This document shows, in pieces, positions 1 to 40,184 of a stretch of DNA of 40,184 nucleotides; the stretch's first letter is position 1, and every line of letters begins with the position of its first letter. The translations under genes and the position numbers were made by a program. The notes beneath the pieces were generated by a model. That model was not told the origin of the DNA. It searched no databases and was given only the letters and a program-made list of their open reading frames with translations. The stretch spans positions 1-40,184 of the forward strand of contig DSAS01000010.1 of the NCBI GenBank assembly GCA_011046365.1. The letters are read 5' to 3'. Source of the DNA: Fidelibacterota bacterium. GTDB lineage: Bacteria; Fidelibacterota; UBA2242.

Positions 1-438
1 AAAGAACTGAACAATCATCTGCAAACGGAATATGAAGCCCGGACAAAAATCGAAAAAGAGTTGATGACCTATCGCGATAATCTGGAGGCATTGATTCGGG
101 AACGTACTTCTGAACTGATGAAAACCAATGAGATGCTAAAAACCGAAATAATGGAACGGAAAGCCATTGACGAAGAACGCAAAAAATTGGTTGATGATCT
201 CCAGGAAGCTCTGAATAATATCAAAACGCTGAAGGGCTTGATTCCCATCTGCGCCTCCTGTAAAAAAATCCGCGACGACCAGGGTTACTGGAACGAACTG
301 GAAATCTACATCGCCAAGAACGCCGATATCGAATTCAGTCACAGCCTCTGTCCCGATTGTCTGCGGAAACATTATCCGGAAGAGTACGAACGGCTGATTC
401 AAAAAGGTAAATTGCACGATTTACCACAAGAGAAATGA
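1..438 (+). CDS. Coiled-coil protein with C-terminal four-Cys zinc-ribbon-like tail (5' partial)
   Basis: The frame is open from base 1 with no convincing start, so this is the 3' end of a longer gene (145 residues visible). The visible part is a charged, heptad-like coiled coil followed by a compact tail with CASCKKIRDDQGYW and, about 30 residues on, SLCPDC; two CxxC pairs suggest a structural zinc site. From memory, this tail occurs at the C-terminus of PAS-containing or receiver-type signalling proteins in several anaerobic lineages; its function is not known to me. The missing N-terminus could carry a sensor or receiver domain. It lies 7 bases before a paralogue with the same tail. The zinc-ribbon call rests on the Cys spacing; the signalling role is inference. 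Confidence 0.7.
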   Translation, partial: KELNNHLQTEYEARTKIEKELMTYRDNLEALIRERTSELMKTNEMLKTEIMERKAIDEERKKLVDDLQEALNNIKTLKGLIPICASCKKIRDDQGYWNELEIYIAKNADIEFSHSLCPDCLRKHYPEEYERLIQKGKLHDLPQEK

Positions 439-445
439 GTTTGGC

Positions 446-1063
446 ATGGATGATACCAGCACTTATGAAAAGATTCTCGACAGCCTGATTCAAGCCGTCC
501 GCAGTGCCGGTGCGAACAATTTCCAGTACGATGCCCATATTTTTGAATTGGCAAAAACAGATAAATATCCTCCATCAATAGCGGATCTGGCGGAGTCTTT
601 TGGCATGATGATCGTGAAAATCGAAGCCCGGGAACTGCGCCTGATGCAGACGATTAGCGAATTGGAAAATGCCCATGCCCGTTTAAAAGAGGAATTGCAG
701 AAAAAAGAGACTGTCACCGCCACCCTCCAAAAAGAGCGTAACCAGCTCGAAGACCAGATTCGTGAGCGCCGCGGTGAGATTGTCAAGTCCAACCACAAAC
801 TGCAGATCGAAATTCTCGCCCGGCGACGGATTGAAGAGGAGCGCGAACGTTTAATCGTAGAATTGACTGAAGCACTGACCCGGATGAAGCAGCTGAAAAA
901 CCTGCTGCCCATCTGCTGCTCCTGTAAAAAAATCCGTGATGACGAAGGCTACTGGACCAATCTGGAATCCTATCTCAGCAAACACAGCAATGCCGAATTC
1001 AGTCACGGCATCTGTCGGGATTGCATGCGCAAACTCTACCCCGAACGCTACGAAAAACTTTAA
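446..1063 (+). CDS. Coiled-coil protein with C-terminal four-Cys zinc-ribbon-like tail, paralogue of the preceding gene
   Basis: This 205-residue protein has a helical N-terminal part (about 1-65), a long charged coiled coil (about 66-150) and a tail with CxxC pairs at C157/C160 and C190/C193. The tail shares the pattern PICxSCKKIRDDxGYW...EFSHxxCxDCxRKxYPExYExL with the gene just upstream, so the two arose by tandem duplication or share a mobile domain. No PAS, receiver, kinase or membrane segment is visible, unlike what I recall for larger proteins carrying this tail. The ATG at 446 follows the previous stop by 7 bases, suggesting co-transcription. The biochemical function is unknown; a scaffold or signalling adaptor role is only inferred from architecture. 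Confidence 0.75.
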   Translation: MDDTSTYEKILDSLIQAVRSAGANNFQYDAHIFELAKTDKYPPSIADLAESFGMMIVKIEARELRLMQTISELENAHARLKEELQKKETVTATLQKERNQLEDQIRERRGEIVKSNHKLQIEILARRRIEEERERLIVELTEALTRMKQLKNLLPICCSCKKIRDDEGYWTNLESYLSKHSNAEFSHGICRDCMRKLYPERYEKL

Positions 1064-1088
1064 GGAAAAATCGGCGGGTAAATTGTCT

Positions 1089-1155
1089 AACCTTCGGAAG
1101 GTCTTTCAGCAGCCGTTTTACCTGTTACTTTTTCCTTAAAAACCTTCCGAAGGTT
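1089..1155. repeat. Inverted repeat with self-complementary arms
   Basis: AACCTTCGGAAGGT at 1089-1102 and its reverse complement inside AACCTTCCGAAGGTT at 1141-1155 form an inverted pair 38 bases apart. Each arm is itself nearly palindromic. It sits in the convergent gap after the zinc-ribbon gene. I saw no further copy in this window. It could be a REP-like intergenic element or part of a complex terminator. Confidence 0.45.
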
Positions 1156-1166
1156 ATCTGAATCCT

Positions 1167-1202
1167 AAAAGAAGGGGTACAAAATCTTGCACCCCTTCTT
1201 TT
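1167..1202. terminator. Bidirectional rho-independent terminator
   Basis: AAAAGAAGGGGT (1167-1178) pairs perfectly with ACCCCTTCTTTT (1191-1202) across a 12-base loop. The stem has an A-run on one side and a T-run on the other, so it can end transcription from both the zinc-ribbon gene (+) and nifJ (-). Confidence 0.8.
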
Positions 1203-1237
1203 AACATTAACCGGTTGTTCACCAGAGCATCGGCTTT

Positions 1238-4200
1238 TTACTGTTCTGCCAGCTTCAGATACTGTTCGTAGCGTTCATCAACGATTATTTGCTGCTCTTT
1301 CCAGTATTTTTTAGCATTCTCCGGAAAACTGAGTTTCAGCGAGGTATAGCGTTTCTCGCCTTTTAGAAACTCCTCAACCGGCAGCGATGGTTTTTTCGAA
1401 TCCAGTGTCAACGGATTCTTGCCTTCCGCCTTGAGAGCCGGATTGTAGCGATAGAGTAGCCAGTAACCGGTATCCACCGCTTTCTTTTCTTCCGGCTGGG
1501 TCATCTGCATATCGCAGCCGTGATTGATACAGGGTGCATAGGCGATGATAATCGCCGGACCGTCGTAGTCTTCAGCCTCCTTGACCGCTTTGATAAACTG
1601 ATTCTTATTGGCACCCATTGCCACAGAGGCGACATACACATATCCGTAACTCATCAGCATCATACCCAGGTCTTTTTTCTTGGTAGTTTTTCCGGCTTCG
1701 GCAAAACGCGCCACCGAGCCCAGCGGTGTCGCCTTGGACGCCTGCCCGCCGGTATTGGAATAGACTTCTGTATCCAGAACCAGGATATTGACATTCCGGT
1801 TGGACGCCATGACATGATCCAGACCACCATAGCCGATATCATATGCCCAGCCGTCACCCCCGAATGCCCAAACACTCTTGGGCACAATATAACTCTGGAG
1901 TTCTATGATCTTTTTCAGGACCACCTGCTTTTCGCCACTGGCTTTTTTAACCAGTTCCGGCAGTACCACCTGAATTTTTTTCGAGACCACTTTAATCTCA
2001 TCCTCTTTGGTATCCCAGATTTCAAAAGCCTCCTTAATCAGACTTTTCAGCTTGGCGTCAATGTCCATCTCAAGGGCTTTTTCCATAGCGCTGCGCAGTT
2101 GTCTCCGGTTGGAATCCACCGCTAATCGCATGCCGTAGCCGTATTCGGCATTGTCCTCAAACAGTGAATTTGCCCAGCTTGGACCGTGACCGTCTTTATT
2201 TTTTGCATAGGGAATTGTTGGAAAGGTACCACCCCAGATGGAAGAACAGCCGGTGGCATTGGCAATTATCATCCGGTCGCCGTAGAGCTGCGTGATTAAT
2301 TTGACATAAGGTGTTTCACCGCAACCGGCACAGGCGCCGGAAAACTCCAGCAGCGGCTGCTTGAACTGACTGCCCTTGACCGATTCGAGTTTCACTGCCT
2401 TACTGAGTACATCCGAAGGCAGGGCATCAAAATAGAGTGCAAAATCGGATTCGCCGGCGTCGCGCTCTTCCTGAATTGGCTTGGCAACAAGCGCCTCTTT
2501 CGGACACTCATTGACACAGTTCATGCAACCCTGACAGTCTTCAATGTAGACCTGGATTTTGTATTTCATTCCGGCATCTTTGCCGATGGCGTCCAGCGTC
2601 TCAAAACTTTCCGGTGCATCCTTCAGGTCTTTGGGATCAATCAGCTTCGCCCGGATCGCCGCGTGCGGACAGACAAAGGAGCACTGGTTACACTGAATAC
2701 AATTCTCCTTGATCCAATGCGGTACAAAGGGCGCTACGCCGCGCTTTTCCAGTTTCGCCGTACCAGTCTGAACATACCCATCCAGCGGCATTGCCGAAAC
2801 CGGAATTTCGTCGCCTTTTTCACGCATGGTTTTCTCAATAACATTTTTTACAAAGTCATCGGCATCCGCAGGTACCAGTTGCTTTTCCGGAGCATGTTTT
2901 TTCGGCAGCTGCGCCGGTACCCCGACCTCTACCAGGGCTTCGTCGGTGGCATCCACCGCTTTCCAGTTCATTTCCACAATTTCATGCCCTTTGGCGCCAT
3001 AGGTTTTTTCAATCGCGTCTTTGATGAGTTTGATAGCCCGATCTTTTTCCAGTACGCCGGAGATGATAAAAAACGCCGCCATCATAACCGTATTGATACG
3101 ATTTCCCAGACCGACAGTATTGGCAATTTCCAGAGCATTGATATTATAAAAACGGAGTTTCTTCTCAATAATCGTTTTCTGCATTGCCTGCGGCAGGTTT
3201 TCAAACACCTCCTCTTTGCTCCAGACTGAGTTCAGGAGAAAGACACCTTTCTCTTTAATGCCTTCCAGTACATCATATCGGTCAATAAACGCCTGGTTGT
3301 GGCAGGCAATAAAATCAACATTCTCGGTTACCAGATATTCGGACTTAATCGGATGTTTCCCGAAGCGCAGGTGGCTGCGGGTCGTGCCGCCAGACTTTTT
3401 GGAATCATACTGAAAATAGCCCTGAGCGTACATATCGGTATTGTCACCGATGATCTTGATGGAGTTCTTATTGGCGCCGACCGTTCCGTCGGAACCAAGC
3501 CCCCAGAATTTGCAGGAGATCGTCCCTTCAGGAATCGTATTTATCTCCTCTTTGATTTTCAGAGAGGTATGCGTCACATCATCATTAATTCCGACTGTAA
3601 ATCCATGAGTTGCGGCTCCGTCAAGATGATCGTAAACCGCTTTCACCATAGAGGGTGTAAATTCTTTCGAGGACAATCCATACCGTCCGCCGACGATTTT
3701 CAAACCCGCACCCGCCAATGCGACAACCACATCCAAGTAGAGCGGTTCGCCAATGGAACCGGGTTCCTTGGTACGATCAAGCACAGCGATTTTCTTTACA
3801 CTTTTGGGGATTGCTTTGACAAAATGCTCAACAGAGAAAGGGCGATAGAGGTGGACTTTGATCAGCCCCACCTTCTCACCTTTCTTATTCAAATAATCAA
3901 CCGTTTCTTCCACGGTCTCGGCGCCACTACCCATAATGACGATAATCTTCTCCGCGTCGGGAGCACCGAAATAGTCGAACAGATGATACTGCCGACCAAC
4001 CTTCTTTGCCAGCGCATCCATGTATTCCTGGACGATTGCCGGAGCATCGAGATAATACTGGTTGACGGTTTCACGACCCTGGAAATAGGTGTCCGGTCCC
4101 TCCTGTCCGACTTTCAGCAGCGGTTTTTCCGGATTCATCGCCCGGGCGCGAAACTCTTCCACATACTTCATATCCAGCATTTCGCCCATCGTCGCATAAT

Positions 4201-4759
4201 CAATTTCATAAATTTTCTGGATTTCATGGGAATTTCGGAAACCATCGAAAAAATTCAGAAAGGGGATCTTGGCTTTCAGAGTTGCAAGGTGGGAAACCAC
4301 GCCCAGGTCCATGATTTCCTGAATGGAACTCAGCGCCATCAATGCCCAGCCGGTATTGCGCGCCGACATTACATCCGAATGGTCGCCGAAAATCGAGAGC
4401 GATTGACAAGCCAGCGAGCGTGCCGAAACATGAAAAACCGCCGGTAGCATTTCGCCGGCAATCTTATGCATATTCGGCAGCATCAGCATCAATCCCTGGG
4501 ATGCGGTAAAGGTGGTGGTCATGGCACCCGCCGACAGGGCACCGTGCACAGCTCCCGAGGCACCGCCTTCGGATTGCAATTCCACAACATCAACCTTTTG
4601 ACCGAAAATGTTTTTGAGACCTTTGGCAGCCCAGGCATCCGCCATCTCACCCATTCCCGAGGATGGGGTAATCGGGTAAATCGCTGCAACTTCACTAAAA
4701 GCATAGGCAACGTGCGTCGCGGCAGTGTTCCCGTCCATACTTTTCATTTTTTGAGCCAT
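1238..4759 (-). CDS. nifJ: Pyruvate:ferredoxin (flavodoxin) oxidoreductase, single-chain
   Basis: PFOR oxidises pyruvate with CoA to acetyl-CoA and CO2, passing electrons to ferredoxin or flavodoxin in the cytoplasm. All domains of the homodimeric enzyme are visible in order: pyrimidine-binding domain I with YPITPSS near residue 28, domains II and III, a 2[4Fe-4S] ferredoxin domain with CxxCxxCxxxCP clusters at about 687-697 and 742-752, and the TPP domain with CAGCGE and GGDGWAYDIG followed by DTEVYSNTGGQ. At 1173 residues it is full length. I chose the ATG at 4759 because GGAGA lies 7 bases before it; an in-frame ATG at 4771 has no comparable site. It follows pfk after 214 bases and probably has its own promoter. 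It feeds acetyl-CoA to fermentative routes such as the nearby buk-ptb pair. Confidence 0.96.
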   Translation of the reverse strand: MAQKMKSMDGNTAATHVAYAFSEVAAIYPITPSSGMGEMADAWAAKGLKNIFGQKVDVVELQSEGGASGAVHGALSAGAMTTTFTASQGLMLMLPNMHKIAGEMLPAVFHVSARSLACQSLSIFGDHSDVMSARNTGWALMALSSIQEIMDLGVVSHLATLKAKIPFLNFFDGFRNSHEIQKIYEIDYATMGEMLDMKYVEEFRARAMNPEKPLLKVGQEGPDTYFQGRETVNQYYLDAPAIVQEYMDALAKKVGRQYHLFDYFGAPDAEKIIVIMGSGAETVEETVDYLNKKGEKVGLIKVHLYRPFSVEHFVKAIPKSVKKIAVLDRTKEPGSIGEPLYLDVVVALAGAGLKIVGGRYGLSSKEFTPSMVKAVYDHLDGAATHGFTVGINDDVTHTSLKIKEEINTIPEGTISCKFWGLGSDGTVGANKNSIKIIGDNTDMYAQGYFQYDSKKSGGTTRSHLRFGKHPIKSEYLVTENVDFIACHNQAFIDRYDVLEGIKEKGVFLLNSVWSKEEVFENLPQAMQKTIIEKKLRFYNINALEIANTVGLGNRINTVMMAAFFIISGVLEKDRAIKLIKDAIEKTYGAKGHEIVEMNWKAVDATDEALVEVGVPAQLPKKHAPEKQLVPADADDFVKNVIEKTMREKGDEIPVSAMPLDGYVQTGTAKLEKRGVAPFVPHWIKENCIQCNQCSFVCPHAAIRAKLIDPKDLKDAPESFETLDAIGKDAGMKYKIQVYIEDCQGCMNCVNECPKEALVAKPIQEERDAGESDFALYFDALPSDVLSKAVKLESVKGSQFKQPLLEFSGACAGCGETPYVKLITQLYGDRMIIANATGCSSIWGGTFPTIPYAKNKDGHGPSWANSLFEDNAEYGYGMRLAVDSNRRQLRSAMEKALEMDIDAKLKSLIKEAFEIWDTKEDEIKVVSKKIQVVLPELVKKASGEKQVVLKKIIELQSYIVPKSVWAFGGDGWAYDIGYGGLDHVMASNRNVNILVLDTEVYSNTGGQASKATPLGSVARFAEAGKTTKKKDLGMMLMSYGYVYVASVAMGANKNQFIKAVKEAEDYDGPAIIIAYAPCINHGCDMQMTQPEEKKAVDTGYWLLYRYNPALKAEGKNPLTLDSKKPSLPVEEFLKGEKRYTSLKLSFPENAKKYWKEQQIIVDERYEQYLKLAEQ

Positions 4760-4973
4760 GATTTTCTCCATGTATATAATTATTTACTTCGCTTTTGGGC
4801 TACAGAATGCCAAGAAATGATAACCTTCATCTCAAGCATCGTTTTTCTCTGCATAACTTTATCTGAGAAACAGCCACATTCCGAATTAAAACTTACGATT
4901 TTCATAGGGGAAAAACAAATCCCGCATCCGCAATCAGCGGTTCGAAAAAGCTGTATACCGAAATAAATGTGGT

Positions 4974-6200
4974 TCAAAACCATTCTAATATCTTATTAAA
5001 ATCGTAATTTTCCGGATCCGGCACATATGCCCTGGCGGATTCGTAATCTTTTTCTGTTATATATTGCAAAATATTTTGAACAACCGACCGGGATTTCTGA
5101 CTTTCGATGTCCACCAGCCGCGGCGGAATTTTACCATCAGCGTCTTCCAAATCATTCAGGAAAAGCGGCGCTGCGTCACCGGCATTGTTCACATAGACCA
5201 TACAGCCGCTGGCGCCCTCTTTGAAAAGTTTATAGACACCGTTGCCCAAAAGTGTACAATAAACAAGATCGTACCCGACGGGACTCACACAGCGTACTTC
5301 ATAGCCCAGCTCAATCGGTCGGGATTTAATGTTCAATCCGATCTTTTTATATTTAATATTCAGCAGGTCATTAAAAAGCTGAGCTTTGGAAATCTTGCCC
5401 AGCTCCGGATGCCCGTGATCGTCATAGGTAAAATTGATTCCCGACTTTTTGATTTCATCATCACTGAGAGCATGAAAAACGCCTTCCGAAATGATTGCGA
5501 CACCATAATTGACACCCATGATTTTACGTTTTATCATCGCAGAAATCACCAGATTGACAATGCGCTCGATGGTTATTTCAGTCTTATTGAACATCTCCGG
5601 AATGACGATCATCGGCAGATGGCAGGCGGAACCGACACCGAACGCCAGATGCCCGGCTGAACGTCCCATCGCAGCAATCACAAACCAGTTTTCGCTGGTG
5701 CGGGCATCCTCATAAATCGTGGATGCAATTTTCGCGCCGGCATCTTCCGCCGTGGTATAACCGAATGTCGGGGAGTGGTTGGGCAGCGGCAGATCGTTAT
5801 CAATCGTCTTAGGTACATGAATATTGGCGATGGGATAGCCCTTTTCCCGGAGAAATTTCGCCACCCGGTTGGCTGTGGACGCGGTATCGTCACCACCGAT
5901 TGTGACCAGCAATTCAATATTGTGCTCTTTGAATAGTGCCAGGTTGAAATTTTTCGCAAAGTCATCATCGGTCGGTTTGAAGCGGCTCATTTTGAGGTAG
6001 GAACCACCACGATTGAAAATGCTGTCGGCTTTTAAAAAGTCCAGCTCCTCAATCCGGGCATTTTCACGAAACAGACCGGTATAGCCGTGATGCAATCCGA
6101 TGACTTTCATACCGTTCCGGACAAAGGATTTGGTGATTGAGGCGACTACGGTATTGATGCCGGGCGCCGGTCCTCCTCCACAGAGTATTGCAACTGACAT
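4974..6200 (-). CDS. pfp: 6-phosphofructokinase, probably pyrophosphate-dependent
   Basis: This interconverts fructose 6-phosphate and fructose 1,6-bisphosphate. The fold signature is clear: GGGPAPG at the N-terminus, a GGDDT loop at 102-106, PKTIDND at 130-136 and MGRSAGHLA at 178-186. ATP-dependent enzymes have GGDGS and PGTIDND; Asp and Lys at the two discriminating positions are the established signature of pyrophosphate-dependent PFK. The reaction would then be reversible and serve both glycolysis and gluconeogenesis. Its 408 residues are within the PPi-type range. AAGGAGATAAC lies directly before the ATG at 6200. Upstream is a promoter-like TTGAAA-17-TAACTT overlapped by an inverted repeat. 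The phosphate-donor call is from residues, not measured. Confidence 0.9.
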   Translation of the reverse strand: MSVAILCGGGPAPGINTVVASITKSFVRNGMKVIGLHHGYTGLFRENARIEELDFLKADSIFNRGGSYLKMSRFKPTDDDFAKNFNLALFKEHNIELLVTIGGDDTASTANRVAKFLREKGYPIANIHVPKTIDNDLPLPNHSPTFGYTTAEDAGAKIASTIYEDARTSENWFVIAAMGRSAGHLAFGVGSACHLPMIVIPEMFNKTEITIERIVNLVISAMIKRKIMGVNYGVAIISEGVFHALSDDEIKKSGINFTYDDHGHPELGKISKAQLFNDLLNIKYKKIGLNIKSRPIELGYEVRCVSPVGYDLVYCTLLGNGVYKLFKEGASGCMVYVNNAGDAAPLFLNDLEDADGKIPPRLVDIESQKSRSVVQNILQYITEKDYESARAYVPDPENYDFNKILEWF

Positions 6201-6240
6201 GTTATCTCCTTTTATTCATAGTCTTTCATTATGCGCTCCG

Positions 6241-6274
6241 AAGTTAATCAATCGGTGATCAAATTTCAATTTGA
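6241..6274 (-). promoter_or_regulatory. Candidate pfk promoter with inverted repeat over the -35
   Basis: On the minus strand TTGAAA (6264-6269) and TAACTT (6241-6246) are 17 bases apart, upstream of pfk. TCAAATT-TC-AATTTGA (6259-6274), a 7-base inverted repeat, covers the -35 box, where a repressor could block polymerase. No specific regulator is recognised. Confidence 0.35.
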
Positions 6275-6370
6275 AAAGCACCGAAAATGATGCAATAAAG
6301 ACGCCCTGATCACATATGTTTTTTATCCCACTGCCTTAAGGTGGTATGTGACGATATAATCTGTCAGGAA

Positions 6371-6384
6371 GAATCACGTGATTC
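6371..6384. promoter_or_regulatory. Perfect 14-bp palindrome, possible operator
   Basis: GAATCACGTGATTC is a perfect palindrome in the gap between the ptb stop and the pfk start. The symmetry suits a dimeric regulator, but it lies about 170 bases upstream of pfk and only 46 bases after ptb, so its target is unclear. Confidence 0.3.
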
Positions 6385-6429
6385 AGTACACACCGCTTGC
6401 TTCGACAGTCATTCGATTAGTGATTACAA

Positions 6430-7332
6430 TTAATCGGCAACCAGGATCGCCAGAATCACAGAGTTGAATTTTTCTTCCGGCTTATCGGAGCGGGAAAGTA
6501 GAATAATCGGCACTTTTGCACCAATGACCAAGCCGCCCACTTTGGCATTGGCAAGGTACATGAGCAGCTTGATAATGGCATTCCCGCTGGTGATGTTGGG
6601 AACCAGAATGACATCGGTGTCTCCGGCAATCCGGCTCGCAATCCCCTTTTTGCGGGCGGCGTCGGCGGAAAGAGCTACATCCATCGCCATCGGTCCTTCC
6701 AGAATAATATCTCCAAACTCACCGGCTTCGGCACCTTTTTGCAATTCTGCCGCATCCACAGTTTCCTGAATCTTCGGATTGACCTTTTCAATCGGACCAA
6801 GGGCACAGACTTTCGGCTGCTCAATCTCTAATTTGCGGCAAACCGCGATCATATTGTTCAGGATCGCCTTCTTGGCTTGGAGATCGGGGGTGATGGTGAT
6901 ACCGCCGTCGCCGGTGATCAGCATTTTCGGATAGGTTGGAATCTCCGCGACCGCCACGTGACTCAGGATGCTGCCGGTCTGCAAGCCGGTGTCCCGGTCG
7001 AGAACAGCTTTCATCAGAATCGGCGTCGAGATATGCCCTTTCATCAGAATATCGGCTTTACCGCTGCGTATCTGTTCCACCGCCCGAAAGGCAATTTCCT
7101 GTTCATTAACGGCAGGCACTATCATTTCATCATTGACAATGTAATCTACCTTTTCGGCAATGGCTTTGATTCGATTGGAATCACCGACCAAAATGGCATG
7201 CGCAAGACCTTTTTCGTCAATGACTTTGATGGCTTCCAGGACACTGGGATCGTCAGCCATGGCAATTGATATGCTCTTGCGGCGTTTATTCGCCTGAACC
7301 GCCGCTAAGATTTCCGCATAGCTCTTAATCAT
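6430..7332 (-). CDS. ptb: Phosphate butyryltransferase
   Basis: Ptb converts butyryl-CoA (or a branched short-chain acyl-CoA) and phosphate to the acyl phosphate that butyrate kinase uses to make ATP. The 300-residue protein has the phosphotransacetylase-type fold with KGHISTPILMKAVLD near residue 99, the ITGDGGITITPD block, EKVNPKIQETVDA and a C-terminal GDTDVILVPNITSGNAI segment, all typical of Ptb rather than Pta. AAGGAGATAT precedes the ATG. It begins 12 bases after the buk stop, so buk-ptb is a two-gene operon. Substrate could be butyryl-, isobutyryl- or isovaleryl-CoA; sequence alone does not decide. Confidence 0.9.
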   Translation of the reverse strand: MIKSYAEILAAVQANKRRKSISIAMADDPSVLEAIKVIDEKGLAHAILVGDSNRIKAIAEKVDYIVNDEMIVPAVNEQEIAFRAVEQIRSGKADILMKGHISTPILMKAVLDRDTGLQTGSILSHVAVAEIPTYPKMLITGDGGITITPDLQAKKAILNNMIAVCRKLEIEQPKVCALGPIEKVNPKIQETVDAAELQKGAEAGEFGDIILEGPMAMDVALSADAARKKGIASRIAGDTDVILVPNITSGNAIIKLLMYLANAKVGGLVIGAKVPIILLSRSDKPEEKFNSVILAILVAD

Positions 7333-7344
7333 TGCATATCTCCT

Positions 7345-8430
7345 TCATTCTTCGGATTCACTGACATAGGTCTGAATTGCCTGTTCGCCGTCAATTGCCC
7401 GGAAGCCACCGGCTGCCAGAGATTCCAGTTCGTTTTCGCCGGGGTACACCGCAATGTCAGCGATAAACCGGACCCGTTCGGCGATATCGTTGACCACTCT
7501 TTCGGAATAGGCTATTCCGCCGGTAATGATAATGCCATCCAGCCGACCACCAAGTACTGTCGCCATTGCCCCGATTTCCTTTGCCACCTGATAAATCATC
7601 GCGCGATAGACCAGCGCCGCTTCTTCATCACCATCGTCAATTCGCGTTAGTACTTCGCGGACATCGCCGGTATCGAGATAACCTTTCAAGCCGCTGTTTT
7701 TAGTCAACTTTCGATATAAATCCTTAAACGAGTAAGAACCACTCATAGCCATTTTAATCAGCGGCTCCAGAGGCAGTGCGCCGGCTCGTTCGGGCGAGAA
7801 AGGTCCCATCCCCATCAGGGCGTCGTTGCAATCAATAATTTTACCCCGGTCAGCAACTGCAACAGTTATGCCGCCGCCCAGATGAGCAACAACAAAACGC
7901 GTCTTCTCAATCGGTTTGCCTTGCCGAGCCGCCTCCCTGCGCACACAGGCATTAACATTGAGAGCATGCAGACGGCTTTTTCGCTCAATCTCCGGCACGC
8001 CAGAGATGCGCGCTTCGGGAATCATTTCATCCACCGTCACCGGATCAACCACAAAGGCGGGTACATTATATTCGGTGGCAATATCATGGGCAATTGAAGC
8101 GCCCAGGTTGCTGGCATGCGTGGCATATTTACAATTGATGGTGTCATCCATCAGATCATCGTTGACCATATAAACTCCACCTTTAATTGGTTTGACCAGC
8201 CCGCCGCGACCGACAACGGCAACCAATTTATACCCCGGCAACCAGGGTTTAAAGGTTTTCCGGATAATGTCAACCCGCAGGGGCAGCTGCTCGGACATGG
8301 ACATCATATTACAGATTTCCGTACCCGCGTGATCAATTTTCTCGACTTTAATCGGCCCTTCACGGTTATAGAGCGCCAGTTTAGTGGAGGTGGAACCGGG
8401 ATTGATTGCAAGGACGACTTCATTATCCAT
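7345..8430 (-). CDS. buk: Butyrate kinase
   Basis: Buk transfers phosphate from butyryl phosphate to ADP, giving butyrate and ATP. The ASKHA-fold motifs are present: INPGSTSTK at the N-terminus, VVAHLGGGITVAV in the middle and IITGGIAYSE near the C-terminus. The 361 residues match the family. AGGAA lies about 8 bases before the ATG at 8430. As first gene of buk-ptb, its promoter should lie in the 197-base divergent region shared with lpxH, where I saw no strong box for it. A role in branched-chain 2-oxo acid degradation is an alternative to saccharolytic butyrate formation. Confidence 0.92.
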   Translation of the reverse strand: MDNEVVLAINPGSTSTKLALYNREGPIKVEKIDHAGTEICNMMSMSEQLPLRVDIIRKTFKPWLPGYKLVAVVGRGGLVKPIKGGVYMVNDDLMDDTINCKYATHASNLGASIAHDIATEYNVPAFVVDPVTVDEMIPEARISGVPEIERKSRLHALNVNACVRREAARQGKPIEKTRFVVAHLGGGITVAVADRGKIIDCNDALMGMGPFSPERAGALPLEPLIKMAMSGSYSFKDLYRKLTKNSGLKGYLDTGDVREVLTRIDDGDEEAALVYRAMIYQVAKEIGAMATVLGGRLDGIIITGGIAYSERVVNDIAERVRFIADIAVYPGENELESLAAGGFRAIDGEQAIQTYVSESEE

Positions 8431-8627
8431 CAGATGTTTCCTAAATATTTCACAGAGCTTTCTTTACAAAAGTAGTGCCACGGTGATTTGCCTCAATAGA
8501 AGCCAATTTTTCGAACGGGCTAAAATTCTATTTTTTCCAAGATAGAATAACCGATTCCCAAATTCAGCAAATTCTACTAATATTTGTACTTTGCCCTTAA
8601 TTGACAAAATATTAAATTGCGGCTCAG

Positions 8628-9386
8628 ATGGCAACCCAGATTTACTTTATCTCCGATATCCACCTTCACTGCTACTATTCCGAATCGGAAAAACGCAAAC
8701 AGGCGGCTCTGCTGGATTTTCTGGATCAAGTCAAAGCGCAGAAGGCGACGCTGTATATTGTGGGTGACCTGTTTGATTTCTGGTTTGAATATAAATATGT
8801 CATCCCGCGCCACTTTTTCCGGATTCTGCGGCAACTTCAGGAAATGGTAGACGCCGGCTGCGAAATTCATGTTTTAGCCGGAAATCACGATTATTGGTTC
8901 GAATCCTTTATCACCGTTGAACTGGGAGTGCAGTTCCATCCCAGCTCCATGAAAACGACGATTGCCGGGAAATCCTTCTTTATCTATCACGGTGACGGCA
9001 TTCTCAGGCGGGACCGTGGATATCGTCTGATGAAAAGGATTCTGCGTAACCGACTGTTTATTTTTTTGTTTCGGCTGATCCATCCGGACATTGCTTTCAA
9101 AATCGCCAAAGCGGTTTCCGGGAAAAGCCGGCATCTGACACTGCGGGATCCCGATTTAATAGAGCAGGAGCGGAAGGAACTGATTCAGTATGGTGAAAAA
9201 ATTATTGATCAGGGCTTCGATGTCGTGGTTACCGGACATTTTCATCTGCCGACGGATCACCGCTATAAAAACGGTCAGCTGATCAACCTGGGCGATTGGA
9301 TTCGCTATTTTAGCTTTGGTTATTTCGATGGTCATGCAATGAGGCTGTGCTACTGGAAGCGGCAAACTCTTAAAACATCACTTTAA
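8628..9386 (+). CDS. lpxH: UDP-2,3-diacylglucosamine diphosphatase
   Basis: LpxH hydrolyses UDP-2,3-diacylglucosamine to lipid X and UMP at the inner-membrane face, the fourth step of lipid A synthesis. The calcineurin-like metal motifs are all visible: DIHLH (10-14), GDLFDFWFE (46-54), GNHDYWF (85-91), HGDGI (121-125) and GHFHLPTD (203-210). DxWFE and GNHDYWF are characteristic of LpxH and its relatives. Its 252 residues fit. No clear Shine-Dalgarno precedes the ATG. It supports an LPS-bearing outer membrane. LpxG-like or uncharacterised UDP-sugar hydrolases are the alternative. Confidence 0.85.
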   Translation: MATQIYFISDIHLHCYYSESEKRKQAALLDFLDQVKAQKATLYIVGDLFDFWFEYKYVIPRHFFRILRQLQEMVDAGCEIHVLAGNHDYWFESFITVELGVQFHPSSMKTTIAGKSFFIYHGDGILRRDRGYRLMKRILRNRLFIFLFRLIHPDIAFKIAKAVSGKSRHLTLRDPDLIEQERKELIQYGEKIIDQGFDVVVTGHFHLPTDHRYKNGQLINLGDWIRYFSFGYFDGHAMRLCYWKRQTLKTSL

Positions 9387-9404
9387 GTGAATCCCAATTT
9401 TTGC

Positions 9405-9433
9405 TTGACATAAAGGCTTAAAAATTCTAATAT
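9405..9433 (+). promoter_or_regulatory. Sigma70-type promoter for the HEAT-lipoprotein operon
   Basis: TTGACA (9405-9410), a 17-base spacer and TAATAT (9428-9433) lie 31 bases before the lipoprotein ATG. The -35 is perfect and the spacing ideal. Confidence 0.6.
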
Positions 9434-9464
9434 CAAATTGTCAAAAGGAAAAGTGAACCCAACC

Positions 9465-10559
9465 ATGAAAAGATTAAACCAGCTGTTTCTCATTCTGTCA
9501 ATCCTGCTATTCGCCGCCTGCGCTTCCAAAGTTGCGACGATAACAGAAGAAGATGTGGAGAAATTACGGGTGGACTACAATAAGGGCGACCTGAATACCA
9601 TTGAGGATCTGATGGCTATTTACAAGGACCCCACCCAGCCGATTGAAACCAGAATTGCGGTACTGCAGGTCATGGCGGAGACCAGACATCCCGACGCCTT
9701 AAAACTGATCCACGATTTTATGGCACAGGGAGTCGGTCTGAATTACGCTCTGTTGACTGCTACCGCCAGTGCGCTGATCAATAATCCCACGCCCGAAAAT
9801 ATTGATGCGATGGTCGCGGGCTTGGTATCGGCTCAAAAAAAATATATCGAATTCCGCACCGGCGTAATGGCGAAATTGGAGAACGCCGAGATTACAACCC
9901 AGGTAGAGCAGCTCCTGAATTTATATCAGACCGAGAAAGAAAATTATGCCCTGATGCAGGAATCACTGACCCGGGTACTGGGTTCGGCTGCAGACGATAA
10001 GGTCGTTCCAATCCTGATCAATATCGCCAAAGACAAGACCGTCAGTCTGTCGGTACGGTCGCTGGCTCTGGAGATTTTGGGGAAACGCCAGCACCCGCTG
10101 ATCACCCAAACCTTCATTGAGATGCTCGGCGATCCGGAATCGCAGCGCCAAATCCGGAATTTTGCCCTGCAGGCAATCGGCGATATCAAACAGGCGGACG
10201 TCATTTTGGCACTGCTGGAAACTTTTAACAGCGGGAAGGAAGATTATTTCAAACTAACCGAGATTTTAGCCCGGGCACTGGGTGATTTTTCCGATCCGGC
10301 GGTGGTTCCGGCGCTGGTGGAGATCACGCAAAACCGTGAGTTTCCCTTGAAAACCAGAAAGGATGCTCTGTCCGCACTTATAAAATTCAACGACCCGGAA
10401 ATATTTAAGCAGCTGCTGCCCATGATGGAGGACCCGCAAAATTATGTCCTCTTCGATGAAATGACCGCTATGGCAACCGCTCTCGGCGATCCCGAAGCCT
10501 TTGAAGACCTGCGTCGAAAGGCTTTTCAGGCGCAACAAAAAGCGATGGTGACACCATGA
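9465..10559 (+). CDS. HEAT-repeat lipoprotein
   Basis: The protein starts with a lipoprotein signal ending in LLFAAC (Cys19), so it is probably lipidated in the periplasm or outer membrane. The rest (to 364 residues) is a run of helix pairs with HEAT-like patterns such as DDKVVPILINIAKD and DPAVVPALVEITQN, spaced roughly 35-40 residues. Such solenoids bind protein partners. I chose the ATG at 9465 rather than an upstream in-frame TTG at 9438, because only the ATG puts a proper signal peptide at the terminus. It overlaps the next gene by four bases (ATGA). Its partner and exact role are not recognisable. Confidence 0.85.
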   Translation: MKRLNQLFLILSILLFAACASKVATITEEDVEKLRVDYNKGDLNTIEDLMAIYKDPTQPIETRIAVLQVMAETRHPDALKLIHDFMAQGVGLNYALLTATASALINNPTPENIDAMVAGLVSAQKKYIEFRTGVMAKLENAEITTQVEQLLNLYQTEKENYALMQESLTRVLGSAADDKVVPILINIAKDKTVSLSVRSLALEILGKRQHPLITQTFIEMLGDPESQRQIRNFALQAIGDIKQADVILALLETFNSGKEDYFKLTEILARALGDFSDPAVVPALVEITQNREFPLKTRKDALSALIKFNDPEIFKQLLPMMEDPQNYVLFDEMTAMATALGDPEAFEDLRRKAFQAQQKAMVTP

Positions 10560-11257
10560 AAAGAATATATCTACTCCTGCTCCTGGGTTTGTTACTGAAT
10601 CAGGCGGCTTTCGCCCAAAAGAAAACCACGACCGTAACACAAAAATTTTTCGAAGTGGATCAGGATATTGAAAGTCTGCGCAAAGAACTGGCTGATATCC
10701 GCAAACAGATGCGGGAATTGGAAATCCGGGTCTCGGTCCCCGAAATCCGCAGCGAAATCAATAAACTGATCCAATTGCCCGAAATGACCCACGAAATCAT
10801 TCTCAACAACGGCACCATCGTCAAAGGCAAAATCATTCATGAAGATATAGACCGCGTTGTCGTTCAGACCCAAATCGGACAGTTGACGCTCTCAAAAAAC
10901 AGCATCAGGCAGACCCGCAAAGCCGATCTCCCCAAAGCCAAATGCGTCGTTGACGGTCCCATTACCGAACAGGTGCATGAAAACAAACGGACTTTCAAGG
11001 GCAAAATCAAAAACGAAGGCATCCGGCGGGCGGACTTCGTCCGGATCATCTTCAAACTGTATGACGAAGGAACCACCCTGTTAGCGGCTGACTCTACTCT
11101 GATTGCCGGTAACTATCACATGTATAAAAGCGGCGTCCAGACCGACGCCACTATCGAACCGGGACGCTCATTTGATTTTGAATGCAGCGTGGAGGTCCCG
11201 AAAGACGCCAAAGTGAGCTATTATATCAAGCAAATTAAGTGGGAAGAGTTCGACTGA
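10556..11257 (+). CDS. Secreted coiled-coil protein with FxLyD-type domain
   Basis: A signal peptide (about 1-20, cleavage after AFA) leads into a short coiled coil (about 30-58), a small beta segment ILNNGTIVKGKI...QIGQLTLSKNSI (about 81-117) that resembles a one-strand-rich Sm-like or SH3-like unit, and a C-terminal FxLyD-like domain (about 145-230) with GKIKNEG, FKLYDE and a PGRSFDFE segment. FxLyD domains are extracytoplasmic and presumably mediate interactions. The start overlaps the HEAT lipoprotein stop, so the two are translationally coupled and likely act together in the periplasm. No catalytic motif is seen. Confidence 0.8.
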   Translation: MKRIYLLLLLGLLLNQAAFAQKKTTTVTQKFFEVDQDIESLRKELADIRKQMRELEIRVSVPEIRSEINKLIQLPEMTHEIILNNGTIVKGKIIHEDIDRVVVQTQIGQLTLSKNSIRQTRKADLPKAKCVVDGPITEQVHENKRTFKGKIKNEGIRRADFVRIIFKLYDEGTTLLAADSTLIAGNYHMYKSGVQTDATIEPGRSFDFECSVEVPKDAKVSYYIKQIKWEEFD

Positions 11258-11284
11258 CCCGGATAAAAAAGAGAGGCTGGATCC

Positions 11285-11665
11285 TTGGTACAAGGCTTTG
11301 AAAAACGGACCTGTCACCGATTCGAAATTCCCGATGCATCACTACAATATAAGACCATCGGATTTTTCCGGGCGCAAAAATACCAGAATACCGTCCGCCT
11401 CTACAACATCAGCAAAGGGGGACTCTCCTTTGCCTGTGATAAGGAACTTCGCAAAGGAAAAACCATTATTCTGAAGCTGTTCGTCCCCCATGATGAGCCA
11501 ATCGAGCTGCTGGGAAAAGTCTGCTGGCAAAAAGATTCCAGCGATGGATACAGTCTGGCGACCGGCGTTGCCTATCTGCCTTTCGGAAAAGGCACCAACA
11601 TGAATCCCCCGGACACTCTGGACCGCTTGCGGGAACTGGATAAAAAATACGTTAAAGAGCGCTGA
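11285..11665 (+). CDS. PilZ domain protein, putative c-di-GMP receptor
   Basis: The 126-residue protein is essentially one PilZ domain. Both c-di-GMP contacts are present: RTCHR (R8xxxR12) and NISKGG (N41xSxxG46). It has no signal peptide and is cytoplasmic. The start is TTG at 11285, with AGAGG about 11 bases upstream; no ATG or GTG gives a complete domain. It is 27 bases after the FxLyD gene, so the operon ties a cytoplasmic c-di-GMP reader to two envelope proteins. The output is unknown. Confidence 0.85.
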   Translation: MVQGFEKRTCHRFEIPDASLQYKTIGFFRAQKYQNTVRLYNISKGGLSFACDKELRKGKTIILKLFVPHDEPIELLGKVCWQKDSSDGYSLATGVAYLPFGKGTNMNPPDTLDRLRELDKKYVKER

Positions 11666-11724
11666 TATTTTTCGGTAAAAAAATACTGCACCCTTTACTT
11701 CTAACCGTCTTACCCTGTTCTCCG

Positions 11725-13590
11725 TCAGACCAGCATATCCGGATAAATGATATCCGAATCAAAGTGGTTCCGGGCGTTCATCAGTCGGTCTCTCTGCAGA
11801 TGGAACATGAAAATAAACTCTTGCGGAAATTGACCATTATTATAAATCTTTTCCATCCGGTCGAGTTTTTCTAGCAGTCGTTTAATCCGGATAGCAAATA
11901 CTTCCCGGTACAAATCAGGGGTAAAGGTTTTTTTTAGTACGGTTTTAAACAGGTTCTTCAGATCATTATAGTGAGGAATATATCCGACCGGGGATTCAAT
12001 GGCATCAAATTCGTTATGAACCCGACCTTCAGCCCACAAAATCCAGATTTTTTTATCCAGCTTATCCAGCAGGTAGTTGCCCGTTTTATCTTTAAGAAAA
12101 TAATTCGTGGAAAAAATAAGGGGTTTTCTCTGCAACCGCCGTCCGAATTCGAGATGATTGCGGATATAGCGATGAAGTGGCACGACAATGAAATCGAGAT
12201 TAGCCATGGGTGAATGCTTACGGACTCCCTCCTTGCCAAGCGTCGCTGCGGTGGTCTCCGATTCCAGGCAGGCTCCGATAAAGACGCCATGCTCCCAACT
12301 CAGGGATTGACAGATAGGCACGTTGGTATCGGAATCCCGACCACCATAGATAATGCCGTCTATTCGGACACCGTCGGGATTATCAACTTCGGGGTCAACA
12401 TTATCCAGTTCGCTGATGCGGATGGTATAGCGGGCATTTTTATGTGCCGGTGAAATTAAATTGCCCGCTTGATCCCTCTGCCCCTTTTTGTAGCTGCCAT
12501 AGTGATTGATCCCGCTGTCGGGCAACTCCCGTCCCATTCCGAGCCAATAAGGCGTCCCGCTATTGACGAGAACATTGGAAAAAATCAATTCCCGCGGCGT
12601 AGTCAGGCATTCATATATCAAAGGGTCGTCAACCGGATTTACATCGCTAATGATTCCAAAAATTCCTGACTCGATATTAACGGCGTGACAGCTCTTATCA
12701 TCCCAAATCCGCAGGTAGGCGATGTCATCTCCGACGATGGTTTGTCCCGGAATCATGGCAGTACTCGTCTTTCCGCAAGCGCTGGGAAAGGCGCCGGTGA
12801 AATAGGTCGTCCGGGCTCTTTCCGGGGGATGAATCCCCATAATAAACATATGTTCGGTCAGCCAGTCTTCATAACTGGCTTTATTAATCGCCAGGCGCAG
12901 CGCCAGTTTCTTCAGTCCCAGACTATTGCCGGCGTACTGATTGTTGATACTGAGTACACGGTTCTCCTCCAGATCAATAAAAATCCGGCGCAGATGATCG
13001 TTTTTCGTCTTTCCCTGTTTGTCCAGCTCACCGGCGGAATGGATAAAGTAGAAAAAATCATGACCGCCCTTTAGCCGCAGAAACTCCTGATAGCCCTGCC
13101 GGTATAAAAGTTCCTCCGAATGGGCAACATATGCGGAATCGGTAATTTGCAGCGCCGAAATCGAAAAGCGCGATTTTTGCGGACCGAGGCAGAAGAAGCA
13201 GACGAGCATCTCCTTACCTTGCATAATTCCATCCATCAATCCATAAATCTCCCGCAAGCCCTCTTCACGATCAATCGCATTAATATGCTTACCCAACTTT
13301 ACTCCGGCTACCCGGAGCACCCTGGTGTTGTTTTTATCCCGGGCTTGATCCCGATAACTATCAAAATGAACGGTGTGTCCTTTGATTGACAAGGGGTGCT
13401 CTTCACCCGTGTTCAAGGCAAGTTGGCGAATATAATCAATATCTTCGGGACTGTCGCTCAGTACGGTGACTTTCGCCGGCTGGCACAGCCGAATCGTATC
13501 CTCCAGAATGGCAATCACCTTTCGATTTTCCAGGGCGTTTATTTTTTTGTACGCCCCATCGGACAATAATTCACGCAGACGCTTCGTCAT
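11725..13590 (-). CDS. pckG: Phosphoenolpyruvate carboxykinase (GTP)
   Basis: PEPCK interconverts oxaloacetate plus GTP and PEP plus CO2 and GDP. Diagnostic blocks are the P-loop FPSACGKTS (268-276), the kinase-2 GDDIAYL (287-293), NNQYAGNSLGLKKLALR (about 216-232), the YGGRDSDTNVPI block and the ESETTAA motif. These match the GTP-dependent family, not the ATP-dependent PckA. At 621 residues it is full length. AGGAG sits 6 bases before the ATG at 13590. It stands alone, converging on the PilZ operon. It works in gluconeogenesis or, in fermenters, in PEP carboxylation. The Ser after GKT is a mild variant of the usual GKTN. Confidence 0.93.
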   Translation of the reverse strand: MTKRLRELLSDGAYKKINALENRKVIAILEDTIRLCQPAKVTVLSDSPEDIDYIRQLALNTGEEHPLSIKGHTVHFDSYRDQARDKNNTRVLRVAGVKLGKHINAIDREEGLREIYGLMDGIMQGKEMLVCFFCLGPQKSRFSISALQITDSAYVAHSEELLYRQGYQEFLRLKGGHDFFYFIHSAGELDKQGKTKNDHLRRIFIDLEENRVLSINNQYAGNSLGLKKLALRLAINKASYEDWLTEHMFIMGIHPPERARTTYFTGAFPSACGKTSTAMIPGQTIVGDDIAYLRIWDDKSCHAVNIESGIFGIISDVNPVDDPLIYECLTTPRELIFSNVLVNSGTPYWLGMGRELPDSGINHYGSYKKGQRDQAGNLISPAHKNARYTIRISELDNVDPEVDNPDGVRIDGIIYGGRDSDTNVPICQSLSWEHGVFIGACLESETTAATLGKEGVRKHSPMANLDFIVVPLHRYIRNHLEFGRRLQRKPLIFSTNYFLKDKTGNYLLDKLDKKIWILWAEGRVHNEFDAIESPVGYIPHYNDLKNLFKTVLKKTFTPDLYREVFAIRIKRLLEKLDRMEKIYNNGQFPQEFIFMFHLQRDRLMNARNHFDSDIIYPDMLV

Positions 13591-13769
13591 CTCCTGCTCC
13601 TGTTTATCCCTTTAAAACCAGAGACCCATGGGAAAATTTAGTATATATTAAATGAAGATGAAACAGGATTCTTTAATTATTTAAGGTATTGGAGTGGATA
13701 TACCGTTTTTTGGCTATTTATATACCTGTTTATAGGTCATTTGACAAACTTAATTACTTTAAGAGAAAT

Positions 13770-14480
13770 TCAAAATACATAGGGTTTTACCCTTTTCAGA
13801 ATTTTACGGGCTGCCGGTACATCCGGGTATATCGCCGACAGGGCTTTCCAGAAAACCGGACTGTGGTTTTTAATCCGGGTATGGAGCAGCTCATGCAGAA
13901 GGATATAATCAATCACCCTGTCTTCAAAGCGCATTAATTGCGCATTCAGATTGATATTATTTTGAATTGAACAGCTACCCCACCGGCTTTTCAGGTTTTT
14001 AATGAAGACACGGTTATAGTGAAATTGATACCGCTTAGCCAGTTCGGCAAGCCGGGCGGGTAAAAATTGCCGGGCTTCCAGACGATAAGCTTCAATAATA
14101 GCCTGTAAAATGAATCGCCGTGCGCTGTCGGCGTCGGCATTTAAACCGGCAGGCAGAAACACCCGGATTTCTCGGGCAGTAATCTGATATAGAAAAAAAT
14201 CCCGTTCAGTCGGATTGACGACCAATATATGCCGGCGGGTTTTAAAGTTACTATCAAATTGTGGTTGTTGCGCCTCTTCTATCCGGCGCTGTGATTTCTG
14301 CACCCAACCCAGATGCTCATCAAAAAATGTATAAGCCGTTTGCAACGGGATTCCCCTTGGCACGGCAACCCGCACCGACCGGCTGCTCTTGACCGCAATA
14401 TTCAACCGCCGGGCTTTCCGGCTCGAAGCAAATTCAACGCTACCGATTCCGGGATATTCTATATAAACACTTTTATTCAA
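13770..14480 (-). CDS. YgjP-type zinc metallopeptidase (DUF45/M48-like)
   Basis: The family carries a WSS1-like or YgjP zincin fold. Visible marks are the basic N-terminal strand region RKARRLNIAV...RVAVPRG, KSRWGSCS (164-171) and the zinc helix LLHELLHTRIKNHSPVFW with HELLH at 196-200. The 236 residues match. There is no signal peptide. The start is TTG at 14480, overlapping the stop of the preceding gene by 8 bases, so translation is probably coupled. The substrate is unknown; YgjP relatives are poorly characterised. Its place behind two transporters and an SOR-like gene does not explain its job. Confidence 0.85.
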   Translation of the reverse strand: MNKSVYIEYPGIGSVEFASSRKARRLNIAVKSSRSVRVAVPRGIPLQTAYTFFDEHLGWVQKSQRRIEEAQQPQFDSNFKTRRHILVVNPTERDFFLYQITAREIRVFLPAGLNADADSARRFILQAIIEAYRLEARQFLPARLAELAKRYQFHYNRVFIKNLKSRWGSCSIQNNINLNAQLMRFEDRVIDYILLHELLHTRIKNHSPVFWKALSAIYPDVPAARKILKRVKPYVF

Positions 14481-14838
14481 TTTCCAGCGAAACGGTCTGT
14501 CTGCCGTAGATGTTGCACCGGCATTCCACCGTGATTATATCTCCGTTTTTCAAATTAAAAATCTTATACTGTAACGTCAGTCCGCCGCCATTATCCTGAC
14601 TGCTGAAGCACTGTCTGATAATCTCTTTCCTATTGACCGATACCCAAATTTTTTCAATAAAATGGCGGTTAAAATCCTGCGAGTCATGCACAATTTTAAT
14701 AGTCAGCAGGCAGGCATCCCGGTCATAATCCAGCATCATTTCATCTGCCGGATGAGCCATTGGTACAATTGGCGCCAAGACAACAATGCCCACGATCAGG
14801 GCTACGATTTTTGGAAAAGCTTTTTTATTGAACGGCAT
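14473..14838 (-). CDS. Secreted desulfoferrodoxin/SOR-like domain protein with altered iron site
   Basis: A signal peptide (about 1-28, ending near VPMA) precedes a roughly 90-residue beta domain. VHDSQDFNRHFIEKIWVSVN followed by NGDIITVECRCNIYG resembles the superoxide reductase core, where HPxxxxHYIxWI and CNxHG supply the iron ligands. Here the two histidines of the first block and the cysteine of the second are kept, but the final His is Tyr (CNIY) and the usual N-terminal ligand His block is absent. The protein therefore probably lacks the normal Fe(His)4Cys centre and is unlikely to be a standard superoxide reductase. It is 21 bases after the APC permease. The homology is read by eye and needs profile confirmation. 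Confidence 0.6.
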   Translation of the reverse strand: MPFNKKAFPKIVALIVGIVVLAPIVPMAHPADEMMLDYDRDACLLTIKIVHDSQDFNRHFIEKIWVSVNRKEIIRQCFSSQDNGGGLTLQYKIFNLKNGDIITVECRCNIYGRQTVSLEIE

Positions 14839-14859
14839 GCTGACCTCGCTTTGGAATTA

Positions 14860-16188
14860 CTACCGTAATCGGGATTGCCGGAATCGGAAATAGTAATACA
14901 TCGGCAGTCCGGTGGCAATTAGAATCGCCGCCGATAATACGCCACCCGCCGGAAAGGCGATAAAGGTACCGAAAATCAGATACAACTGCGACGCAATCGC
15001 AATAATCGCCATCGGCAGCCAGGCTGGCGACCTGAAAGTGGGCTTATAATCCTCCCGTTTCCGGAGGAAAAAGATTGCCCCGTAAATCAATCCATTCTGC
15101 AACAAATATGAGAGCGTAAAATATCCCAGGAGTCCTTCGATGCCACCGAAGAAAAGCAGCACAATCGCCAAACCCGATTGTAGCAGGATCGAATAATCGG
15201 GCGTCTGATAGCGCGGGTGAATATGACCAAAGCTTTTGAAGAAAAGTCCATCCCTTGCGATGGCATATTCGATGCGCGGCTGGACCATAATCAGGGCATT
15301 AACACAACCAATCATGCTGATGAATGCGGCGATCGCCAGGAATGCGCCGGCGATTTTGGCAAAAGCCGGCAGATAGAGAAAAGGATTTGCAAACTGACCA
15401 CTGGTGGCGATCAGATCGTCATAGGGAATAAATACACTCGTGGATAACGCAATCAGACTATAGATAAGGGTCACAATTCCCACAGAAATCAAAAGGCTGC
15501 GTGGTATAATTTTCGCCGGATTCTGCATCTCACCTGCCATATACAGCACATTGGTAAAACCGGCGTAAGACCAGATCGTACCGGCTACCCCGGCGACGAG
15601 CAGGGTAATGATACTGCGGTTGGCGGTAATTGCTTTATCCGGCATAAAAAACAGGTGTTCACTATTGAACAGACTTACACCGAGAATGCATAGTAAAATC
15701 AGCGGCGAGAGCTTGGCGATTGTCAAGATAATCTGAAGCCCGCCACCCTTTCGGACGCTGCGGTAATGAATATAGGTCAGAACAACGATCAGGAGCATCG
15801 CAAACAGCTTTGTGTACAGCGTCCCCTCCAGCGGTTCCCAGAAAATACTCAACGCCGATACGGCACTGAGGGCGATAATCGTGATACTCGGCGTATCGCT
15901 GGTCCAGAAAACAGTCCAGACGTAAAGAAATCCCAGCGCCGGACTGCCCGCCTTTTTTAAATATAAATAGCCAAATCCTTCCTCCGGATAGGCGGTTGCC
16001 ATTTCCGCTAAAATGAACAGCTGCGGCAGCCAGAGAATCCCGCCGATAAACCAGGCGATCACCGCCAGCCAGGGGCTGCCGGCTTCCCTGGCAACAATCG
16101 GCAGATTAATGAAAACACCAGACCCGATTACCGTCCCCAGAATCAGGGCAATCACATGCCAGATATTTAATTCCCGCTTTAGTCCCAT
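14860..16188 (-). CDS. APC-superfamily amino acid permease
   Basis: The 442-residue protein has about 12 hydrophobic segments. The first contains GTVIGSGVFINLP, the APC TM1 substrate-binding signature, and later blocks such as WSYAGFTNVLYMAGEMQNPAKIIPRSLL match the LAT or serine/threonine exchanger-like subgroup. It would import or exchange an amino acid across the inner membrane. It starts 13 bases after the upstream symporter stop with only a weak ribosome site (AAGCGG), so coupling is likely. The substrate cannot be assigned from sequence. Confidence 0.88.
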   Translation of the reverse strand: MGLKRELNIWHVIALILGTVIGSGVFINLPIVAREAGSPWLAVIAWFIGGILWLPQLFILAEMATAYPEEGFGYLYLKKAGSPALGFLYVWTVFWTSDTPSITIIALSAVSALSIFWEPLEGTLYTKLFAMLLIVVLTYIHYRSVRKGGGLQIILTIAKLSPLILLCILGVSLFNSEHLFFMPDKAITANRSIITLLVAGVAGTIWSYAGFTNVLYMAGEMQNPAKIIPRSLLISVGIVTLIYSLIALSTSVFIPYDDLIATSGQFANPFLYLPAFAKIAGAFLAIAAFISMIGCVNALIMVQPRIEYAIARDGLFFKSFGHIHPRYQTPDYSILLQSGLAIVLLFFGGIEGLLGYFTLSYLLQNGLIYGAIFFLRKREDYKPTFRSPAWLPMAIIAIASQLYLIFGTFIAFPAGGVLSAAILIATGLPMYYYFRFRQSRLR

Positions 16189-16201
16189 CCGCTTATTCGA
16201 C

Positions 16202-18109
16202 CTATTCGGTAACGGTCTCCCAACCGATTTTTGACAGATGCCAGTAAATCACCAGTGCCGCAGCCGCAGCAACAATAAGATAGAGGATGCCGGGCAGATA
16301 GTCGCCCAGAATAATTTTACCGATCCCGAAGAGACTGGCATAGACCAGCACGACACCGCAAATCCAGTCAATCAAAGTCTTTCCGAATCCGCTGTCACTG
16401 ACCACATCGGGCAGTTCATCTGCAACAGGTTTCCAGCCGCGTCCTCCGGGGTGTACTCTGCGATAGAATTTTTTCAGCGTCTCCCGGTCGGTTGGAGCCG
16501 TGCAGAAAGTCACCGCCAGCCAGACAAGCGTTGTCCCGAAAACCACCGGATAAAGTGTGATTGGCGACTGCATTCCGAATCCGAATCTGGCAATCGGATA
16601 AATAACCAACGGTGCCAGCATAGCTGATATTTCCGACCAGGCATTGATCCGCCACCAGAACCAGCGTAAAATCAGCACCGCACCGATCCCGGCACTGGCA
16701 TTGATGATGAACTCCCAGGCGCCTGAAACGGTCGTAAGCAGGTATCGGGCAATCAAAAGAGAAAACAGAATCATCAGATACATGGCTATTCTCGACACAA
16801 AGACGTAATGCTTTTCAGCACCGCCGGGCTTGATGAAGCGCCGATAGAAATCGTTAATGATATAGGAAGTACCCCAGTTTAGCTGCGAGGCAATCGTGGA
16901 CATGTACGCCGCCAAAAAGGTAGCGATCAGCAGTCCCAGTAATCCGGGGGGCAGGAACCGCATCATGATCTTGGGATACATGACACCGGGATCAACGGTA
17001 TTTTCATATTTCTCATAAAATGACCTGAATTCGGGCGTCTGGTACTCCGGACTGGTTGCAACCTTTAACTCACCGTTATAAACCGCTACAACCTGCCGGT
17101 ACAGGGTCGGATTTTCCGTCTGTAATGCCGCCGGACTCTCCGCCCGCGGTAAAATGATTAAGGCGCTCAATGCCACCAGAATCCAGGGCCATGGACGCAG
17201 GGTATAGTGTGCGATTGTAAACCATAATGTGGCTAACAGACTGTGCTTTTCGTCTTTAGCAGACATCATCCGCTGAGCAATATAACCACCGCCGCCGGGG
17301 TCCGCTCCGGGATACCAGCTGGACCACCATTGCAGACCGATATGGGCAAAAAACGCACCCACCGATAACGCCAGGACGCCGCCGGTGATTCGGTGTAAAT
17401 CCACCTGTCCGATTTTCGGAAAAAAACTTAACACCTGAGGCGCCAGTTTACTCTTTAATGCCACCGCGCCCCCAATCTGTGGTAAACGTACCACAATCAC
17501 CGCCAGAATAATACAGCCGGTCATGGCGAACAGAAACTGGAAACTGTCGGTCCGGGCGGTACCCAGCAGTCCCGAAGCCGAGGCATAAAGCGCAATAATG
17601 ATGGATGCAGCCGCAACCAGTAAAAAGGGGTTCACCGCCGAGATCGTGACATGGAAAATTTTCTCCATGGCTTTATGAACCCAGCCCATCACAATGGCAT
17701 TCATAAAAACACCGAGATAGATCGCCCGGAATCCTCTTAATACCGCCGCCGCCTTGCCGGAATAACGGAATTCGGTGAATTCTACATCGGTTACAATGCC
17801 CGCGCGGCGCCATAATTTCGCAAAAAAGAACACCGTTAGCATCGCTCCGATTGCCAAATTCCACCAGAGCCAGTTTCCGGCAATTCCATTCCGGGCAACC
17901 AGCTCCGTCACCGCCAGGGGTGTATCGGCTGCAAAGGTCGTGGCAACCATTGCCGTTCCTGCCAGCCACCAGGGCAGATTCCGACCCGAAAGGAAAAATT
18001 GACTGGTATCTTTACCGGCACGTTTGGAAAAATAGAGCGCGATACCGAACACAAACGCAAAGTAGACCAAAATCACCAGCCAGTCAAATAAATTAATACC
18101 ATTTGCCAT
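16202..18109 (-). CDS. Sodium:solute symporter (SSS family)
   Basis: The 635-residue protein has about 13-15 hydrophobic segments and the SSS start pattern: an N-terminal helix, then FFLSGRNLPWWLAGTAMVATTFAADTPLAV with the sodium-site helix. A hydrophilic insert of roughly 70 residues lies between two helices mid-protein (PRAESPAALQ through MYPKIMMRF). Family members take up sugars, amino acids, carboxylates or vitamins with sodium; no substrate can be named. GAGGAG lies before the ATG at 18109. It is first in a four-gene minus-strand run with the APC permease, the SOR-like gene and ygjP. Confidence 0.9.
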   Translation of the reverse strand: MANGINLFDWLVILVYFAFVFGIALYFSKRAGKDTSQFFLSGRNLPWWLAGTAMVATTFAADTPLAVTELVARNGIAGNWLWWNLAIGAMLTVFFFAKLWRRAGIVTDVEFTEFRYSGKAAAVLRGFRAIYLGVFMNAIVMGWVHKAMEKIFHVTISAVNPFLLVAAASIIIALYASASGLLGTARTDSFQFLFAMTGCIILAVIVVRLPQIGGAVALKSKLAPQVLSFFPKIGQVDLHRITGGVLALSVGAFFAHIGLQWWSSWYPGADPGGGGYIAQRMMSAKDEKHSLLATLWFTIAHYTLRPWPWILVALSALIILPRAESPAALQTENPTLYRQVVAVYNGELKVATSPEYQTPEFRSFYEKYENTVDPGVMYPKIMMRFLPPGLLGLLIATFLAAYMSTIASQLNWGTSYIINDFYRRFIKPGGAEKHYVFVSRIAMYLMILFSLLIARYLLTTVSGAWEFIINASAGIGAVLILRWFWWRINAWSEISAMLAPLVIYPIARFGFGMQSPITLYPVVFGTTLVWLAVTFCTAPTDRETLKKFYRRVHPGGRGWKPVADELPDVVSDSGFGKTLIDWICGVVLVYASLFGIGKIILGDYLPGILYLIVAAAAALVIYWHLSKIGWETVTE

Positions 18110-18202
18110 AATCCCCTGCTCCTCACGGTTTATAAATTACCCCTAATTTAAAAGGATTTTTATTAATGCTAAGCCCTTTCTGGGGTTCCGGACGGCAGAA
18201 AG

Positions 18203-18234
18203 ATAAAAAAAAGCGGAGCCTTCACTCCGCTTTT
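18203..18234 (-). terminator. Rho-independent terminator of the LysM gene
   Basis: AAAAGCGGAG (18209-18218) pairs with CTCCGCTTTT (18225-18234) over a 6-base loop, followed on the minus strand by a run of eight T. It lies 23 bases after the LysM stop. Confidence 0.85.
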
Positions 18235-18256
18235 CAGATAGCACTTTTAGGGATAC

Positions 18257-18934
18257 TTAATTAAATAACTTCGTTCTCAGTTTCAACACCGTACCGGGTA
18301 GCACATGATCAATATTCGGTCCGAGCACATCGGCATTATCACGCAGAATAACGATCCAGGCATAATGATTGTCATATTCTTTTCCGGCAATTGACCAGAG
18401 AGTTTCATTCGCTCTGACCATGTAGTTGTAATAGTCAAACTCCAGATCATTGGCTGTGTTCTTCGGTTTCTTTAGTAAAAATTCGTGAAAGGGGTAAATA
18501 ATATTGGGGTTATCACCGATCTTCTTCCGGTTCCACTTATAAATCATTCGCCACATTCCGATATTGCCATACTCATTTTTCGCAATCAGGGAGAGATAGT
18601 CACCGGGTTTAACCATGTAAAAAATATTGACGCTATCGGTTTCGCTGATCAGTTCAAGAACCTCTTCCAGTTTACCTTCCCGTTCCTCCAGGGTTTCGCT
18701 TGCGGAATGTGCAGTAGCCGATTCAACCGGAGCGATGGTCTCATCCAGAACCGGTTCGGGTTCTTTTAGCACAGGCTCGGCAACCGGTTCTTCCGGTGTT
18801 TCCTGGACAGGTGTCGGCTCTTCTCGGACAGGTTCTTCTTCAACAACCTCCTTGGAGCATCCGACGATAAGTCCAACGACAACCGCGAAAATGACTAAAA
18901 TTTTACTCAATTGCAGCTTCTTTTTCATTTTCAT
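18257..18934 (-). CDS. Lipoprotein with two LysM domains
   Basis: The N-terminus is a lipoprotein signal with LIVGC (Cys26). A Glu/Pro-rich low-complexity linker (about 28-75) follows, then LysM domain 1 (about 104-155, FYMVKPGDYLSLIAKNEYG) and LysM domain 2 (about 168-222, YMVRANETLWSIAGKEYDN). LysM binds peptidoglycan glycan strands. Lipid anchor plus stretched linker plus wall-binding repeats suggest a link between outer membrane and wall. AAAGGAGTG precedes the ATG. No enzyme domain is present. Monocistronic, with its own terminator. Confidence 0.88.
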   Translation of the reverse strand: MKMKKKLQLSKILVIFAVVVGLIVGCSKEVVEEEPVREEPTPVQETPEEPVAEPVLKEPEPVLDETIAPVESATAHSASETLEEREGKLEEVLELISETDSVNIFYMVKPGDYLSLIAKNEYGNIGMWRMIYKWNRKKIGDNPNIIYPFHEFLLKKPKNTANDLEFDYYNYMVRANETLWSIAGKEYDNHYAWIVILRDNADVLGPNIDHVLPGTVLKLRTKLFN

Positions 18935-18957
18935 TACACTCCTTTCAAATTATCTAT

Positions 18958-18986
18958 AATATGCACAAAATCCGGCAGACTTTCAA
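18958..18986 (-). promoter_or_regulatory. Candidate promoter for the LysM lipoprotein
   Basis: On the minus strand TTGAAA (18981-18986), 17 bases, CATATT (18958-18963) lies just upstream of the LysM gene. The -10 matches that of the divergent promoter at 19148. Confidence 0.45.
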
Positions 18987-19124
18987 GAACTTCTTTGTTT
19001 TTTATGGGACAACCCTACTTTGGAGAAAGTTAAATGTCTAAGCAAAGAATTTTGTTCCAGATCACATTTTATTTGTCCCTGAATATTTAATTACAATACT
19101 GACGGAAAGAGGCAGAAAAAAGTG

Positions 19125-19153
19125 TTGATTTTTTAACATTATTCTGTCATATT
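19125..19153 (+). promoter_or_regulatory. Candidate promoter for the MBL-fold hydrolase
   Basis: TTGATT (19125-19130), 17-base spacer, CATATT (19148-19153), about 60 bases before the start codon of the hydrolase. Confidence 0.45.
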
Positions 19154-19214
19154 GGGGCTGTTAAAGCGCACGTGAACATGGATAGATTTTTATTTTATTA
19201 CGAAGGAGAGGGGA

Positions 19215-20189
19215 ATGTTCGACGAAAATCCACATCCAATTGATCTGACCTTCTGGGGAGTTCGCGGCTCGTTACCTACTTCACCCGACCCTTCCGAATT
19301 TGAAATCAAGCTTAAAAATATTCTCAAAGACTGCCAACGACAAAAACTCGATGACGCTGCGAAGATAGATAAATATATTGCTCAGTTGCCGGTTGAAATG
19401 AAACGTTTTGTGGGCAGCAATACCGCCTGCATCTATATTAATATTGAAGGAAAACACATTATTCTGGATGCCGGCTCGGGCATCCGTCCGCTGGGGGAGT
19501 TGCTGATGACCCGGGAATTTGGTGACGGACACGGCGAAGCTCATATTTTTCTGACACACACCCATTGGGATCATATTATGGGTTTTCCCTTTTTCGCGCC
19601 GGCTTATAAATCGGGTAACAACATCACCATCTACGGCGTTCACAACGGTCTCGAACAGCGCATCAGCAATCAGCAGGAGGACGAATACTACCCGGTATCG
19701 CTATCAGCCATGGGCGCCGTGATTGATTTTTTTCAGCTGCGCAAAGAAGAAGCCTTCGACCTGGATGGTATCTGGATTACCAACAAGATGCTGAATCATC
19801 CCGGTGGGTCTTTTGGGTACCGCATTGATTACCAGCATAAATCAATCGTCTACGCCACGGATTCCGAGTACAAAAACATTGATCAAGACCGCTATGCCGC
19901 CTATATAGATTTTTTCAGGGGCGCAGATGTCCTGATATTCGACGCCCAATATACCATTGAGGAGAGCATCGAAAAGGAAAACTGGGGACACAGCACCTCG
20001 CTACAGGGGGTTGACTTCGCGGCACAAGCCAATGTTAAACATCTGCTCTTCTTTCATCATGATCCCTCCTACTCCGACCAAAAGCTGGAGGGGATTCTCA
20101 GAGATGCCATCAGGTACCGCGATGAGCATTATGGGAAAAAAGACATCCGCCTATCCATTGCCCGGGAAGGGCTGAATCTCAAAATCTGA
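19215..20189 (+). CDS. Metallo-beta-lactamase-fold hydrolase
   Basis: The 324-residue protein has FWGVRGSLPTS at the N-terminus, GSNTACI and LDAGSGIRPLG strands, the dinuclear metal motif HTHWDH (115-120) and later ligand positions in NHPGGSFGYRI, YATDSEY and LLFFHHDPSYSD. This layout belongs to the RNase Z/PhnP-like branch of the MBL fold, where members are phosphodiesterases. GGAGAGGGG lies directly before the ATG. It has no signal peptide and stands alone. From memory, close relatives occur fused to signalling domains; none is fused here. The substrate is unknown. Confidence 0.85.
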   Translation: MFDENPHPIDLTFWGVRGSLPTSPDPSEFEIKLKNILKDCQRQKLDDAAKIDKYIAQLPVEMKRFVGSNTACIYINIEGKHIILDAGSGIRPLGELLMTREFGDGHGEAHIFLTHTHWDHIMGFPFFAPAYKSGNNITIYGVHNGLEQRISNQQEDEYYPVSLSAMGAVIDFFQLRKEEAFDLDGIWITNKMLNHPGGSFGYRIDYQHKSIVYATDSEYKNIDQDRYAAYIDFFRGADVLIFDAQYTIEESIEKENWGHSTSLQGVDFAAQANVKHLLFFHHDPSYSDQKLEGILRDAIRYRDEHYGKKDIRLSIAREGLNLKI

Positions 20190-20248
20190 TCAAAGCCCCT
20201 ATTTTAATCAATACTTTCCCTTGTTTTTAGACGAGCAATTCTCTAATT

Positions 20249-20276
20249 TTGCATGTTGTTTATTTGAGTTTATAAA
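20249..20276 (+). promoter_or_regulatory. Possible promoter of the GTPase-carbamate kinase operon
   Basis: TTGCAT (20249-20254), a 16-base spacer and TATAAA (20271-20276) would leave a leader of about 120 bases before the ATG at 20406. No riboswitch-like fold was recognised in that leader. Confidence 0.3.
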
Positions 20277-20405
20277 ATTATGGTTTCGCAATATACACAT
20301 TCTTTGATTCTCTGGACATATCACTTCGGATTTAAATAGGTCGCCCGGCAACTACTTGTCTATTTTTTGTTAAGAAAATCGTACTAACAAATATGAGGTG
20401 ATAAA

Positions 20406-21749
20406 ATGAAAAAAAAGAATGTTCTGATTATTGGAGCAGCCGGCAGAGATTTCCATAATTATAATACATATTTCAGAGATAATGATAATTATCATGTAGT
20501 TGCTTTTACAGCAGCCCAGATACCGGACATAGACGACCGGAAATATCCGGCAGATTTAGCCGGCAAGTTTTATCCGGACGGGATTCCCATCTATGCCGAA
20601 GAGGACCTGCCAGAACTGATTAAAAAATATACCGTAGATGAATGTATTTTCTCCTATAGCGATATAAGTTACCAGAAAGTGATGGCGACCAGTGCCCTGG
20701 TAAACGCCTGTGGCGCCAATTTTACCCTTTTAGGACCTATTCACACCATGATAAAGAGCACCAAACCGGTGATTGCCGTCTGTGCCACCCGTACCGGTTG
20801 CGGAAAAAGTCAAACTTCCCGGAAGGTGATCGAGATTTTGATGCAGAAAGGTCTGAAAGTCGTCGCCATCCGCCACCCCATGCCCTATGGTAATCTGATC
20901 GAACAAAAAGTTCAGCGTTTTGCCACCCTGGACGATTTGACAAAACATAAATGTACCATCGAAGAGATGGAAGAATACGAACCCCACATCATCCGGGGCA
21001 ACGTCATCTATGCCGGTGTGGATTACGAAGCCATCATCCGGGCGGCGGAACAGGATCCCGACGGTTGTGATATTATTCTTTGGGACGGAGGCAATAACGA
21101 TTTTGCCTTTTACAAACCAGACCTGACTATCACCGTCGCCGATCCGCACCGCGCGGGTAACGAACTGAGTTACTATCCCGGCGAGGTCAATCTCCGCCTT
21201 GCTGACGTGGTAGTGATCAATAAAATTGACAGCGCGGCACCGGAAGGAATTCAGACTGTTCGGGAAAGCATCAACAAGGTCAATCCCGAAGCGATTGTTG
21301 TTGACGGCGCATCCCCTATCAAAGTGGATAAGCCCGAGTTGATCCGGGGCAAACGTGTTTTGGTTGTAGAGGATGGTCCCACCCTCACACACGGCGAAAT
21401 GAAGATCGGCGCCGGCACCGTTGCCGCCCGAAAATACAACGCCATCGAATGTGTTGATCCGAGACCCTATACGGTTGGAAAATTGACCGAAACCTTTCGG
21501 ATTTACCCGAACATCGGACACCTCCTACCGGCAATGGGTTACGGCGAACAGCAGATTAAAGACCTGGAAGCGACGATAGAAAAAACGGACTGCGATTCCG
21601 TCATCATCGGAACGCCGATAGACCTGAACCGCATTTTGAAAATAAACAAGCCTAATACCCGGGTTTATTATGATCTGCAGGAGATCGGACATCCCAATCT
21701 GACAGAAATCCTGGAAGACTTTATCAAAGATCATCATTTAATCCGATAG
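20406..21749 (+). CDS. Cyclic 2,3-diphosphoglycerate synthetase-like P-loop GTPase
   Basis: The 447-residue protein begins with a Rossmann-like strand (NVLIIGAAGRDFHNYN), then a P-loop CATRTGCGKSQTSR (126-139), a WDGGNNDF block and a VVINKIDSA segment whose NKID resembles the guanine-recognition motif. This matches the family named after archaeal cyclic 2,3-diphosphoglycerate synthetase. Bacteria are not known to use that thermolyte generally, so the reaction here is uncertain. GAGGTGAT precedes the ATG. Carbamate kinase starts 5 bases after the stop, implying a linked function, perhaps around a phosphorylated or acyl-phosphate intermediate. The family assignment is good; the function is inference. 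Confidence 0.75.
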   Translation: MKKKNVLIIGAAGRDFHNYNTYFRDNDNYHVVAFTAAQIPDIDDRKYPADLAGKFYPDGIPIYAEEDLPELIKKYTVDECIFSYSDISYQKVMATSALVNACGANFTLLGPIHTMIKSTKPVIAVCATRTGCGKSQTSRKVIEILMQKGLKVVAIRHPMPYGNLIEQKVQRFATLDDLTKHKCTIEEMEEYEPHIIRGNVIYAGVDYEAIIRAAEQDPDGCDIILWDGGNNDFAFYKPDLTITVADPHRAGNELSYYPGEVNLRLADVVVINKIDSAAPEGIQTVRESINKVNPEAIVVDGASPIKVDKPELIRGKRVLVVEDGPTLTHGEMKIGAGTVAARKYNAIECVDPRPYTVGKLTETFRIYPNIGHLLPAMGYGEQQIKDLEATIEKTDCDSVIIGTPIDLNRILKINKPNTRVYYDLQEIGHPNLTEILEDFIKDHHLIR

Positions 21750-21754
21750 GTGCT

Positions 21755-22705
21755 ATGATGCCAGCTCACAAAACTGCCGTTATTGCCCTGGGCGGAAATG
21801 CGATCTCTCCGAAGGGAGAAGTTGACACGATTGCCAATCAATTCCGCAATACCCGCAAAAGTTGTATCGCCATCATGAATTTCATCAGACAGGATTACAA
21901 TCTTGCCATTACGCACGGCAACGGTCCCCAGGTGGGCAACGCCCTGCTGCGGGTTGAATTGACCAATGCTAAAGCCCCCTATCTACCACTGGGCATCTGC
22001 GACGCCGATACCGAGGGCGGAATGGGGTACATGATCGAACAGTCTCTGCAAAATGCCCTTATCAGGGAGGACATTGACCGTGATGTAGTGACAATTATCA
22101 CGCAGGTGATCATTGATATTAACGATCCCTCAAGTCAAAATCCCAGTAAATACATCGGAAGTTGGTATACGAAAGAGGAGATTTTGCCGCTGGCTAAGAA
22201 ATTCGGGTGGCAAATCAAGGAGGTACCGGGCAAGGGCTGGAGAAGGGTCGTGCCCTCCCCGATACCACGCCGGATTATCAATAAAAAAGCCATTAAACAA
22301 CTGGTTGATCTGGGGATTATTGTGATTGCCGCCGGAGGTGGCGGGATTCCGGTTTACATCATGGAAAATGGATTGTATGAGGGCTTTGATGCGGTCATTG
22401 ACAAAGACCTGGCTTCAGCGGTGTTGGCGCAAGACATCGGTGCTCAGGAACTGTTTATTTTGACCGACGTAGACCGGATTGCAATCAATTTTGGCAAACC
22501 CAATCAGGAGTTTATAGACGAAATTCAGATGGACGATCTGGTGAAATTGTCAGCCGATGGTCATTTCCCGCCGGGCAGTATGGGACCAAAAATCAATGCC
22601 GCTATCCATTTTCTCAAAAATGGCGGGGAGGCGGTCATTATCACCTCTCTCGAAACCGCCCAAAAAGGACTTGACAATGGTAAATATACACGTATTTTAT
22701 CCTAA
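21755..22705 (+). CDS. arcC: Carbamate kinase
   Basis: ArcC transfers phosphate from carbamoyl phosphate to ADP, giving ATP, CO2 and ammonia. Motifs are AVIALGGNAI at the N-terminus, THGNGPQVGN, EVPGKGWRRVVPSP, AAGGGGIPV, VIDKDLAS and FPPGSMGPK. The 316 residues match. Two adjacent ATGs (21755, 21758) follow AGGTG; either may serve. No arginine deiminase or carbamoyltransferase is nearby, so the source of carbamoyl phosphate is not evident. Coupling to the upstream GTPase and downstream NDP kinase is by tight spacing. Confidence 0.94.
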   Translation: MMPAHKTAVIALGGNAISPKGEVDTIANQFRNTRKSCIAIMNFIRQDYNLAITHGNGPQVGNALLRVELTNAKAPYLPLGICDADTEGGMGYMIEQSLQNALIREDIDRDVVTIITQVIIDINDPSSQNPSKYIGSWYTKEEILPLAKKFGWQIKEVPGKGWRRVVPSPIPRRIINKKAIKQLVDLGIIVIAAGGGGIPVYIMENGLYEGFDAVIDKDLASAVLAQDIGAQELFILTDVDRIAINFGKPNQEFIDEIQMDDLVKLSADGHFPPGSMGPKINAAIHFLKNGGEAVIITSLETAQKGLDNGKYTRILS

Positions 22706-22717
22706 ACAGGAGCGCTG

Positions 22718-23137
22718 ATGGGAAACTGGACATTGGCTATATTAAAACCCGATTGTCTCGAACGCAACCTAACCGGAAAAGCAATTGATTTCATCCTGAA
22801 TAGAGGATTTACAATCAAAGCGCTGCAGATGTTCAGGCTCTCCCGCAGCGAAGCTGAAGCCTTTTATACAATACATAAAGGCAAACCTTTTTTTCAGGGA
22901 TTAGTGGGATACATGTCTTCAGGTCCCTGCATTTCAATGGTACTGGAGAAGGAAAATGCCGTAGAAGCCTTTCGGACAGCGATTGGTGCTACCGATCCGC
23001 AGGAAGCGGCTGAAAGCACATTGCGGCGACTTTACGCCGAATCTGTCCAGCGAAATACCGTTCACGGATCGGACTCTGAAGAAAATGCTCAGAAAGAAAT
23101 TGCATTTTTCTTTCCCTTGATGGAAATTATAACATGA
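22718..23137 (+). CDS. ndk: Nucleoside diphosphate kinase
   Basis: Ndk balances nucleoside triphosphates by phosphate transfer through a phosphohistidine. The active site NTVHGSDS places the His at 116, and LAILKPD (6-12) with RNLTGKAID follows the family. The 139 residues are normal. AGGAG lies about 7 bases before the ATG, 12 bases after arcC. Its presence next to carbamate kinase suggests shared control of ATP and GTP supply, which is inference. Confidence 0.94.
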   Translation: MGNWTLAILKPDCLERNLTGKAIDFILNRGFTIKALQMFRLSRSEAEAFYTIHKGKPFFQGLVGYMSSGPCISMVLEKENAVEAFRTAIGATDPQEAAESTLRRLYAESVQRNTVHGSDSEENAQKEIAFFFPLMEIIT

Positions 23138-23162
23138 CAACGATCCGAAAAGGAGAAACAGA

Positions 23163-23951
23163 ATGAAAACGAAAAAAGCAATACTATTAATTTTCATCTT
23201 GCTACTGGTTGTTATTTCCTGTGATAAACCCGAACCGATTCCCGGGATCGTCGGGAAACGGATACACCTGGCACCGCTGATTGAATCTAGGGATGATACA
23301 CTCGCCTGTACCTACGGCTGGAGTTTTGTGGAGAAGCCAGCCGGGAGTAATATGGATATCCTCTCTTTCCAGCCCAACAGCCGCAGCTTCAATATATCCT
23401 TTGTACCCGACGCCGCCGGCGATTACGTAGTCGCCTATTCCATTGTAGGACCTGATGGAAAGGTCAAGGATGAAAAAGAGCTGCTTTGCCGTGTAATCGA
23501 GGACACCAGCTCCGCTCCCGCTCCGAAAGAGGAGGGCTATGCGCTGAGTGAAGAAGCCATGCAGGCTCCGGCACCAGTTTATGAAGATACAAAAGAAAAA
23601 AGAACACCCGCGCAACCGACCTACCCCGATAGCCGCGAAACCACTCCGGCACCCAAGCCCCGCCCGCAAAAACCGATCGGACAGAGCATCCCGAGCATTC
23701 CCGGCAAATACACGATCCAGATTTCTTCCTGGAAGACCTATGCCGGAGCTGAGCGAGCCGTCAGACTGCTGGACCACCTCAATCTCGACCTGTATATTCA
23801 AAAAGCCACCTTTCTGGAGACCGGCGAAACCTGGTATCGAGTCCGTACGGGCAACTTTGATAACCGCAATGCGGCTAAGGCGGCGTTAAAAGAATTAAAA
23901 GCAAAACTGCCACACGAGCTGCTTTGGATAGACCTGGTACGACAAGACTAA
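23163..23951 (+). CDS. Lipoprotein with Ig-like segment and C-terminal SPOR domain
   Basis: The signal ends in LLVVISC (Cys20). Residues about 30-115 look like a PKD or Ig-like beta sandwich (TYGWSFVEKPAGS, SFVPDAAGDYVVAYSIVGPDG). A Pro/Glu-rich linker (about 118-180) leads to a SPOR domain (about 185-260) with KYTIQISSWKTYAGAERAVR and WYRVRTGNFDNRNAA. SPOR domains bind denuded glycan at division sites. AAAGGAG precedes the ATG. It sits between ndk and a membrane protein; a division or envelope role is inferred from SPOR only. Confidence 0.85.
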   Translation: MKTKKAILLIFILLLVVISCDKPEPIPGIVGKRIHLAPLIESRDDTLACTYGWSFVEKPAGSNMDILSFQPNSRSFNISFVPDAAGDYVVAYSIVGPDGKVKDEKELLCRVIEDTSSAPAPKEEGYALSEEAMQAPAPVYEDTKEKRTPAQPTYPDSRETTPAPKPRPQKPIGQSIPSIPGKYTIQISSWKTYAGAERAVRLLDHLNLDLYIQKATFLETGETWYRVRTGNFDNRNAAKAALKELKAKLPHELLWIDLVRQD

Positions 23952-23970
23952 TAAAATTCTGGAGGAGATA

Positions 23971-25194
23971 ATGAAGCCTTTGTATTTTGACGTTCGCGAC
24001 GTTTTTAGGACTCCACGGTTGGCACTCAGTGGAAAGAAAATCTGGGTCCACCTGCTTGGCTTAGGATTAGGCTGGGCTGTTTATCTGATACTTTCCTATT
24101 TGGCATTGATCATCAATGGTCAGAGCATTGTTGAAATCTGGAACACCCACTTTCTCTTTCCCTGCCTCTGGGGCGTTGACCTTCCGATTGCCTGGTACAG
24201 CTGGATAGTTTACGGTCTGGGAATTCTGCTCTGGGTGATTATCTTTCTGCTGGCTTCCCTGGCTGTATCCCGGATCACCTACAAGCAGCTGAAAGGCGAT
24301 GAATTTTATTCCTCAGGTGACAGTTTCAAATATATTAAAAAGCATGGAACTGCGGTGATTATGGGACCCGTATCCCTCCTGCTGATTATGGCATTCTTCA
24401 TTGTTATGGCAATCATTGCCGCCTGGATTGCCAAATGGCCGGTCCTGGATATTCTGTTTCTCGGAATACCCTACCTGCTCTATTTTATTGTGGCGGTATT
24501 TGTCGTATATACTGCTGTCGTATTTGTTGTATCACTCATCCTGGGTGCCGGAATTGTCGGGACTGCCGAAGAAGATACTATGGAGACCGTCTTTCAAAGC
24601 TACTCCACACTGTGGGCCCAGCCCTGGCGGTTAGTAATTTACGAGGGGCTCGTCCTGGGACTGACCGCTGTAGCCACTTATATCTATGCCTACGCCATGA
24701 TTATTGGTTACCAGTTCTTTAACTATGTATTCGGTCAATCCTGGCTGATGAACGGCAAACTCAGCCGCATTATGGAGCAGGCTTCTTCCTACATTTTCGG
24801 CATCAATTCGCCGCTGACACCCTTCTTAAGCAAGACCTTCAATCTCTATACACCGGCGTCTCTTGGAATGGTTCGCCCCCTCTATCTGACCACAACCGAT
24901 ATGATCACGATCGTATTAATTGCCATTGCCCTCTTCGTAATCGGGGGCAGCGCGGTAGCTTATTTGCTGACGAATTTCAGCGTCGGACAGTCCCTGATTT
25001 ATGTCATTTTGCGGAAGAAAAAGGACGACGAAGACCTTATTGCCCGCAAAGACGAGGATGAGCTCAAGGAAGAGGAAAAAGAAGAAGATGAAAAACTCGA
25101 CAGCGACGAAACGATTGAAACCGACAAATCCGCAGAGGATACCGGTAAAGATACACCCGCAGAAGACGCTGCCGAGGAAAAAAACGAACAATAA
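23971..25194 (+). CDS. Multi-pass membrane protein with highly charged acidic C-terminal tail
   Basis: I do not recognise a named family. Of 407 residues, about 1-345 hold roughly seven hydrophobic segments (about 28-50, 75-100, 128-153, 160-195, 222-250, 310-335). The last about 58 residues are almost wholly Asp, Glu and Lys (from KKKDDEDLI to the end), likely cytosolic and disordered. An EEDTMETVFQSYSTLWAQPW segment between helices resembles cytosolic loops of small permease-like or YIP1-type proteins, but this is weak. GGAGGAGAT precedes the ATG, 19 bases after the SPOR gene. It ends the operon and is followed by a hairpin terminator. Confidence 0.75.
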   Translation: MKPLYFDVRDVFRTPRLALSGKKIWVHLLGLGLGWAVYLILSYLALIINGQSIVEIWNTHFLFPCLWGVDLPIAWYSWIVYGLGILLWVIIFLLASLAVSRITYKQLKGDEFYSSGDSFKYIKKHGTAVIMGPVSLLLIMAFFIVMAIIAAWIAKWPVLDILFLGIPYLLYFIVAVFVVYTAVVFVVSLILGAGIVGTAEEDTMETVFQSYSTLWAQPWRLVIYEGLVLGLTAVATYIYAYAMIIGYQFFNYVFGQSWLMNGKLSRIMEQASSYIFGINSPLTPFLSKTFNLYTPASLGMVRPLYLTTTDMITIVLIAIALFVIGGSAVAYLLTNFSVGQSLIYVILRKKKDDEDLIARKDEDELKEEEKEEDEKLDSDETIETDKSAEDTGKDTPAEDAAEEKNEQ

Positions 25195-25213
25195 AATGTC
25201 ATTTGACCATATT

Positions 25214-25245
25214 AAGAATGGCGTCCAATACCGGGCGCCATTCTT
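25214..25245. terminator. Hairpin terminator after the membrane protein
   Basis: AAGAATGGCG (25214-25223) pairs perfectly with CGCCATTCTT (25236-25245) around a 12-base loop. The 3' T-run is short, so strength is uncertain. Confidence 0.6.
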
Positions 25246-25260
25246 ATAATGTGAAATAAC

Positions 25261-25289
25261 TTGATTCTGGCAGTCTCAACTAATAAATT
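25261..25289 (+). promoter_or_regulatory. Promoter of yceD-rpmF giving a very short leader
   Basis: TTGATT (25261-25266), 17 bases, TAAATT (25284-25289). Transcription would start near 25296, only a few bases before the ATG at 25301, and no ribosome site is visible there. Confidence 0.5.
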
Positions 25290-25300
25290 TGCCACTTGTT

Positions 25301-25810
25301 ATGAAATTACGAATCAATTCTCTCAAAGAAGGCGCCCAGACAATCGAAATGACCGTTACAAAAACTGAAGTGGGAATCACAGATGAAAGTTTTATCAATC
25401 CTATCTTGACCAGTCTGAAAATTGACAAGGGTCCGCGACAGATTACCATCAAAGGTCATTTAAGCACCGAAATCATACTTGAATGCGATCGCTGTCTGGA
25501 ATCCTACAGGCGTCATCTGGAATCCGATTTTCTGGCAATTCTAAGCCCGGTGGAATCATTGGAGCCCGGCTCTGATGAAAATATCATCCCGATTACTGCC
25601 AAAACGAACGAAATTGACCTGACCGCCTTTGCGCATGATGCGCTATTAATCGAAATTCCGATGAAAAACATCTGTTCGGAATCCTGTGCCGGAATCTGTC
25701 CGGGCTGCGGCGCCAATCTGAACATCGAAAAATGCCGCTGCAAGGCAGCTCCCTTCGATGATAGATGGAAGCCGCTGGAAAATTTATTAACCAATAGTTC
25801 AGAGGAGTAA
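25301..25810 (+). CDS. YceD/DUF177 family protein
   Basis: YceD proteins sit before rpmF in many bacteria; they are linked to 23S rRNA maturation or accumulation in plants and E. coli. The 169-residue protein has ECDRCLESY (C62, C65) and a second Cys cluster with [14 protein letters not shown] (C125-C147), the usual layout for metal-binding members. I chose the ATG at 25301 over an upstream in-frame TTG at 25289, which overlaps the -10 box. It is followed by rpmF after 4 bases. Confidence 0.88.
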
Positions 25811-25814
25811 ATCA

Positions 25815-25997
25815 TTGGCTTTACCAAAACGTAAAATATCGAAATCAAGACGAGATAAACGTCGGACTCACCAAAAATTAACCGCAGCTACGATTGCCCT
25901 TTGTCCACAATGCAATGAACCCAAGCTGCCCCACCGCGCCTGTCCGAATTGCGGATATTACAGAGGGCGACCGGTCATCTCGGCAAAGAAAAAGTAA
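25815..25997 (+). CDS. rpmF: Ribosomal protein bL32
   Basis: This 60-residue protein of the large subunit has the standard [17 protein letters not shown] start and a zinc ribbon with C30, C33, C43, C46. The start codon is TTG at 25815, backed by AGGAG 7 bases upstream. The yceD-rpmF pair is conserved. The usual next gene, plsX, is missing; fabH follows after 132 bases. Confidence 0.96.
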
Positions 25998-26062
25998 GCG
26001 ACCCGGCGTGGTGATTCTTATACCCTTTCCAATATTTTCACAGTCAAAATCATAAATTGTGA

Positions 26063-26091
26063 TTGCAACGATATTTTTCTACCACTATTCC
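26063..26091 (+). promoter_or_regulatory. Candidate promoter of the fab operon
   Basis: TTGCAA (26063-26068), 17-base spacer, TATTCC (26086-26091) lies 38 bases before fabH in the gap that replaces plsX. The -10 is poor. Confidence 0.35.
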
Positions 26092-26129
26092 CGCCAAAAT
26101 AATATATTTAAAGGTTTAGGGGAAAAACG

Positions 26130-27128
26130 ATGAGAAGAAAAGCAACTATAACCGCCATTGGCAAATATGTACCGGAAAAAATTCTTTCCAATTTCGACCT
26201 TGAAAAAATGGTGGATACCTCCGATGAATGGATTCGGACCAGAACCGGCATTTCCGAGAGACATATCGCCGCCGAAGGTGAAGCCAGCTCCGACATGGCT
26301 AGCTTTGCTTTTCAGGATCTGCAAAGGCGGTTTGATATAGATCCCCAAGAGATTGACGTAATTATCGTCGCCACGATTACACCGGATATGTTTTTCCCCT
26401 CCACCGCCGCCCTGATCCAGTACAACATCGGCGCAACCAACGCCTGGGGCTTCGACATCTCCGCCGCCTGCTCTGGATTCGTGTACGCCATGATTATCGC
26501 CGCCCAACTGGTGGAAAACGGACTGTATAAAAAGGTCCTGGTTGCCGCCACCGATACGATGAGTACCATCACGGATTATACCAATCGCGACACCTGTGTT
26601 CTTTTCGGTGACGCCGCCAGTGTCGTACTGGTTGAACCCACTGAAAATGCCGAGTTCGGCATCATTGACTATCTGGCAAAAATGGATGGCAGTGGTAAAG
26701 ATTTTCTCTACATGGCCGGCGGCGGCAGTCGGCATCCCGCCAGCCACGAAACCATTGATAAAAAGATGCACTACATCTACCAGGAAGGCAAAACCGTCTT
26801 CAAACTGGCGGTCAGCAAAATGGCTGACGTCTCAATCGAGCTGCTCCAACGCAATTCTTTTACCGGCGCGGACGTGGGGCTGTTTATCCCGCACCAGGCT
26901 AACAAACGAATTATTGATGCCTGCGTCAACCGCTTGAAACTGAAAGACGGGCAGGTTTTAATCAATATTGATAAATATGCCAATACAACTGCTGCGACCA
27001 TTCCGCTGGGAATCGTTGATGGATACGATCAGGGACGATTAAAACCGGGTGATCTGCTGCTGATGTCAGCCTTCGGGGGCGGCTTTACCTGGGGCAGTAT
27101 GTTAATGAGGTGGAGTCTATTACAATGA
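26130..27128 (+). CDS. fabH: Beta-ketoacyl-ACP synthase III
   Basis: FabH condenses acetyl-CoA (or branched acyl-CoA) with malonyl-ACP to start fatty acid synthesis. The catalytic triad is visible: Cys114 in ISAACSGF, His255 in IPHQANKRI and Asn285 in KYANTTAAT. The 332 residues fit. AGGGGAAAAACG precedes the ATG at 26130. First gene of fabH-fabD-fabG-acpP-fabF-rnc, overlapping fabD by 4 bases. Primer preference cannot be told. Confidence 0.95.
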   Translation: MRRKATITAIGKYVPEKILSNFDLEKMVDTSDEWIRTRTGISERHIAAEGEASSDMASFAFQDLQRRFDIDPQEIDVIIVATITPDMFFPSTAALIQYNIGATNAWGFDISAACSGFVYAMIIAAQLVENGLYKKVLVAATDTMSTITDYTNRDTCVLFGDAASVVLVEPTENAEFGIIDYLAKMDGSGKDFLYMAGGGSRHPASHETIDKKMHYIYQEGKTVFKLAVSKMADVSIELLQRNSFTGADVGLFIPHQANKRIIDACVNRLKLKDGQVLINIDKYANTTAATIPLGIVDGYDQGRLKPGDLLLMSAFGGGFTWGSMLMRWSLLQ

Positions 27129-28048
27129 AAACGGCTTTTGTATTTCCCGGACAGGCGTCTCAATTTGTGGGTATGGGACTGGATTTGTACAACACCCATC
27201 CCATCGCCCAAAAATATTACGACCTGGCTGCTGAAATATTTGACTTCCCAATCAAGGACCTCTCATTCTATGGACCTCTGGCTGAACTGACTCAAACCCG
27301 GGTAACCCAGCCGGCTATATTTATTCACTCTATGGTCCTTTTTGAGGAACTGAAAGCCCGGCAAAAACTACCCGACATGGTCGCCGGACACAGTCTGGGT
27401 GAATATTCCGCCCTGGTTGCCGCCGGCGTTATGGATTTCCGGCAGGGTCTGGAGCTGGTCAAAATCCGGGCTGAGCAGATGCAAATTGCTACAGAAAATA
27501 ATTCCGGTACCATGGCGGCTATCGTCGGGCTGGATTATGAGACAATTCAAAATGTACTAAAAAAATCGGTTATTGGCGGAATCTGTAATATCGCCAACTA
27601 TAATTCACCGAATCAGATTGTCATCAGCGGCGACGTGCATACCGTCCAATCTACCATGCTCACATTAAAAGAGGCTGGCGCCAAACGGGTTATCGAACTC
27701 TCCGTCGGCGGAGCATTCCATTCCAGCCTGATGAAAAGCGCCGGCGATACCTTAAAAAAAGCCCTCGACGCCACAACGTTTCACCCGCCCCGCTGCCCGA
27801 TCTACTCCAACGTGACCGGAACCGCCACAACCGATGTGAACGAGATCCGCCACCGGCTGCACCAGCAATTAACCTCACCGGTATTATGGGTCAATTGTAT
27901 CGAAAATATGATCAATGACGGCGCCGGAGTTTTTGTGGAAATCGGACCCGGGAATGTCCTCCAGGGTCTGATCAAACGCATTAATAACAATGTGATCGTA
28001 AGAGGCATCTCCCGCGCTGAAGATCTGGAGAATATCCAATGGAAATGA
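27125..28048 (+). CDS. fabD: Malonyl-CoA:ACP malonyltransferase
   Basis: FabD loads malonate onto ACP. FVFPGQASQFVGMG opens the protein, the nucleophile is Ser90 in GHSLGEYSA and the partner His199 in GGAFHSS. The 307 residues match. The ATG at 27125 overlaps the fabH stop (ATGA) and has AGGTGGAG upstream; an in-frame GTG at 27110 would only add five residues and destroy the family's usual start. Confidence 0.95.
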   Translation: MKTAFVFPGQASQFVGMGLDLYNTHPIAQKYYDLAAEIFDFPIKDLSFYGPLAELTQTRVTQPAIFIHSMVLFEELKARQKLPDMVAGHSLGEYSALVAAGVMDFRQGLELVKIRAEQMQIATENNSGTMAAIVGLDYETIQNVLKKSVIGGICNIANYNSPNQIVISGDVHTVQSTMLTLKEAGAKRVIELSVGGAFHSSLMKSAGDTLKKALDATTFHPPRCPIYSNVTGTATTDVNEIRHRLHQQLTSPVLWVNCIENMINDGAGVFVEIGPGNVLQGLIKRINNNVIVRGISRAEDLENIQWK

Positions 28049-28785
28049 CATTTCTGGATAAAGTCGTCCTGGTGACCGGTTCCGGACGTGGAATCGGTCG
28101 AACCATAGCCGAATCTTTTGCAGAACGGGGCGCAAGTGTCGTTTTATCCGACTACAACAGCGAATCCCTTGCCAACGCCAAACAGGTTTTTCAGGAAAAA
28201 AATTACCGTTTTCTGGCACTGCCTTGCGATGTCACTCAGGAGGACCAGGTCAACCGCCTGATCGAACAGATTGTCAGTACCTATGATCACCTCGATATCG
28301 TTATCAATAATGCCGGAATTACCCGGGATACCCTGTTGATGCGCATGAAAACAGAGCAGTGGGATGCCGTTATCAACACTAATCTGAAAGGGGTTTTCCT
28401 GGTTACGAAAGCCGTCAGTAAACAGTTGATTAAACAGCGTCTTGGAAAAATTATCAATGTCAGTTCCGTCATCGGCATAATCGGCAATACCGGGCAGAGC
28501 AACTACGCCGCCAGTAAAGCCGGTGTAATCGGATTTACGAAATCCGTTGCCCGGGAGCTGGCTAGTCGTAACGTCACGGTCAACGCCATCGCACCCGGTT
28601 ATATTGCGACCGAAATGACCCACGTTCTCGACGAAAAAGCCAAAGAAGTACTTTTAACCGCAATCCCGCTGAAGCGGGCAGGTAACAGTCAAGATGTGGC
28701 TAATGTAGCCCTCTTTTTAGCATCACCGTTTGCTGACTATATTACCGGACAGGTAATTAGAGTTGACGGTGGGATGGTCATGTAA
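28039..28785 (+). CDS. fabG: 3-oxoacyl-ACP reductase
   Basis: FabG reduces 3-oxoacyl-ACP with NADPH. The SDR signature is complete: TGSGRGIG (13-20), NNAG (90-93) and Ser143, Tyr156, Lys160. 248 residues. The ATG at 28039 has GGAG 8 bases upstream and overlaps fabD by 10 bases; a second ATG at 28045 is a less likely start. Position between fabD and acpP removes doubt about which SDR it is. Confidence 0.94.
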
Positions 28786-28804
28786 ACAAAATCAGGAGGA
28801 TAGT

Positions 28805-29032
28805 ATGAGTAGTTTTGAAAAAGTACAGGAAATTGTCGCCGAGAAACTCGGTGTGGAGAAATCAAAAATCACCAAAGAAGCGTCCTTTATTGACGACCTT
28901 GGAGCCGACAGTCTGGATACCGTCGAACTGATTATGAAAATGGAAGAAGAGTTCGATATTGAAATTCCCGACGAGGAAGCCGAGAAACTGAGAACGGTTG
29001 GTGACGTCGTCAATTATCTTGACAACCTATAG
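28805..29032 (+). CDS. acpP: Acyl carrier protein
   Basis: The 75-residue acidic four-helix protein has [15 protein letters not shown] with Ser36 as the phosphopantetheine site. AGGAGG lies 5-6 bases before the ATG at 28805. It shuttles acyl chains for the adjacent fab enzymes and for lipid A synthesis. Confidence 0.96.
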
Positions 29033-29046
29033 AGACGACCTATTCT

Positions 29047-30288
29047 ATGCAAAAAAGAGTCGTTGTGACTGGTGCGGGCATCATTTCCCCGATCGGAAAT
29101 GATGTCCCCACCTTTTGGTCCAATTGTGTCAACGGCGTCTGCGGGATTGATATTATCCAAGCCTTTCCCGTTGCCGAGCTGCCGGTCAAGATCGGTGCAG
29201 AAGTAAAGAATTTCGATCCCACCGATTGGATTGATCCGAAAGAAGCCCGGCGCATGGACCGGGTAACTCATTTCGGTCTTGCGGCGGCAGAACAGGCAAT
29301 CCGGGATGCGGATCTGAAAGAGAGCTCCATCAATCCCGAACGGGTCGGTGTTATCGTCGGCTCCGGAATCGGCGGAATTCAGACTCTCGAACAACAACAC
29401 TCTATTCTGCTCAATAAAGGTCACCGCTTTGTCAGCCCCCTGTTTATCCCCATGATGATTCCCGATATCATTCCGGGACATATTGCCATCAATCACGGAT
29501 TTATGGGACCGAACTACTCGGTGACATCCGCCTGCGCCACATCGTCACACACTATCGGAATCGCCATGCGTCACATTCTCTGCGATGATGCCGACGTGAT
29601 CATAACCGGCGGTGCCGAAGCCAGCATTTCGCCTATTGCGCTGGCTGGTTTTTCAAATATGAAAGCCCTCTCGCGCCGGAATGACGAACCTCACAAAGCC
29701 AGCCGCCCCTTTGAAATGCACCGGGATGGCTTTGTAATCGGCGAAGGCGCCGGAATTGTCATTCTGGAAGAACTGGAACATGCCATGCGCCGCTCGGCGC
29801 CCATTTATGCCGAAATCAAAGGCTACGGATTTTCTGAGGATGCTTACCACATCACCGCACCTCATCCGGAAGGCAAAGGTCAGGCGCTGGCGATCCAGAG
29901 GGCGGTTAACATGTCCGGAATGAATCTCGAAGATTGTGATTATATCAACGCCCACGGCACCTCCACCCCTTTAAACGATAAGTATGAAACAGTCGCCATC
30001 AAATCGGTCTTTGGGAAACACGCCTACAACCTGAGTATCAGCTCCACCAAATCCATGACCGGTCACCTTCTGGGCGCGACCGGCGCCGTGGAATTTATCG
30101 CCCTCTGTCTGTCCTTACGGGATCAGATAATTCCACCTACCATCAATCTGGAAAATCCCGACCCGGAGTGCGATCTGAATTACACTCCGAATACAGCCGT
30201 GAAAAAAACCATCACCAGTGGTTTAAGCAACAATTTCGGATTCGGCGGACATAATGCGGTTCTGGCGGCGAAAAAATTTGAGTCATGA
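29047..30288 (+). CDS. fabF: Beta-ketoacyl-ACP synthase II
   Basis: FabF elongates acyl-ACP by condensation with malonyl-ACP. Catalytic Cys163 in SACATSSH, His303 in NAHGTSTP and His340 in TGHLLGATGA are all present, with Lys335. 413 residues is full length. It begins 14 bases after acpP and overlaps rnc by 4 bases, the classical acpP-fabF-rnc order. Confidence 0.96.
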   Translation: MQKRVVVTGAGIISPIGNDVPTFWSNCVNGVCGIDIIQAFPVAELPVKIGAEVKNFDPTDWIDPKEARRMDRVTHFGLAAAEQAIRDADLKESSINPERVGVIVGSGIGGIQTLEQQHSILLNKGHRFVSPLFIPMMIPDIIPGHIAINHGFMGPNYSVTSACATSSHTIGIAMRHILCDDADVIITGGAEASISPIALAGFSNMKALSRRNDEPHKASRPFEMHRDGFVIGEGAGIVILEELEHAMRRSAPIYAEIKGYGFSEDAYHITAPHPEGKGQALAIQRAVNMSGMNLEDCDYINAHGTSTPLNDKYETVAIKSVFGKHAYNLSISSTKSMTGHLLGATGAVEFIALCLSLRDQIIPPTINLENPDPECDLNYTPNTAVKKTITSGLSNNFGFGGHNAVLAAKKFES

Positions 30289-31001
30289 AAATTTTACGTC
30301 TGCCAATTCGTCTGTTTTCAAGAAAAAATCCTGCGCCAATCGAAAGAAAAATCGGGTACGCTTTTAATGACAAAACCCTTTTAAAACGGGCGTTGACCCA
30401 CCGGTCAGCCGCGGCTTCACAGAGCGAATCCTACGAGCGGCTGGAATTTCTGGGCGATGCCGTGCTCGATCTGGTTGTTTCCCAGTACCTGATGAAAAAA
30501 TACCCCAACCGGTCCGAAGGTGAACTGACCCAGATTCGCTCAATGCTGGTAAATGCAAAAACGCTGCACGAAATCGCCGACAGCCTTCAACTGCAAAATG
30601 AGCTGCACGTGGATAAAAGTATCAATATTCACTATTCACCAACTCAGCGCAACCTCTTATCCTGCGCCCTGGAGGCGATTATCGGCGCCATTTACCTCGA
30701 CAGCGGCTTGCCCCAAGCCGAAAAATTTATCACCCGCTTTATCATTGCCGATCAGGAACAAAAGGCGATTCCCGCGGAATATAATTTTAAAGGACAACTG
30801 CTCGAATTTTGCCAGAAAAAGGGGCTTAATCCGCCGGATTTCCGGATGGTCAAAGTGCAGGGACCCGACCACGCCCGGCAGTATACCGTAGCCGTTTATA
30901 TCGCTAACAGACTCTACGGATCAGGGACTGCGACCACCAAACGGACAGCCGAACAGCAAGCCGCCGAAAAAACCTATAAAATGCTGGTCAATCCAGCCTG
31001 A
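30285..31001 (+). CDS. rnc: Ribonuclease III with an unusual active-site cysteine
   Basis: RNase III cuts double-stranded RNA in rRNA and mRNA processing. The RNase III signature ERLEFLGDAVLDL (51-63) and a C-terminal dsRNA-binding domain (about 166-235, GQLLEFCQKKG through KRTAEQQAAEKTYKML) are intact. In the second metal-binding block NLLSCALEAIIGAIYLD the usual Asp (E. coli D114) is Cys127, while the partner Glu (E117) is kept as E130. This could lower or change metal dependence. The 238 residues are typical. The ATG overlaps the fabF stop. The family call is firm; the effect of the substitution is unknown. Confidence 0.93.
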   Translation: MKILRLPIRLFSRKNPAPIERKIGYAFNDKTLLKRALTHRSAAASQSESYERLEFLGDAVLDLVVSQYLMKKYPNRSEGELTQIRSMLVNAKTLHEIADSLQLQNELHVDKSINIHYSPTQRNLLSCALEAIIGAIYLDSGLPQAEKFITRFIIADQEQKAIPAEYNFKGQLLEFCQKKGLNPPDFRMVKVQGPDHARQYTVAVYIANRLYGSGTATTKRTAEQQAAEKTYKMLVNPA

Positions 31002-31592
31002 TCAATTATTTTTTAATTCCTTTTCCAACTTGGAAATCTGGTCCCGCAGCTGGGCGGCGAGTTCGTACTTCTCTTCATCAATGGCAACCTGAAGTTTGGT
31101 CTTTAGCTCCACCAGACGGTCCAGCAATTGATCTTCAAAGGAATTCTGATCAACCGACTGTCTTTCGGAAGTGTCGGTGACATTCAACAACTGACCGGCT
31201 TCATCCATGACCGCTTCGCTGACTAAAATATCTGCATCAACCCGCAGCGCCAGGGCGATGGCATCGCTGGGTCGGCTGTCAATCCTGGTAACCGATTTAG
31301 TGCTCTTCTCTTTCAGCGAAATCTGGGCATAAAAGGTACCCTCGATCAAATCGTTGATCACCACCTCCTTGATGGCAATACCCAGCCGGCTCAGTACCCG
31401 GATAAATAGATCGTGGGTCATGGGGCGCGGCATTTTCACCTGCTCAATCGCCAGAGCAATGGACTGGGCTTCGAACACGCCGACAATGATCGGCAATTGG
31501 CGGATACCACCAACCTCTTTTAATATGACTGCATACCCCTTGCTGGGCGGATAAAAAATGATTTTATCGAGTTCTACGTTGATCATACTCAT
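31002..31592 (-). CDS. Bifunctional nuclease domain protein with C-terminal UVR motif
   Basis: The N-terminal about 135 residues are the BFN (DUF151) domain, recognisable by LPIIVGVFEAQSIALAIEQV, RPMTHDLF and SRPSDAIALALR. A helical UVR motif (about 160-193, LKTKLQVAIDEEKYELAAQLRD) follows, as in UvrB/UvrC interaction segments. The family name comes from plant enzymes; bacterial roles are unsettled. The stop codon abuts the rnc stop with no gap. It lies 54 bases after ptsI, probably the operon end. Confidence 0.87.
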   Translation of the reverse strand: MSMINVELDKIIFYPPSKGYAVILKEVGGIRQLPIIVGVFEAQSIALAIEQVKMPRPMTHDLFIRVLSRLGIAIKEVVINDLIEGTFYAQISLKEKSTKSVTRIDSRPSDAIALALRVDADILVSEAVMDEAGQLLNVTDTSERQSVDQNSFEDQLLDRLVELKTKLQVAIDEEKYELAAQLRDQISKLEKELKNN

Positions 31593-31646
31593 TAAATATA
31601 TTCGGGGAATTCAGGATTCGCAAGGATAAAGTCAAGATTGTTGCAA

Positions 31647-33368
31647 TTATCCAAGGCAATCCTGATGAAATTGAACCAGCAGCGAATAGATCGTTGCGGC
31701 ACTATCAGCACTTAATATTAAATCCGCCAGATTTTCCAGCATTTTCGTATCCAGCGCACTAATCTCCTTCGATATTTCAGCCAGGGCACTGGTACTGATA
31801 CTGACGGAACGAATCCCCATGGCGGTTAACCCGATCAATGCATAGGGATCGGAAGCCATTTCTCCACAGACAGTCACCGGAACATTCGCCCGTTTGGCGG
31901 CGCTGACAATCAGGTTGATCGCATTAAAAATTTTCGGATGATAATAATTCCTGGTTAAATCCACAGTCCGTCCCGAACCGATCAGGTACAGAGCCAGATC
32001 GTTGGTTCCGATGCTGAAAAAATCTACCAGGTCAGCGAGTCCATCCAACTGCTCCAAAATACTGCTGGTCTCGATCATGGCACCCAGTTCGATGCCTTTC
32101 CTAAAGGGAATGCCCTGCTCCTGTAATTCCCTTTGCACCTCATGCAGCAATTCTATCGTTTGCCTGACTTCGTCGGTAAACATGACCAGCGGCAGCATGA
32201 TCTTGACATTGCCATGGATGCTGGCGCGCAACAACGCCCGCAGCTGCGCCTTGAGGATATCGGGATTTTCCAGTAGAAAGCCGATCCCGCCCCACTCATC
32301 GAACACATGATCTTCCTGGATTACCTCCAGGTCCAGCATTGCCAGCAGTTTATCCCGCCCGAAATCGAAAACCCTGAAAATCACGGGCAGGTGCCCCATC
32401 TTTTTTAACACAGCCCGATAGGCTTGAAACTGAACCTCTTCGTCGGGAATTGTATTTTGCTCGATACAGAGAAATTCCGTCCGGAAAAGACCAATCCCCT
32501 GAATCAGTTGCGGATCAATCGCTTCGACTTCGTCAACAAAACCGACATTCAGATAGATATGATAAGGCACTTTATCCCGGGTTGAATTCGCCACTTTGGC
32601 AGAGATGATTCTTTTTCTGAGTTTCTGAAATTCGGTAATCCGAGTCAGATATTCCTGTTTCAAAGAACCACTGATGTCCAGGAGAATCTCCTCGTTGTCC
32701 GCATCCAGGATGATTTCCGAATAAGAAACCAGCTCTTCAATCAGGTCTACGTTTGAAATATATGGAATCCGGAAAGCCCGGGCGAGAATCCCGGCATGGG
32801 AATCAAAACCACCTTCCCAGGTAATCAGTCCCAGTGCCAGATTGTGTTCGATGTGAATCAAATCTCCCGGTGAGATTTTTTCCGCCACGATGATCGAGGG
32901 CTTGTTGATATCCGGAAGGATCGTTTCCTCTTCACCGACCATGTGGTGCAAAACCCGCTTTTTGATATCCTTCAGGTCGGCGGTCCGCTCTTTGAAAAAC
33001 TGACTATAGGTTTTCAGCAGGAGCGCCTCGTACTCATTCATCACTTCATAGTACGCCCAGGTTACATTCTTGCGTTCCTGGTGCATCAGGTTTTCCACCG
33101 CCTTGATCATCTCTTCATCCTGCACGGCGATCAGTTGTGCGTCAATAATCCGGGCGTGCTCCTCATCAAGGTGATCCAGCACCAGGTCTCTGACCTGTTT
33201 TAATTCATTGACGGAAGCCTGAATAGCCTGTTTAAATCGCTGCAGCTCGCTATCAAAATCCTCCGCCCGGATAAAGTGCCGGGGTACATTCAGACGCCCC
33301 TTCTCAAAATAATAAATCGGACCACAGACGATTCCGGGAGATATTCGGACTCCTTTGATCTTTTTCAC
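31647..33368 (-). CDS. ptsI: PTS enzyme I-like phosphotransferase, divergent PEP site
   Basis: Enzyme I takes phosphate from PEP and passes it to HPr. The 573 residues have the EI layout, with phospho-His191 in DSHAGILAR, Arg296 in GLFRTEFL, Arg332 in FRVFDFGRDK, SIGTNDL (452-458) and Cys501 in CGEMA. Two conserved blocks are altered: GGDK of the usual DxGGDK reads GRDK, and the NPxLGxRxIR block reads DEWGGIGFLLENP, so the Arg that contacts PEP (E. coli R358) is Gly. The start is GTG at 33368, 2 bases after ptsH. It may be slow, regulatory or use another partner. Confidence 0.88.
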   Translation of the reverse strand: MKKIKGVRISPGIVCGPIYYFEKGRLNVPRHFIRAEDFDSELQRFKQAIQASVNELKQVRDLVLDHLDEEHARIIDAQLIAVQDEEMIKAVENLMHQERKNVTWAYYEVMNEYEALLLKTYSQFFKERTADLKDIKKRVLHHMVGEEETILPDINKPSIIVAEKISPGDLIHIEHNLALGLITWEGGFDSHAGILARAFRIPYISNVDLIEELVSYSEIILDADNEEILLDISGSLKQEYLTRITEFQKLRKRIISAKVANSTRDKVPYHIYLNVGFVDEVEAIDPQLIQGIGLFRTEFLCIEQNTIPDEEVQFQAYRAVLKKMGHLPVIFRVFDFGRDKLLAMLDLEVIQEDHVFDEWGGIGFLLENPDILKAQLRALLRASIHGNVKIMLPLVMFTDEVRQTIELLHEVQRELQEQGIPFRKGIELGAMIETSSILEQLDGLADLVDFFSIGTNDLALYLIGSGRTVDLTRNYYHPKIFNAINLIVSAAKRANVPVTVCGEMASDPYALIGLTAMGIRSVSISTSALAEISKEISALDTKMLENLADLILSADSAATIYSLLVQFHQDCLG

Positions 33369-33370
33369 GG

Positions 33371-33637
33371 CTATTCCAGATTAAATTTGTTTCGGGTCAA
33401 AATCGCGAGTGCCTCGATCGCCTCCTCTTCATCGGGGCCATCGGCAAGCAGGGTCAGCGTCGCCCCCGGCTCCACCGCCAAAACCAGCAACCCCAGAATG
33501 CTCTTGGCATTAACCCTGACCCCCTTATATTCCAGGAAAATTTCCGATTTAAACCGTGACGCCTCCGTCACGAAAGCGGTAGCCGGTCGGGTATGTAATC
33601 CGTATTTGTTCAGGATAGATATTTCGCGACTGATCAT
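33371..33637 (-). CDS. ptsH: HPr phosphocarrier protein
   Basis: The 88-residue protein has the phosphorylation site GLHTRPA (His15) and KSILGLLVLAVEPG, which includes the regulatory Ser region (Ser46). HPr relays phosphate from EI to EIIA or to regulatory targets. No EII gene or HPr kinase is in this window. It starts 3 bases after the prenyl synthase stop and is 2 bases from ptsI, so they are translationally linked. Confidence 0.94.
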   Translation of the reverse strand: MISREISILNKYGLHTRPATAFVTEASRFKSEIFLEYKGVRVNAKSILGLLVLAVEPGATLTLLADGPDEEEAIEALAILTRNKFNLE

Positions 33638-33640
33638 CTG

Positions 33641-34612
33641 TTAGCGCTGCCTTTTTGAAATCATTTCAACCAGATAGGTTAAATCTGCGGCTGCCTGAGC
33701 CGGTAATTCCGCCAGACGTCGCAGCGCCTTTTCCAGCATTTGAGAAATGGTATCGGTCGTGCGATTGATAATCTCTTTCTGTTGAAACGCCTCGAGAATT
33801 CCCGGACGATTGGTCAGGTTCGCTTTCATAAAGTCAAGGAAGGATACCTTTTCGGATTTTGTCATATCCGTCAGCATCAATAAGAGGGGATAGGTCTTTT
33901 TCCCGGAAACAATATCACTGTCAAGGCTCTTGCCCATTTTTTCGGCATCGGAGCTGATTTCCAGCAGATCATCCTGAATCTGAAATGCCTGTCCCAGCTC
34001 GATCCCGAAGCGGTTTAAACTATCAACCATTTCTGGTTCGGCGTCTGCAATCAAAGCCGCCAGCTGGCACGCCAGTCCCAGCAGACGACCGGTTTTTTTA
34101 CCGACCATCTCCAGATATTCGGTCGTCGTAACATCCAGACGTTTTTCAAACGCTATATCCAGCGCCTGCCCTTCACAGATTTCCAGCATCGCCTGACTGA
34201 ATTCCAGTCCCATACGCCGTATCCGGGTGGCTTTGGATTCCATCAGTTGTCGAAACGCCAGCGCCATCAACCCATCACCACTCAGAATAGCCGTGTTGAC
34301 ATTCCACTTGACATGGACGGTATCCAGTCCCCGCCGCTTGGTGTCATTGTCCATGATATCGTCATGAACCAAGGTAAAAGCGTGCAATATCTCCACCGCC
34401 AAGGCTGCCGGACGCAGGCGCTGGTGGGGTACTCCAAGACCTTCTCCCATCAAAAAGGTTAAGAGCGGGCGAATCCGTTTGCCCGGGGCGCCAACGCTGT
34501 ACCGCATCGGGTCGTAAAGACCTTCCGGGTATGCCGGGAGATTCAGTTGCGCCAGATCGCGGTCAATTTCACGCCGATAGGCGGCAATTTTATCCGTAAA
34601 TGCATCTGTCAT
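33641..34612 (-). CDS. Polyprenyl (farnesyl/geranylgeranyl) diphosphate synthase
   Basis: The enzyme condenses isopentenyl diphosphate with allylic diphosphates. The first Asp-rich motif is HDDIMDND (D84-D90, a DDxxxxD form), the second QIQDDLLEI (D214, D215), and KRIRP is present near residue 45. Phe79, five residues before the first motif, points to short-chain products (C15 to C20). The 323 residues fit. It lies 6 bases after the phosphohexomutase with no ribosome site, so it is coupled. Confidence 0.9.
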   Translation of the reverse strand: MTDAFTDKIAAYRREIDRDLAQLNLPAYPEGLYDPMRYSVGAPGKRIRPLLTFLMGEGLGVPHQRLRPAALAVEILHAFTLVHDDIMDNDTKRRGLDTVHVKWNVNTAILSGDGLMALAFRQLMESKATRIRRMGLEFSQAMLEICEGQALDIAFEKRLDVTTTEYLEMVGKKTGRLLGLACQLAALIADAEPEMVDSLNRFGIELGQAFQIQDDLLEISSDAEKMGKSLDSDIVSGKKTYPLLLMLTDMTKSEKVSFLDFMKANLTNRPGILEAFQQKEIINRTTDTISQMLEKALRRLAELPAQAAADLTYLVEMISKRQR

Positions 34613-34618
34613 TTTGGG

Positions 34619-35980
34619 CTAGGCAATTTTCAGTTTTCCGAATTCCTGCAATTTCGTCAATACCAAATCCTTGATCTCCGCCAGGCGCTGCTCGGTTTTG
34701 GCTTCAAAGCGGGTCACGATAACCGGCTGAGTATTGGACTTCCGTACCAGCCCCCAGCCGTCACCGAATTTAATCCGCACGCCATCAACGTCAATGCAAT
34801 CATAGTGGGCTTTAAAATATTCAGCTGCCTTTTGCGCAATTTCAAACTTCACCTGATCGCTTTCACACTCGAGCCGCATTTCCGGCGTGGAGTAATAGTG
34901 CGGCAGTTTCGCCATGCGCTGTGACAGGGGCTCTTTCAGCCGGGCAACCATCTGAGCAAAGCGCAGACCAACATAGATCGCATCGTCAAAACCATAATAG
35001 TCGTCTCTGAAAAAGATATGCCCACTCATCTCGCCGGAAAAGGGGACATTCTCCTCTCTCATTTTCTGCTTGATCAGCGAATGCCCGGTCTTCCACATGA
35101 TCGGACGTCCGCCCTTCTCCACAATCGCCTCCTCCAACGCCTGGGAACATTTGACGTCAAATACCACCGCCGTACCGGGATATTTTGCAAAAATCTCATC
35201 CAGCATCAGAATAATAATGTAATCCGCCCAGATGATTTCACCTCGGTCATCAACAATGCCAACCCGGTCAGCATCGCCGTCAAAGGCGATGCCGAAATCG
35301 TAGCCGCCTTTTTTCACCTCCGCAATTAATTCCCTCAGGTTCTTTTTAACTGTCGGATCGGGATGATGATTGGGAAATGTACCGTCCACTGCGCAGAAGA
35401 TTTCCGTCACTTCGCAGCCCACGGCTTTATAAATTTCCGGGGCAGCCAGACAAGCGGCGGCATTGCCGCAATCCATCACCAGTCGCACGGGACGTTCTAA
35501 TTGAATTTTGGAGACCACCATCTTTTTATAATCTTCCAGAATTTCTTTTTCCAGGAGGCGACCTGCCCCACTGGCAAATTTACCGGTCTCAATCAGCGAT
35601 TTCAGATACTGAATATCGGCGCCGTAAACCGCCTTCTGTTCATAGGACAGCTTAAATCCGTTCATATCAGACGGATTGTGACTGCCGGTGATCTGCACCG
35701 CACCATCCACATCGAGTATCACCATGCTGTAATAATTCACGGGTGTCGGGACAATGCCCACATCAATGACATCCACTCCGGTCGCCAGCAGACCTTCTGC
35801 GAAAGCCCTTTTCAGAGCCGGCGTGGAGAGCCGTACGTCACCGCTCAACGCAATAGTCTTGCCGCCCTTTTCCCGGACATAGGTACCGAAGGCTTTGCCC
35901 AATTGCACCACCACCTCTTCGGGAAAATCTTCTTCAACGACTCCCCGAATATCATATTCACGAAATATGTATGGATTCAT
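34619..35980 (-). CDS. Phosphomannomutase/phosphoglucomutase
   Basis: The alpha-D-phosphohexomutase family interconverts hexose 1- and 6-phosphates. FREYDIRG at the start, the phosphoserine TGSHNP (Ser100), the metal loop DGDADR (234-239), the sugar loop GEMSGH and a C-terminal phosphate-binding RKSNTQP are all in place. 453 residues suits the bifunctional PMM/PGM subgroup (AlgC/ManB-like) rather than GlmM, which usually has other loop sequences. GAGGAG precedes the ATG. It starts 11 bases after anmK. Confidence 0.9.
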   Translation of the reverse strand: MNPYIFREYDIRGVVEEDFPEEVVVQLGKAFGTYVREKGGKTIALSGDVRLSTPALKRAFAEGLLATGVDVIDVGIVPTPVNYYSMVILDVDGAVQITGSHNPSDMNGFKLSYEQKAVYGADIQYLKSLIETGKFASGAGRLLEKEILEDYKKMVVSKIQLERPVRLVMDCGNAAACLAAPEIYKAVGCEVTEIFCAVDGTFPNHHPDPTVKKNLRELIAEVKKGGYDFGIAFDGDADRVGIVDDRGEIIWADYIIILMLDEIFAKYPGTAVVFDVKCSQALEEAIVEKGGRPIMWKTGHSLIKQKMREENVPFSGEMSGHIFFRDDYYGFDDAIYVGLRFAQMVARLKEPLSQRMAKLPHYYSTPEMRLECESDQVKFEIAQKAAEYFKAHYDCIDVDGVRIKFGDGWGLVRKSNTQPVIVTRFEAKTEQRLAEIKDLVLTKLQEFGKLKIA

Positions 35981-35991
35981 GTCACTCTCCT

Positions 35992-37149
35992 CTATAAGCT
36001 GATTTTACCTAAAACCACGGCATGCTTTGCACCGGTAACATTCGGAACGTTACCCGGGATTCCCCAGACCGCCGCCGCTGCCAAAAGCGCAAAGATCAGT
36101 GCCTCTTTGGCGGCACTTTTTACACCGTAATCATCAGAACGTTTCACCGATACTGCCGGGAAATACGCTTTTAAATGCTCCATCATCACCGGATTTTCAA
36201 TGCCTCCTCCACTGGCGATAATTTCGGCGATTGTAAATTTATTTGCAAAGAACTGTTGATAATTTGCATAAATAGCAGCCGCAGTGAAGCGCGTCAGCGT
36301 CGCAATCAGGTCGGGAAATTCCGGTTTTTTCAACTCAAATCGCGTAATGATCTCAGTAAGCATCTTCTTACCGAAAACCTCGCGTCCGGTGGATTTCGGC
36401 AACCCGGCGTGAATATAGGAGTGCTCCATGAGATACGAAAGGATATCCTGGCGGATGCGCCCGGCGCGGGCAATCTTACCATCCCGGTCAAATGTCTGAG
36501 CGCCGCCGGTGTACATTGCCACGGCTAAATCAATCAAGGAATTTCCCGGTCCGGTATCCAGCGCATAAATTTCATCAACACGCATAGCGCCAGCGGGAAT
36601 CAGGGTGAAATTGGCGATTCCGCCGATATTCAACACCAGGCGGTTTTTTTTAACGTTTCTGAAAAGTAAAAAATCCATAAAGGGTACCAGCGGCGCACCC
36701 GAACCACCGGCAGCGATGTCCCGAACCCGAAAATCCGAAACCACAGGAATATTAAAAGCTTCAGCCAGAACCGCCGCTTCGCCGAGCTGCAGGGTGGAAT
36801 GGCGATGAACATGCCAAATCGTCTGTCCATGGCTGCCGATCAGGTCAATCTCTCTGCCGGAAATTTTTTGTTCTCTCAGAAAACGGTTGATCAACTCTAC
36901 ATAAGTTTCGGAAATCGTGAAATTCGCCTGGCAGAGCGATTCGGCGTTTGCTTCCGGCAGGCGATGCAGCCAGGCTTTAAATTCGGCAGAATAGGCGTAT
37001 TCGGAGAAGCGATATTCACTCACCGTCATAGTGCCGCAATTTTTTGCAATTTTAACAAGACAAATATCCAAACCGTCCATGGAGGTGCCGGACATCAGCC
37101 CCAGAACGTTCAGATCAGTTTCTTGATGAAGCTTCCAGATAGAGGACAT
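35992..37149 (-). CDS. anmK: Anhydro-N-acetylmuramic acid kinase
   Basis: AnmK cleaves and phosphorylates 1,6-anhydro-MurNAc to MurNAc-6-phosphate in the cytoplasm. LGLMSGTSMDGLD near residue 16, GSHGQTIWH, LNIGGIANFT, DTGPGN and a C-terminal SGGGIENP loop identify it. 385 residues is full length. It follows murQ by 32 bases, forming the AnmK-MurQ recycling pair. The 1,6-anhydro sugar comes from lytic transglycosylases, typical of Gram-negatives. Confidence 0.95.
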   Translation of the reverse strand: MSSIWKLHQETDLNVLGLMSGTSMDGLDICLVKIAKNCGTMTVSEYRFSEYAYSAEFKAWLHRLPEANAESLCQANFTISETYVELINRFLREQKISGREIDLIGSHGQTIWHVHRHSTLQLGEAAVLAEAFNIPVVSDFRVRDIAAGGSGAPLVPFMDFLLFRNVKKNRLVLNIGGIANFTLIPAGAMRVDEIYALDTGPGNSLIDLAVAMYTGGAQTFDRDGKIARAGRIRQDILSYLMEHSYIHAGLPKSTGREVFGKKMLTEIITRFELKKPEFPDLIATLTRFTAAAIYANYQQFFANKFTIAEIIASGGGIENPVMMEHLKAYFPAVSVKRSDDYGVKSAAKEALIFALLAAAAVWGIPGNVPNVTGAKHAVVLGKISL

Positions 37150-37181
37150 GTGCTGTAAATCGTCTGTTTGTTTGTACGGAT

Positions 37182-38102
37182 TTATTGGTCGGATTCTTCA
37201 AAAGCAAAACGGACGAATCCGTCGTGTTCGGCGATCAGCTGCCGCGCTTTTTCCAGCGGGACATTCAGCTTTACCATCACGACCGCCTCTTTGACATGTT
37301 TATCGGCAGCCAGTAGAGCCTGGTAGGCGTCTTCGTAGGACAGTCCCGTCAGAGTGGCGATGATGCGCGTCCCGCGGTCTACCAGCTTGGAATTGATCGC
37401 CTGATGATCAATCATGTAATTGCCGTAGACCTTGCCCATTTTGATCATGGCGGACGTGGTGATCATATTCAGGACCATCTTGGTGGCGGTGCCGGCTTTC
37501 ATGCGGGTTGACCCGGTGATCAGCTCCGGTCCCACCAGTACATCAATAAAAACATCGACGACTTCATCAATACCCAACTCCTCATGCGGCGTACAGGTAA
37601 AAAAGATCGTCTTACACCCGATGGATTTGGCATATTTTAGTCCGCCGTGAACGTACGGTGTTGTCCCGCCGGTGGCGATCCCCATGAGAACATCCTTGGA
37701 GGTCAATCCGATGGCTTTGCAATCCGCCGCACCGCTCTCCTCGAAATCTTCCGCTCCCTCAATCGCCTCACGCAGCGCCCGCCAGCCGCCGGCAATCATC
37801 CCCTGCACCAGATCGGTGGAAACAGAAAAGGTGGGTGGGATTTCACTGGCGTCCAGGACACCCAGCCGACCGCTGGTGCCAGCACCGATATAACGCAGCC
37901 GACCGCCGTTTTTAAACGCGCCAACGACTATATCGGTCGCCCGGACGATATCCGGGATCGCCTTTGCCACGGCTTTGTGGACCGTCCCATCCTCTGCATT
38001 GATGAGCCGAATAATCTCCTCGGTGGACATCGTATCAATTCGGGCACTTTTCGGATTGATCTTTTCCGTTAAAATGTTGCTTCTGTTCAGAATTTTCTCC
38101 AT
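37182..38102 (-). CDS. murQ: N-acetylmuramic acid 6-phosphate etherase
   Basis: MurQ removes the lactyl ether from MurNAc-6-phosphate to give GlcNAc-6-phosphate and lactate. The SIS domain shows IGAGTSGRLGVLDASEIPPTF with Glu87 and EGAED with Glu118, matching the catalytic pair E83/E114 of E. coli MurQ, and GSTRMKAGTATK. 306 residues is normal. It is first of the long run murQ-anmK-mutase-prenyl synthase-ptsH-ptsI-bfn. No MurNAc-specific EII is seen. Confidence 0.95.
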   Translation of the reverse strand: MEKILNRSNILTEKINPKSARIDTMSTEEIIRLINAEDGTVHKAVAKAIPDIVRATDIVVGAFKNGGRLRYIGAGTSGRLGVLDASEIPPTFSVSTDLVQGMIAGGWRALREAIEGAEDFEESGAADCKAIGLTSKDVLMGIATGGTTPYVHGGLKYAKSIGCKTIFFTCTPHEELGIDEVVDVFIDVLVGPELITGSTRMKAGTATKMVLNMITTSAMIKMGKVYGNYMIDHQAINSKLVDRGTRIIATLTGLSYEDAYQALLAADKHVKEAVVMVKLNVPLEKARQLIAEHDGFVRFAFEESDQ

Positions 38103-38183
38103 CGCTCAGACATCTCTTTTTTAAAATTGTAATAAACCAACAACCGTCTTTTCAATCGCATATAAATCCATCATAAAATAGAT

Positions 38184-38213
38184 AATATCCGCCTTTTAAC
38201 AAAGCAGGATATT
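38184..38213 (-). terminator. Possible terminator after the S9 peptidase
   Basis: On the minus strand AATATCC and GGATATT close a hairpin of about 30 bases that has a second inner stem of G-C, T-G and A-T pairs. A T-rich tract follows. It lies 25 bases after the peptidase stop and before murQ. Confidence 0.4.
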
Positions 38214-38237
38214 AGCAATTACCGGATTCACAAACGT

Positions 38238-40184
38238 CTACTTAATATAAGAATCCAGCCAGTCAAAGATAGTGGCATGCCAGAAGCGGCTGTTTTGGGG
38301 CTTGGTCACAAAATGGGTCTCATCGGGAAAAATGACCAGCTTCGCCGGAATGCCCTTGCGCCGCAGTGCCGTAAACGGCATCAGACCTTCGGTATATGCC
38401 AGCCGGTAATCCCGCTCACCATGAATAATCAGCATCGGCGTATTGAAATTGTCTACATAATTGTGCGGTGACCATTTTCGGTAATATTGCTCGTCTTGCC
38501 AATAAGGTCCGTTGAATTCCCATTCGGGGAACCAGAGTTCTTCTGTGGTCAGAAAATTTGTGTACAGATTAAAAGTTCCGTCGTGATTGACCAGAGTTTG
38601 AAACGGAGCTGAAAAGGCATCCATGTGTCCCTCGATCCAGTTCATCATGTATCCGCCGTAGGAAGCGCCGGCAGCCGCCAGCCGGTCTTCATCAATAAAG
38701 GAGAATCTGTCCAGCACATATTGCTGACCGGCAATCAGGTCTTCAAACACCTTTCCGCCCCAGTCTTTGGAGATTTCGTCGGTGAATTTCTGACCGTAAC
38801 CGGTGCTGCCCCGGGGATTGATCATGACCATTACATACCCCTGCGCCGCCCACATCTGGATATTCCAGCGATAATGCCATTCATCCTGCCAGGCACCCTG
38901 GGGTCCGCCATGCACAAAGAACACCGCCGGGTATTTTTTCCGGGTATCGAAAAAAGGCGGCTTCACAATAAATCCGTGAACAGCATCCTGGTCGGCGCCT
39001 TCGAACCAAAACTCTTCCAGATCATTCAGCTCCACCGCTGCCAGCAATTCGGTATTGAAAAAGGTCAATTGACGGAATTTACCATCCTCTGTGGAAGCGA
39101 GATAGATTTCTGCCGGCTGCGTTATCCCTTCATGCAGACAGGCAAACGTTTGTCCGTCACTGCTCAGGCTGAGCGAGTGGTTACTGCCCTCTGTCACAAG
39201 ATCAACCAGCCGCCCGGATTTGACCTCCAGCCGTTTGATCTTTAGCCGGGCGGTTTCATCTACCAACAGCAGCAGCGCTTTCCCGTCGGGTAGCCAGCAA
39301 TAGGCATTGATCCGGATATCTTTATCCTCGGTCAGGTTTTTAAACTTGCCGCGCTTCAGGTCCTTGATAAAGAGGTCTGGCTTATCCGATTCAAATCCGG
39401 CGCGTTTCATTGATAAAAAAGCCAGGTAGCGTCCAGCGGGTGAAAACTGCGGATCGCTGTCATTCCCGGAAAAATCGCGATCCCGGCATTTGGTAGTCAC
39501 CAATTCCGGCGGACCGCCCTCCACCGGCACCATCCAGATATCGTTATCGGTGCTGGTTGCCACCATTTCAGCATGATTACTGGTATAGACCAGATATTTT
39601 GAATCCGGGGAAAAGGTAAATCCGTGGGAAAGCGCTATCGGTGGTGCATCGTAATCGCCGGGTGTCACATCCTGGAAATCACCGTTCTGCACATCCAGGA
39701 TAAAAATATGCGACCGTTTATGATCCCACCAGCTGTCCCAGTGACGATAAAGCAGCTCATCGTAGACGCGGGCTTGCACGGCACTGTCGGCTCTTTGCTG
39801 ATCCCTTTTTTCAACGCACGCCTGATCGGCGCAGTCCGGATAAACCCGTGAGGCAAAGGCGATTTTTTGTCCGTCGGGCGACCAGATAAATTCATCAACC
39901 CCGCTGTAATGCTTCGTCAGCTGCCCTGGTCTATCATCCGTGAGTCCCTGAATCCAGATTTGCCCGTCGGATAAATATGCCAGCCGTCCATCAGGTGACC
40001 AGCGCGGTGAGGATGCCGACTTATTACCGCCACTGAAGAGACGCAGATTCTGTCCTTCCAACGAAATCAGATAGATATCCGTCCGGCTGCTGTTTTCCGC
40101 TTCATTCATGGTCTGCACCGTAAAGGCGATCTGCTTCCCGTCGGGCGATATCTGCGGGTCTTTCAGGCGTTTACAGGCAATCAG
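38238..40184 (-). CDS. S9 family (acylaminoacyl-type) serine peptidase, N-terminus cut by window edge
   Basis: The frame stays open to the window end (648 residues visible), and the part before an internal GTG at 40118 continues a beta-propeller repeat (DPQISPDGKQIAFTV), so the true start is beyond the window. The N-terminal about 390 residues are PD40/WD40-like blades (SPRWSPDGRLAYLS, FIWSPDGQKIAFAS, FTFSPDSKYLVYTS). The C-terminal alpha/beta hydrolase domain has GASYGGYM (Ser), HGERDYRL (Asp) and DETHFV (His), the prolyl oligopeptidase triad of subfamily S9C. It cleaves short peptides; location is unknown because any signal peptide is off the window. Confidence 0.92.
   Translation of the reverse strand: MIACKRLKDPQISPDGKQIAFTVQTMNEAENSSRTDIYLISLEGQNLRLFSGGNKSASSPRWSPDGRLAYLSDGQIWIQGLTDDRPGQLTKHYSGVDEFIWSPDGQKIAFASRVYPDCADQACVEKRDQQRADSAVQARVYDELLYRHWDSWWDHKRSHIFILDVQNGDFQDVTPGDYDAPPIALSHGFTFSPDSKYLVYTSNHAEMVATSTDNDIWMVPVEGGPPELVTTKCRDRDFSGNDSDPQFSPAGRYLAFLSMKRAGFESDKPDLFIKDLKRGKFKNLTEDKDIRINAYCWLPDGKALLLLVDETARLKIKRLEVKSGRLVDLVTEGSNHSLSLSSDGQTFACLHEGITQPAEIYLASTEDGKFRQLTFFNTELLAAVELNDLEEFWFEGADQDAVHGFIVKPPFFDTRKKYPAVFFVHGGPQGAWQDEWHYRWNIQMWAAQGYVMVMINPRGSTGYGQKFTDEISKDWGGKVFEDLIAGQQYVLDRFSFIDEDRLAAAGASYGGYMMNWIEGHMDAFSAPFQTLVNHDGTFNLYTNFLTTEELWFPEWEFNGPYWQDEQYYRKWSPHNYVDNFNTPMLIIHGERDYRLAYTEGLMPFTALRRKGIPAKLVIFPDETHFVTKPQNSRFWHATIFDWLDSYIK

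Follow-up and report, generated by a model that had tools for sequence, protein, structure and literature searches.

The window analysed here is the whole 40,184-nucleotide stretch of Fidelibacterota contig DSAS01000010.1. On its minus strand, between an amino-acid permease gene and a metallopeptidase-domain gene, lies a short open reading frame (ORF). Its span is exactly the one that an earlier note, written from the letters alone, had given to an exported superoxide reductase (SOR)-like protein. The genes and the predicted mature domain are as follows.

14860–16188, minus strand: amino-acid permease (APC) gene, upstream of the SOR-like gene (PF13520, E = 1e-50); the association is not conserved.
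14473–14838, minus strand, stop codon included: gene for a predicted exported SOR-like protein of 121 amino acids (ORF call, orthologs and family alignment).
14476–14754, minus strand: mature domain of that protein, 93 amino acids beginning HPADE, a predicted seven-stranded beta sandwich of the SOR/SoxZ type (AlphaFold2, Foldseek).
13770–14480, minus strand: YgjP-like metallopeptidase-domain gene (PF01863, E = 2e-44).

The SOR-like ORF is a real, conserved gene. Two further genomes of the genus have orthologs that are 51–59% identical and share its start, its end and its gene order. Together with the remote relatives found in other phyla, this argues against a chance ORF. In all three genomes the order is SSS symporter, APC permease, SOR-like gene, YgjP-like metallopeptidase and PEPCK, where PEPCK was identified from sequence and the SSS, APC and YgjP neighbours by Pfam. 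The SOR-like and YgjP-like genes overlap by 8 bp in the window and by the same 8 bp in the ortholog L003, which suggests translational coupling of the pair; the two genes are probably co-transcribed. Promoter scans of the window did no better than shuffles, and matches to promoters or terminators were given no weight. The same genome encodes elsewhere a complete two-iron SOR that lacks a signal peptide (L001).

Searched alone, the window protein showed nothing significant in Pfam, NCBIfam or PDB sequences and did not match PF01880. PDB sequence searches with the window protein or with profiles returned chance matches only. A profile built from the three orthologs retrieved four relatives outside the phylum (E from 5e-14 to 3e-23), and enlarging the profile by those four brought in many more. 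The family was aligned as 29 and later as 32 sequences, which come from at least six phyla; Pfam and NCBIfam fail to recognise nearly all of the relatives. Two sets of weak matches were rejected as chance. Among the single-protein matches (L005–L008) and the three-sequence profile matches (L010, L011 and L013), those read lay in frames that were unrelated or overlapping, a histidine kinase and UvrB among them. A plasmid tblastn with the window protein and two approximate consensus sequences found nothing, and viral contigs held no relatives of the family.

Among 245 genomes of the phylum, the SOR-like gene is confined to the window's genus. The sister genus g7 has the SSS–APC–YgjP–PEPCK order intact without it, and none of the APC loci read outside the genus carries it. 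In the family tree, the window's genus clusters with a protein of another phylum (support 97/91). Together, the restriction to one genus, the g7 gene order and the tree grouping across phyla suggest that the genus acquired the gene laterally.

At the level of sequence and profile, the family is homologous to the SOR domain. The family profile aligned to the SOR profile in hhalign with a score of 36 (E = 1e-5), and 200 column-shuffled SOR profiles gave a mean of 11.4 and a maximum of 27.7, so the likeness is beyond chance. PF01880 was matched by 11 of 29 members (best 4.3e-5) and TIGR00332 by nine of 29 (best 6.6e-6); two members exceeded the Pfam cut-off for PF01880 (24.0 versus 22.2 bits). 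Weak matches to SoxZ were also seen, with SoxZ_true in 17 of 29 members and with PF08770 in nine of 29. These fell short of SoxZ membership, with a best E of 0.00097 over the 29 members and single members at 13–16 bits against a cut-off of 76. The AlphaFold2 models of the mature domain (pLDDT 81.5, pTM 0.74) and of the full-length protein (pLDDT 71), both built on three sequences, are seven-stranded beta sandwiches. In Foldseek, the top matches of the two models included SOR, with TM up to 0.67 (by query length), and structures of the SoxZ type, with TM up to 0.64; generic Ig/FnIII domains were mixed in and score about equally. The predicted strand order would bring residues 29, 51, 59, 108 and 111 to one pole of the sandwich.

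Every family member inspected begins with a hydrophobic leader. The leaders share their end point, which reads A|H in nearly all. In the window copy, the leader and the residue after it are positioned as follows.

14755–14838, minus strand: predicted Sec signal peptide, residues 1–28, MPFNKKAFPKIVALIVGIVVLAPIVPMA (from sequence; relatives' leaders end at the same point).
14752–14754, minus strand: His29, predicted mature residue 1 and proposed metal ligand, matching the SOR loop His (EKH) in position in three MAFFT alignments.

The leader and a small residue at −1 served to place the cleavage site. It is predicted to be A|HPA in the window copy, making His29 the first residue after it; the −3 residue there is Pro, and the orthologs read ALA|H and VNA|H. 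A His stands directly after the leader, nearly always following Ala, in 29 of 32 members, 20–22 residues ahead of the first loop His. By sequence and predicted cleavage, these 29 have the arrangement of histidine-brace copper proteins, a signal peptide followed by His as mature residue 1. When the 29-member set was aligned with 17 SORs (three untrimmed MAFFT alignments), all 27 of its N-terminal His, including His29, fell in the EKH His column. The EKH block is present in 17 of 17 aligned SORs; in the window protein its Glu-Lys is absent ahead of His29, and the predicted mature chain begins at the His. Signal-peptide cleavage appears to leave a SOR-type His ligand as residue 1. Three members, L080, L083 and L152, have Thr, Asn and Thr at this position and retain both loop His and the Cys. 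The N-terminal His is therefore not essential to every member.

The remaining candidate site residues lie in two blocks, HDSQDFNRHFI (residues 51–61) and CNIYG (residues 108–112).

14686–14688, minus strand: His51, first loop His, proposed ligand.
14662–14664, minus strand: His59, second loop His, proposed ligand, aligned with a SOR ligand (His75 of the genome's own SOR).
14515–14517, minus strand: Cys108, aligned with SOR Cys116 and proposed as the axial thiolate ligand.
14506–14508, minus strand: Tyr111, standing where SOR has the CxxH ligand that is lost here.

His51, His59, Cys108 and Gly112 occur without exception in the 32 members, and Cys108 is the sole conserved Cys among these sequences. 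Tyr91 (31/32), Gln81 (31/32) and Gln76 (30/32) are nearly so. The position of the SOR CxxH His is filled by F, Y, I, G, S, W, A or M and by His in 0 of 32, so that three His and the Cys are left of the four His and one Cys that bind iron in SOR. With this His absent from all 32 sequences and both loop His and the Cys invariant, the incompleteness of the site characterises the family as a whole and does not reflect decay. In the alignment with 17 SORs, His51 sits four columns from SOR His69; the inter-His loop is thus 2–3 residues longer than in SOR, and the site geometry may differ accordingly. The family signature is A|H...Hx7-8H[YF][IV]...C[NS]xxG without the last His, a simple pattern that can be used for finding and naming members.

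The family shares with SOR and desulfoferrodoxin centre II (PF01880, TIGR00332) the beta-sandwich homology, the loop His of the ...HYI block, the CNxxG Cys and the N-terminal His at the EKH position. It differs in its signal peptide, the missing Glu-Lys and CxxH His and the longer loop, and its QxF..Q and Y91 are absent from the compared SORs. Exported members of the SOR family are known: SORGOdb describes TAT-SORs with a twin-arginine signal and the active site kept (PMC3116461), whereas in the present family the leader is of the Sec type and the site is incomplete. Judged from sequence, the window protein belongs to the SOR/SoxZ superfamily, is exported and has the residue set His1/His/His/Cys; it is not a canonical SOR. 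Much of the interpretation in the earlier note stands with this, namely the two motif blocks with Tyr in place of the last SOR His, a SOR-like fold, a predicted export signal and an incomplete iron site. The note had named relatives that all keep the full ligand set as the outcome to count against it; the opposite is seen, as no family member keeps that set. Its idea of a repurposed protein, possibly binding a different metal, is likewise supported as far as the site might accommodate one. Its statement that the N-terminal His block is missing was wrong, as only the Glu-Lys of EKH has gone and the His would be retained as mature residue 1.

Gene neighbourhoods in other phyla point towards reactive oxygen species (ROS). 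A true SOR lies within 10 kb of the family gene in nine of 29 genomes, against 0.32 expected (P about 1e-11 if these are independent), and in five of eight lineages (P about 2e-7, a rough estimate). Neighbour types in these phyla include rubrerythrin, AhpC/TSA peroxiredoxin, MsrAB, Prismane/Hcp, a flavodiiron-type domain and Fur. In L158, L111 and L112, the family gene stands beside a true SOR, rubrerythrin/ferritin-like genes, an FMN reductase and Hcp. A peroxiredoxin gene is directly upstream in L157 and L155, and the L155 cluster additionally has rubrerythrin, desulfoferrodoxin and a flavodiiron-type protein. Peroxiredoxin is also nearby in L117, MsrAB in L113 and L122, and Fur, AhpC, rubrerythrin and a ferric-reductase-like membrane protein in L108. 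Most family genomes hold a separate full SOR. The window's genus has transporters, YgjP and PEPCK next to the gene instead of ROS genes. Because the genus lacks an oxidative-stress gene context, function there is something we infer by transfer; the copy in this unrelated operon may keep the ancestral function.

We consider it moderately likely that the family consists of exported SOR/SoxZ-fold metalloproteins with a His1/His/His/Cys site, serving extracytoplasmic oxidative-stress defence or metal handling. Each would be a small secreted protein, periplasmic or extracellular, of the SOR/SoxZ beta-sandwich superfamily. Signal peptidase would cut at A|H, so that the mature chain would start with a His at the position of the SOR flexible-loop His ligand. 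His1, His23, His31 and Cys80 (mature numbering) would form the site for a single redox metal; iron is probable and copper possible, and the free N-terminal amine may stand in for the lost fifth ligand. The role would most likely be extracytoplasmic oxidative-stress defence of anaerobes, through superoxide reduction or redox-metal buffering, alongside the cytoplasmic set of SOR, rubrerythrin and peroxiredoxin. This explanation is based on the reality of the gene, the SOR homology, the export signal, the ligand conservation and the linkage to SOR and ROS genes elsewhere; from these we infer metal binding, the identity of the metal, the geometry and the activity. A more specific version is tentative and on the unlikely side. 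In it, the free amine would replace the fifth ligand, giving a histidine brace within a SOR-type His/His/Cys site, with a mononuclear iron or copper centre of a new type and an extracytoplasmic anti-ROS role.

The main rival, which we regard as rather unlikely, is an exported carrier or scavenger of copper, iron or nickel that is not a redox enzyme. His1 and an internal His would form a histidine-brace-like chelator that delivers or sequesters metal, as in CopC and the DUF4198, DUF6702 and Ang domains. The prevalence of the mature N-terminal His (29/32) fits such a carrier, as does a ZIP transporter near the family gene in L158. In secreted N-terminal-His metalloproteins and histidine-brace proteins (CopC, LPMO, DUF4198, DUF6702, Ang-1/Ang-2), cleavage likewise uncovers, on a beta sandwich, a His1 that could act as a chelator, and a signal-strapping paper found four such secreted families to bind Cu or Ni (PMC12537917). 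The present family is outside those four and differs from them as a SOR homolog with an added SOR-type His/His/Cys set. The strictly invariant residues are this SOR-type set of two His and a Cys, not His1 alone, and the neighbours are ROS-detoxifying genes, not copper or nickel uptake systems. Both points speak against the carrier.

It is improbable that the protein is SoxZ-like, with a fold that has ceased to bind metal. In that case it would be a partner in assembly or a carrier module, and Cys108 would have a structural role or act as a thiol carrier. The weak profile matches noted above and the SoxZ structures in the Foldseek top list speak for this reading, and SoxZ (PF08770, TIGR04490) shares with the family the fold class and the lack of a full SOR site. 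However, the family keeps His/His/Cys and the N-terminal His and adjoins ROS genes. A pure scaffold would not need a triad that is invariant across at least six phyla, and neither SoxY nor any other sox gene was recognised in the family neighbourhoods read.

The earlier note had also proposed a ligand-binding partner for the adjoining transporters, here SSS and APC, an idea that we now hold to be very unlikely. In its favour, the APC gene immediately precedes the SOR-like gene in three of the genus's genomes. The synteny in g7, where the order lacks the gene, led us to reject a tie to these transporters. The gene is also missing from the APC loci read outside the genus, no transporter is common to the relatives' neighbourhoods among those read, and the neighbours in other phyla are oxidative-stress genes. 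Use of binding proteins is not known for SSS or APC transporters. A degenerate, non-functional SOR remnant would account for the loss of one of five SOR ligands and the Glu, but is hardly credible for a pattern fixed with invariant residues in 32 sequences from at least six phyla, most of whose genomes keep their full SOR separately.

If the metalloprotein reading is right, the family is an uncharacterised and almost unrecognised one that joins SOR chemistry to the secreted N-terminal-His metal proteins, and suggests that anaerobes may possess an extracytoplasmic counterpart of SOR. It would be a natural test of a SOR site without one His and the Glu and with a free amine on hand, and L080, L083 and L152 would offer a ready-made comparison for what His1 does. 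We found no paper on the family in open-access full text; an earlier description may exist elsewhere.

Some other arrangements were seen around the SOR-like genes. In L130, a stand-alone desulforedoxin gene (Dx, PF06397; 6404–6625, minus strand) lies upstream of the SOR-like gene (6072–6428, minus strand) and overlaps it. The pair resembles the two domains of desulfoferrodoxin encoded by separate genes, and related ORFs are found upstream in L116 and L125. A nitroreductase-family gene adjoins the SOR-like gene in two phyla (L155, 5387–5956, minus strand; L073, 948–1487, plus strand). The SOR-like genes of L155 and L157 are preceded by a 2-oxoacid oxidoreductase-like pair and the peroxiredoxin gene.
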